A stretch of DNA of 45,914 nt from Chelativorans intermedius. GTDB taxonomy: Bacteria > Pseudomonadota > Alphaproteobacteria > Rhizobiales > Rhizobiaceae. Where the stretch lies: the NCBI RefSeq assembly GCF_025398255.1, contig NZ_JAODNW010000026.1:1-45914 (forward strand), given 5' to 3'. A program made the position numbers and the translations under genes. The notes under the pieces are model-generated. The model saw nothing but the letters and a program-made list of their open reading frames with translations, ran no database searches and was not told the DNA's origin. Positions 1 to 45,914 of this stretch are shown piece by piece; positions within the stretch are counted from its first letter, which is position 1, and each line of letters begins with the position of its first letter.

Positions 1-327
1 CAGACCGGCACACGCGTCGGCGAAACCACAATACCGGCCGCGATCACGCTTCACGAGGGGGATTTCGGCAGCAAGGCAGTGATCGTCCTGCGGGTCTTCA
101 AGACCTTTTCGGTCGATAGCGACCTCGCCTTCACGGTAGTCGAACGGCCCGCCATCGGCTCCGTCCTCGTGCTCGACCGCCCCGGCGATGAGGCCGAGCT
201 CGTCCATGTCGCGGCCAACAGTCAGGCCGCCGATGAATGGTTGTCGCGGAACGGCTATCCAAATGCCGTGGTCCGTGAGGTGACCGCCGACGAGGCCGCG
301 GCCGATCAGGTCGAGGGGAGGGCCGGC
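1..327 (+). other. In-frame coding segment upstream of the ABC ATPase (partial, unidentified)
   Basis: Frame 1 is open from the left edge and runs without a stop into the ABC ATPase at 328. The codons strongly prefer G or C at the third position, and the other two forward frames hit stops near 80 and 115. This segment of about 109 residues therefore looks like real protein. I do not recognise its family. Because no stop separates it from the ATPase, there are three readings. It may be an N-terminal domain fused to the transporter ATPase. It may be the end of an upstream gene that has lost its stop or carries a frameshift. Or it may be chance openness at high GC, with an ATPase starting at 328. 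A good ribosome-binding site before 328 favours an independent ATPase start. Confidence 0.5.
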
Positions 328-2067
328 ATGAGCGCACCGGTGCTCACCATCGAAAGCCTCTCCGTCGCCTTCGGGAGCCATGAGGCGGTGAAGGGACTCT
401 CCTTCGGCATTCGCGAGAGGGAGACGCTGGCACTGGTGGGCGAGTCGGGCTCGGGCAAGTCGGCCACCGCGCTTGCCGTCATGCGCCTCGTCGAGCGCGA
501 GGGCGGGCGCATCGCCGGTGGCCGCATCCTTCTTCACGACGAGGGGGAGGAGGATCTTGCCGCTCTGTCCGACAGCGCCATGCGTGCGGTGCGCGGGCGC
601 CTGGTTTCCATGGTCTTCCAGGAGCCGATGACCTCGCTCAATCCGGTCATGAAGATCGGCGAGCAGCTTGTGGAGGTTTTCATCCGCCACAGGAAGATGC
701 CGCGGCGGGCCGCCTTCGAGGCGGCACGCGAGGCGCTGGAGAACGTGCGCATTCCCGAGCCCGAACGTCGGCTCGGGCAATATCCGCACGAGCTTTCAGG
801 CGGGCTTCGTCAGCGGGTGATGATTGCCATCGCGCTTGCTTGCCGGCCGCGGCTGCTGATCGCCGACGAGCCGACGACGGCGCTCGACGTCACCACGCAG
901 GCCGAGATCCTGGCGCTTATAAGGAGCCTGCAGGAGGAGATCGGCATGGCCGTGCTCTTCATCACCCATGACATGGGCGTGGTGGCGGAGGTGGCCGACC
1001 GCGTGGTGGTGATGAGACAGGGCCGAAAGGAGGAGGAAGCGGATGTCGGCAACCTCTTCGCCCGCCCGCGGGCGGTCTATTCGCGCCAGCTCATGAACGC
1101 CACGCCGAAGCTCGGCTCCGGTGCGCCGCGCCTGCGCCATCCGCCCAGGCCCGTGCTGGAGGTCGAGGGGCTGACCACCTGCTTTGCCCTCGCGCGCGGG
1201 CTCTTCGGCCGCAAGCGCTCGCAAATCCGCGCTGTCAGCAACGCCTCGCTCACGGTGGGCGAGGGCGAGACGCTGGGGCTCGTGGGCGAATCGGGCTGCG
1301 GCAAGTCCACGCTCGCCCGCTCGATCCTGCGCCTCATCGAGCCTGCCGCGGGATCCGTGCGCCTTGCCGGGCGCGACATAATGCGGCTTTCGCGCGGGGA
1401 GCTGCGGGTCGCGCGCCGCGATGCGCAGATGGTTTTCCAGGATCCCTATGCCAGTCTTAATCCGCGCCTGCCGGTGAGCGAGCTCGTGACCGAGCCTGCG
1501 CGCATCCATGGCATCGTCAAGCCGCGCGAGATGCGCGACCTCGCGGCAAGTCTGGTCGAGAGGGTGGGGCTCGAAGCCGACGCTGTGGACCGTTTCCCGC
1601 ACCAGTTTTCCGGCGGCCAGCGCCAGCGGCTGGCGATCGCGCGGGCGCTGTCGGTCGGCCCGCGGCTGATCGTGGCCGACGAGCCGGTCTCGGCCCTCGA
1701 TGTCTCCATCGCGCGCCAGGTAACGGATCTCATGCTGGAGCTGCAGCGCGCGGAGAAGATGGCCTTCCTGTTCATCTCGCACGACATTGCCGTGGTCGAA
1801 CGGGTGAGCCACCGCGTTGCCGTCATGTATGACGGCGAGATCGTTGAGACGGGTCCGACGGAGTCGGTCCTCGGCAATCCGCAGCACGCCTACACGAAGC
1901 GTCTTCTCTCCGCCGTCCCGCGCCCCGATCCCGCCCGCCGCATGCGCCGTTCACCGTCGCTGGACGCGGCCCTGCCGCAGCTTGTCGCCAAGCCGGGGGA
2001 GGGCGGGCCGGCCCTGCCGCTTGTCGAACGCGCCCCCGGCCACTTCGTGCGTGTGGACGCGGCCTGA
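328..2067 (+). CDS. Peptide/nickel-type ABC transporter, double ATPase subunit (DppD-DppF fusion)
   Basis: This is a cytoplasmic ATPase of 579 residues that would power a dipeptide/oligopeptide-type importer; the permeases and binding protein would lie upstream, outside the window. It holds two nucleotide-binding domains in tandem. In domain 1, Walker A GESGSGKS is at residues 38-45, the signature LSGGL at 156-160, Walker B LLIADE at 176-181 and the switch His at about 214. In domain 2, Walker A GESGCGKS is at 320-327, FSGGQ at 427-431 and Walker B LIVADE at 447-452. Domain 1 has Leu in place of the usual Gln in its signature. The ATG at 328 is chosen because GAGGGGAG lies 7 bases before it, but the same frame is open to the left edge. 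The substrate cannot be read from this subunit. The neighbouring sulfolactate genes make an organic acid or sulfonate possible, which is only inference. The gene is convergent with the GntR gene. Confidence 0.88.
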
Positions 2068-2269
2068 GCGTTCTGCGCGGTGGGCATGAGCTGCAAGCGC
2101 GCTCCCCTGGCGGTTTTTCATCTGGCCCTTTGCCGAATGGCTGCCCTTGTTCACAAGAAAGCCGGTGCGCGCGGAAATGATCGAGGGGAGCGGCCGCTTC
2201 TCCGATCCGCCGTCGACCGCCGGCACCCCATCGGCCTCCCGGGGGATCGGGCCACCTGCAGCCGCAACC

Positions 2270-3004
2270 CTATTTCAGATCGGAAAGGTAGTGCGCCCGC
2301 TCGGTCAGGCAGCGCGAGATGCGCAGCTCGACGGGCTTGTGCTCCAGGTCGAAGGCGACGCGGGTGATCCTCAAGAGGGGTGTGCCGCGCTTGCAGCCCA
2401 GATGCCTGGCGTCCTCCGCGCTTGCCGCGATGGCCTTGATGCGCTCTGTGCCGCTACCGATGGTCAGGCCCCATCGCTCGGAGTACAGCCGGTAGACATT
2501 GTTCGGAATGTCGGTGAGCTTCTCGAAGCCGGGGAAGCGCCTTGCGGGCAGGGAGATGTATTCCACGATGAGGGGGTCTTCTCCGAGATAGCGCACACGT
2601 TCGATGCGCCACACGGAGGCGGTCGCGGCGATGTCCAGCGCCTCGGCCTCTTCCTTTTCTGCGCGCTGCTTGGTCCAGGACAGCACCCTGGAGGTCGGGA
2701 ATGTGCGCTCTCCCGTGTCGCGAACCAGACGGAAGAACTGGAAGAGGATGCGGCTTTCCTCCGGCGCGGCGACATAGGTGCCGTGCCCCTGTCGGCGGAT
2801 GAGCAGGTTCTCCGCGGTCATTGCGTTGAGGGCCTTCCGGATCGTGCCCTGGCTCACGCCGATTTCGCGGGCCAGCTCCATCTCCGAGGGAATGAGCTGG
2901 CCGGGCTGCCAGGAGCCTTCGATCAGCCGGCGTACGAGGCTTTCCTTGACCTGAAGATAAAGCGGGCGAAATCCCAGCGCCCGGGCGGGCGAAGCATCCG
3001 TCAT
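2270..3004 (-). CDS. GntR/HutC-family transcriptional regulator with UTRA domain
   Basis: The protein has 244 residues. Residues about 12-80 form a GntR winged helix (PSEMELAREIGVSQGTIRKAL), and the rest is a UTRA ligand-binding domain of the HutC type. The ATG at 3004 follows an AAAGGGAA ribosome-binding site; a longer reading from TTG at 3019 is less likely. It is divergent from suyA across about 135 bases that hold a -35-like TTGACA and a 14-bp dyad. It is therefore the likely local repressor of the sulfolactate operon, released by sulfolactate or a related metabolite. Family membership is clear; the effector and target are inferred from position. Confidence 0.88.
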   Translation of the reverse strand: MTDASPARALGFRPLYLQVKESLVRRLIEGSWQPGQLIPSEMELAREIGVSQGTIRKALNAMTAENLLIRRQGHGTYVAAPEESRILFQFFRLVRDTGERTFPTSRVLSWTKQRAEKEEAEALDIAATASVWRIERVRYLGEDPLIVEYISLPARRFPGFEKLTDIPNNVYRLYSERWGLTIGSGTERIKAIAASAEDARHLGCKRGTPLLRITRVAFDLEHKPVELRISRCLTERAHYLSDLK

Positions 3005-3052
3005 TTCCCTTTGCCCCAAATCACACCGTCACCCATTTTTAGCGCATCGATA

Positions 3053-3094
3053 TTGACATAGCTAGAATTTTATATCTTATGTCTTATACAAGAC
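3053..3094 (+). promoter_or_regulatory. Candidate promoter and GntR operator of the sulfolactate operon
   Basis: A perfect TTGACA lies at 3053-3058 in a strikingly AT-rich stretch. Downstream, at 3081-3094, is the dyad GTCTT-ATAC-AAGAC, with perfect 5-base arms around the expected -10/start region. The -10 itself is weak (CTTATG or TTATGT at 17-18 base spacing). A repressor bound to the dyad would block the promoter. The size and symmetry suit a GntR dimer. No other copy of the dyad was noticed. Confidence 0.5.
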
Positions 3095-3138
3095 TGTATT
3101 GCGCTCATCCCGCCCGCACCGTGTTTCAGGAGGTTTCC

Positions 3139-3426
3139 ATGGAGATCCCGCATCTGCTCGTTCACGAGCATGCCGACAATGTGGGGGTTGTCGTCGTCGA
3201 AGGGCTGACGGCCGGCACGAAGATGCTTTGCTGTGTCACCGCCGACAACTCGACCTTCGAGCTTGTGGCCAAGGCGGATGTGCCGATCGGGCACAAGATT
3301 GCGATCAGGGATCTGAAACAGGGCGATACGGCTATCAAATATGGCGAGGATATCGGGCGGATGATCGCCGATGTTGAACAGGGTGGGCATGTGCATGTCC
3401 ACAATCTCAAGACCAAACGCTGGTAG
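3139..3426 (+). CDS. suyA: (2R)-sulfolactate sulfo-lyase, small (alpha) subunit
   Basis: This is a 95-residue protein of the UxaA/altronate dehydratase N-terminal (SAF-like) family. With SuyB it forms the cytoplasmic lyase that splits (R)-3-sulfolactate into pyruvate and sulfite. It opens with PHLLVHEHADNVGVVVVEG and ends with HVHNLKTKRW, both typical of SuyA, and its length matches the family. The ATG at 3139 is preceded by a perfect AGGAGG at 3128-3133. An in-frame ATG at 3079 would add 20 unlikely residues and overlap the promoter dyad. suyB follows 12 bases later. Altronate or galactarate dehydratase subunits are the alternative reading, but the downstream slcC and comC argue for sulfolactate. 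Confidence 0.87.
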   Translation: MEIPHLLVHEHADNVGVVVVEGLTAGTKMLCCVTADNSTFELVAKADVPIGHKIAIRDLKQGDTAIKYGEDIGRMIADVEQGGHVHVHNLKTKRW

Positions 3427-3438
3427 GAGCGAAGGATC

Positions 3439-4620
3439 ATGGTCTCCAGATACTCCAACATGACCTTCATGGGCTATCGCCGCGACAACGGCCGGGTCGG
3501 CGTGCGCAACCACGTCGTCATTCTGCCGGTCGATGACATATCGAACGCCGCTTGCGAGGCGGTGGCCAACAACATCAAGGGGACGCTCGCCCTGCCGCAT
3601 GCCTATGGCCGGCTGCAGTTCGGAGAGGATCTCGAGCTGCATTTCCGCACCATGATCGGTACCGGGGCGAACCCGAACGTGGCCGCCGTCGTGGTCATCG
3701 GTATCGAGCCGGGCTGGACGCAGAAGATCGTCGATGGCATCGCCGAAACCGGCAAGCCCGTGGCCGGCTTTTCCATCGAGCAGAACGGCGACCTGAAGAC
3801 CATCATGGATGCCAGCCGCAAGGCCAAGGAGTTCGTGCACTATGCAACCGAGCTCCAGCGCGAGGAATGTCCGATCTCGGAGCTCTGGATTTCCACGAAA
3901 TGCGGCGAGAGCGACACGACGACCGGGCTCGGTTCCTGTCCGACGGTCGGCAATATGTATGACAAGCTGCTGCCCGAGGGCATCTATGGCTGTTTCGGCG
4001 AAACCTCCGAGATCACCGGCGCGGAGCACATCTGCAAGGCGCGGGCGATCAACGAGGAGGTGGGCGAGCGTTGGTACCGGATGTGGAAGGCCTATCAGGA
4101 AGAGGTGATCGAGCAGTTCAAGACCAACGACCTCTCCGAATCGCAGCCGACCAAGGGCAATATCGAGGGCGGACTGACGACCATCGAGGAGAAGGCGCTC
4201 GGCAACCTGGAAAAGATCGGCAAGACGTCGCGCTACATCGACATTCTCAAGCCGGCGGAGACGCCGAAATCGGGCAATGGCCTCTATTTCATGGACACCT
4301 CCTCGGCGGCGGCCGAATGTGTGACCCTGATGGCGGCGGGCGGTTATGTCGTCCATACCTTCCCCACCGGACAGGGCAACGTCATCGGCAATCCGATCGT
4401 GCCGGTCATCAAGATCACTGCCAACCCGCGCACCGTGCGCACCATGAGCGAGCACATCGACCTCGACGTGTCGGGCATTCTGCGGCGCGACATGACGATC
4501 GACGATGCCGGCGATGCGCTGATCGACATGATCGTGCGCACCTCGAACGGTCGCAACACGGCGGCGGAGGCGCTCGGCCACCGCGAATTCGTGATGACCA
4601 AGCTCTATCGCAGCGCATAG
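3439..4620 (+). CDS. suyB: (2R)-sulfolactate sulfo-lyase, large (beta) subunit
   Basis: This 393-residue protein is the catalytic large subunit of the UxaA/GarD C-terminal family. With SuyA it releases sulfite from (R)-sulfolactate. The family start [16 protein letters not shown], the [15 protein letters not shown] stretch and the [16 protein letters not shown] stretch near the end are all present. Its length matches known SuyB, which is shorter than the single-chain altronate dehydratases because the SAF domain is a separate gene here. The start follows AAGGA at 3432-3436. It is translated with suyA as a two-gene unit. An altronate/galactarate role cannot be excluded from the family alone; the cluster decides. 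Confidence 0.87.
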
Positions 4621-4813
4621 GCCCGCGGGGACGGATTGCCTTGGGAGCGATACCCTTCTGGTGTGTGGCCGAAAGGCTGTCCCTCGCTGCGACCGGCCAT
4701 TGGCGCCTTGCGGGCGGGCGTCTGCGCTCTCGCGGCGGTCCCTTGAGCGTTGCCCGGGGCAGGCCCCGAGCGCGGTTTTCCAGGCCAGGCCGGATCATGA
4801 CTCCGTGACCCCG

Positions 4814-5809
4814 ATGGGCGCTCTTCTTTCACATGTGCGGACCCTGGCGCCGGGGATCGGGACGGCACTGCTGATCGCCGCGGCGGCGAGCTTTGTGGCC
4901 GATACCTATGGCGGGCCGGTCATGCTGCTGGCGCTGCTCATCGGCATCGCCCTCAACTTCCTGTCCGAGGGCGAGAAGGTGGAGGCCGGGATTCGCTTCA
5001 CCTCCAAGTCCGTTCTCAAGCTCGGCGTCGCCCTCCTGGGACTCAGGATCGCGGCCAGCGATGTGGTGGCGCTCGGCGCAAGCACGGTGGTGGTCCTGGT
5101 CGTTGCCATGGCGATCACCATTCTTGCCGGCATGGCTCTCGTGCGCCTGCAGGGGCATACGCGGATCTTCGGCATTCTCATCGGCGGCGCGACGGCCATC
5201 TGTGGAGCCTCCGCGGCCCTGGCGATCTCCTCGGTGCTTCCCGACGGGCCCGCCAAGCAGCAGCAGACGATCTTCACCGTGGTGGCGGTCACCACCCTTT
5301 CGACGATCGCCATGGTCATCTACCCCGTTTTTGCGGATCTGGCCGGTTTTGACGACCGGACCACAGGCATCTTTCTCGGTGCCACCATCCATGATGTCGC
5401 CCAGGTGGTGGGCTCCGGCTATGCCGTCAGCGAACTGGCCGGCGATACGGCCACCATCGTGAAGCTGTTCCGCGTGGCGATGCTGCTTCCCGTCGTCTTC
5501 CTGATCTCCGTGCTGCTGCGGGAGAAGGGGGCGGCTGCGGCCTCGGCCCGTCTGCCGCTGCCGCTGTTCGCGCTCGCCTTCGTTGCGATGGTCGCCCTGA
5601 ACTCGCTCGGGATCGTGCCCGAGGCGCTGCGCGAGCCGCTTGTCGCCCTCTCGCGCTGGTGCCTGGTTGCGGCAGTGGCGGCAATCGGGCTGACGACGTC
5701 CATAAAGGATATTCTGGAGATCGGCGGCACGGCCATCTATGCGGCGGTGGGAACCACCATCGTGCTTCTTGTCACGGTTATGGGCCTTTTGTTTGTCATT
5801 GGAGGATAG
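4814..5809 (+). CDS. YeiH/UPF0324-family membrane protein, probable sulfite/sulfate exporter
   Basis: The protein has 331 residues and about ten hydrophobic segments, of the YeiH (putative sulfate exporter) family. The family stretch GATAICGASAALAISSVL and the later FLGATIHDVAQVVGSGYAV are present. In the sulfolactate operon its likely job is to remove the sulfite released by SuyAB, or sulfate made from it, from the cytoplasm. The same family has been proposed as exporter in other sulfonate-degradation clusters. The start is uncertain: ATG at 4814 and GTG at 4805 both lack a strong ribosome-binding site, and a longer open frame from 4661 has no membrane-protein character. It lies about 190 bases after suyB and 3 bases before slcC, whose GGAGG is inside this gene. 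Confidence 0.85.
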   Translation: MGALLSHVRTLAPGIGTALLIAAAASFVADTYGGPVMLLALLIGIALNFLSEGEKVEAGIRFTSKSVLKLGVALLGLRIAASDVVALGASTVVVLVVAMAITILAGMALVRLQGHTRIFGILIGGATAICGASAALAISSVLPDGPAKQQQTIFTVVAVTTLSTIAMVIYPVFADLAGFDDRTTGIFLGATIHDVAQVVGSGYAVSELAGDTATIVKLFRVAMLLPVVFLISVLLREKGAAAASARLPLPLFALAFVAMVALNSLGIVPEALREPLVALSRWCLVAAVAAIGLTTSIKDILEIGGTAIYAAVGTTIVLLVTVMGLLFVIGG

Positions 5810-5812
5810 GCC

Positions 5813-6745
5813 ATGGCGGATGTGATCATCACGGAGTTCATGGACGAGGCGGCGGTGGAGCGCATCCGCGCGCGCTACGAGACGATCTATGATCCGAAGC
5901 TCGTCGATGCCGGCCAGGAATTGTTGAAGCGCCTCCCGCAGGCGCGCGCGCTCATCGTGCGCAATCGGACAGCGGTGAGGGGCGAGCTTCTGGCCGCGGC
6001 AGGCCGGCTTGAATGTGTCGGCCGCCTGGGGGTCGGCCTCGACAATATCGACGTCGATGCCTGCCGGGCGCGGGGAATCGCGGTCTATCCGGCAACCGGC
6101 GCGAACGACCTTTCCGTGGCCGAGTATGTGATGACTGCCGCGCTTCTTCTGCTGCGCGGGGCCTATGGCGCCACCGCCGTGGTGGCCGCCGGCGAATGGC
6201 CCCGGCAGCGCCTGATCGGGCGCGAGGTCTCCGGCAGGGTGATGGGGCTTGTGGGCTATGGCGCGATTGCGCGCGAGGTGGCCCGGCGGGCCGCGGCCTT
6301 CGGCATGGAGGTGATGGCCTTCGATCCCTTTCTTCCGGCGGGCGATGCGCGCTGGGCCGGCGCGCGCAGCGTGGCCTTCGATGAGCTTCTGGAGGCATCG
6401 CACGTCATCAGCCTGCATGTTCCGCTGAGCGAGGGGACGCGGCACATGATCGACGCCGGCGCGATCTCGAAAATGAGACGCGATGCCATCCTCATCAATG
6501 CAGCGCGCGGCGGCGTCGTCGACGAGCAGGCGCTTGCAGCCGCCCTGAGGGCGGGGCGCCTTGGCGGGGCCGCGCTCGATGTCTTCGAGGTCGAGCCGTT
6601 GACGGCGGATGCCGGCGCCGCATTCTCGGGTATCGACAATCTGATCCTGACGCCGCATATCGCGGGCGTTACCGAAGAATCGAATGTGCGGGTGTCCAAC
6701 CTTATTGCCGAGACGGTTCTTCACCACCTTGACGGAATGGCATGA
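5813..6745 (+). CDS. slcC: (S)-sulfolactate dehydrogenase, D-2-hydroxyacid dehydrogenase family
   Basis: This 310-residue NAD-dependent dehydrogenase of the D-isomer 2-hydroxyacid family should oxidise (S)-sulfolactate to sulfopyruvate. Visible features are RLGVGLDNID in the substrate domain and a GLVGYGAIAREVARR Rossmann loop near residue 142. The catalytic trio sits in NAARGGVVDE (Arg), VFEVEP (Glu) and TPHIAG (His). Length matches SlcC. The stop overlaps the comC start by ATGA. Paired with ComC it would convert the (S) to the (R) enantiomer for SuyAB. Without the context it could be called a phosphoglycerate or hydroxypyruvate dehydrogenase; the operon makes SlcC the best name. Confidence 0.82.
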   Translation: MADVIITEFMDEAAVERIRARYETIYDPKLVDAGQELLKRLPQARALIVRNRTAVRGELLAAAGRLECVGRLGVGLDNIDVDACRARGIAVYPATGANDLSVAEYVMTAALLLLRGAYGATAVVAAGEWPRQRLIGREVSGRVMGLVGYGAIAREVARRAAAFGMEVMAFDPFLPAGDARWAGARSVAFDELLEASHVISLHVPLSEGTRHMIDAGAISKMRRDAILINAARGGVVDEQALAAALRAGRLGGAALDVFEVEPLTADAGAAFSGIDNLILTPHIAGVTEESNVRVSNLIAETVLHHLDGMA

Positions 6746-7743
6746 CCAGCGAACTCATAAGCATCGAAGCCGCCCACAAGCTGATCGTCGACGCGCTCGT
6801 GTCCAACGACACATCGCCGCAGAACGCGCGCAGTGTCGCCGATGCGTTGACGGGTGCCGAACTTGCGGGCCAGAGCGGGCACGGCCTGCGCCGCGTTCCC
6901 GCCTATGCGGCGCAGACGCGTGCAGGCAAGGTGAAGGGCCATGCCGTCCCCACGGCGCGGCGTGTGCGCCCCGGCGTGGTGCGCATCGACGCCGCCAACG
7001 GCTTTGCGTTTCCCGCCCTCGATCTGGCGGTGGGCGAGCTCGCCGAGCTTGCTCCGCAGCAGGGGATTGCAATGGCCGGCATTCATCGTTCGCATCACGC
7101 CGGTGTCGCGGGCCTGACGGTTGAGGCGCTGGCAAGGCGGGGGCTTGTCGGCCTGATGTTCGCCAACGCGCCCGCCGCGATGGCGCCATGGGGCGGCCGG
7201 AAGGCGCTGTTCGGGACGAACCCGATCGCTTTTGCCGCTCCGGTTGCCGGCGCCGAGCCGGTTGTCGTGGACGTTTCGCTTTCCAAGGTCGCGCGCGGCA
7301 AGCTGATGGCCGCCCGGCAGAAGAACATGGCGATCCCGGAGGGCTGGGCGCTCGACCCGGAGGGCAATCCGACCACGGACCCGGCGGCCGGCATGGCAGG
7401 CACGATGGTTCCGCTCGGCGATGCGAAGGGCACGGCGCTTGCGCTGATGGTCGAGCTTCTGTGCGCCGGGTTGACGGGCGCGAACTTTGCCTATGAGCAA
7501 TCCTCGTTCTTTGACGATGCCGGCGACCCGCCGGGCACCGGCCAGGCGTTGATCGCCGTCGATCCGCTGGCCTTCGGACCGGGTGCCACGGAGCGCTTTG
7601 CCGAAATGGTGCGCATGATCGACATGCAGGAAGGGGCGCGCGTGCCGGGCCATCGCCGCCGCGAGATTGCCGCGCGCGTGCGCGAGCGGGGGGTTGAAGT
7701 CGACACGTCCCTGCTTCATGAAATCAAGGCTTTGATCGTTTGA
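6742..7743 (+). CDS. comC: (R)-sulfolactate dehydrogenase, Ldh2/malate dehydrogenase family
   Basis: This 333-residue protein belongs to the Ldh2/ComC/YlbC oxidoreductase family, which has its own NAD(P)-binding fold and no classical Rossmann motif. The conserved ELAGQSGHGLRRVPAY, IHRSHHAGVAGL (probable catalytic His) and LFGTNPIAFAAP are all present. In this pathway it should reduce sulfopyruvate to (R)-sulfolactate, the substrate of SuyAB, so that SlcC plus ComC act as a two-step racemase. Translation is coupled to slcC by a 4-base overlap. A malate or ureidoglycolate dehydrogenase role is the alternative from family alone. Confidence 0.82.
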   Translation: MTSELISIEAAHKLIVDALVSNDTSPQNARSVADALTGAELAGQSGHGLRRVPAYAAQTRAGKVKGHAVPTARRVRPGVVRIDAANGFAFPALDLAVGELAELAPQQGIAMAGIHRSHHAGVAGLTVEALARRGLVGLMFANAPAAMAPWGGRKALFGTNPIAFAAPVAGAEPVVVDVSLSKVARGKLMAARQKNMAIPEGWALDPEGNPTTDPAAGMAGTMVPLGDAKGTALALMVELLCAGLTGANFAYEQSSFFDDAGDPPGTGQALIAVDPLAFGPGATERFAEMVRMIDMQEGARVPGHRRREIAARVRERGVEVDTSLLHEIKALIV

Positions 7744-7765
7744 GATGGACTGAAGGGTGGGTTCG

Positions 7766-8782
7766 GTGACGCGCGAGTTTTTCGGAAGGACTGCGGCTGG
7801 AGAGGTGGTCGAGCGTGTTGCCCTCAAGGGTGGCGGGCTCACCGCGCATGTGATGACGTGGGGGGCCGTCGTCCAGGATCTCAGGCTTGACGGCCATGAT
7901 GGCCCTCTGGTTCTGGGGTTCGAGCGCTTCGAGGACTATCCGGCCCATTCTCCCTATTTCGGGGCGATTGCCGGCCGCTGTGCCAACCGGATCAAAGGCG
8001 GGCGGTTCTCGATCGACGGTGTCGAACATCAGGCCGATACCAATTTTCTTGGGCGGCATCTCCTGCATGGTGGCCGGCAGGGGATCGGCAAGCGCGTGTG
8101 GACCATCGCTGCGCTCGGCGAGGATTTCGTTACGCTGACTCTTCGCGATCCCGACGGCACCATGGGCTTTCCTGGCGCTCTCGACATTTCCTGCACCTAC
8201 CGTCTGGCCGATGGCGGCCGTTTCATCGTCGATTTGCGCGCGCAAACGGATGCGCCGACGCTTTGCAACCTTGCCCATCATTCCTACTTCAACCTCGACG
8301 ATGGCGGGGCGGGCGACTGCCTCGATCACCTGGTGTCCATCGAGGCCGATGCCTACCTGCCGGTCGACCACGAGCTGATCCCGACGGGCGATGTTCTTGC
8401 GGTGAGGGAAACCGTGTTCGATTTCCGCAGGCTGCGGCCCATCCGGGCGATGAGCGAGGGGAGACCCCTCGCCTATGACCACAATTTCTGCCTGTCGGCG
8501 CAGCGAGGGCCCTTGCGCAATGTGGCAAGGGTGGAAGGTGGGCGCTCGGGCCTGTCCATGGAGGTCTGGACCACCGAGCCCGGGTTGCAGTTCTATACCG
8601 GCGAGAAGGTCGCAAGGGATGTGCCCGGCCTCGAAGGCCGCCGCTACCGGGCCTATGCGGGCTTCGCGATGGAGCCGCAAGTGTGGCCGGACTCACCCAA
8701 TCACCGCCATTTTCCGCAGGCCGTCCTGCGCCCTGGCGAGACCTTTCATCAGACGAGCGAATATCGGTTTTCCCGGCGCTGA
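7766..8782 (+). CDS. galM: Aldose 1-epimerase (mutarotase)
   Basis: This protein of about 338 residues belongs to the GalM family and interconverts alpha and beta anomers of free hexoses in the cytoplasm. The family motifs are present: GRCANRI near the start, the first His region GRHLLHGG, the catalytic His in NLAHHSYFNL, and the C-terminal GFAMEPQVWPDSPN carrying the probable catalytic Glu. The GTG at 7766 is preferred because GAAGGG lies 8 bases upstream; GTG at 7757 is also possible. It lies about 22 bases after comC on the same strand and looks co-transcribed. A sugar mutarotase has no obvious step in sulfolactate breakdown, so it may mark a link to sulfosugar metabolism or be an unrelated passenger. 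Confidence 0.85.
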   Translation: MTREFFGRTAAGEVVERVALKGGGLTAHVMTWGAVVQDLRLDGHDGPLVLGFERFEDYPAHSPYFGAIAGRCANRIKGGRFSIDGVEHQADTNFLGRHLLHGGRQGIGKRVWTIAALGEDFVTLTLRDPDGTMGFPGALDISCTYRLADGGRFIVDLRAQTDAPTLCNLAHHSYFNLDDGGAGDCLDHLVSIEADAYLPVDHELIPTGDVLAVRETVFDFRRLRPIRAMSEGRPLAYDHNFCLSAQRGPLRNVARVEGGRSGLSMEVWTTEPGLQFYTGEKVARDVPGLEGRRYRAYAGFAMEPQVWPDSPNHRHFPQAVLRPGETFHQTSEYRFSRR

Positions 8783-8857
8783 AGCACCGCACGGGAAACG
8801 CCCGGAAGACAGGGCATCTCGGAGAAGGCTTTTTGCCGCGGCCTGACCGGGCGTTGC

Positions 8858-9082
8858 CGCCAAGGCGTTGACAGGGCGGCGCGCGAGGTCATTGCGGCAG
8901 CCGGCTATGGCAGCTTCTTCACCCATCGCACCGGCCACGGCGTGGGCGTGGTCTTCTCCATCGAACTCGGCATCTATCTGCCCGGCCGGTTCGGCATCAG
9001 GCTCGAAGAGGTGGTCATCCTGCGCCCGGAGGGCGCGGAGGTGCTCTCCAAGATGCCGCGCACGATCCAGGGCTTGCCATAG
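8858..9082 (+). pseudogene. Remnant of M24-family metallopeptidase (Xaa-Pro dipeptidase-like)
   Basis: An open stretch with no start codon encodes the end of an M24 peptidase. It reads GVDRAAREVIAAAGYG, then FTHRTGHGVGV, then FSIELGIYLPGRFGIR and a normal C-terminus ending in QGLP before TAG at 9080. Intact M24 enzymes have roughly 20-25 more residues between the His of HRTGHG and the metal-binding Glu region; here HGVGV joins straight to VFSIE. So the gene has lost both its whole 5' part and an internal piece. It is not expected to be functional. It fills most of the gap between galM and the LysR gene. Confidence 0.8.
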
Positions 9083-9144
9083 GCAGAAACGAAGCCACAC
9101 CGATTGCGCCGTTCGGTTGGTGGCGCGGGGTTGGCCACGGGCTT

Positions 9145-10041
9145 TCATTGCAGAGGGGCCCCGACCTGTTCCTTGAGCCAGCGTTGAAACTTTTCGAGCG
9201 GTCCGCCGACCGGCCGGTCGGTGGGCCACACCAGATAGTAGCTGCCAAGGCTCTGCTGGCAGCCGCTCAGCACCATCTGCAGGCGGCCGTTGCGGATTTC
9301 GCTTTCTGCCAGATAGCTGGGCAGGAGCGCCACGCCCATGCCGTGGATGGCGGCCTGCGCCATGGTGGAGAACTGGTCGAACAACATGCCGCGCAGGCCC
9401 GCCACGGGATGGCCGTTGCGGGCGAACCAGTTCTCCCACGCGTCGGGCCGCGTCTCCAGATGCAGAAGCGGCAACGCAAGCACGTCTGCAACCCGTCTTA
9501 TCGGTTGCTTCAGGAGGGCAGGCGCGCAGACTGCGACGACCTGCTCCTCGAGGATCGGCAGATACTCCACGCCGATCCAGTCGCGTCGGCCGAAATGGAT
9601 CGCCGCGTCGAACGGCTCGGATGCGAAGCTGAAAGGGCGCAGACGTGTCGACAGGTTCACCGTGATCTCGGGGTGGCGGCTGGCAAAATCCTTCAGCCGC
9701 GGCGCCAGCCAATGCATGCCGAAGGCCGGCAGGATGGCAAGGTCGAGACTGCCGCCCGCCGGATTCGCCTTCAGCTTCAGGGAAGCCGTTGCCAGCCCGC
9801 GCAGGAGCTCACGCACCTTCTGTGCGTAAAGCCGGGCCGCCGGGGTGAGCCGCAGCCGATTGCCGTCGCGCAGGAACAGCTGCGCGCCCATCTGTTCCTC
9901 CAGTACCTTCAACTGGCGGCTCACAGCACTTTGCGTCAGTGACAGCTCCGCCGCCGCCGCCGTGGCGCTTCCCAGGCGGTCCACAGCCTCAAGTGCCATC
10001 AGCGAGCTGATGGACGGGAGGAATCTGCGGGCGATCATCAT
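9145..10041 (-). CDS. LysR-family transcriptional regulator (GcvA-like)
   Basis: This 298-residue regulator has an N-terminal helix-turn-helix at residues about 15-65 (ATAAAAELSLTQSAVSRQ) and a periplasmic-binding-protein-like effector domain from about residue 95. The overall pattern, with RFLPSISSLMALEAV at the start, is that of the GcvA subgroup. The ATG at 10041 follows GAGGA. It is divergent from the lysine-breakdown operon across 88 bases, the classic LysR layout, so it probably activates that operon in response to lysine, pipecolate or aminoadipate. The effector is not known from sequence. Confidence 0.87.
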   Translation of the reverse strand: MMIARRFLPSISSLMALEAVDRLGSATAAAAELSLTQSAVSRQLKVLEEQMGAQLFLRDGNRLRLTPAARLYAQKVRELLRGLATASLKLKANPAGGSLDLAILPAFGMHWLAPRLKDFASRHPEITVNLSTRLRPFSFASEPFDAAIHFGRRDWIGVEYLPILEEQVVAVCAPALLKQPIRRVADVLALPLLHLETRPDAWENWFARNGHPVAGLRGMLFDQFSTMAQAAIHGMGVALLPSYLAESEIRNGRLQMVLSGCQQSLGSYYLVWPTDRPVGGPLEKFQRWLKEQVGAPLQ

Positions 10042-10129
10042 GACTTTTCCTCATGGTTTCGCGAGCAGGTATCATTAGGCGGCAGCCACCAGATGCGCAA
10101 TAGATGGGGCATACGCGCAAAGGTGAGGA

Positions 10130-11362
10130 ATGAGCGTGTTGACGTCACCGCATGATAGCACGCCGTTTCGCCGCGCCCGGCGGGCGGCGGGGCTGGCGCT
10201 TTCGGATATTGTGCAGATCAGCGAGGAAAGCGCGCGGCTGAAAGCCCAGGGCCGCGACATCGTTGCGCTCAGCACGGGCGAGCCGGACTTTCCCACGCCG
10301 GCGCACGCCATCGAGGCGGCGCATGAGGCCGCCCGCTCCGGCCTGACGAAATATCCGCCGACGGCGGGGCTGAAGAGCCTGCGCGCAGCCATTGCGGCGC
10401 GGGCGCCGGGGCCCGAGGTCGGGCCGGAATCGGTGCTCGTCTCCACCGGCGCCAAGCAGGTTCTGGCCATGGCGATGCTCGCCACGCTGGACCCCGGCGA
10501 GGAGGTGATCCTGCCCGCGCCATGCTGGTCCTCCTATGGCGACATCGTGACGATGGCCGGCGGCAGGGCGGTGTTTGTGCCCTGTCCCGTCGAGGCCGGA
10601 TTCAAGCTTGCCCCGCATGCGCTTGCCGCAGCGATCACGTCGCGCACGCGATGGCTGCTGCTCAACTCTCCGTCGAACCCGAGCGGCGCCACCTATGGGG
10701 CCGGCGCGCTGGCCGCTCTGGCCGAGGTTCTGCGGGCCCATCCGCGGGTCTGGGTGCTCAGCGACGAAATCTACGAGCATCTGAGCTATGTGCCCTTCGT
10801 CTCCCTGCGGGAGGTGGCGCCCGATCTTGCCGGGCGCATGCTGGTGGTCAACGGCGTATCGAAAGCCTATGCCATGACCGGCTGGCGCATCGGCTGGGGC
10901 ATCGGGCCGGCGGCGCTGATCGACGCCATGGAGGCGGTGCAGGGGCAGATCACCTCCGGTGCCTGCGCCATCGCCCAGGCCGCCGCGCTGGCCGCGCTTG
11001 AAGGCGATCAGGAGATTCTCGGGCAGCGTCGTGCGGTGATGCGCGCCCGTCGCGATCGGGTTGTGGCTGCGTTGAATGCCACCGGCCTGATCGACTGCCC
11101 CGTGCCGGAAGGGGCCTTCTATGTGTTTCCCTCCTGCATGCGCATTCTGGGCCTGAGGACGCCGCAGGGCGAGGTGCTGGAAGACGACAGGGCGTTCTGC
11201 CGGTCCTTGCTGCAGGATCACGGCGTCGCCGTCGTGCCGGGCAGCGCCTTCGGCCTGCCGGGGCATTTCCGACTTTCCTTTGCCTATTCGAACGAGACAC
11301 TGAGCGCGGGTCTTGAGCGCATCGCCAAGGCCGTCTCATCCCTTCAGGGAACAGCCAGGTGA
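10130..11362 (+). CDS. PLP-dependent class I aminotransferase, probable aminoadipate aminotransferase
   Basis: This 410-residue fold-type I aminotransferase has the PLP lysine in [17 protein letters not shown] (Lys245) and the usual [10 protein letters not shown] (Asn), SDEIYEHL (Asp, Tyr) and C-terminal FRLSFAYS (Arg) motifs. It resembles aspartate-type aminotransferases. As first gene of the lysine operon it most likely moves the amino group of L-2-aminoadipate to 2-oxoglutarate, giving 2-oxoadipate for the downstream dehydrogenase. The start is ATG at 10130 (GGTGAGGA very close) or GTG at 10136. Its stop overlaps the gcdH start. Substrate assignment rests on the operon. Confidence 0.8.
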
Positions 11363-12579
11363 GCATCGTGATGACATCCGCAAACGGCAACGCGCCGAAA
11401 CAGGCCCCTTTCAATTGGGAAGATCCGTTCCTGCTGGAAGACGAGCTTTCGCAGGAGGAGCGGCTGATCCGCGATGCGGCGGCAGCCTTTGCGGCCGACA
11501 AGCTCGCCCCCCGCATCGAGCGGGCCTATATGGAGGAGGAGACGGACCGGGAGCTCTTCCGCGAGATGGGGGCGGCGGGCCTTCTCGGCGTCACCATCCC
11601 GCAGGACTATGGCGGTGCGGGCGCGGGCTATGTTTCCTACGGGCTGGTGGCGCGCGAGGTGGAGCGGGTGGATTCGGGCTTTCGCTCCATGATGAGCGTG
11701 CAGTCCTCGCTGGTCATGTATCCGATCCATGCCTACGGCTCGCAGGAGCAGCGCCGGAAATATCTGCCGGGGCTTGCCTCGGGCGCCCTGATCGGCTGCT
11801 TCGGGCTGACCGAGCCCGACGCCGGCTCCGACCCCGGCGCGATGAAGACCAGGGCGGAGAAGATTTCCGGCGGCTACCGGCTGACGGGCACGAAGATGTG
11901 GATCTCCAACAGCCCGATTGCGGATATCTTCGTCGTGTGGGCGAAGTCTGCCGCCCATGAGGGCGCCATTCGCGGCTTTGTGCTGGAACGGGGGATGAAG
12001 GGGCTTTCGGCCCCGAAGATCGGCGGCAAGCTTTCGCTGCGTGCCTCGATCACCGGCGAGATCGTGATGGACGGTGTGGAGGTCCCGGAGGATGCGTTGC
12101 TGCCGGGCGTCTGCGGGCTCAAAGGTCCGTTCGGCTGCCTCAACCGGGCGCGCTACGGCATCTCCTGGGGGGTCATGGGGGCGGCGGAAGACTGCTGGTT
12201 GCGGGCACGCCGCTACGGGCTGGAGCGCCAGCAGTTCGGCCGGCCGCTGGCTGCCACCCAGCTCTTCCAGAAGAAGCTCGCCGACATGCAGACGGAGATT
12301 GCGCTGGGCCTGCAGGCAAGCCTTCGGGTGGGGCGGCTGATGGATGCGGGCAGATTCGCGCCGGAGATGATCTCGCTTGTGAAGCGCAACAACTGCGGCA
12401 AGGCGCTGGACATCGCGCGCGCGGCGCGCGACATGCATGGCGGCAACGGCATTCAGATCGAGTATGCCGTCATGCGCCACGCCCAGAACCTGGAAACCGT
12501 CAACACCTATGAGGGCACCCACGACGTTCACGCCCTCATCCTGGGGCGGGCCCAGACCGGATTGCAGGCATTCTGCTGA
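11359..12579 (+). CDS. gcdH: Glutaryl-CoA dehydrogenase (decarboxylating)
   Basis: This is an acyl-CoA dehydrogenase of about 406 residues that oxidises and decarboxylates glutaryl-CoA to crotonyl-CoA with FAD and an electron-transfer flavoprotein. Family-specific features are [50 protein letters not shown] and the catalytic Glu in [17 protein letters not shown] (Glu385 from the GTG start). The start is GTG at 11359, overlapping the previous stop, or ATG at 11371. It lies between the aminotransferase and the 2-oxoacid dehydrogenase with overlaps on both sides, so all three are translated together. Assignment to glutaryl-CoA rather than other acyl-CoAs is strong. Confidence 0.92.
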
Positions 12580-14759
12580 TGGACCGGGCGGACATCGTTC
12601 ACGAAAACTTCCTGCGCAGGGGCGCGGCAAGGGACTTCCCCGCCGGCCGAGCGCCGCGGCCCGGCCTGCCGGCAGAGGACGCGGTGGCGCTCTATCGTGC
12701 CCAGTGTCTGAGCCGGGCGCTCGATCGCACCAGCCGTGCCATGCAGAAGGCCGGGCAGGGTTACTACACCATCGGCTCGTCGGGTCATGAGGGCATGGCG
12801 GCCGTGGCGCATGCGCTGCGGCCCACAGACATGGCCTTCCTGCACTATCGTGATGCGGCTTTCCAGATCGCGCGGGCGGGCCAGCTGCCGGGGCAGACGG
12901 TGGCCTGGGACATGCTCCTGTCCTTTGCCGCCTCGAGCGAGGATCCGATCTCGGGGGGCAGGCACAAGGTCCTCGGTTCCAGGGCACTGAACATCCCGCC
13001 GCAGACCTCGACGATTGCAAGCCACCTTCCCAAGGCGGTGGGGGCCGCCTACAGCCTGGGCCTGGCGCGGCGGCATCCGCCCGAGCACCGTCAACTGCCG
13101 GAGGATGCCATCGTGATGTGCTCCTTCGGCGATGCCTCGGCCAACCATTCCACGGCGCAGGGGGCCATCAACGCGGCGCAGTGGACGGCCTATCAGGGCG
13201 TGCCCCTGCCGCTTCTCTTCGTCTGCGAGGACAACGGCATCGGCATTTCGGTGCGCACGCCGAAGGGCTGGGTGGCTGCGGCCTTCTCTTCCCGTCCGGG
13301 CCTCAGATATTTCCACGCCGACGGGCTCGATCTCTACGAGACCTATCGCGTGGCTTGCGAGGCCGCGCACCATGTGCGCACGCGCCGCAAGCCGGCCTTC
13401 CTGCATCTTCGCACCGTGCGGCTGTACGGCCATGCCGGCGCCGACGTGCCCACAAGCTATATGAGCCGAGAGGAAATCGAGGCCGAGGAGGCAAACGAGC
13501 CCCTGCTTCATTCGGTGCGGCTGCTTGCCGAGGCGGGCGCGCTCGAGCCGGAGGCGGCGCTGGACATCTATCGCCAGACCTGCGCGCGCGTCGAGCGGAT
13601 CGCGGCAGAAGCCGTCACGCGGCCGCGGCTTGGCGATGCGCGGGAGGTCATGAAGAGCCTCATTCCCCCGCGCCGCGCCTGCAGACCGACCAATGGCCCG
13701 CCTGCCGAAGCGCGCGCCAGGCTCTTCGGGGCAGAGCTTCGCGCCATGGACGAGCCGCAGCCCATGGGGCGGCTCATCAACTGGGCCCTTCATGACCTGA
13801 TGCTGGAGCATGAGGAGGTCGTTGTGGCGGGCGAGGATGTCGGCCGCAAGGGGGGCGTCTATGGCATCACGCAAAAGCTGCAGGCCCGCTTCGGCGCGGA
13901 CCGGGTCATCGACACGCTGCTTGACGAGCAGTCCATCCTGGGCCTTGGCATCGGCCTTGCGCACAACGGATTCCTGCCCATCCCCGAGATCCAGTTTCTG
14001 GCCTATCTGCACAATGCGGAGGACCAGCTGCGCGGCGAGGCGGCCACCCTGCCTTTCTTTTCCAATGGGCAATATGCCAATCCCATGGTGGTTCGCATTG
14101 CCGGCCTCGGATACCAGAAGGGCTTCGGAGGCCACTTCCACAACGACAACAGTCTGGCCGTGCTGCGCGACATTCCCGGGCTCATCCTTGCCTGTCCTTC
14201 CGATGGGGCGGAGGCTGCCATGATGCTGCGCGAATGTGTGCGCCTGGCGCGAACGGAGCAGCGCGTCTCGGTGTTCCTGGAACCCATAGCGCTCTACTTG
14301 GCGCGGGATCTGCACGCGGCCAAGGATGGCCTCTGGACGCGCCGTTATCCTTCGCCCGGCGAGCGGATCGGCCTTGGCGAGGTCGGCATCCATGGCAAGG
14401 GGCGCGATCTGGCCATCGTCACCTATGGCAATGGGCGCTATCTGTCTTGCCAGGCGGAGCGGGAACTGCGCAAGGCGGGCATCGACCTGCGCATCATCGA
14501 CCTGCGGTGGCTTGCCCCGCTGCCCGAGACGGCGCTGGCCGAGGCGGTCAAGGGCTGCCGGCGGGTGCTGATCGTGGATGAATGCCGCCGCAGCGGAAAT
14601 GTCTCGGAGGCGTTGATGACGTTCATGAGCGATTCCGGCCTCAGGGCCGCGCGGATCGCGGCCGAGGACAGCTTCATCGCCACCGGCCCTGCCTATGCCG
14701 CCACCATGCCGTCCGCGCAGGACATTGTTGCGGCGGCCCGAAAGCTGGTGGCGTCATGA
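12579..14759 (+). CDS. Fused E1 alpha-beta thiamine-dependent 2-oxoacid dehydrogenase, probably for 2-oxoadipate
   Basis: At 726 residues this joins the alpha and beta subunits of a branched-chain-type E1 component in one chain. The alpha half (about 1-370) holds the ThDP motif start GDASAN at 184-189 and ends with EDNGIGIS about 35 residues later. The beta half starts near 385 (MGRLINWALHDLML) and carries GEDVGRKGGVYG, DEQSILGLGIGLA and a C-terminal transketolase-like domain. In the pathway it should decarboxylate 2-oxoadipate on the way to glutaryl-CoA. No lipoyl acyltransferase (E2) or E3 gene is adjacent; they could be supplied by other complexes. It starts on the last base of gcdH and ends by ATGA overlap with the FabD-like gene. 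Confidence 0.85.
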   Translation: MDRADIVHENFLRRGAARDFPAGRAPRPGLPAEDAVALYRAQCLSRALDRTSRAMQKAGQGYYTIGSSGHEGMAAVAHALRPTDMAFLHYRDAAFQIARAGQLPGQTVAWDMLLSFAASSEDPISGGRHKVLGSRALNIPPQTSTIASHLPKAVGAAYSLGLARRHPPEHRQLPEDAIVMCSFGDASANHSTAQGAINAAQWTAYQGVPLPLLFVCEDNGIGISVRTPKGWVAAAFSSRPGLRYFHADGLDLYETYRVACEAAHHVRTRRKPAFLHLRTVRLYGHAGADVPTSYMSREEIEAEEANEPLLHSVRLLAEAGALEPEAALDIYRQTCARVERIAAEAVTRPRLGDAREVMKSLIPPRRACRPTNGPPAEARARLFGAELRAMDEPQPMGRLINWALHDLMLEHEEVVVAGEDVGRKGGVYGITQKLQARFGADRVIDTLLDEQSILGLGIGLAHNGFLPIPEIQFLAYLHNAEDQLRGEAATLPFFSNGQYANPMVVRIAGLGYQKGFGGHFHNDNSLAVLRDIPGLILACPSDGAEAAMMLRECVRLARTEQRVSVFLEPIALYLARDLHAAKDGLWTRRYPSPGERIGLGEVGIHGKGRDLAIVTYGNGRYLSCQAERELRKAGIDLRIIDLRWLAPLPETALAEAVKGCRRVLIVDECRRSGNVSEALMTFMSDSGLRAARIAAEDSFIATGPAYAATMPSAQDIVAAARKLVAS

Positions 14760-15796
14760 CGACGGCGGTGGTGATCTGCCCGGGCCGGGGCACCTACAAC
14801 AAGACGGAGCTTGGCTATCTGGCCCGTCATCATGACGACAAGGGCGCGCTTCTTGCCGGCTTCGACCGCCTTCGCGTGGAAGCCGGCCAGGAAACGCTCA
14901 CCGCGCTCGACGGGGCGGCGCGCTACAGCGTCGCCCACCACACGCGCGGCGACAATGCCTCCGCCCTCATCTATGCCTGCACGCTTGCGGATTTCCTCTC
15001 AATCCGGCCCGACATCGAGATTGTCGCGATCACCGGCAATTCCATGGGCTGGTATTCGGCACTCGCCTGCGGCGGCGCCCTGTCGCCCGATGACGGATTC
15101 GGCCTCGTCAACACCATGGGCACCCTGATGCAGGAGCGTCTGATCGGCGGCCAGCTCGTCTATCCTCACATGGGGGAGGACTGGCGCGCGGATCCGGCGC
15201 GCAAGGAAGCGCTTCTGGCCCTGGTGGCGGAGATCGACGCGCGCGAGGGGCACAGGCTGGCACTTTCCATCGATCTTGGCGGGATGCTCGTGTTCGGCGG
15301 CGACGAGGCCGGGCTTGCTGCCTTCGCGGCGGCGGTGGAGCCGGTGGATGGGCGCTTTCCCATGCGCCTTGCCAATCACGCCGCCTTTCACACGGGCCTG
15401 CAGGCGCCGGTGGCCGAGCAGGCGCGGCAAAGGCTGTCAGCCGCGATGTTCGGCCAGCCGCGCCTACCGCTGATCGACGGGCGCGGTGCCATCTGGTGGC
15501 CCGGTGCGACGCGGATCGATGCGCTGTGGGACTACACGCTGGGGCATCAGGTGGTGGCGCCCTATGATTTTACGCGCGCGGTGCGCACCGCCGCTCTTGA
15601 GTTTGCGCCCGACTTGTTCATCGTTCCCGGACCAGGCACCACTCTGGGTGGGGCGGTGGCGCAATCGCTCATTCTTTGCAAATGGAAAGGCATGGATTGC
15701 AAGGCCGCATTCCATGAAAGACAACAAGCCGAGCCTTTGCTGGTCGCCATGGGGATGGAGGCGCAGCGGAACTTGGCGACGGGAGAAGGAGACTGA
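14756..15796 (+). CDS. FabD-like acyltransferase family protein in lysine operon
   Basis: This 346-residue protein has the malonyl-CoA:ACP transacylase fold. The nucleophile elbow is GNSMG (Ser96; GHSLG is usual) and the second catalytic His is in ANHAAFHTGLQ (His212). In true malonyl transferases an Arg sits in a VEMRGKFMQ-type helix and holds the malonyl carboxylate. Here the aligned stretch reads VNTMGTLMQ, with Met121 in place of that Arg. A normal malonyl-CoA substrate is therefore doubtful. It is translationally coupled to the fused E1 and lies 3 bases before amaB. Its role in lysine breakdown is not established; an acyl-transfer step connected with the E1 product is an inference. Confidence 0.75.
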   Translation: MTTAVVICPGRGTYNKTELGYLARHHDDKGALLAGFDRLRVEAGQETLTALDGAARYSVAHHTRGDNASALIYACTLADFLSIRPDIEIVAITGNSMGWYSALACGGALSPDDGFGLVNTMGTLMQERLIGGQLVYPHMGEDWRADPARKEALLALVAEIDAREGHRLALSIDLGGMLVFGGDEAGLAAFAAAVEPVDGRFPMRLANHAAFHTGLQAPVAEQARQRLSAAMFGQPRLPLIDGRGAIWWPGATRIDALWDYTLGHQVVAPYDFTRAVRTAALEFAPDLFIVPGPGTTLGGAVAQSLILCKWKGMDCKAAFHERQQAEPLLVAMGMEAQRNLATGEGD

Positions 15797-15799
15797 CCC

Positions 15800-17302
15800 A
15801 TGAACCATGCTGACGTCCTGCAGGCGGCGGGCCTGAGCGAAGCCGAGACCACGGGCGGCACGCTGGCCGTCACCTCGCCGATCGACGGGGCCGAGGTGGC
15901 ACGGGTGGCCGAGACGCAGCCCGGCGACATGCCGGAGGTGATTGCGCGCGCGCAAGAGGCTTTCCGCGCCTGGTGCATGCTGCCCGCGCCGCGGCGCGGC
16001 GAACTGGTGCGGCTTCTGGGCGAGGAGCTGCGTTCCGCAAAGGCGCAGCTTGGCGCCATGGTGACGCTGGAGGCGGGCAAGATCGTCTCCGAGGGCCTTG
16101 GCGAGGTGCAGGAAATGATCGACATCTGCGATTTCGCGGTAGGTCTTTCGCGCCAGCTCTACGGACTCACCATCGCCAGTGAGCGTCCCGGCCATCGCAT
16201 GATGGAGACCTGGCATCCCCTGGGGCCGACGGCGGTCATCACGGCGTTCAACTTCCCCGTCGCCGTGTGGTCCTGGAACACCGCAATAGCGCTGGTATGC
16301 GGCAATCCGGTCATCTGGAAGCCGTCGGAGAAGACGCCGCTGACCGCGATGGCCTGCATGAAGGTCTTTGAACGGGCGCTCAAGCGCTTCGGCGCGGACG
16401 CACCGGAGGGGCTTGTGCAGCTCGTGATCGGCGGAGCGCAGATCGGCGAGGCGCTCGTCACCGCGCGTGAAATTCCACTGGTTTCCGCCACCGGCTCCAC
16501 CCGGATGGGCCGCATCGTCGGACCGAAGGTCGCAGAGCGCTTCGGCCGTTCCATCCTGGAGCTGGGCGGCAACAATGCGATGGTGGTGGCACCGTCGGCC
16601 GATCTCGACATGGCGGTGCGCGCCATCGTTTTCTCCGCCGTCGGCACCGCCGGCCAGCGCTGCACGTCGCTGCGCCGGCTGATCGTGCATGAGAGCATCC
16701 GCGAGGAACTGGTGGGGCGCCTGAAGAAGGCCTACGAAAGCCTTCCCATCGGCGATCCGCGCAGGGAGGGCACGCTTGTCGGCCCGCTGATCGACATGGG
16801 CGCGCGCGAGCGGATGCGTGAGGCGCTCGCGCGGGCGCGTGCCGACGGTGGGCGGGTTCATGGCGGCCAGCCGGTCAGCGAAGGTGTGCCGGCAGGCGGC
16901 GCGTATGTCGCCCCTGCCATTGTCGAAATGCCGGAACAGACGGAGGTGGTGCGCGAGGAGACCTTTGCCCCGATCCTCTATGTGATGGGCTACGACAGGC
17001 TTGAGGATGCCATCGCGATGCAGAACGCGGTGCCGCAGGGGCTGTCGTCCTGCATCTTCACGCTCGATCTGAGGGAGGCGGAGACGTTCATTTCCGCCGC
17101 CGGTTCGGATTGCGGCATCGTGAATGTGAATATCGGGCCCTCCGGCGCCGAAATCGGTGGGGCGTTCGGCGGCGAGAAGGAGACCGGCGGCGGCCGCGAA
17201 AGCGGCTCGGATGCGTGGAAAGGCTATATGCGCCGGGCCACCAACACCATCAACTATTCCGACCGGCTTCCCCTGGCGCAAGGGGTGCGCTTTGACATCT
17301 GA
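15800..17302 (+). CDS. amaB: L-aminoadipate-semialdehyde / piperideine-6-carboxylate dehydrogenase (ALDH7 type)
   Basis: This is a 500-residue aldehyde dehydrogenase of the antiquitin/ALDH7 family. It oxidises L-2-aminoadipate 6-semialdehyde, in equilibrium with piperideine-6-carboxylate, to L-2-aminoadipate using NAD+. Visible motifs are ITAFNFPVAVWSWN, the catalytic Glu in ILELGGNNAMVV and the catalytic Cys in GTAGQRCTSLRRL. The GGAFGGEKETGGGRESGSDAW end is typical of the family. The start at 15800 follows GAGAAGGAGA. It feeds the aminotransferase that heads the operon. Its last bases overlap the start of the next gene. Confidence 0.92.
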   Translation: MNHADVLQAAGLSEAETTGGTLAVTSPIDGAEVARVAETQPGDMPEVIARAQEAFRAWCMLPAPRRGELVRLLGEELRSAKAQLGAMVTLEAGKIVSEGLGEVQEMIDICDFAVGLSRQLYGLTIASERPGHRMMETWHPLGPTAVITAFNFPVAVWSWNTAIALVCGNPVIWKPSEKTPLTAMACMKVFERALKRFGADAPEGLVQLVIGGAQIGEALVTAREIPLVSATGSTRMGRIVGPKVAERFGRSILELGGNNAMVVAPSADLDMAVRAIVFSAVGTAGQRCTSLRRLIVHESIREELVGRLKKAYESLPIGDPRREGTLVGPLIDMGARERMREALARARADGGRVHGGQPVSEGVPAGGAYVAPAIVEMPEQTEVVREETFAPILYVMGYDRLEDAIAMQNAVPQGLSSCIFTLDLREAETFISAAGSDCGIVNVNIGPSGAEIGGAFGGEKETGGGRESGSDAWKGYMRRATNTINYSDRLPLAQGVRFDI

Positions 17303-18569
17303 GCAGGCTGGCAATCTGTGGCGGGCGACCTGTCGCGAGCGGGTTGCCACCCTGCCTCTGGAGGGAGAGCGGGAGGCCGATCTTCTCGTCATCGGCGGCG
17401 GCTTTACCGGCTGCGCAGCCGCCCTGCGCGCCGCCGAGGCGGGCGCGCGTGTGATCCTGCTTGAAGGTGAGGAGATCGGCAACGGCGGTTCGGGCCGCAA
17501 TGTGGGGCTTGTCAATGCCGGTTTGTGGTTGCCGCCCGACGACATCGAAAGGGCCATGGGCAGCCAGGCGGGCAGCCGGCTCATCGAGATCCTCTCGGAG
17601 GCGCCGCAACTGGTCTTCACGCTGATCGAGAAGCATGACATCGCCTGCGAGGCGGTGCGCAAGGGCACGCTGCACCTGGCCCATTCGCGCGCCGGCTTGA
17701 AGCAGCTTGAAGCCCGGCTTGGCCAGATGCGCGCGCGCGGCGCCCCGGTGAGCCTCCTGTCAGCAGAGGAGACGCGCCGGCGCACGGGCACCGGCGCCTT
17801 CTACGGCGCGCTGTATGATCCGCGTGCCGGAACGGTCCAGCCCCTTGCCTATTGCCGCGGTCTGGCCCGCGCGGCCGCCGCGGCCGGCGCGAGCCTGCAT
17901 GAACGCAGCCCCGTGCTTGCCGTGGAGCGGGCAGACGCCGGCTGGACCGCGCACACCCCGCTCGGGCGCGTGCGCGCACAGGCCCTGCTTCTGGCGAGCA
18001 ACGGGTATCACATGGCAGGCATGGGTCTGCCCGCGCCGCAAAGCGTGCCGCTCCATTTCTTTCAGATGGCGACCGAACCGCTCGAAGAAGCGCGTCGCGC
18101 CAGCATCCTGCCGGGGGGCGAGGGGTGTTGGGATACGGCGCTGGTCATGTCCTCCTTCCGCACCGACGCGATGGGGCGGCTGATCGTCGGCGGGGTGGGC
18201 AATCTCGAACATGCCGCTTCGCAGGTGCACCGCGCCTGGGCGGCGCGGAAGCTGGCGCGCCTGTTTCCGGCGCTTGCCGGAACGCGGCTTTCCTATGCCT
18301 GGCACGGGCGCATCGCCATGACGAGCGATCACATTCCGAAGATCCTGACGATCGGTCCTCGCGCGCTTGCCTGCTTCGGCTATTCGGGTCGTGGCATTGC
18401 GCCAGGAACGATGTTCGGCACGCGGGCTGCCGAAGCACTGCTTGCGGGCGACGAAACCGTTCTGCCCATCGCCCCCGTTGCCGCCCATGCCGAACGCGCG
18501 CTGCGCCTGAGGGCAGCCTACTACGAATCCGGCGCCCTGATCACCCATGCAGCGGCCGCCAGACTTTAG
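17292..18569 (+). CDS. amaA: FAD-dependent amine oxidoreductase (DAO family), probable L-pipecolate oxidase
   Basis: This protein of about 425 residues has an N-terminal FAD-binding loop VIGGGFTGCAAALRAAEAGA and the family GNGGSGRNVGLVNAG that follows. The substrate domain and a second FAD contact (ACFGYSGRGIAPGTMFG) come later. In the pathway it would oxidise L-pipecolate to piperideine-6-carboxylate, the substrate of AmaB. The best start is TTG at 17292, inside the end of amaB, with AAGGGG 6-7 bases upstream; no ATG or GTG fits better. The operon ends here with a large hairpin. Other members oxidise putrescine conjugates or glycine derivatives, so the substrate is inferred from the cluster. 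Confidence 0.8.
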   Translation: MTSEQAGNLWRATCRERVATLPLEGEREADLLVIGGGFTGCAAALRAAEAGARVILLEGEEIGNGGSGRNVGLVNAGLWLPPDDIERAMGSQAGSRLIEILSEAPQLVFTLIEKHDIACEAVRKGTLHLAHSRAGLKQLEARLGQMRARGAPVSLLSAEETRRRTGTGAFYGALYDPRAGTVQPLAYCRGLARAAAAAGASLHERSPVLAVERADAGWTAHTPLGRVRAQALLLASNGYHMAGMGLPAPQSVPLHFFQMATEPLEEARRASILPGGEGCWDTALVMSSFRTDAMGRLIVGGVGNLEHAASQVHRAWAARKLARLFPALAGTRLSYAWHGRIAMTSDHIPKILTIGPRALACFGYSGRGIAPGTMFGTRAAEALLAGDETVLPIAPVAAHAERALRLRAAYYESGALITHAAAARL

Positions 18570-18570
18570 A

Positions 18571-18603
18571 CCGGTTCATCGTTTCATTGAAACGCTGATC
18601 CGG
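18571..18603. repeat. 33-bp imperfect palindrome directly after the lysine operon
   Basis: The core at 18580-18594 is CGTTTCA-T-TGAAACG, with perfect 7-base arms. It is nested in outer matching blocks (TCA/TGA and CCGG/CCGG), so only a few positions in 33 break the symmetry. It begins 2 bases after the amaA stop. A T-run (TTTTT at 18616-18620) follows at a distance, so it could help end transcription, or it could be a dispersed palindromic element. Confidence 0.6.
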
Positions 18604-18636
18604 TCCATCTCTTCGTTTTTGCCGCATTTGTGCGAC

Positions 18637-18656
18637 GCCAGATGATTCCATCTGGC
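18637..18656. repeat. 20-bp hairpin element with perfect 8-base arms
   Basis: The sequence is GCCAGATG-ATTC-CATCTGGC, a perfect stem-loop that lies 33 bases after the larger palindrome. The remaining bases to 18834 show no gene and no other clear feature. Two hairpins so close together suggest a small dispersed intergenic element rather than one terminator. Confidence 0.6.
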
Positions 18657-18834
18657 TGCAAAATACTTCAGCGGCGGCGATGGCCTGGCCGCTGTGCCAG
18701 AAGGCCTGAAGACCGGCCCGCCGATGATCTTTTCGAAGGCGCATGCAGAGCTTCCCCTGAGCGTGCCCGATGAAAGCCTTGGTCTGGCCGTCAGGTGGCG
18801 TGGAGAGGGCGTCGGGCCCGCAAGATGAGCGCGA

Positions 18835-19755
18835 TCAACGCCGAAAACGGCCAAAGGCAGGAGGCAGCCGGCGCACCAGGGGCATTCGGCCGTCGACGGC
18901 GAGCAGGCCGAGGCCGATCAGTGCCATGCCCAGAATATGGCGGGCCAGAAGGGTTTCGTCGAGGAAGGCAACGCCGAGCAGGATGGCGCTTGCCGGGATG
19001 AGGAAGGTGACGAGCAGCAGGTTGGTGGCGCCGGCCGTGGAAAGAATGCGGAAGTAGAGCACATAGGCAAAGGCCGTCGACAGAACCGCCACGCCGGCAA
19101 GGGCGGCGAAGACGGCGGGGCCCGGCATGGGAAGCGTCCACGGGCGGTCCAGCACGGCCATGAGCGGCGCAAGCAGGATGCTCGAAGCCACGAGCTGCCC
19201 TGCTGCCGTGGTCATGGGATCGACCCCCATGCGGCGGAACCGGCGCCCGAATATGCCGGCAAGCGCGTAGGAGACCGCGCCACCCAGACACATCAATTGA
19301 GCGCCCACGCCGACACCGAGCGCTTGGACCGCGTCGCCGCCGATCATGACGGCCACACCGATGAAGCCCGCGGCCACGCCCAGGAGCTTGCCCGTGGTCA
19401 GCTTCTCATCCTCGGTCAGGAAATGCGCGAAGATGACGGTGAAGAGGGGCGTCGATGCATTGAGGATCGATGCGACTCCTGAGGCGATGTGCTGCTGTCC
19501 CCAGACGATGAGCGAAAACGGGATGGCATTGTTGAGAAGACCCATTGCGAAGAAGGCCGCCCAGACAGATCGGCCGGCCGGCAGTCTCCGCCCGGTCATC
19601 CTCAGGAGCAGGACGAGAAGCAGCGCGGCACCGGCAACGCGCGCGACCACGACCGTGAGCACGGGCAGCGCGCCGAGCGCCACGGCGTTGAAGAAGAACG
19701 ACCCGCCCCACACGGCAGAAAGGGCAATCAGCATGGCCCATTCGCGCGTCGTCAT
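18835..19755 (-). CDS. EamA/DMT-superfamily transporter
   Basis: This is a membrane protein of 306 residues with about ten transmembrane segments in two repeated EamA halves. The first half has the family sequence LSAVWGGSFFFNAVALG and GLLNNAIPFSLIVWGQQHI; the second has YALAGIFGRRFRR and FLIPASAILLGVAFLDE. Such proteins export amino acids or metabolites. The ATG at 19755 is chosen because the hydrophobic family start follows at once; a reading from 19809 adds 18 unlikely residues. The substrate is unknown. It converges on the lysine operon, so export of a lysine-related compound is possible but unsupported. Confidence 0.85.
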   Translation of the reverse strand: MTTREWAMLIALSAVWGGSFFFNAVALGALPVLTVVVARVAGAALLLVLLLRMTGRRLPAGRSVWAAFFAMGLLNNAIPFSLIVWGQQHIASGVASILNASTPLFTVIFAHFLTEDEKLTTGKLLGVAAGFIGVAVMIGGDAVQALGVGVGAQLMCLGGAVSYALAGIFGRRFRRMGVDPMTTAAGQLVASSILLAPLMAVLDRPWTLPMPGPAVFAALAGVAVLSTAFAYVLYFRILSTAGATNLLLVTFLIPASAILLGVAFLDETLLARHILGMALIGLGLLAVDGRMPLVRRLPPAFGRFRR

Positions 19756-20104
19756 GGGGCGAGGAGAGCAATGGGAAGACGGCATTCGCAAGTCCCGGGC
19801 GGTCGGCAAGGTTCTTGCGGCAGCGATGCTATCGTTCGTTGCGGCTTTCCACCCGTTTCTTGCGCTTGGCCTTCCCCGTCCGATGGGTGAAAGCCCCGGT
19901 CCCGGACATCCGCCTTGTCGCCATCATTCACGCGGCACTCGAAACTTGCTGCCATCGCTCCCGCTTTGCGCCGCACGCAGTCTGCGGGACAATGGGCCGC
20001 GGGCGGCGGGGCGACGGGGATTTCAAATGGAGGTGGCACCGATGGGCGGTTTGGGTTAGGAAACCGGCCAGTTTGCCGACCGGGGAGCAGGATGTCCGCA
20101 GCCC
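19756..20104. other. Intergenic region without a recognised gene
   Basis: This roughly 350-base stretch separates the divergent transporter and nspC genes. I see no convincing coding frame, RNA gene or operator. It should hold both promoters, but no strong -35/-10 pair was found. GGGGAGCAGGA before 20105 offers a ribosome-binding site for nspC. Confidence 0.5.
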
Positions 20105-21202
20105 ATGATTGAGACGCCGTACTATCTGATCGACAAGGCCAAGCTTCTGCGCAACATGGAAAAGGTTGCCTATGTGCGCGAGCGGTCGGGCGCCAGGGCG
20201 CTGCTGGCGCTGAAATGCTTTGCCACCTGGTCGGTCTTCGATCTGATGCGCGACTACATGGACGGCACCACCTCTTCCTCTCTCAACGAGGTGCGGCTCG
20301 GCCGCGAGCGTTTCGGCAAGGAGACCCATGCCTACAGCGTGGCCTATGCCGACTACGAGATCGATGCGGTGATCGGCCATGCCGACAAGATCATCTTCAA
20401 CTCGATCGGCCAGCTCGAGCGCTATGCCGACAAGGCGTCCGGCATTGCCTGCGGACTGCGCCTCAACCCGCGCGTCAGTGCCTCGGGCTTCGATCTTGCC
20501 GATCCTGCCCGTCCCTTCTCCCGACTGGGGGAGTGGGATATCGAGAAGGTCGAGAAGGTGATGGACCGCATCACGGGGTTCATGATCCACAATCAGTGCG
20601 AGAACGAGGATTTCGCGCTCTTCGACCGCATTCTGGGGCAGATCGAGGATCGTTTCGGCGCGCTTTTTTCGAGGGTCGAGTGGATAAGCCTTGGCGGCGG
20701 CATCCATTTCACCGGCGAGAATTATCCCCTCGATGCCTTCTGCGCCCGGCTGAAAGCCTTTTCCGAAAGATATGGCGTGACGGTTTATCTGGAGCCTGGA
20801 GAGGCGTCGATCACCAACACCACCACGTTGGAGACGACCGTGCTCGACACGCTCTACAACGGCAAGCACCTTGCCATCGTGGACAGCTCGATCGAGGCGC
20901 ACATGCTCGATCTCCTCGTCTATCGCGAGAGCGCCAAGGTGTTGCCAAACGCAGGGCCGCACCGGTATCTGGTCTGCGGCAAGTCCTGCCTTGCCGGGGA
21001 TATTTTCGGAGAGTTCGATTTCGAACGGGAGCTGAAGGTGGGCGACCGCATCTCCTTCCAGGATGCAGCGGGCTACACCATGGTGAAGAAGAACTGGTTC
21101 AACGGTGTGAAGATGCCGGCAATCGCCGTGCGCGAGCTCGATGGCAGCATTCGCACGGTGCGCGCGTTCACCTATGCCGACTATGAAGGCAGCCTCTCCT
21201 GA
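20105..21202 (+). CDS. nspC: Carboxynorspermidine/carboxyspermidine decarboxylase
   Basis: This 365-residue PLP enzyme of the alanine-racemase-fold decarboxylases removes CO2 from carboxyspermidine or carboxynorspermidine to give the polyamine. The PLP Lys is in LLALKCFATW (Lys37). EWISLGGGIHFTGENYP binds the phosphate, and CGKSCLAGDIFGEF carries the substrate-site Cys and Asp. The family-typical opening ETPYYLID is at the N-terminus. The partner dehydrogenase lies 40 bases downstream, giving the complete two-step route from aspartate semialdehyde and a diamine. Whether the product is spermidine or norspermidine cannot be read here. Confidence 0.9.
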   Translation: MIETPYYLIDKAKLLRNMEKVAYVRERSGARALLALKCFATWSVFDLMRDYMDGTTSSSLNEVRLGRERFGKETHAYSVAYADYEIDAVIGHADKIIFNSIGQLERYADKASGIACGLRLNPRVSASGFDLADPARPFSRLGEWDIEKVEKVMDRITGFMIHNQCENEDFALFDRILGQIEDRFGALFSRVEWISLGGGIHFTGENYPLDAFCARLKAFSERYGVTVYLEPGEASITNTTTLETTVLDTLYNGKHLAIVDSSIEAHMLDLLVYRESAKVLPNAGPHRYLVCGKSCLAGDIFGEFDFERELKVGDRISFQDAAGYTMVKKNWFNGVKMPAIAVRELDGSIRTVRAFTYADYEGSLS

Positions 21203-21242
21203 GAAGACGTGAACCACTGGGTAGAAGGAGATATTCCGAAAG

Positions 21243-22481
21243 ATGAAGAAGAATGTGCTCATCGTTGGCGCCGGCGGCGTCGCTCAGGTGGTCGCGCACA
21301 AATGCGCGCAGAACAATGATGTTCTCGGCGACATCCACATCGCCTCGCGCACGAAATCGAAATGCGATGCGATCGTCGAGAGCGTGCACGAGAAGAAGGC
21401 GATGAAGCAGCCGGGCGTTCTCGAGGCACATGCCCTGAACGCGCTCGACATCGAGGCGACCAGGGATCTCATCCGCAACACCGGGGCGCAGATCGTCATC
21501 AATGTCGGCTCAGCCTTCATCAACATGTCGGTGCTGCGCGCCTGCATGGACACAGGCGCGGCCTATATCGACACGGCCATCCACGAGGAGCCGGAGAAGG
21601 TCTGCGAGACGCCGCCCTGGTACGGCAATTACGAGTGGAAGCGTGCCGATGAATGTGCGCAGAAGGGGATCACCGCCATCCTTGGAGCGGGCTTCGATCC
21701 GGGTGTCGTGAATGCCTATGCGCGGCTGGCCAAGGACGAATATCTGGACACGGTGAGCGATGTCGACATCGTCGATGTCAATGCCGGCAGCCATGGGAAG
21801 TACTTCGCCACCAATTTCGACCCGGAGATCAACTTCCGCGAGTTCACCGGCGTCGTCTATTCATGGCAGAACGGCCAGTGGCAGAAGAACCGGATGTTCG
21901 AGATCGGCAAGGAGTTCGACCTGCCGGTGGTCGGCAAGCGCAAGGCCTATCTCTGTGGGCATGACGAGATCCATTCGCTCTACAAGAACATGGATGGCGC
22001 CAATGTCCGCTTCTGGATGGGCTTCTCCGACCACTACATCAATGTCTTCACGGTCTTGAAGAGCATCGGCCTCTTGTCCGAGCATCCGGTGCGCACGGCG
22101 GAAGGGCAGGAGGTGGTGCCCCTCAAGGTGGTCAAGGCCTGCCTGCCAGACCCGGCGTCGCTGGCGCCCGAATACGAGGGCAAGACCTGCATCGGCGACT
22201 TCGTCAGAGGCGTCAAGGACGGCAGGGAGCACGAGGTCTTCATCTATAACATTTCCGATCACAAGGAGGCGTTCAAGGAGGTAGGCAGCCAGGGCATCTC
22301 CTATACGGCGGGCGTGCCGCCGGTTGCGGCCGCCATGCTGATCGCCAGCGGCGAGTGGGACGTGAAGAAGATGGCGAATGTGGAGGAGCTGCCGCCGAAA
22401 CCGTTCCTGCGCGTCCTCAACAGGATCGGCCTGCCGACGCGCATCAGGGACGCCGAAGGCGACCGGGATCTGGTGCTCTGA
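21243..22481 (+). CDS. Carboxynorspermidine/carboxyspermidine synthase (saccharopine dehydrogenase family)
   Basis: This 412-residue NADPH-dependent reductive condensation enzyme couples aspartate semialdehyde with putrescine or diaminopropane. The Rossmann loop VGAGGVAQVVAHK is at residues 8-20, and the family stretches ILGAGFDPGVVNAYARL and DVNAGSHGKYFATNFDPE follow. The C-terminus FLRVLNRIGLPTRI is typical. A GAAGGAGAT ribosome-binding site precedes the ATG. It forms an operon with nspC and is followed by a strong terminator. Saccharopine dehydrogenase itself is a possible alternative given the lysine operon nearby, but pairing with nspC makes the polyamine role far more likely. Confidence 0.88.
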   Translation: MKKNVLIVGAGGVAQVVAHKCAQNNDVLGDIHIASRTKSKCDAIVESVHEKKAMKQPGVLEAHALNALDIEATRDLIRNTGAQIVINVGSAFINMSVLRACMDTGAAYIDTAIHEEPEKVCETPPWYGNYEWKRADECAQKGITAILGAGFDPGVVNAYARLAKDEYLDTVSDVDIVDVNAGSHGKYFATNFDPEINFREFTGVVYSWQNGQWQKNRMFEIGKEFDLPVVGKRKAYLCGHDEIHSLYKNMDGANVRFWMGFSDHYINVFTVLKSIGLLSEHPVRTAEGQEVVPLKVVKACLPDPASLAPEYEGKTCIGDFVRGVKDGREHEVFIYNISDHKEAFKEVGSQGISYTAGVPPVAAAMLIASGEWDVKKMANVEELPPKPFLRVLNRIGLPTRIRDAEGDRDLVL

Positions 22482-22522
22482 CAGCCGCCCGGCGACGCGC
22501 CAGCGCCCGTTTGTGAACGATC

Positions 22523-22554
22523 AGCCCCGCCGGTTTCGTTTCGGCGGGGCTTTG
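22523..22554 (+). terminator. Rho-independent terminator after the polyamine operon
   Basis: A 10-base-pair stem, AGCCCCGCCG with CGGCGGGGCT, encloses a 9-base loop and is followed by TTTGT. It begins about 40 bases after the stop at 22481. Because the next gene ends from the other side at 22610, it may serve both directions. Confidence 0.85.
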
Positions 22555-22609
22555 TCGTGCCGCAAAGGAAGACAGCATGCGGAGCATGCTTGTCTCCCAG
22601 ACGAATGAC

Positions 22610-23572
22610 TCAGTACGTTACGGTAACGACAACGGTATCGGTGTAAACACCGGCCGACGGTGTTGCCTGGGGGCGCACGCGACCGTAGACCGGCAGGTAC
22701 CGGGTCTGCCCGTTCCCGCTTCCTGGCATGGTGCTGCCGGGCGTTGATGCGTCGCCCCATGGCTGGCTGCGTGCGGGATCCTTGTAAAGGCCGTAGGTGA
22801 CCGTTTCCTTTCCTTTGAACATCTTGCGCGCTGTCGGCGTTCCGTTGGACAAGCCACCACTCAGCGAGACGGTGTAAGATGTGTTCGGTGTGCAGGTTAC
22901 GGCGACCTGTCCTGTCGCATCGACCGCGGAAGAGAGGACGCCACGCGCGCCAAAGTCGACATCCTTTGTTGCAATGAGACAGTTTGGAGCAACTGTTGCC
23001 GTCACAAGGAAGTTTGGGTGGACCATTGATCCTGTCACCGCGCCGTAACAGCTTGAGGGAGCGTATCTGTAGAGAAATGTGGCGTGGGTGCCGGAAAAGG
23101 TCGACAAATAGGAACCTGTTGCCGCCGTGGTTTGGCCGCCGAACACTTCGCCGTATATCTGTCGTGAAATGCTCCCGCGGCCGGAAGCATCCAAAGTGAG
23201 ATTCATTTCCGGAGGCTTGGGGGAATATGGCCACAAATAGGATCCCCAGGGTATCAGGCGCGCAGGGTCGGAGTACAGTTGATATTCCAGGATATTCGCG
23301 CTGTTGTTCATACTCCGTGTGGTTGGTTTTGCCCCACCGGTGCCGCTGCCGAGGTTTGGGCAGATCACGACTTCCCGGTTTGGCAATCCATTGCAGCTGG
23401 CCCGCAGATTCGCACTGGTTCTCGCTGGCGCGCCAGACAAGCTGTCGACCGTTCCGAAATTGAGGTTATTGATGCTGAAGCTGCAACTCAGGGCTTGAGC
23501 CAGGCTCGGCTGCGCCGCCGCCAGAAGCGCGACAGTCACGCATGCCAGGGCCGATGCCAGTGTCAAACGCAT
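22610..23572 (-). CDS. Two-domain spore-coat-U (SCPU) family secreted protein, probable pilus tip subunit
   Basis: This protein of about 320 residues has a signal peptide (MRLTLASALACVTVALLAAAQPSLAQA) and two SCPU domains. The N-terminal domain spans about 30-170 (CSFSINNLNFGTVD) and the C-terminal one about 175-320 (CLIATKDVDFGARGVLSS, ending in VYTDTVVVTVTY). Conserved cysteine pairs suit disulfides formed in the periplasm. The last domain has the usual donor-strand subunit end. As last gene of the chaperone-usher operon, with two domains, it resembles the CsuE-type tip adhesin of archaic pili. The start at 23572 overlaps the usher end; an upstream start at 23635 would put residues before the signal peptide. 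Confidence 0.85.
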   Translation of the reverse strand: MRLTLASALACVTVALLAAAQPSLAQALSCSFSINNLNFGTVDSLSGAPARTSANLRASCNGLPNREVVICPNLGSGTGGAKPTTRSMNNSANILEYQLYSDPARLIPWGSYLWPYSPKPPEMNLTLDASGRGSISRQIYGEVFGGQTTAATGSYLSTFSGTHATFLYRYAPSSCYGAVTGSMVHPNFLVTATVAPNCLIATKDVDFGARGVLSSAVDATGQVAVTCTPNTSYTVSLSGGLSNGTPTARKMFKGKETVTYGLYKDPARSQPWGDASTPGSTMPGSGNGQTRYLPVYGRVRPQATPSAGVYTDTVVVTVTY

Positions 23573-25977
23573 GGGACATCCTCCACGACGACCTGCTGTC
23601 CGCGAACAGCCTGAAATTCGAAACGGGCGCTGCATGTGGTGCCATCGAGCCGATCGATTTCAACCGCGTTCTGCGCCAGGAGCTGGCGGAGGTAGGCCTC
23701 GCCGTCATAGCCGATCACGAACTCGCCGCCCGACCCGGTCAACAGGTGTCCCTGGACGCCGGCCTCCAGCGGATTGCCGCGGCCGTCAACGAAACGGACC
23801 AATGCTGCGCTTGGGCTGGTGTCGACTCCGAAATCCGCGACCACGCCACTGCGATCGGCGGGAACGACGACCTGAGTGGTGGAAGCGATGTCGGTATCCA
23901 CCGGGAGATTGCTCGGGTCGATCGAGATGGTGTTGGGCTCGTAGGCGTTGAGCCCCGGAACGAGGATGCGGCCGTGCCGGTCGGTCTTGCCCACGTGCCG
24001 GTTCTGGTGCAGAACCTCAACGTTCGGTGCGCCGACATCGACGACGGCAAAGGCGTCATCAATGCGATTGGACGCAAAGACGCCACCGCCAGCGAGAACG
24101 AGCGCGCCATCGAGCTGGCCTGTCGCCCTCAAACCCTGTCCGATCTGCTGAACGCCAACTTCCATCCGAGCAACCGGCGCGCGATAGCTGACGGCAACCG
24201 ACCTGTCGGGCGTCGTTCCTTCCGAGCTGTGGAGGCGCCATGCGACGCTTCCGTTCTCAAGGCGTTCGGAGCGGGCGACGTCGGTCACCAGGCGTGTTCC
24301 GTTTCTGCCGTGATCAAGCGCGGTGGTTGCCGAAATGTCTCCTCCCAGCGGAACCGAGATGCCGGCGAAGAGACCGAAGCCGCCATGGCTCCCGAAGTCC
24401 TTGAATCCGGTTGAAAAGAACGTGCTTCGCTCGAAGAGCTGCTGGCTGTAGGAGATCCCGGCAATCCGGCTTGTGTCACCGTTTGCGTATTCGAGGTTGG
24501 TAAATAGAAGGGAGAGACTCGATGCTTCGAACGGTGTGGGAACGCTGAGCGTTACCTGATCGAGCGTCCGTGGAACACCCGCATGGAAGGACTTTGGCGC
24601 GTTTCTGCCGGTATTCGGGATAGCGGTGATCGAGCCGATGTCTTCGTATTGGCCGAAGGTTCTTTGGGTTCGACCGAAGAGCGACCACCGCTCGAGCTGC
24701 AGCTCGAGCGAAGCATTGATGAGAGAACCGGTTTCACCATTGTATTCGCTGGCCGCTGCCGCAAATGATCCCACACCAAAGGAACCGAGCGGGAATGCCA
24801 CACCGAGCCCACCGTTGTGCAAATCGGTTCCGCCTTCGACGTGTCCCTCAAGCGTAAGCCAATCTGTCAGGCCGTAGCGGGCAGTGGCTGCGCCCATCAG
24901 CCGGCCATCGTAATCGTCGGACTCGATGCCGAAATTGCGGCGCGGGTATCCGAGTTCGGTTGAAAAATCGAGCAGACCTTCCCGGAGCAGTCTACTGGAA
25001 GCGTAGAACGGAAGGTCGGCGACCGTTTCCTGACCCAGGCTGTCTCTGAGGACAACACGCGCTTCGCCGGCGCCTGCGGTGACCGGGAGGTTGTCGATCC
25101 GGAATGGTCCGGGTGCAAGGTCACCGCTATAGGCGCGAGTGTTGTGCGAATAGATCTCGACTGTGGAGGGCACCGCCGCAGTGCCCGAGAATGATGGCAG
25201 GGGCATCGTCACGAGGTCGGGCCGAAGTGCGAAGTTGCGCTGCACCTGAAATCCGCCGAGATAGACCGGCCGCGTCCAGGGCAGGCCGCCGGAAATGAGA
25301 TCCCCGCCGCGATAGGTTATGAGACTTTCTGGATCGGAATAGCTCCAGCTCGTATTCAGGCGGGTGAAACGATCCCATGGACTATTGCTGTAGTTTGTCG
25401 TGAAGGACTGGCTGATCGTTCCAAAGGGGCTGAAGAGGCGGGCATCATAACTGCCCGCAAGGCCCTGAAACAACTTGACGTTCTGATCCACCAGCGAATT
25501 GGTGCTCGCAAGGAGCGAGTAGTTGAGAACGGCGCCAAAGCTGGACTGTGGCTTGACATCGACGGTTGAGCCGGCGCCGCCAGCATCGATCGATCTGGGC
25601 ACACGCGCCTCGTCGGTCGATGTGACGAAGAGCCTTTGGGTCGGCTCATCGATGCGCACGCCCACGTTGGGCAACGCGTCGAGGCGAACCAGCCCTTCGG
25701 CTGTTCGGGCCGAATCCGTGGCTCTCAGGCCCACCTCCCGCAGTTCCTCGACAGTCGCGACGAGGGTGCCATCGGCCAGTTGTGTGAATTTTCCGATGAG
25801 CCCGGTGGAAACGTCATTGATATAGACCTCAAGATAGAGGTCCCGCGGCGCCGCCGGGGAGACATTGGGTTCAGCAGCGGCGCTGCTTGTTCCTCGCATG
25901 CCCCCCGAGATTGCCGCGAATAGCGCAACGCCCAGGACGCCTGCGATCCTAGCGCCGGACGATCGAGATGTTCGCAT
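23563..25977 (-). CDS. Outer-membrane fimbrial usher (archaic chaperone-usher pathway)
   Basis: This 804-residue usher forms the outer-membrane pore that assembles pilus subunits. A signal-like start (IAGVLGVALFAAISGG) is followed by the N-terminal chaperone-binding domain (LYLEVYINDVSTGLIGKF). A long beta-barrel stretch has repeated GDLISGGLPW and GYPRRNFG type strands, and the C-terminal domains are GRNGT to GLNAYEPNTISIDP and beyond. It overlaps the chaperone gene by 29 bases and the tip gene by 10. Length and style fit the CsuD-like sigma/archaic class rather than FimD. Confidence 0.9.
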   Translation of the reverse strand: MRTSRSSGARIAGVLGVALFAAISGGMRGTSSAAAEPNVSPAAPRDLYLEVYINDVSTGLIGKFTQLADGTLVATVEELREVGLRATDSARTAEGLVRLDALPNVGVRIDEPTQRLFVTSTDEARVPRSIDAGGAGSTVDVKPQSSFGAVLNYSLLASTNSLVDQNVKLFQGLAGSYDARLFSPFGTISQSFTTNYSNSPWDRFTRLNTSWSYSDPESLITYRGGDLISGGLPWTRPVYLGGFQVQRNFALRPDLVTMPLPSFSGTAAVPSTVEIYSHNTRAYSGDLAPGPFRIDNLPVTAGAGEARVVLRDSLGQETVADLPFYASSRLLREGLLDFSTELGYPRRNFGIESDDYDGRLMGAATARYGLTDWLTLEGHVEGGTDLHNGGLGVAFPLGSFGVGSFAAAASEYNGETGSLINASLELQLERWSLFGRTQRTFGQYEDIGSITAIPNTGRNAPKSFHAGVPRTLDQVTLSVPTPFEASSLSLLFTNLEYANGDTSRIAGISYSQQLFERSTFFSTGFKDFGSHGGFGLFAGISVPLGGDISATTALDHGRNGTRLVTDVARSERLENGSVAWRLHSSEGTTPDRSVAVSYRAPVARMEVGVQQIGQGLRATGQLDGALVLAGGGVFASNRIDDAFAVVDVGAPNVEVLHQNRHVGKTDRHGRILVPGLNAYEPNTISIDPSNLPVDTDIASTTQVVVPADRSGVVADFGVDTSPSAALVRFVDGRGNPLEAGVQGHLLTGSGGEFVIGYDGEAYLRQLLAQNAVEIDRLDGTTCSARFEFQAVRGQQVVVEDVPCV

Positions 25978-26668
25978 TTAGAGGTCCTGCCTGAGTCTGT
26001 GCGGAAAGCGTTACGGGGCCAGAAGCTGGAGCCCCAGAGAGGGGGATAGGCCATTCCATGGTCGAGCCCTCGAGGACATAGCCGAGGAGACCTTCGTAGC
26101 CTGCGAATTGCCGGCCATCTTGTGACAGCACGATGTCGGACAGTCTCAGATGGCTCTGGCCCTCGTTGCGGGCAACGAGCACGATCGAGCTTCCCGATGG
26201 ACGGAGGCTCCATGTTACGCGTGCCGCGGAGGAGTCTGCGTCGCGGAAGAACACGGGAATGGAGTGCCGGACGACGAGACTGACAGCGCCGGCCTGCCGT
26301 CGTCTCGGATCGGGCACCTCGTCGACGACGACGCGGTAGCTTTCTTCTTTCGCAACCGGCGCTTTCGCCACGCGAACGACACGCACGACGTAGGTCGCGT
26401 CTGCCGCCAGCTCCGCCGCGGGTGGGCTGGCGACGACGTCCGTGGTGGGTTCGAGCCGGTCGACGCCACCTTCCTGGGTCCATCGGAAGACGCGTATTTG
26501 GACATTGATCGGACGACCGGCCTCGTTGCTCACGTCGAGCGTGGCTGCGCTGTCCGGCGCGATCAGGTGAACGGTGGTAGGAGAAACACGCAGCGAAGCC
26601 GCTTCCCCAACCTGCCCTGAAAGCAGGAGGAAAGCGGCCATGCTGACATATCGCAGCATGGCACGCAT
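25949..26668 (-). CDS. Periplasmic pilus-assembly chaperone (PapD/CsuC-like)
   Basis: This 239-residue protein has a signal peptide ending near AEAA-S and two immunoglobulin-like domains of the pilus chaperone family. Domain 1 (about 25-140) has LRVSPTTVHL at the start and VVRHSIPVFFRD near the inter-domain strand; domain 2 follows. It would hold subunits in the periplasm and deliver them to the usher encoded next. It starts 4 bases after the major subunit gene ends, so the two are translated together. Confidence 0.9.
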   Translation of the reverse strand: MRAMLRYVSMAAFLLLSGQVGEAASLRVSPTTVHLIAPDSAATLDVSNEAGRPINVQIRVFRWTQEGGVDRLEPTTDVVASPPAAELAADATYVVRVVRVAKAPVAKEESYRVVVDEVPDPRRRQAGAVSLVVRHSIPVFFRDADSSAARVTWSLRPSGSSIVLVARNEGQSHLRLSDIVLSQDGRQFAGYEGLLGYVLEGSTMEWPIPLSGAPASGPVTLSAQTQAGPLNANISIVRR

Positions 26669-26671
26669 GGA

Positions 26672-27172
26672 TCAGTACTGGATGGTGATGGGGACGATGT
26701 CGGAATAGGCGCCGGCGCCCGGAGTCCTTTGGGCCGGCACCCGGCCGTAGACGGTCATCGTCTGTGCACTGCCGTTGCCAGTTCCGGCAACCGTGTCCTC
26801 GCCTGGCGTGACACCCCAGACTTGCTTGTGTGCAGCATCGCGATACAGCGAGTAGTCCACCGTCGCGGACGACGGTCCGGTCATCTTGCGAACAGCCACC
26901 GTCGCGCCTGCGCCGCCGCCCATGCCCAGGCCGACGGTATAAGGTGTGCCGTTGGTACAATGGACGGAAATCGTACTCGTCTCGTCGATGCTGGCGTCGA
27001 TGACACCGGTTGTTCCGAAGTCCATATCGATCGCCGTAACGACCTTGCACTCATCGACGATACTGATACGGACGTTCATGTTGCTAATTGCGGTTGCAGC
27101 AAAGGCAGTACCAGCAACAACTGGTTGAACGATAACCAGAACTGCGAAAGATCGAAAGAGAGTCTTGAACAT
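26672..27172 (-). CDS. SCPU-domain major pilus subunit (CsuA/B-like)
   Basis: This 166-residue protein has a signal peptide (FAVLVIVQPVVAGTAFAA) and a single spore-coat-U domain. The domain includes CKVVTAIDMDFGTTGVID, CTNGTPYTVGLGMG and the closing AYSDIVPITIQY, the donor-strand region. It is the first gene of the operon and the only one-domain subunit, so it probably builds the pilus rod. The ATG at 27172 lies 9 bases after AGGA; an ATG three codons earlier touches the AGGA and is unlikely. Confidence 0.87.
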   Translation of the reverse strand: MFKTLFRSFAVLVIVQPVVAGTAFAATAISNMNVRISIVDECKVVTAIDMDFGTTGVIDASIDETSTISVHCTNGTPYTVGLGMGGGAGATVAVRKMTGPSSATVDYSLYRDAAHKQVWGVTPGEDTVAGTGNGSAQTMTVYGRVPAQRTPGAGAYSDIVPITIQY

Positions 27173-27296
27173 GTCTACCATTCCTAAAAGCTTTGAAAGC
27201 AGCATTTCGAGACCGCTCACTGGCGGTGCGGGATATGCATATGCTTGGGATGCGACTGGCAAGGGAGGGAAGAAGCGCCAATCGCTGGTTTGCCCC

Positions 27297-27323
27297 AGTA
27301 TACGGCGGTTGATTCTCTGTCAA
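27297..27323 (-). promoter_or_regulatory. Candidate sigma-70 promoter of the pilus operon
   Basis: On the minus strand a perfect TTGACA (27323-27318) and a near-perfect TATACT (27302-27297) are separated by 15 bases, about 125 bases before the first pilus gene. The hexamers match a housekeeping sigma factor, though the spacing is 2 bases shorter than ideal. Confidence 0.5.
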
Positions 27324-27714
27324 GTATGATGACCGAAGGATAAATCATCGCAGGTTTCCTTCGTCGTTGCTTTTCCTCCGAGGCTGTTTAGAATGCTGTA
27401 TTCCTGATCGTGTTTGCGCCTCATGGTTGCTCTCTGGCGCACCTCGAATTCGGTATCCTGATTATCCGTCGGCGGCCGGCAGCGCGGATTACGGCATCGA
27501 ACATCGCCGTAAGTACGGGCTTTTTCGCCGCAGATTTTGCGAGCGATCTTCAGGCGCTGGCGCTCAAGAAGTTTGATCGCGGTATGCGATTCCTGTTGCC
27601 GATGCCCGGCTGCGGTCGTGTGACCGCGGCGTATGGTGCGACCATTCGGCACAGAGGTATCCGTAAGCACGGAGGTGCGGGCGGGCCGATGCGCATCATT
27701 CTCGCCGGCATTGC
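27324..27714. other. Gap of about 390 bases with no recognisable gene, next to a break point
   Basis: This stretch is less GC-rich than its surroundings, and I see no protein with family features in any frame. It ends where homology to an ABC ATPase starts in mid-gene at about 27715. No inverted repeat or target duplication marking an insertion sequence was found. Confidence 0.5.
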
Positions 27715-28188
27715 CGTCTGGGGCGCACGGCGCATCGCGGGGCCTGGGAAGGCTGGCGCGAGGCGGACTTCGCGGCGGTGTCGCACGCGCTTGCGCGGAC
27801 CGGCATGGAAGACCGGGCGGACCAGCTCTGGTCGACCCTTTCAGGCGGTGAAAAGCAGCGCATTCAGATTGCGCGTGCCCTGGCCCAGGAGCCGAGCGAA
27901 CTTCTTCTCGATGAGCCCACGAACCATCTCGACATCCGCCACCAGCTGGATCTGTTGAAGTTGCTGCGTGGTCTCGGCACGAGCTGCATCGCCGCCCTTC
28001 ACGATCTCAACCACGCCGTTGCCTTCTGCGACGGGGTGGTTGAGATCGTGAAGGACGGCAGGCTTGTGGCACAGGGCAGGCCGGAGGAGATCATGACAGC
28101 CGCGCTGATCCGGCCCGTCTTCGGGGGTTCAGCCTGTGTTTGCGAGGATCCGAAGAGCGGCCGCCTGCGCCTCGACTTCATCTGGTGA
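27715..28188 (+). pseudogene. 5'-truncated iron-siderophore ABC transporter ATPase (FecE/FepC-like)
   Basis: The last roughly 157 residues of a siderophore-importer ATPase are intact. They read [12 protein letters not shown], then [11 protein letters not shown] (signature), [11 protein letters not shown] (Walker B) and ALHDLNHAV (switch His), to a normal C-terminus LRLDF. A complete member is about 255 residues. The first 100 or so, including Walker A, are missing, and the sequence before about 27715 has no similarity. Without Walker A it cannot bind ATP properly. The break lies beside the pilus operon, so the truncation may date from its arrival. Confidence 0.85.
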
Positions 28189-28242
28189 TCGCCGGCCGCT
28201 CCGCTCTCAATCCCCGACGCCCGTTTGCTCGCGCTCCACGAG

Positions 28243-30249
28243 CTACTCCACCCTGATCGTTACCCGGCTCAGCACCTTGCGCTGGGGAATGTCGAGCAGC
28301 CTGAATTCGTAGAATCCTGTTTCTTGGGGCAGCGTGAAGGTCAATGAGGGGCCTTCGGCCTTTTTTGCCTCGATCCATGTGAAATCAGGCTGGTCCGCTC
28401 CGGCCAGGGTGACGCGCCGGTCACCGCCGCTGTCTTCGGCCGTCCAGCGCACCTCCACCGTCTCGCCCGGCTTTCCAGCTTCGGGGGCCTCCAGCGCGCC
28501 GCCTTCATTGAGCGCGGCGGTCGCGGCCACCACCTCGACCGGGTGGCGGGCGAGGATTCGCTTTCCCTCGTCGAGCACATAGCGGACCTCATAGAGGCCG
28601 GTCTCCTCCGGTGCGCTCAGATCGGCGGAATCGCGGCCGCCGACGCGCACATAATCGCCATAGGCGCCCTCCTGCGCGCCCATCGGCACGATCGTTACAT
28701 AGTCGCGGCCGTGCGGCGGCGATCCAGACCACACCACGCGGATCTGCGAGCCGGCGCGCACCGTGTCTGGGCCCGCAAGCTCGATATCGGCTTCGACGAT
28801 CTCAATGGGCACGGAACTCAGCGTCTTGCCGCCCTCCTGGAGCACGTAGCGCACCTCGTAGAGCCCGGGCTCGGCCGGCGCACGAAGACTGCCCTCGCTC
28901 TTGTCGCCGACGCGCGTGTAGTCGCCATAGTCGCCTTCCGCCGCACCCGCCGGAACGATGGTCACATAGTCGCGCGGGTGGATGCCCCTTGACCATTGAA
29001 CCGAGAAGGAGGAGCCGACGACGGCGCTCTGCGGTGCCTGCACCGATGCCTCTGCCTTGACGATCTCGATCTCGGCGGAAGCCAGCGTCTTGCCGCCCTC
29101 CTGAAGCACGTATCGCACTTCGTAAAGTCCGGCGTCAGCGGGTGCCTGAAGGCTGCCCTCGTTCTTGTCGGCAACCCGTGTGTAGTCGCCATAGTCGCCT
29201 TCCGCCGCGCCTGCCGGAACGATGGTCACATAATCGCGCGGGTGCACCGCACCCGACCAGGAAACGGAAAAGCGCTCGCCTGCCGTCGCGCTTTGCGGCG
29301 CCGAGACGGAGACGTCGGCCTCGACGATCTCGATCTCCGTGGAGCCCAGGGTTGAGCCGTCCTCCTGGCGCACGTAGCGGACCTCGTAGAGCCCCGGTTC
29401 GGCGGGAGCGCGCAGGCTGCCCTCGCTTTTGTCCTGCACCCGCTGATAATTGGTGTATGTGCCTTCGTCCGCGCCCAGCGGCACGATGGTCACATAGTCG
29501 CGCGGCGCCTGGGTGGGCGCCTGCCAGGATATTGCGAAACTGGAGCCGATGACGGCGCTTTCGGGAGCCTCCACCACGACGCTCGGCGCCGGCGCGGGCT
29601 CTGGTTCGGGCGTCGGTTCGGGGGCTTCGGCAACAGCCGTTCCGACGGTGCTGAGTGCCGCGCCCAGCCCCTCGGCACTGCGCGCCGCGACAAAGCGCCC
29701 CCCGGTGCGCTCGGCCATGCAGGCAACCGCTTCCTGCTCCTCGCCTTTCAGGTCGAAGCCGACGACATGCGCCGTAAAGCCGACGCCCATCCGCTCCAGT
29801 TCCTCGGCAAGCGCGCATGGATCGCGCTGGCAGCTCTCGATCCCGTCGGTGATGAGCACCACGGTGGCCGGCCTGTCGCGATAGGCCAATGCCTCTGCGG
29901 CCTGTTCCACGGCGGTCGTCAGCGGTGTCTTGCCGCGCGGCGTGATGCTCCGGACGCGCTCCAGGAATGCGTCGCGGACAAAGGGGCCGGGCGTAATCAT
30001 CGTCTCGATGTCGCTGCAGTCGCCCTCGTGGCGATGGCCGTAGGCCATCAGCCCCACATTGGTGCCGTCGGTCCAGTTGCCGACGAGGCGTTCCATGGCT
30101 TGGCGGGCGATCTCGATCTTGGCGACGCCGTCGATCTGTCCCCACATGGAGTTGGAGCCGTCGAAGACAACCATGACATCGTCGGCAGCCTGCGCGCTGC
30201 CGACCCACAGGAGCATCAAGGCGACCGCTGCACGTTTCATCGGCTTCAT
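28243..30249 (-). CDS. Secreted VWA-domain protein with five tandem Ig-like repeats
   Basis: This 668-residue protein has a signal peptide (MLLWVGSAQA-AD) and a von Willebrand A domain at about 24-205. The metal site is in FDGSNSMW (Asp30, Ser32, Ser34), GKTPL and TDGIES. A Pro/Glu linker (PEPTPEPEPAPAP) follows, then five repeats of 88-92 residues at 223-311, 312-399, 400-487, 488-576 and 577-668. Each of the first four carries RDYVTIVP and GLYEVRYV; the fifth is degenerate. The start at 30249 has CAGGGGGA upstream. It follows a membrane-protein gene on the same strand by 84 bases. An extracytoplasmic binding or adhesive role is likely; the ligand is unknown. Confidence 0.85.
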   Translation of the reverse strand: MKPMKRAAVALMLLWVGSAQAADDVMVVFDGSNSMWGQIDGVAKIEIARQAMERLVGNWTDGTNVGLMAYGHRHEGDCSDIETMITPGPFVRDAFLERVRSITPRGKTPLTTAVEQAAEALAYRDRPATVVLITDGIESCQRDPCALAEELERMGVGFTAHVVGFDLKGEEQEAVACMAERTGGRFVAARSAEGLGAALSTVGTAVAEAPEPTPEPEPAPAPSVVVEAPESAVIGSSFAISWQAPTQAPRDYVTIVPLGADEGTYTNYQRVQDKSEGSLRAPAEPGLYEVRYVRQEDGSTLGSTEIEIVEADVSVSAPQSATAGERFSVSWSGAVHPRDYVTIVPAGAAEGDYGDYTRVADKNEGSLQAPADAGLYEVRYVLQEGGKTLASAEIEIVKAEASVQAPQSAVVGSSFSVQWSRGIHPRDYVTIVPAGAAEGDYGDYTRVGDKSEGSLRAPAEPGLYEVRYVLQEGGKTLSSVPIEIVEADIELAGPDTVRAGSQIRVVWSGSPPHGRDYVTIVPMGAQEGAYGDYVRVGGRDSADLSAPEETGLYEVRYVLDEGKRILARHPVEVVAATAALNEGGALEAPEAGKPGETVEVRWTAEDSGGDRRVTLAGADQPDFTWIEAKKAEGPSLTFTLPQETGFYEFRLLDIPQRKVLSRVTIRVE
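28246..29583 (-). repeat. Five tandem about 265-bp coding repeats inside the VWA gene
   Basis: Repeat units run 29583-29317, 29316-29053, 29052-28789, 28788-28522 and 28521-28246. Units 2 and 3 are the most alike, sharing long near-identical blocks such as HPRDYVTIVPAGAAEGDYGD, so they look like a recent duplication. Unit 5 is the most diverged. Such arrays can change copy number by recombination. Confidence 0.85.
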
Positions 30250-30333
30250 AGATTCCCCCTGTTTTCGATCTGCAGTCACCGAGGCAGAACCGGCGACGGA
30301 TCGGGCAGTTTGACTCCTTCGAGGAAGGCTTGG

Positions 30334-31320
30334 CTAGTGCTCGAAGGCCTTTGGGCCGGTCGGTGCTGCGCGCGGTGGCTCGTAGGACCGGGCCTTTTCC
30401 TTCAGCTTGGCGAATTTGCCGGACAATTGCTCCAGCCTGGCGTCCCAGACAGGATCCGGCTTCTGGCCCTCGATGGTGCGGAAATAGACCTCCATCAGGC
30501 AGGCAATGGCAAAGGGCTCCAGGACGGCCGCCTTGACGCTCCAGGCGAACAGGAGGGCGAAGACCATGCCGCCCGCGGACCAGGCGCCGGGAATGAGATA
30601 GACGGCCAGCGCCGCCGGCGTGAGCATGACAAGGAAGACGGCGAAGGAAAGCCCATAGACGATGAGCGCCAGCCAGGCGGCATTCCTGAGCATGGGCTTG
30701 TAGTTCTGCGCATAGAGCACGAGCCCCTTGCGGGCCGACTCCCACCCATTGGTGGAGCCGGTGCGGATCGCATAGCCGAGGATTACCTCATCGACAAACC
30801 CGACCGCGATCTTGAGGAAGGCATCCAGAAGCGATGCGAGCTGCCGCGCACCGGGGATCGGAAGGATGCCCAGGATGCCGCGCACGAGCCCGACGATGGC
30901 ACGCAGCACCCCCTTGACGAGCTGGTCCACGCCGAAGAGCAGGCTTGCCTCGGCGAAGCGTGCCTCGACCACCTTGCGGCCATGGGCAAGCTGCGAGCGC
31001 CCCTTTGGCAGCTCCTTTCCCTCCATGAGATCGACGAGAACCGCGATGTGCCCGGCCTTGACCAGATAGAGAATGTATTCGCGCAGGAGATACATCACGG
31101 CGCCGGCCACGCCGAAACCGATGAGCCCGCCCCAGAACGTCGTCTGCGGCTGAAGATCGGAGCCACCGAAGCCGCCGACGCCCCAGCCAATTCCGGCGCC
31201 GATGCCCGTCATCAGGACATAGGCGACCGCCACCCCGAAATAGACGGCAATGCGCAGAAGCAGGAAAGGCAGCGTCCGGGCCATCAGCACCAGAGCGCGG
31301 CTTGCCGAAAAATCCCACAT
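30334..31320 (-). CDS. Polytopic membrane protein of unknown function
   Basis: This 328-residue protein is of a family I do not recognise. Hydrophobic segments lie at about 12-48 (FLLLRIAVYFGVAVAYVLM), 58-80, 130-155, 195-245 and 250-280. A basic, cytoplasmic-looking tail (LSGKFAKLKEKARSYEPPR) closes it. The ATG at 31320 follows a strong GAGAGGAGGAG; an open frame from 31440 adds a non-membrane start. It is upstream of, and co-directional with, the VWA protein gene, which suggests the two products work together at the cell envelope. No catalytic motif was seen. Confidence 0.75.
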   Translation of the reverse strand: MWDFSASRALVLMARTLPFLLLRIAVYFGVAVAYVLMTGIGAGIGWGVGGFGGSDLQPQTTFWGGLIGFGVAGAVMYLLREYILYLVKAGHIAVLVDLMEGKELPKGRSQLAHGRKVVEARFAEASLLFGVDQLVKGVLRAIVGLVRGILGILPIPGARQLASLLDAFLKIAVGFVDEVILGYAIRTGSTNGWESARKGLVLYAQNYKPMLRNAAWLALIVYGLSFAVFLVMLTPAALAVYLIPGAWSAGGMVFALLFAWSVKAAVLEPFAIACLMEVYFRTIEGQKPDPVWDARLEQLSGKFAKLKEKARSYEPPRAAPTGPKAFEH

Positions 31321-31653
31321 CGCAGGCTCCTCCTCTCCTTGCCGATGCAGAGGAGAACAGAAGCCGATGGTGTTTTGCAAGGTCTGAAATCCGCGCGCGG
31401 AGGAGAGCTTGAAGGAGGTGCCGCGGCGCGTGCCCGCCATCTCATGGTCGGGGGCCCTGGAAGGCAGGCTTCACGGTCTTTTGATCCCTCCTTCGTGCAT
31501 TGGGCTGGAAAGGCCGCATCGGCTGCGGGCATGGTGATGCCAGGCGCTTTTCCTCCATCGGCTGGGGGAAGCGTCGGCAATCTTCCTTGCGGTCCGGTTC
31601 CAATCGCCGGATCGGCCGATCGAGATCGGGTCCAGAACTCCCGGGAGGCGCAC

Positions 31654-32898
31654 GTGACACCCATCAGCCAGAAACTGGAGTTTCCGGGTCATGCCGGCGC
31701 AAGGCTGGCGGCCCGCCTCGACCTGCCGAACGGGCCAGTGCGCGCCTTTGCGCTGTTTGCGCATTGCTTCACCTGCTCGAAGGACCTGGCGGCGGTGCGC
31801 CGCATCGCCGCCGAGCTGGCGCGCGAAGGAATTGCCGTCCTGCGTTTCGACTTCACCGGCCTCGGTTCGAGCGAGGGCGAGTTCGCTTCCACCAATTTTT
31901 CCTCCAATACGGCCGACCTTCTCGCCGCAGCCGATCATCTTCGCACGCATTATCAGGCGCCGTCGGTCCTGATCGGTCATTCCCTGGGTGGCGCCGCCGT
32001 TCTGGCCGTCGCCAAGGACATCCCCGAGGTGCGGGCGGCGGTGACCATCGGCGCCCCGTCCGATGCCGCGCATGTGCTGAAGAATCTCGGCACCAGCCTG
32101 GAGGCGGTCGAGAAGGCGGGGGAAGCCGAGGTGACGCTCGCCGGGCGCACGTTCACCTTGCGGCGGCAGTTCGTCGAGGATGTGCGTTCGCAACCCCTCA
32201 AGGCGGCCATTTCGGCAATGAGAAAGCCGCTTCTGATCCTGCATGCTCCCCTCGACGAAACGGTGGGAATCGAGAATGCCACGGAGATTTTCCTTGCGGC
32301 CAAACATCCCAAGAGCTTCGTCTCCCTCGACACGGCCGACCATCTGCTCACCAGGCCGCAGGATGCCGCCTTTGCCGCGCGGGTGATTGCAGGCTGGCTT
32401 TCGCGTTACATCGTCGGCGACAGGCCGCAGGGCGGCGAGGCGGTGGAGCATGTGCGTGTCATGGAGACCGGGGAGGGCCGGTTCCAGAACGCCGTGCAGG
32501 CCGGCCGGCACCGCCTCTTCGCCGACGAGCCGGAAAAGCTCGGCGGGCTCGACAGCGGGCCTTCGCCCTACGATTTTCTCTCGATTGCGCTTGGCGCCTG
32601 CACGTCCATGACCCTGCGCATGTATGCCGACCACAAGAAGCTTTCGCTTGGGCGCGTTCATGTGGATGTGTCCCACGCCAAGATCCATGCCCGCGACTGC
32701 GAGGAGTGCACGGATGCCGAGCGCGCCGGGGGCGGCCGCATCGACCGTTTCGAGCGGGTGATTTCGATCGACGGCGCGCTTCCCGACGAGCTGGCCGACA
32801 AGCTCGCCGAAATTGCCGGCAAATGCCCGGTTCACCGCACGCTCGAAGCCAGCGCCAAGATCAGCACCGTCGTCAAGACGGAACCCGCCGACGGTTAA
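31654..32898 (+). CDS. Alpha/beta hydrolase fused to OsmC-type peroxiredoxin domain
   Basis: This 414-residue protein has two domains. Residues about 1-255 form an alpha/beta hydrolase with the nucleophile elbow GHSLGG (Ser110), an acid in HAPLDETVG and a His in DTADHLLTRP. Residues about 270-410 form an OsmC/Ohr domain with the redox cysteines in LGACTSM and GKCPVHRTL. The start is GTG at 31654, with GGGAGG 6-7 bases upstream. OsmC domains reduce organic hydroperoxides. Fused to a hydrolase, the protein may cut and detoxify peroxidised esters, which is inference. This fusion is known from other Proteobacteria. Confidence 0.87.
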   Translation: MTPISQKLEFPGHAGARLAARLDLPNGPVRAFALFAHCFTCSKDLAAVRRIAAELAREGIAVLRFDFTGLGSSEGEFASTNFSSNTADLLAAADHLRTHYQAPSVLIGHSLGGAAVLAVAKDIPEVRAAVTIGAPSDAAHVLKNLGTSLEAVEKAGEAEVTLAGRTFTLRRQFVEDVRSQPLKAAISAMRKPLLILHAPLDETVGIENATEIFLAAKHPKSFVSLDTADHLLTRPQDAAFAARVIAGWLSRYIVGDRPQGGEAVEHVRVMETGEGRFQNAVQAGRHRLFADEPEKLGGLDSGPSPYDFLSIALGACTSMTLRMYADHKKLSLGRVHVDVSHAKIHARDCEECTDAERAGGGRIDRFERVISIDGALPDELADKLAEIAGKCPVHRTLEASAKISTVVKTEPADG

Positions 32899-33017
32899 GC
32901 CGGACGGCAGACGGGGCGAGGGGAAATGGCTCGGCGCTGCATGCCTCTCAATCTCTCATGGCTGCGATGGAGGATGTTGCCGGGAAGCCGCCGGACATCG
33001 GCTCCCGCAAGCAGCCT

Positions 33018-34109
33018 TCAGACCCTCATTCGGCCTGCGATCAGCCGTGCGATGCTTGGCCCCAGGAGCAGGACGACAAGGAAACGCCCCAGTTGCATCG
33101 CCATGACAAAGGACATGTTCACGCTGGAGGACGCCGCCGCGATGATGGCGACCGAATCCATTCCCCCGGGGCTGGTGGCGAGATAGGCCGTCAGGATGTC
33201 CACGCCGAGCCAATGGCTGAGGACCAAGGCCATTCCGGCACAGAACAGCATCAACGCGACGATCGAGCCCAGGACCTGCGGCAGGGCCCGCGCGGCATGG
33301 CGCACGATTGTACGGGTGAAGTTCAGTCCTATGGTCCAGCCGATGAGCGCATAGCTTGCAGCCAGCAACCAGTGGGGAAGCTGGAAATCGACGCCGCCGC
33401 CGAGATGAAGGGCGGCGCCGAGCGTCATGGCGCCAAGGACAAATGGAGAAGGCAGCCGCAGGAGCCAGCCGCCCGCCGCACCGAGCGCAGCCACGCCCGC
33501 CACAGTCGCGAAGGCGAGCGGCTCGAAGGGCGGGAACCAAACGACAGGCTCTGGCGCCACACCGGCCTCACCGCCGATCAGCGCGGCAATTGCAGCGGCC
33601 ACACCGGCCACCATCAGCACGCGCAGATACTGCATGAAGGCGACCAGGCGCGCATCGGCGCCGAAGGCGCCGGCCATCAGAACCATGGCCGTGGCGGCGC
33701 CGGGTGCCGAACCCCACACCGCCGTGCTGCCGGGCAGGATCTTCCAGCGGCTGATCTGCCAGCCGAGAAAGCTGGAGGCTGCAACCGTTGAGACCACCCC
33801 CAGCAGGAAGGGAGGCCAGTCGTCGGCAAAGGCGGTGAGCATTTCCGGCTCGATGGACCTTGCGATCAGAATGCCGATGATGGCCTGGGCGCCGGCAAAG
33901 AGCGGTTTGGGAACCCGCACCGTCGCACCATTGACGCCGGCGACAACGCCGACCAGCATCGGGCCGATGAGGGCGGCTGCCGGCAGGCCCATGGCCTCCA
34001 GCCCGATGAAAAGCAGGGCCGATCCGAGAAGGATCGTTGCCCACTGAAAGGCCGATGAGGTGTGCGCCAGCAGCTCGGTCGGGGGGCGTTCGCCTGCGGG
34101 TGAGTCCAT
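33018..34109 (-). CDS. AbrB-family integral membrane protein (annotated 'ammonia monooxygenase'-like)
   Basis: This 363-residue protein has about ten membrane segments in two similar halves, as in the AbrB/COG3180 family. Family stretches are GLPAAALIGPMLVGVVAG near the start, WGSAPGAATAMVLMAG in the middle and YLATSPGGMDSVAIIAA near the end; the last resembles the first half, showing an internal repeat. These proteins are often mislabelled ammonia monooxygenase. They are probably regulators or transporters, but the function is not known. It converges on the hydrolase-OsmC gene. Confidence 0.85.
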   Translation of the reverse strand: MDSPAGERPPTELLAHTSSAFQWATILLGSALLFIGLEAMGLPAAALIGPMLVGVVAGVNGATVRVPKPLFAGAQAIIGILIARSIEPEMLTAFADDWPPFLLGVVSTVAASSFLGWQISRWKILPGSTAVWGSAPGAATAMVLMAGAFGADARLVAFMQYLRVLMVAGVAAAIAALIGGEAGVAPEPVVWFPPFEPLAFATVAGVAALGAAGGWLLRLPSPFVLGAMTLGAALHLGGGVDFQLPHWLLAASYALIGWTIGLNFTRTIVRHAARALPQVLGSIVALMLFCAGMALVLSHWLGVDILTAYLATSPGGMDSVAIIAAASSSVNMSFVMAMQLGRFLVVLLLGPSIARLIAGRMRV

Positions 34110-34411
34110 GTGCTTCTCATATCCGCTTCCGCCGGCAAGGCAAATGTCCTTGTCAGACCTGCGCGCATCGACGGTGGGAATCGGCCGAAACCGTGCGGCG
34201 TGTGACCGCCGCGCTGGCCATGGCGTCCTCTCCTGCCGCTCGCGTTTCCGTGATAGTATTCGTGAAGTGAAAATCGAAACCGTGAGGCAGTAGACACAAA
34301 TATATATCCCGTATGTGAAGTATGATTGTTTTTATTGTTTTCTCCATGGGCGTCATATTGTCGTCAGAGGCGTTGAGATGAGCTCTTCGCACAAGATGAA
34401 TGGAGAAAACC
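34110..34411. other. AT-rich intergenic region
   Basis: About 300 bases separate the divergent AbrB-family gene and the small secreted protein. The stretch 34290-34340 is markedly AT-rich (ATATATA and runs of T) and probably holds the promoters. I found no confident -35/-10 pair and no operator. Confidence 0.45.
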
Positions 34412-34705
34412 ATGTACAAGATCCTCGTTCTGACACCCGTCATCGCCATGTTGGGCCTTGGCAACGCACTGGCTTTCGACGCCGCAAGCGGCTTTGGTCC
34501 CAGCGATGCCAACGATGAGCCCGTTCCCCGCTTCCAGCTTGCCGATCCGGTCGATCGGTCGGTCGTGACCGCCGGCATCGCAACGCGCGCCTCGCGCGGC
34601 GCTGCTGCCGGCATCGAACGCACCGGGCGCTTCTCGGCTGCCTGGGGGTTTGGCCCCAGCGATGCCAATGACGAGCCGGTCCCGCGTTTCCAGACCGTCC
34701 GCTAG
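34412..34705 (+). CDS. Small secreted protein with duplicated 16-residue motif
   Basis: This 97-residue protein has a signal peptide (KILVLTPVIAMLGLGNALA, cleaved near residue 21). The mature part of about 76 residues carries the motif GFGPSDANDEPVPRFQ twice, at 27-42 and 79-94, so copies lie near each end with a basic, alanine-rich link between. The two copies are identical in protein but differ at 8 of 16 codons, all silent. The ATG at 34412 has GGAG 6-7 bases upstream. No family was recognised and there are no cysteines. A hairpin follows the stop. Confidence 0.75.
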   Translation: MYKILVLTPVIAMLGLGNALAFDAASGFGPSDANDEPVPRFQLADPVDRSVVTAGIATRASRGAAAGIERTGRFSAAWGFGPSDANDEPVPRFQTVR

Positions 34706-34732
34706 CGGAAACTGGTCAGATGTTTCGCGAGA

Positions 34733-34760
34733 GGCAGCCCCGGCGCTTGCCGGGACTGCC
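34733..34760 (+). terminator. Probable terminator hairpin after the small secreted protein gene
   Basis: Arms of 12 bases (GGCAGCCCCGGC and GCCGGGACTGCC, one mismatch) surround a GCTT loop, 27 bases after the stop. The downstream tract is C/T-rich rather than a pure T-run, so termination strength is uncertain. Confidence 0.5.
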
Positions 34761-34947
34761 TGCCTTCCCTTCCCGGTGGGCCGGTCTTCATGTCTCGAAT
34801 GCCGTTGCAATCCTCGGTCTGCGGCGTTGCGCAGCGTCGAATATCACGGGATTGATTTCCAGTTGATGCACGAGTGGGGCATGAAGGGTGGCCGCCACAT
34901 GCGGCATGTCTCGGCATGTTCAAGCCATGGTCTCAGGAGATACGAAA

Positions 34948-35259
34948 GTGGTGAGCGATCGATTGACCGGCAAGGCGAAGGGGAAAGCGGCCTCGCACGT
35001 CCCCTCTGCCGGTCGCCCGGCCCGGATGACATATCGGGAGATGGCCGCAGGTGCGGGATGCATCTGCGCGGCCGTCCTGCTTGCCTATGCCGTCGCCTCC
35101 TATTCCTGCCTGGCCAGCGAGCGCCTGCAAGCCTCCGCGTCGAGGGCCGCATTTGAGGAAGGCCTCGCGCCGGCTGAAAGGCCCTTGGCCGTGAATGCCT
35201 GGTGTGCCGGGACCTTGCTCGACAGGCTGTTTGGCGGGAGCATGGCAGGGCGGGATTGA
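34948..35259 (+). CDS. Hypothetical small single-pass membrane protein
   Basis: This possible gene encodes 103 residues from GTG at 34948, with AGGAG 7 bases upstream; an ATG at 34930 is an alternative. Residues 1-30 are basic, one membrane segment follows (AGCICAAVLLAYAVASYSCLA), and then a short soluble tail. I recognise no family. The ribosome-binding site and the hydrophobic segment support it; its small size and lack of similarity weaken it. The 240 bases before it hold only the hairpin at 34733. Confidence 0.45.
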   Translation: MVSDRLTGKAKGKAASHVPSAGRPARMTYREMAAGAGCICAAVLLAYAVASYSCLASERLQASASRAAFEEGLAPAERPLAVNAWCAGTLLDRLFGGSMAGRD

Positions 35260-35349
35260 AGAGGGTACCCGTCGGCCCGGAGCGCATCGCGTGTCCAGCA
35301 GCCGCGCCTGCCGTCGTGAACATGTCGTTCCCACCTGCGGCGCCTGGCG

Positions 35350-36786
35350 CTACCCCGCGCAGCAGGAAAGCCGCGTCACATCCTTCTCGAAGGCCTGTGC
35401 AGCCAGCTTCCAGGCTTCCACCGTGGTGAGGTAGGGAAAGATGGTCTCGCCGAGCTCTTTGGCCGTCATTGCGTGTCTTATGGCAAGCGTCAGCGTCTGA
35501 ATGCTGTCGGCCCCCTCGGGCGCCACGATCTGTCCGCCCAGAAGACGACCGCTGTCGCCATCGGCCACCAGCTTCACCAGGCCCCGTGTGTCGCGCGCTG
35601 CCAGGGCGCGCGGCACATGATCGAGCGGGACGAGCGATGTCCTGACCGCGCGGCCTGATGTCCTGGCCGTCGCCTCCGTCAGCCCCACCCCGGCAACCTG
35701 CGGATCGGTGAAGACGACCCACGGCATGGCGGAGTTGTCGTAGATGTGCGCGTCGCCTTCAAGGGCGTTCAGTGCGGCAAGCTTCGCGCCATGGGCGGCC
35801 ATGTAGACGAACTGGTCGCGGCCGGTCACATCGCCTGCGGCATAGGTGTGCGGGCGCGTCGTGCGCAGGCGCGCATCCACGACGATGGCGCCACGGTCGT
35901 CGAGCCGGATTCCGGCTTCGGCAAGGTGCATTCCGGCGGTGTTCGGCCTGCGCCCCGTCGCGAAGAGAATGCGCTCGGCCACCAGCGTCTCCGTTCCCTT
36001 TTCCGACCCGATTGCAAGCGCGACCCCGTCGGCGGTACGGCCGAGATTGCGGTAGGCGAGGTGCTGGCGCACGGCGAGACCTTCCGCGCGCAGAAAATCT
36101 GCCAGTGCGGCGGAAACCTCGGGTTCGGCTTCGGGCAGCAACCGGCTTCGTGTTGCAAGCGTGACCCTGACGCCCATCCGCGCAAACATCTGTGCAAGCT
36201 CGCAACCGACATAGCCCCCGCCGACGACGAGGAGTGATCGGGGCAGGGCCTGCAGGGCCAGCGCCGAGGTGCTGTCGAGAAAGGGGATGTCGTCAATTCC
36301 CGCAATATCCGGCCGGGCCGGGGAGGCACCTGTGGCGATGACGATCCTGTCGGCGCGGATTGCCACACCGTCGACCAGAAGGCTGCCGCCGTGGAAGCTT
36401 GCCCACCCTTCCAGATAGGCAATGCGCTCGTAGCTGGACAGAAGATCGAGATATTTCGTCTTGCGAAGCGCTCCCACGAGATCGTCCTTGGCCGCGGCAA
36501 GCGCCGGCCAGTCTGCCAGGTCTGCCTCCCCCACGAGCCCCGGAAAGCGCATCACCGCGCGCGTGTCGTGGAGCGCCTGCGCGGCGCGGATCATCGTCTT
36601 GGATGGCACGCAGCCGATATTGACGCATGTGCCGCCGATCGTGCCATGGCCGATCAGCGCCACATTCGCGCCCCGCTCGGCAGCGGCGATGGCTGCCGAG
36701 AACCCGGCCGAGCCCGCGCCGACAACGGCGAGGTCATAGGCTCGCCTTTGGCCTTTCCGGCGATTGCGGGCGACGAGGTCAGACAA
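35350..36786 (-). CDS. merA: Mercuric reductase without N-terminal metal-binding domain
   Basis: This is a 478-residue flavoprotein disulfide reductase that reduces Hg(II) to Hg(0) with NADPH. The FAD loop VVGAGSAGFSAAIAAAERGA is at about 21-40 and the redox-active pair GGTCVNIGCVPSK has Cys54 and Cys59. The NADPH loop is VVGGGYVGCELAQMF, and the C-terminal Cys475-Cys476 pair (LSCCAG), which takes mercury from the solvent, is present. The N-terminal MerP-like domain found in many MerA proteins is absent. The best start is TTG at 36786, overlapping the merF stop. It is last in the operon merT-P-F-A. Confidence 0.92.
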   Translation of the reverse strand: MSDLVARNRRKGQRRAYDLAVVGAGSAGFSAAIAAAERGANVALIGHGTIGGTCVNIGCVPSKTMIRAAQALHDTRAVMRFPGLVGEADLADWPALAAAKDDLVGALRKTKYLDLLSSYERIAYLEGWASFHGGSLLVDGVAIRADRIVIATGASPARPDIAGIDDIPFLDSTSALALQALPRSLLVVGGGYVGCELAQMFARMGVRVTLATRSRLLPEAEPEVSAALADFLRAEGLAVRQHLAYRNLGRTADGVALAIGSEKGTETLVAERILFATGRRPNTAGMHLAEAGIRLDDRGAIVVDARLRTTRPHTYAAGDVTGRDQFVYMAAHGAKLAALNALEGDAHIYDNSAMPWVVFTDPQVAGVGLTEATARTSGRAVRTSLVPLDHVPRALAARDTRGLVKLVADGDSGRLLGGQIVAPEGADSIQTLTLAIRHAMTAKELGETIFPYLTTVEAWKLAAQAFEKDVTRLSCCAG

Positions 36787-37021
36787 CGCGGTTCTCCGGC
36801 CGTGTTGCGGCGGTGCGGCGGCATCTTCGCCGTCTCCACAAACCGCAAGCCGTGAGCCCCACGAACATCGCGAACAAGGGTATGAGCACGAAATCCGCCT
36901 GGGCGAGCCATGCCGACAGGCCCGCCGCACCGAAGATGACCACCAGAAGCGGGGTCGCGCAGCACAGCGCGGTAACAAGGGCGCCGGCAAGGCCGGTTCT
37001 GACGATCGTCAAATCCCTCAT
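36779..37021 (-). CDS. merF: Mercury transporter MerF
   Basis: This 80-residue inner-membrane protein has two hydrophobic segments. The first carries the mercury-binding pair in VTALCCATPLLVV; the second (FVLIPLFAMFVGLTACGLW) ends at a basic tail RRRRCRR. It passes Hg(II) into the cytoplasm to MerA. The ATG at 37021 has AGGTGA 5 bases upstream; a GTG at 37030 is possible. It begins just after merP and its stop overlaps the merA start. Confidence 0.9.
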   Translation of the reverse strand: MRDLTIVRTGLAGALVTALCCATPLLVVIFGAAGLSAWLAQADFVLIPLFAMFVGLTACGLWRRRRCRRTAATRPENRVV

Positions 37022-37030
37022 GGGAATCAC

Positions 37031-37354
37031 CTATCCCTTCACCGCTGCCGGATAGCCGGCATTCGTGGAGGCGGCCTTGATCTTCTCCACGTTCGCAAGC
37101 GAGGGATCGTAGGTCACGACGGCGGTGCGGGCCTCGAAGTCGATGGTGACCGACTGCACGCCTTCGACACGTTCCATCGCCGTCTTCACCGTCACCGGGC
37201 ACAGGGCGCAGGTCATGTTTTCGACCGTGAAGGTTGCCGTTTGCAGGGTCTGGGCGCGTGCCGGCTGCATGAGGGGCGAGGGCGGAAACACAGGCAGCAT
37301 GCTGCCGGTCCCCAGCGCCAGAACGCCGATGGCGAGGATGACGGATGGCTTCAT
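37031..37354 (-). CDS. merP: Periplasmic mercury-binding protein MerP
   Basis: This 107-residue protein has a signal peptide (VILAIGVLALGTGSMLPVF) and one heavy-metal-associated domain. The mercury site is ENMTCALCPVTVK, with the two cysteines separated by Ala-Leu, and the domain ends in STNAGYPAAVKG. It captures Hg(II) in the periplasm and hands it to MerT or MerF. The ATG at 37354 follows CAGGGAGA; the 7-residue longer form is less likely. It lies 24 bases after merT. Confidence 0.92.
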   Translation of the reverse strand: MKPSVILAIGVLALGTGSMLPVFPPSPLMQPARAQTLQTATFTVENMTCALCPVTVKTAMERVEGVQSVTIDFEARTAVVTYDPSLANVEKIKAASTNAGYPAAVKG

Positions 37355-37378
37355 TTGCGTTCTCCCTGGACGCATCGG

Positions 37379-37774
37379 TCAGTAGAAGAGGGGTGCCCAC
37401 CACTCGATGCCGAGGGCGAGCGTTACCAAGATGGCGGAGAGCCACAGGGCGGACCTGACGAGAGCCCCGGATTGCGGCCGCGTGGAGCAGGCCCCCTCGG
37501 CGCAGGCCGGATTCGGCCGGAAATAGACCTGCCGGAATCCAAGCGCGATGAAAGCGATCGAAATGACGGCGAAGGCAGGTTTCAGGGGTTCAAGTGCTGT
37601 GAGGCTGCCGATCCACGCGCCGGAGACGCCGAGCATGACGAGCGCCAGCGGCAGAATGCAGCACGAAGATGCAAGAACGGCGCCGAGCAGGCCGCCGGTG
37701 GCATACCATCGCCTGCGCTGCACGCCGCTGCTTGTGGCGGCGCTGTCCGATGCCGGGTTGACGTCCGTGTTCAT
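37379..37774 (-). CDS. merT: Mercury transporter MerT
   Basis: This 131-residue inner-membrane protein has three predicted membrane segments. The membrane cysteine pair is in LASSCCILPLALV and the cytoplasmic-loop pair in ACAEGACSTRP, as in classical MerT. It imports Hg(II) received from MerP. It is the first gene of the operon, with the MerR-controlled promoter about 45-75 bases upstream. Confidence 0.92.
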   Translation of the reverse strand: MNTDVNPASDSAATSSGVQRRRWYATGGLLGAVLASSCCILPLALVMLGVSGAWIGSLTALEPLKPAFAVISIAFIALGFRQVYFRPNPACAEGACSTRPQSGALVRSALWLSAILVTLALGIEWWAPLFY

Positions 37775-37816
37775 GTGCCGGTCTCACCGCCTCGTCATTC
37801 GCCTCATGGATGCATT

Positions 37817-37847
37817 CAGGCTACAGTCTGTAGCCGGTACAGGCTCA
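37817..37847 (-). promoter_or_regulatory. MerR-controlled promoter and operator of the mer operon
   Basis: On the minus strand -35 TTGAGC (37847-37842) and -10 TAGCCT (37822-37817) are separated by 19 bases, the overlong spacing expected of promoters activated by DNA untwisting by MerR. The spacer holds the dyad CTGTA-CCGGC-TACAG (37841-37827). A second, perfect 17-base palindrome, GGCTACAG-A-CTGTAGCC (37834-37818), overlaps it and the -10. MerR bound here would repress without mercury, activate with mercury, and control its own divergent gene. Confidence 0.82.
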
Positions 37848-37863
37848 AGGAGGATGCCGGCCC

Positions 37864-38277
37864 ATGCGCGATCACATTTCCGGGAGGCCGCTGCGGCGCA
37901 AGGAACTGGCTCGACGGACGGGCTGCAACATCGAGACCGTCCGCTACTACGAAAAGATCGGCCTGATGCCCGAGCCGCCGCGTTCGGCCGCCGGCTACCG
38001 CCTTTATGACGAGGATCATGTCTCGCGCCTGCGATTCGTCCTGCGCGCCCGCGAGCTCGGCTTTGCCATCGACGAGGTGCGCGACCTTCTGGGGCTTGTC
38101 GACAGCGGCACGCAGACCTGCGCCGAGGTGAAGGAACGCACCGAGCGGCATCTTTCCGATGTGCGCGCCAGGATTGCCGACCTGCGGCGCATCGAGAAGG
38201 TGCTGGCGGCAACGGCGGCGCGTTGCACCGGGGAGCGCGTCCCGGAATGCCCGGTGCTGGAGGCGCTGTCGCGCTGA
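37864..38277 (+). CDS. merR: Mercury-responsive regulator MerR
   Basis: This 137-residue MerR-family activator-repressor has an N-terminal winged helix at 10-75 (KELARRTGCNIETVRYYEKIGLMPEP would include the recognition helix), a long coiled dimer helix and three metal-binding cysteines, Cys86, Cys121 and Cys129. Their spacing is close to that of known MerR (34 then 7 residues between). The start follows AAGGAGG at 37846-37852. It is divergent from merT, with the operator between them. The cysteine set supports mercury over other metals. Confidence 0.92.
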   Translation: MRDHISGRPLRRKELARRTGCNIETVRYYEKIGLMPEPPRSAAGYRLYDEDHVSRLRFVLRARELGFAIDEVRDLLGLVDSGTQTCAEVKERTERHLSDVRARIADLRRIEKVLAATAARCTGERVPECPVLEALSR

Positions 38278-38499
38278 CGCAGTGCCCGGCGCCGTTTCGG
38301 GTTTCTCGGGTTTGTTGGTGTGTCTCGACATTGTGCGCCACTGTGCGGGCCTTCGCGCAGGACCGGCACACCGCGTCTTCACGCCCATGCGATCGCCGAC
38401 GCAGGAACAGTCCTCAGACCTTGTTTTCCAGGTTATCGGGTGCGCCGCTATCGTCGGTTCGGTTGCAGATTTGAGGCGGCTTGGAAGCCGGTCTGAACG

Positions 38500-39363
38500 A
38501 TGACGGAACCGACAGACAGCCTGCTTGACAGAATAGGGCGCCGCATGGCGATGCGGCTTCGGGCCGAATGTGCCGATTGCAGGCCGTACACCCCATCCGA
38601 TCCGCTGACGCTTTATCGCAGTCTCAAGGTGGGCGATGTCCTGCTTGTCGAAGGCAGCAGCCGGATCTCCTCTGCGATCAAGTATCTCACCCAGTCGACC
38701 TGGTCGCATGCGGCGCTCTATGTGGGCGACAGCCTGCCACCTCCGGTCGATGGAAGCGAGCGGGCGCGACTGGTCGAGGTGAATGTCGGCGAAGGCTGCA
38801 TTGCCGCGCCTTTGTCGAAATACGCCCGCCACAACACGCGGATCTGCCGGGCCATAAGCCTATCGGATGATGACCGGCAGGCCGTTGCGCGCTTCATGAT
38901 CGCCCGTCTTGGCATGCGATACGACATGCGAAACATTCTCGACCTGGTGCGCTACTTCTTTCCCGCACCGCCGGTGCCGGCGCGCTGGCGTCGAAGGATG
39001 ATCGCCCTGGGGTCGGGTGACCCGACCCGTGCCATTTGCTCGTCGCTGATCGCCCAGGCATTTCAGAGCGTGCGTTATCCCATCCTCCCCAGGGTGACGC
39101 GCGTGCTGGAGACGGCAATGCCCAATGGCCGTGCCGTGCGAAAGGAGATCCTTCAGATTCGCCATCACTCGCTGTTCGTCCCGCGCGATTTCGACCTTTC
39201 CCCCTATTTCGAGATCGTCAAGCCCGAGCCGGCCTGCGGCGTCGACTACAAGTCGCTTCTTTGGGCGGACAGGCTGGCGGCCGGAAGGCAAGGGGAGGTT
39301 GCCGCCGACGCTTCTGCCAGCGGAGGAGGCGAGAAAGCATACGCGAAGGTGATTGGAATGTGA
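38500..39363 (+). CDS. YiiX/YaeF-like permuted papain-fold hydrolase
   Basis: This 287-residue protein is of the NlpC/P60-related permuted class (C92 type). The His is in TQSTWSHAALYVGD (His70) and the catalytic Cys in RAICSSLIAQAFQSV (Cys180), the reversed order that marks this class. LKVGDVLLVEGSSRIS near residue 45 is also typical. No signal peptide is visible, so it is probably cytoplasmic or membrane-associated. Members cut amide or thioester bonds; lipids or peptides are possible substrates. It is downstream of merR by 222 bases and upstream of the DUF3179 gene by 56. Confidence 0.75.
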   Translation: MTEPTDSLLDRIGRRMAMRLRAECADCRPYTPSDPLTLYRSLKVGDVLLVEGSSRISSAIKYLTQSTWSHAALYVGDSLPPPVDGSERARLVEVNVGEGCIAAPLSKYARHNTRICRAISLSDDDRQAVARFMIARLGMRYDMRNILDLVRYFFPAPPVPARWRRRMIALGSGDPTRAICSSLIAQAFQSVRYPILPRVTRVLETAMPNGRAVRKEILQIRHHSLFVPRDFDLSPYFEIVKPEPACGVDYKSLLWADRLAAGRQGEVAADASASGGGEKAYAKVIGM

Positions 39364-39419
39364 GGTGCCCGTGTGATGCAATCATTGCTCAATTGCACCT
39401 GCTGTTTGCTGGACCGGCC

Positions 39420-40391
39420 ATGATGTGGCGAAAGACAATCCTTCTTCTCGTCCTGCTTGCAACGTCTCCGGGCCTGGCTCTAGCCGGCCCGCGGGAATGG
39501 GCACGGGAGGGCTGGAAGACGGATTTCACCAGGTCCTCCGTGCCGTTCGAGGAGATCATCTCCGGCGGCCCGCCGCGCGACGGCATTCCCTCCATCGACG
39601 ATCCGAAGTTTGCGAAGGCTTCCGATGTGTCCGACATCGGCGCGCGCGAGCCGGTCATCCAGTTCGGTCTCGACGGCGATGTCCGGGCCTATCCGCTGCG
39701 CGTGCTCACCTGGCATGAAATTGCCAATGACTTTGTGGCCGGCAAGCCGGTTGCGGTCACCTATTGCCCCTTGTGCAACGCAGCCATCGTCTTTGATCGC
39801 CGCGTTGGCGGGCAGGTGCTCGCGTTCGGCACCACGGGCAAGCTGCGCCATTCCGACCTGGTCATGTACGACCGTCAGACCGAAAGCTGGTGGCAGCAGT
39901 TCACGGGCGAGGCGATCGTCGGCAGCATGACGGGCAAGAAACTGAAGCTCCTGCCCTCGCGCATCGTCTCCTTCGGCGCTTTCCGCAAGGCACACCCGGA
40001 CGGCCCTGTTCTCGTGCCCAACAATCCGGCCTTCCGGGACTATGGAAGGAACCCTTATGCGAGCTACGACACGGCTGCCGTTCCCTTCCTCTACCGGGGC
40101 GACCTTCCCGAGGACATCCCTGCCATGGCGCATGTCGTGGTGGTCAGAACCGGGCAGGCGCCGCTCATCGTCAGCCTCGAACGGGTGCGTGAGGGCGGTT
40201 TCGAGCAGGATGGATACCGCATCGTCTACGAGGCCGGGGTGGCTTCGGCGCTTGACAGCCCGGCCATCGCGCAGGGAAGGGAGATCGGCACCGTGCGTGT
40301 GACACGCAACGGCAGGGACGTGCCCCACGACATCACCTTTGCCTTTGTCGCGCATGCGTTCCACCCGGACGTGCCGATCATCGTGAAATGA
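39420..40391 (+). CDS. DUF3179-domain exported protein
   Basis: This protein of about 323 residues has a signal peptide (ILLLVLLATSPGLALAG). The domain carries VTYCPLCNAAIVFDRR with two cysteines, preceded by YPLRVLTWHEIAND and followed by GKLRHSDLVMYDRQTESWW, all hallmarks of DUF3179. The function of this domain is not known. Two start codons in a row (39420 and 39423) are possible, with only a weak GGACC upstream. It may be co-transcribed with the YiiX-like gene. Confidence 0.85.
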   Translation: MMWRKTILLLVLLATSPGLALAGPREWAREGWKTDFTRSSVPFEEIISGGPPRDGIPSIDDPKFAKASDVSDIGAREPVIQFGLDGDVRAYPLRVLTWHEIANDFVAGKPVAVTYCPLCNAAIVFDRRVGGQVLAFGTTGKLRHSDLVMYDRQTESWWQQFTGEAIVGSMTGKKLKLLPSRIVSFGAFRKAHPDGPVLVPNNPAFRDYGRNPYASYDTAAVPFLYRGDLPEDIPAMAHVVVVRTGQAPLIVSLERVREGGFEQDGYRIVYEAGVASALDSPAIAQGREIGTVRVTRNGRDVPHDITFAFVAHAFHPDVPIIVK

Positions 40392-40488
40392 GAGCGGAGA
40401 AGGCTGCGGGCGCGCCCATGTCATTCCGGCAGCGCCGGTCGCGCAAGCCGGCCGCCACGGCAAGGCGAAGGCCGATGATCGGCGGGAC

Positions 40489-40507
40489 TACGTAAAATCC
40501 CTTAGGG
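40489..40507 (+). promoter_or_regulatory. Candidate FixJ-type response-regulator site before the Crp/FNR gene
   Basis: The palindrome TACGTA at 40489-40494 is followed by AAATCCCTTAGGG. This resembles the TACGTA-type boxes bound by FixJ/NarL-class regulators in front of fixK genes in Alphaproteobacteria. It lies about 70-85 bases before the regulator start. The match is by eye only. Confidence 0.35.
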
Positions 40508-40573
40508 CATGACCGAATTTCAGAGGCGGGCGGGAAAGGGCATACCTCCTCCGACAAGATCGGAGACATCGAG

Positions 40574-41212
40574 ATGCTTGCCCGTCGCACACAAAGACAG
40601 ATCCTGCACACCGGTCATCCTGCTCATCCGGCATTGCCGGCATCGCAGCCTCATCAGATTGCGTTCTATACCGCCAACAAGGAAATCTACGGCCAGGGCG
40701 AGCGCGCGAGCGCGCTTTATCAGGTGGAGTTCGGTGCCGTGCGCCTGTATCGCCTTCTGGCAGACGGACGCCGCCAGATCAGCGCCTTTCACGTGGCCGG
40801 CGAGGTCTTCGGCTTCGAGGGAGATGGTCATCACCACTTCTTTGCGGAGGCGATCTGCAACTGTGCGGTGCGCATCTACCGGCAGCCTCTCGACGCGCAG
40901 CTTGCCTGCGAGATGCTCCCCATCGCGCTCAAGGCCCTGGTGCGCGCGCAGGAGCATCTTCTGGTCATCGGAAGGCAGAGCGCGGCAGAGCGGGTCGCGG
41001 CCTTCCTTCTGGACCTTCACGAGCGTCAGGGCGGCCTGCCGCAGGTGGAGCTCGCCATGTCCCGCACCGACATCGGAGACTATCTCGGCCTGACGATCGA
41101 GACCGTTTCGCGTGTTCTTTCCCGCTTCCGCAGCCAGGGCTACATTCGCCTCAAGGGCACCCGCACGGTCGAACTGGTGCGGACAGAAGCGCTGCGCGCG
41201 CTGTGCATGTGA
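40574..41212 (+). CDS. Crp/FNR-family regulator, FixK-like
   Basis: This 212-residue protein has a cyclic-nucleotide-type sensor fold at about 28-140 (YGQGERASALYQVEFGAVRLY) and a C-terminal helix-turn-helix (MSRTDIGDYLGLTIETVSRV), whose ETVSR recognition helix reads TTGA-N6-TCAA boxes. The N-terminal cysteine cluster that holds the iron-sulfur centre in FNR is missing; it is thus more like FixK than FNR. The low-oxygen-type genes on the facing strand carry two such boxes, so it probably controls them. It may itself be controlled by a FixJ-type site upstream. Confidence 0.87.
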   Translation: MLARRTQRQILHTGHPAHPALPASQPHQIAFYTANKEIYGQGERASALYQVEFGAVRLYRLLADGRRQISAFHVAGEVFGFEGDGHHHFFAEAICNCAVRIYRQPLDAQLACEMLPIALKALVRAQEHLLVIGRQSAAERVAAFLLDLHERQGGLPQVELAMSRTDIGDYLGLTIETVSRVLSRFRSQGYIRLKGTRTVELVRTEALRALCM

Positions 41213-41243
41213 CGGCCCCTTCGACAATCGACGGATTTTTCGC

Positions 41244-42197
41244 TCAATCGATCCCGCCTTCGCGTTCGGTATTGCCGTCCGGCGACATCGGGTAGAGAGA
41301 GCGGATGTCTTCCGGCAGGCACAGACGGGTGCCGGGCGTGAGCACCGCCGCTGCACCGGCGGCGATGCCCAGATGAAAGGCCCCCTTGACGCTCCAATTC
41401 TGTGAAAGCGCCCAGACCATGGCGCCGAGGAAACTGTCGCCGGCGCCGATGGCCGAGCGGGCCACCACGCGCGGCGCGCGCGTTCTCGTCACGCCGCCTG
41501 CCGTGGCAAGCAGGGCTCCCTGCGCCCCCATCGTCACGGCCACCATCTGTGCCGCCCCCTCGTCAACCAGCTTCATCGCCGCCGCGCGCGCGCCTTCTTC
41601 GTCCAGTTCTCGGCCGACAAGCTGGCCCAGCTCGCCAATGCTGGGTTTTACCAGAAAGACCGGAGCCTTCTGGAGCGTGACGCGCAGCCCGTCGCCAGAG
41701 CTGTCCAGCACGAAACGGCCACCCCTTTCGGCAACGATGTGCGCCATCAGCGCGTAGCTGTCTGCCGGAGCGCCGGCGGGCAGGCTGCCGCTTGCTACGA
41801 CGTAAGGGGCATCCCGGCTGCCGACGATCTCGATCACCCGTTCGATCTCCCGCGCCGAGACGGCGGGTCCGGCGGGCACGAAACGGTAGTCGAAGCCGCT
41901 CGCGCGCTCGTGCACGGCATAGGCGACACGGGTGTCGCCGGCAATCGGCAGCCCGTGGCGGGCCACGCCCTCGCGCTCAAGCAGCGCGTCGAGCCAGGCG
42001 CCGGTCGGCCCGCCGCCAAGAAAGACGGCTTCGGCATCGCCGCCCAGGGCGAGGATGACCCGTGCGACATTGATGCCGCCCCCGCCGGGATCATGGCGCG
42101 CGCCGGAGGTTCTGATCTTGCGTACCGGCCGGACGGCCTCGGCTTCGCAGAAGAGATCGACCGTTGGATTGAGCGTGACGGTAAGGATGGATGACAT
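41244..42197 (-). CDS. PfkB-family sugar kinase (phosphofructokinase-like)
   Basis: This 317-residue ribokinase-fold kinase has the substrate region HDPGGGGINVARVILALGG at about 36 and the nucleotide/catalytic motif ARSAIGAGDSFLGAMVWA (catalytic Asp) near residue 252. It fits the 1-phosphofructokinase/6-phosphofructokinase II/tagatose-6-phosphate kinase group. It follows the CBS-BON gene by 24 bases. PfkB kinases in low-oxygen islands are thought to boost glycolysis when respiration slows; the exact substrate is not fixed. Confidence 0.85.
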   Translation of the reverse strand: MSSILTVTLNPTVDLFCEAEAVRPVRKIRTSGARHDPGGGGINVARVILALGGDAEAVFLGGGPTGAWLDALLEREGVARHGLPIAGDTRVAYAVHERASGFDYRFVPAGPAVSAREIERVIEIVGSRDAPYVVASGSLPAGAPADSYALMAHIVAERGGRFVLDSSGDGLRVTLQKAPVFLVKPSIGELGQLVGRELDEEGARAAAMKLVDEGAAQMVAVTMGAQGALLATAGGVTRTRAPRVVARSAIGAGDSFLGAMVWALSQNWSVKGAFHLGIAAGAAAVLTPGTRLCLPEDIRSLYPMSPDGNTEREGGID

Positions 42198-42221
42198 CGT
42201 TGTTTCCTGCTCGTCAGCGCT

Positions 42222-42875
42222 TCACCGCGCGGCAACGGAAAGGTCGAATTCGATGCCGTTCACGTTGCTCACGTCCTCGACCAAGGCACGCACGGCCTCC
42301 CGTTCCGCTTCGGAGCCGACCGTGCCGCCCAGATGCACCACGCCGCGCCGGACACTCACATTTACCCGATCCTTGCCAAGACCGAGATCCTGATCGAGTC
42401 GTGTGCGGATGGTGCGGGCGATGGCGGCATCGCCGGAGGCGATGGGCTCCTGCGGCGCCGCGCATATCGCCTTGAGCAGGTCGCGGCGCGTAACCATCCC
42501 GACCAGCTTGCCGTCGCGCAGCACCGGAACCCGCTTGACGCCGTGTTCGGCCATCAGCGCGGCGATGCTGTCGACCGATTCGTTCTCGTCGGCGATGACC
42601 ACATCCCTCGACATGACGTCGGCAACCTTCCAGCCTTGTCGCTTCAGATAGTCAATGGCACGTCTTTCCGGGGTCGGAATGCGAGGCCGGGGCCCGCCGA
42701 GTTCCATGCGGCGCAGCAGATCGCCCTCGGTGATGATGCCGATGATGCGTCCCGTATCGTCCAGCACCGGCAGGCCGCTGACACCGCTGTCCAGCATGAT
42801 CCGGGCGGCGTGGCGCACGCTGTTGTCGGCGGAGACTACCATGCATCCGACCGTCATGATGTCTCTGGCTTTCAT
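42222..42875 (-). CDS. CBS-domain pair plus BON-domain protein
   Basis: This is a 217-residue cytoplasmic protein. CBS domain 1 is at about 1-60 (MKARDIMTVGCMVVSADNSV, GIITEGDLLRRM), CBS domain 2 at about 78-135 (VADVMSRDVVIADENESV, GMVTRRDLLKAI) and a BON domain at 145-215 (VSVRRGVVHLGGTVGSE). CBS pairs bind adenine nucleotides and report energy state; BON domains bind membranes or partners. A TTGA-N6-TCAA box lies 63 bases upstream of the start. The gene heads a two-gene unit with the PfkB kinase. Confidence 0.88.
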   Translation of the reverse strand: MKARDIMTVGCMVVSADNSVRHAARIMLDSGVSGLPVLDDTGRIIGIITEGDLLRRMELGGPRPRIPTPERRAIDYLKRQGWKVADVMSRDVVIADENESVDSIAALMAEHGVKRVPVLRDGKLVGMVTRRDLLKAICAAPQEPIASGDAAIARTIRTRLDQDLGLGKDRVNVSVRRGVVHLGGTVGSEAEREAVRALVEDVSNVNGIEFDLSVAAR

Positions 42876-42937
42876 GGTGTTGTCGAACTCCGTTTGCGCG
42901 TTTCACGGTCAAAAAGCATGCGGGGTCCCCTCATGCC

Positions 42938-42951
42938 TTGACCGGCATCAA
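42938..42951 (-). promoter_or_regulatory. FNR/FixK box upstream of the CBS-BON and pfkB genes
   Basis: TTGA-CCGGCA-TCAA is a perfect match to the FNR/FixK core (TTGA-N6-TCAA). Centred about 70 bases upstream of the CBS-BON start, it allows a class II position near -41.5 with a leader of about 28 bases. The longer block around it recurs at 43833. Confidence 0.75.
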
Positions 42952-43005
42952 ACGGCGGAACGGCGGTTTCCCGGCATATGGGCTGCGGCGCCGGCGAAAG
43001 CGCCC

Positions 43006-43467
43006 CTATGGCGTGGCCCTGCGTCCCGACATCGTCTCGATCACGATGCGAAAGAAGAGCTCCGGCTGGTAGGCCGTCAGAGGCGGGTTCACTGGTTTGC
43101 GGCCACCGGGTTCCCACCAGTCGGCATGCTTGCTCAACAGCGACCACGCATGGTCGCGCTGCCGCTTGTGGCCAATGCGATCAGGCAGCTCCTCGTAGCG
43201 GCCTTCCGCGAGAACGGTGCGCCATTGCCGTCCCTTGCCCGCCTCCTCGACCAGAACGCACGCTCGCGGATTGGCGCGCATCCAGTCGATCTTCCTGCCG
43301 GGCAGGGAAAAGGCGTAAAGACAGCCGTCCGAATAGGCGTAGTGGATCGGCACCACATAGGGACGGTTGTCGCGCGCGCATGCCAGACGGCCGATCCGGT
43401 TTTTGGCAAGCACGTCCTTGCACTCCTCTTGCGAGAGGGTGAATATCGAGATCTGTGCATCTTCCAT
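43006..43467 (-). CDS. Pyridoxamine-phosphate-oxidase-like FMN-binding protein
   Basis: This 153-residue split-barrel flavin protein has the opening ECKDVLAKNRIGRLACARDNR, then PYVVPIHYAYSDGCLYAFS and KIDWMRANPRACVLVEE, all typical of the small PPOX-like family. It probably binds FMN or a related flavin; the substrate is unknown. AGGAGAAGG lies before the ATG. Such genes recur in low-oxygen regulons next to CBS, P-type ATPase and universal-stress genes, as here. Confidence 0.85.
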   Translation of the reverse strand: MEDAQISIFTLSQEECKDVLAKNRIGRLACARDNRPYVVPIHYAYSDGCLYAFSLPGRKIDWMRANPRACVLVEEAGKGRQWRTVLAEGRYEELPDRIGHKRQRDHAWSLLSKHADWWEPGGRKPVNPPLTAYQPELFFRIVIETMSGRRATP

Positions 43468-43493
43468 CGGCCTTCTCCTGTACCTTCGGGCTA

Positions 43494-43810
43494 ATCGCGA
43501 GGCGCCGCCCGGCCGCCATCGGCGAGCGCGTCAGCGGGATGAAGGATGACGAGATCCCCCTCGCTCACGCCGGCTAGCACCTGCGCCACCTCCCCGTTCA
43601 TCTGGCCGATCTCGACGGCCTTCTGTCGCGCGCGCCCATCGCGCAGAACGAACAGGCTCCACCGGGCGCCATTTCTCCTGCATTGAGCTCCAGATCCACC
43701 CCGCGCAGCGCAAAGGCCTCCACTTCGCCCGTGCGGTAGACCTTCGTCAGGCCCTTTACGGAAAAGATCGGTGTTTCCACAGGATCGGGTCCCTTGCCTG
43801 GCCCAGCCAT
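43494..43810 (-). pseudogene. Deletion scar joining an ABC ATPase start to an HlyD-family end
   Basis: From about 43810 the frame encodes the first 46 or so residues of a MacB/LolD-like ATPase (FSVKGLTKVYRTGEVEAFAL, then GVDLELNAGE). These stop just before Walker A should appear. At 43661-43673 the sequence switches, in another frame, to the last 55 or so residues of an HlyD/membrane-fusion protein (WSLFVLRDGRAR, VEIGQMNGEVAQVL, GDLVILHPADALADG) ending at 43494. The simplest explanation is one deletion that removed most of an ATPase-permease-HlyD operon. Neither fragment can function. Confidence 0.82.
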
Positions 43811-43832
43811 AGTGGCTTGAGACACTCCTGCC

Positions 43833-43846
43833 TTGACCCGCATCAA
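43833..43846 (-). promoter_or_regulatory. Second FNR/FixK box, before the ABC-HlyD scar
   Basis: TTGA-CCCGCA-TCAA matches the core perfectly. With its flanks (TGCCTTGACC, then CGCATCAAAC) it is nearly identical to the copy at 42938. It lies between the P-type ATPase end and the scar. It once drove the lost transporter operon and may now drive the FMN-binding gene about 370 bases away. Confidence 0.7.
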
Positions 43847-43864
43847 ACCGGGCGATACCGGCCT

Positions 43865-45914
43865 TCAGGTGTCGGAGCGGGCGGACCGCCTTGTCAGATG
43901 CCGGCCATCCCATCTCTTCTCCATCTCCATGACGACCAGAACGCTTGAGGCGACGAGAAGGAGAATGCCCCACTCGGCAAAGGAGACGGGAGAAACCTGG
44001 AGAACGTCACGCAAGCCTGGAACGTACATCGCCGCGATGTGCAGTCCTTGGGCTGCCAGGACGCCGATCAGCAGCAACGGATTTGAGAAGAAGGGCTGCC
44101 GGAACACCGAATGGTGCTCGGAGCGGCTGTTGAAGGTCTGGAAATTCTCGAACAGAACGAACAGGAGCAGAAGGAGATTGCGTGCCTGGGTTTCCTCGTA
44201 ACCCTGCGCCAGAAGCCACCAGAAGATGGCGAACCCGCCGCACCCCATGACCAGCGTGGAATGCCAGATGCGGCGGATCATGAGTCGATCGAAAATCGGC
44301 TCGCGGGGGTCGCGCGGCCTGTAGGAGAGCTCGTCGCCTTCTGCACGTTCCGCCGCCAGCGCGACGTCCTGAATACCGTTGGTGACGAGATTGAGCCACA
44401 GGAGCTGTACGGGAAGCAGCGGCATCGGCAGCCCCAGCGGCAAGGCCAGCAGGAACAGGACGACTTCTGCCGCGCCCGTCGAGACCAGCATGAAGACGAC
44501 CTTGCGGATGTTTGCATAGGACACCCGTCCCTCGCGCACGCCGGCGACGATGGAGGCGAAGTTGTCGTCTGTCAGGATGATGTCGGCGCTTTCCTTTGCG
44601 ACATCGGTTCCCTTGTGCCCCATGGCCACCCCCACGTGAGCGTGCTTGAGCGCCGGCGCGTCGTTGACGCCGTCTCCCGTCACCGCCACGAAATGGCCGT
44701 TGCGCGCCAGGGAGAGAACGATGGCGAGCTTCTGGGACGGGCTGACGCGGGCATAGATGCGCGTGTTGCGGGTCAGGCGGTCGAGCGCGTCCTCTCCTTC
44801 CTTCTCGGCATCGCGAACGGTGTCGCCGGTGGCGACCTGGTGTGCCTTGAAGCGAAGTCCGGCATCGCGGGCAATGGCGCCGGCGGTGCCTGGGTCGTCA
44901 CCGGTGACCATCACCACCTCGATTCCCGCTCCATAGCAGGCGCGGATTGCGGAGGGCACCTCCGGGCGCACCGGATCCTGCATGCCCGCAAGTCCCAGAA
45001 AGACGAGGTTGACAAGGTGATGGGGCCCGTATCGTCCGTCGGGTTCGGGGGCGATCTCTCCTTCTGCGAAGGCCAGAACACGCAGCCCGCGCTCGGCCAT
45101 TCGGGTTTTTTGGCGCAGAAGATGCCGGCGGTCGATGGCGATTGTCCGCTCGTCGGCCGCCATGGCCTCGCACATGTCGATCAGCGTTTCCGGTGCCCCC
45201 TTTACGAAGACGCGGACACACCCCTCCGCGGCGTGGAAGGAGGCGGCGAATTTCAGGTCCGGCTCATAGGGGATGCGGCTGCGGGGCGGATATGCCTGAA
45301 GGATCTGATCGGGTGCGATTCCTGCCTGCCGCGCGGCCGCCAGCAGGGCCACGTCCACCGTGTCGCCGTGGCCTTTCCACTGGTCGCCATCGTGCACGAG
45401 CCGTGCCTCGTTGGGCAGGGCGGCGGCGCGCATGAGGCGCGCGATCTGCCGCCGGCCGGCCGGAGAAAACGCGTGCAGCGACTCCGTGCCTTCCCGCTTG
45501 TCCTCTGTCGCCACGCATGACAGCGATGTGCCATCGGGCAGGCAGATGTCCGTTACCGTAAGCTGGTTCAGGGTCAGCGTGCCGGTCTTGTCCGTGGCGA
45601 TGAGCGTGCAGGAGCCCAGGGATTCGATGGCTGGCATCTTGCGCACGATGACATGAACCGCCGCCATGCGGCGCATGCCGATCGCCAGCGCAACCGAGAT
45701 GGCCACGGGAAGCCCCTCCGGTATCGCGGCGACCGCCAGTCCGATCGCCATCAGGACGAGGTCCGAGAAGGGCATTTCCCGCACGAAGCCGACGGCGATA
45801 AGGGCCACGACTGCAATGGCCACGGCGAGCGCGATCAGAGATATGGGCGAAAGTTGGTGACGCTTGATCAGGCGGCGACTTGAAGTTGGCGGAGGCCGTC
45901 GCGGAACTCAACCC
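43865..45914 (-). CDS. Cation-transporting P-type ATPase, C-terminal about 680 residues (cut by window edge)
   Basis: This P-type ATPase is of the PMR1/calcium-like (P2) group. The part in view begins in the membrane region before AAIPEGLPVAISVALAIGM. It then has the phosphorylation site ATDKTGTLT, the nucleotide domain with FVKGAPE, the hinge VTGDGVNDAPAL, and six C-terminal membrane segments including LLWLNLVTNGIQDVALA. Family members are about 900 residues, so about 220 N-terminal residues should lie beyond the edge. The frame stays open to the edge, though its last bases are less clearly coding. The ion (Ca, Mg, Mn or K/Na) cannot be settled. It belongs to the low-oxygen-type block. Confidence 0.87.

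Follow-up and report, generated by a model that had tools for sequence, protein, structure and literature searches.

Why should a small, apparently exported protein of Chelativorans intermedius carry the same 16 residues twice, with the two copies written in different codons? The gene lies in a 45,914-nucleotide stretch of DNA (contig NZ_JAODNW010000026.1), called the window here; the features of the gene are collected in Table 1. An earlier reading, made from the sequence alone, had proposed that the copies are held constant by selection on the peptide itself, and the observations on which it built are correct: GFGPSDANDEPVPRFQ is present twice in the translation, 8 of the 16 codons differ between the copies with all 8 differences silent, and the protein contains no cysteine. 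By the Nei-Gojobori count, the pair offers 10.7 silent and 37.3 replacement sites and shows 8 silent and 0 replacement differences. If changes fell randomly among sites, the chance of 8 silent changes out of 8 would be ∼6e-6, which is a rough null that ignores mutation bias. Among the family members that we aligned, the exact 16-mer occurs in the window gene only, with close variants, such as GFGPSDANDQPVPRFQ, in paralogs. What the earlier reading missed is that the gene belongs to a multi-gene family, that the DNA upstream of it is conserved, and that some members are linked to large regulators.

Table 1. Features of the small-protein gene and its upstream DNA, in window coordinates
Feature	Position	Strand	Basis
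Dyad TCGC-N6-GTGA, one mismatch to the family dyad TCAC-N6-GTGA	34240..34253		Dyad scan
Three GTGA-type sites: GTGATAGTA at 34250, diverged GTGAGGCAGTA at 34282, GTGAAGTA at 34315	34250..34322	+	Positions in paralog upstream regions
Likely ribosome binding site, GGAGAA	34402..34407	+	Sequence reading; GGAG(A) kept before the start in aligned paralog upstream regions
Small protein gene, 97 aa, putatively exported	34412..34705	+	Translation; family members in the same genome; relatives in the genus
Predicted Sec signal peptide, residues 1-21, ending ALA before FDAAS, without a lipobox cysteine	34412..34474	+	Sequence reading
Motif copy 1, GFGPSDANDEPVPRFQ	34490..34537	+	Translation; codon comparison
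Variable spacer, containing VDRSVVT	34538..34627	+	pN/pS 0.74
Motif copy 2, GFGPSDANDEPVPRFQ, preceded by FSAAW and followed by TVR, together forming the C-terminus	34646..34693	+	Translation; alignments

The start codon chosen for the 97-residue frame is plausible, as judged from the GGAGAA that precedes the ATG and from the alignment of paralogs from the same methionine; a second in-frame ATG lies ahead of it at 34400. Read by eye, the N-terminus has the features expected of a Sec signal (a positive N-terminus, a hydrophobic stretch, and an A-x-A site), and A19 and A21 at the end of the signal are invariant in 12 of 12 aligned relatives. Export of the family proteins is probably of the Sec type. 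The C-terminal motif is almost invariant in the alignments of relatives, and the mature composition is rich in A, G, R, D, and P. An AlphaFold2 model, built from a 15-sequence alignment, was poor (mean pLDDT 53.9, pTM 0.14); this may reflect disorder, though the shallow alignment may be its sole cause. We regard the family proteins as probably disordered.

A search of the protein's own genome gave 6 places in 4 genes, namely, the window gene, two neighboring genes on contig 16, and one gene on contig 30. When the search with the window protein was extended to 61 genomes (its own and 60 relatives), 7 were matched, all 7 from the same genus. A 12-row profile had matches in 9 of the 16 genus genomes, the largest number in a single genome being 12, and a motif-only profile found 67 places in 10 of the 16 (E ≤ 1e-3). 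Absence of the motif from all other genomes, which by the sequence-only reading's own account would have refuted it, is not what is seen. Counting genes by contig position from both profile searches gives 10 in G007 and 9 in G001, and paralogs reach about ten per genome. An alignment scan of named genome contigs yielded 13 loci, all from Chelativorans (salis, xinjiangense, and alearense); a single-protein scan of the same contigs found no relative. In a profile search of 297 genomes of the bacterial family, 3 genomes of the genus were matched together with one protein outside it (G316), of which only 60 N-terminal positions matched; by its sequence this is an unrelated exported protein, presumably of the DUF305 type. 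A further profile (A6) gave 7 matches outside the genus in the 297 genomes. Three of these (G162, G203, and G022) were translated and have neither signal nor motif, and the other four were dropped on their table entries alone, which show either internal stops or frames 1628 to 7434 residues long. Plasmid, phage, and viral-contig searches gave no homologs. In the searches made, no credible match falls in other genera and the family is restricted to Chelativorans.

The claim that the protein belongs to no known family also stands. The window protein matches 0 families in Pfam and 0 in NCBIfam, and its relatives give only weak lone matches, none over the curated cut-off; the weak single-member matches (PHROGs, E 0.011; NCBIfam, E 0.014; Pfam, E 0.021, 0.13, 0.14, and 0.59) were set aside as chance. 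No PDB sequence matched a 15-row profile at E ≤ 1, and literature searches, with most subscription papers outside their reach, returned no paper on the family and no match to the motif strings. Among known systems, a close likeness is to DUF680 (PF05079), small exported-looking proteins typical of Mesorhizobium that are short, multi-copy, and found in one genus of the same order; the Chelativorans proteins resemble them in being short, exported-looking, multi-copy, and of a single genus. As an assignment, DUF680 was rejected: 0 of the 16 genus genomes scored over the curated cut-off, and the window protein matched 0 Pfam families at E ≤ 1. Within the family, three subfamilies can be told apart. 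Proteins of the window type end in GFSAAxGFGPSDxNDxPxPRFQxxR and carry one to three repeats of the motif, which is 16-25 residues long. The second subfamily is of the GYNASDDFGxSDxNDLP type. The third, of the FEPSNQSDxPTPDF type, precedes malate synthase G in four loci and is grouped with a bridging protein in G010. A further GYNASDDF-type paralog was seen in L154, L155, and L156; in L154 and L156 a gene near it looks, by its N-terminus, like one that we take to be the primary sigma factor gene rpoD.

Comparison of paralogs shows where selection acts. Over 36 pairs from 9 genes, pN/pS was 0.22 in motif copy 1 and 0.17 in copy 2, compared with 0.32 in the signal and 0.74 in the spacer, with silent sites near saturation and gaps in the spacer alignment; the window type has 14 full-length genes, of which these 9 were sampled so as to exclude near-identical orthologs. 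Within the other members, silent divergence between the copies is mostly high and replacement divergence lower, but exceptions of both kinds occur: the copies of L026 are almost identical, and pN is near 0.3 in L029, L031, and L035. The silent-rich differences in most two-copy paralogs, taken with the ratios of 0.17-0.22 for the motif vs 0.74 for the spacer, bear out the proposal that the peptide itself is under selection; purifying selection is on the motif and not on the spacer. Recent conversion plus sequencing errors, which had been named as a second ground for refutation, is not borne out for the window gene, though paralog L026 does have near-identical copies, 1 codon apart. The mean identity of copies is 0.739 within the same gene (9 genes) vs 0.719 between different genes, a comparison that gives no support to concerted evolution as the rule for copies throughout the family. 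Because copies in the same gene are barely closer than those in different genes, the copies probably arose by an old duplication, and the window gene, with its full identity, marks the top of the range.

The upstream DNA is conserved as well. Upstream regions can be aligned between the window gene and five paralogs of its type, and the GTGA-type sites in them correspond in their distance from the start; in the paralogs, these lie at -158 to -162 (first), -126 to -128 (middle), and -95 to -97 (third) relative to the start. Across 16 genomes, a model of this GTGA-site stretch (R1) matched nowhere beyond the 6 places on which it was trained and hence revealed no further target of the array as a whole. 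A model built upstream of another paralog group (R2) matched 10 places in 9 of the 16 genomes: six training places, three in front of distant paralogs unlisted by profile A1, and one intragenic. Common to the R1-type and R2-type upstream regions is the dyad TCAC-N6-GTGA. Its exact form is present in 17 of 46 upstream regions of 250 bases each, vs 0-5 at other spacings of 0-20, and many of these regions are orthologs, so that the 17 dyads are not independent; with one mismatch allowed, the count is 24 of 46 vs 3 to 13 at other spacings.

A different element, GGAAC-N16/17-CGTT, precedes 5 of the 46 genes, the window gene not being among them, and the pair occurs at no other spacing from 8 to 26, bar one overlapping case at 11. 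This is an EcfG-type stress promoter by its sequence, which fits GAAC-N16,17-C/GGTT, the EcfG consensus given for Methylobacterium (PMC4814048). Family genes near malate synthase G have EcfG-type promoters in all five of L060, L065, L068, L075, and L061, and in three of these loci hydantoinase A lies between the family gene and malate synthase G. In one paralog group, CTAGAAATTTGGATTTGAGTGTCC is strongly conserved between the TCAC-N6-GTGA dyad and the start (L024:4900-4987; L068:4834-4903; L113, L114, and L115, about 1490-1600); Rfam gave no match to this group in the two loci scanned (L024 and L068). Rfam returned nothing at gathering scores in the window and, in four loci, tRNAs only, plus sub-threshold overlaps. 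A conserved 5′ leader hairpin was considered and dropped: folds beat shuffles by at least 2 SD in 3 of 9 leaders, and the window leader has a z of -1.06.

When the neighborhoods were compared, no gene family was common to all loci. A search of six genomes, in which 150 of 175 to 309 candidates per genome were scored, detected at least seven AAA_16 (STAND-type) regulators, in three of the six (E ≤ 1e-8). Six of the seven detected adjoin a window-type family gene; they fall into three orthologous groups, and three different orientations occur. The seventh (G003:C108) has no family gene nearby and is a counter-example. Most family genes have no such regulator adjoining, and none stands beside the window gene, which is flanked by an AbrB-type membrane protein and a small frame. 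Further on are mer-type genes (35350-38277) for a pyridine nucleotide-disulphide oxidoreductase (probably mercuric reductase), an HMA protein, MerT, and MerR. The regulators are alike over the AAA_16 region at 22-29 percent identity, and one that is linked (L034) has TPR and a LuxR-type HTH. The linked small genes group together with weak support (83/80), the unlinked L025 and L033 falling among them, so the three linkages may share one origin.

What is established is a genus-restricted, multi-copy family with constraint at the level of the motif, conserved upstream elements that differ between members, and linkage to regulators in part of the family. The explanation that we prefer, tentatively and at somewhat less than an even chance, is that these proteins act as envelope effectors that can stand in for one another and are wired differently, and that their repeated linear motif binds an envelope partner common to all of them. 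The product of the window gene would then belong to a set of Chelativorans proteins that are small, exported via Sec, and probably disordered. In these, the motif would be a short linear module for binding, with a single fixed partner, periplasmic or in the outer envelope, as its docking site, and its repeats would add avidity. One output would be wired to several inputs, namely, a TCAC-N6-GTGA regulator, the EcfG general stress response, and the adjoining STAND-type regulators, so that an envelope adjustment could be triggered by different conditions. That a short repeated motif was kept while the rest of the protein drifted suggests to us that it touches a fixed partner in the cell envelope. 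Against this explanation, the window gene is without an adjoining regulator and has the dyad only with one mismatch, and absence of the motif from 6 of the 16 genus genomes (E ≤ 1e-3) argues against an essential partner function. No partner protein for the motif was found in the analysis. The family is new and ordinary in kind, and its wiring is unusual; being genus-confined, without recognized homologs, and motif-selected behind several promoters, it offers a clean case for the recruitment of new exported proteins into envelope stress responses. Of the three functions that the sequence-only reading had offered, a binding motif fits best, a processed peptide keeps some chance, and a sorting signal is disfavored.

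The rival that survives best, though we consider it unlikely, is a hydrophilin-like protectant, an exported disordered protein that would shield the envelope under salt, alkali, or drying stress without a specific partner. Hydrophilin-type stress proteins are likewise small and probably disordered, and the unfolded low-confidence model, the abundance of A, G, R, D, and P, and the EcfG-type promoters in 5 of 46 upstream regions, which give some members a stress-type promoter, speak for such a role. However, composition-driven proteins need no near-invariant FSAAxGFGPSDxNDxPxPRFQ. Unlike hydrophilins, the Chelativorans proteins have a constrained linear motif, separated from the spacer by an about fourfold gap in pN/pS, and invariant aromatic residues, which suit binding better.

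Binding to an envelope partner also accounts for the data with more probability than a pro-peptide, a doubtful reading in which cleavage after export would free the repeated motif as a signal or bioactive peptide, possibly sensed via the neighboring STAND/TPR regulators. Near-identical units in one to three copies around a variable spacer have this appearance, as does the linkage to large regulators, one of them (L034) with TPR and a LuxR-type HTH. A small exported product adjoining a TPR-containing regulator, as in some Chelativorans loci, resembles RRNPP systems, the peptide-regulator pairs of Gram-positive bacteria, whose signals tend to diverge. A regulator adjoins 6 family genes in 3 genomes and not the window gene. 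By contrast with RRNPP systems, the motif varies little and most family genes have no such neighbor. No dibasic or other constant cleavage site was seen around the units, and the C-terminal copy always reaches the end of the protein in the window's subfamily.

Periplasmic cation binding by the S-D-x-N-D-x-P core, be it of calcium or of a different divalent ion, is improbable. Two acidic residues and the asparagine are kept in most copies, and mer genes lie near the window gene, but the N and the second D are replaced by G, S, or D in several members and no conserved metal locus adjoins the family genes. We give a very small chance to a reading in which the motif, once exported, signals as a peptide outside the cell and STAND-type regulators (AAA_16/TPR/BTAD or LuxR-type) respond to it; this would be a Gram-negative peptide circuit, with one motif expressed behind several promoters and feedback on the giant ATPase regulators beside some genes. 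Little is known of the signals that large STAND regulators sense in Gram-negative bacteria, and if the STAND linkage is functional, it would provide a simple readout for what they sense.

One regulator-linked group extends into YcaO and TfuA: a family gene, a BTAD/AAA_16 regulator, YcaO, TfuA, and two further genes are found at L029:6001-12284, L163:9024-17484, and L164:6486-14820. This locus, present in three Chelativorans species, looks like an unreported thioamidation-type cluster. The arrangement raises a highly improbable reading, that the small proteins are ribosomally made, post-translationally modified peptide precursors of the RiPP type handled by YcaO and TfuA. One paralog group does head such a locus in 3 of 16 genomes, and in adjoining both genes it resembles the YcaO-TfuA thioamidation loci (PMC8120280). 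It differs from them in that a YcaO search gave 0 matches in the window's genome and none in 13 of the 16 genus genomes, several of which have the family; in addition, the proteins carry predicted Sec signals, and the two further genes at the locus could encode the substrate. Least probable of all is a C-terminal sorting or anchoring signal common to many exported proteins, which the position of the motif at the extreme C-terminus in the window's subfamily might suggest and which is disfavored because none of the frames that hold the 67 motif places (E ≤ 1e-3; not all 67 translated) exceeds 279 residues; a single large frame, of 606 residues, matched only at E 0.43.

Elsewhere in the window, on the minus strand at 28243-30279, we note a large exported-looking protein with several internal repeats of the form DYVTIVPxGAxEGxYxxYxRVxDKxEGSLxAPxExGLYEVRYV.
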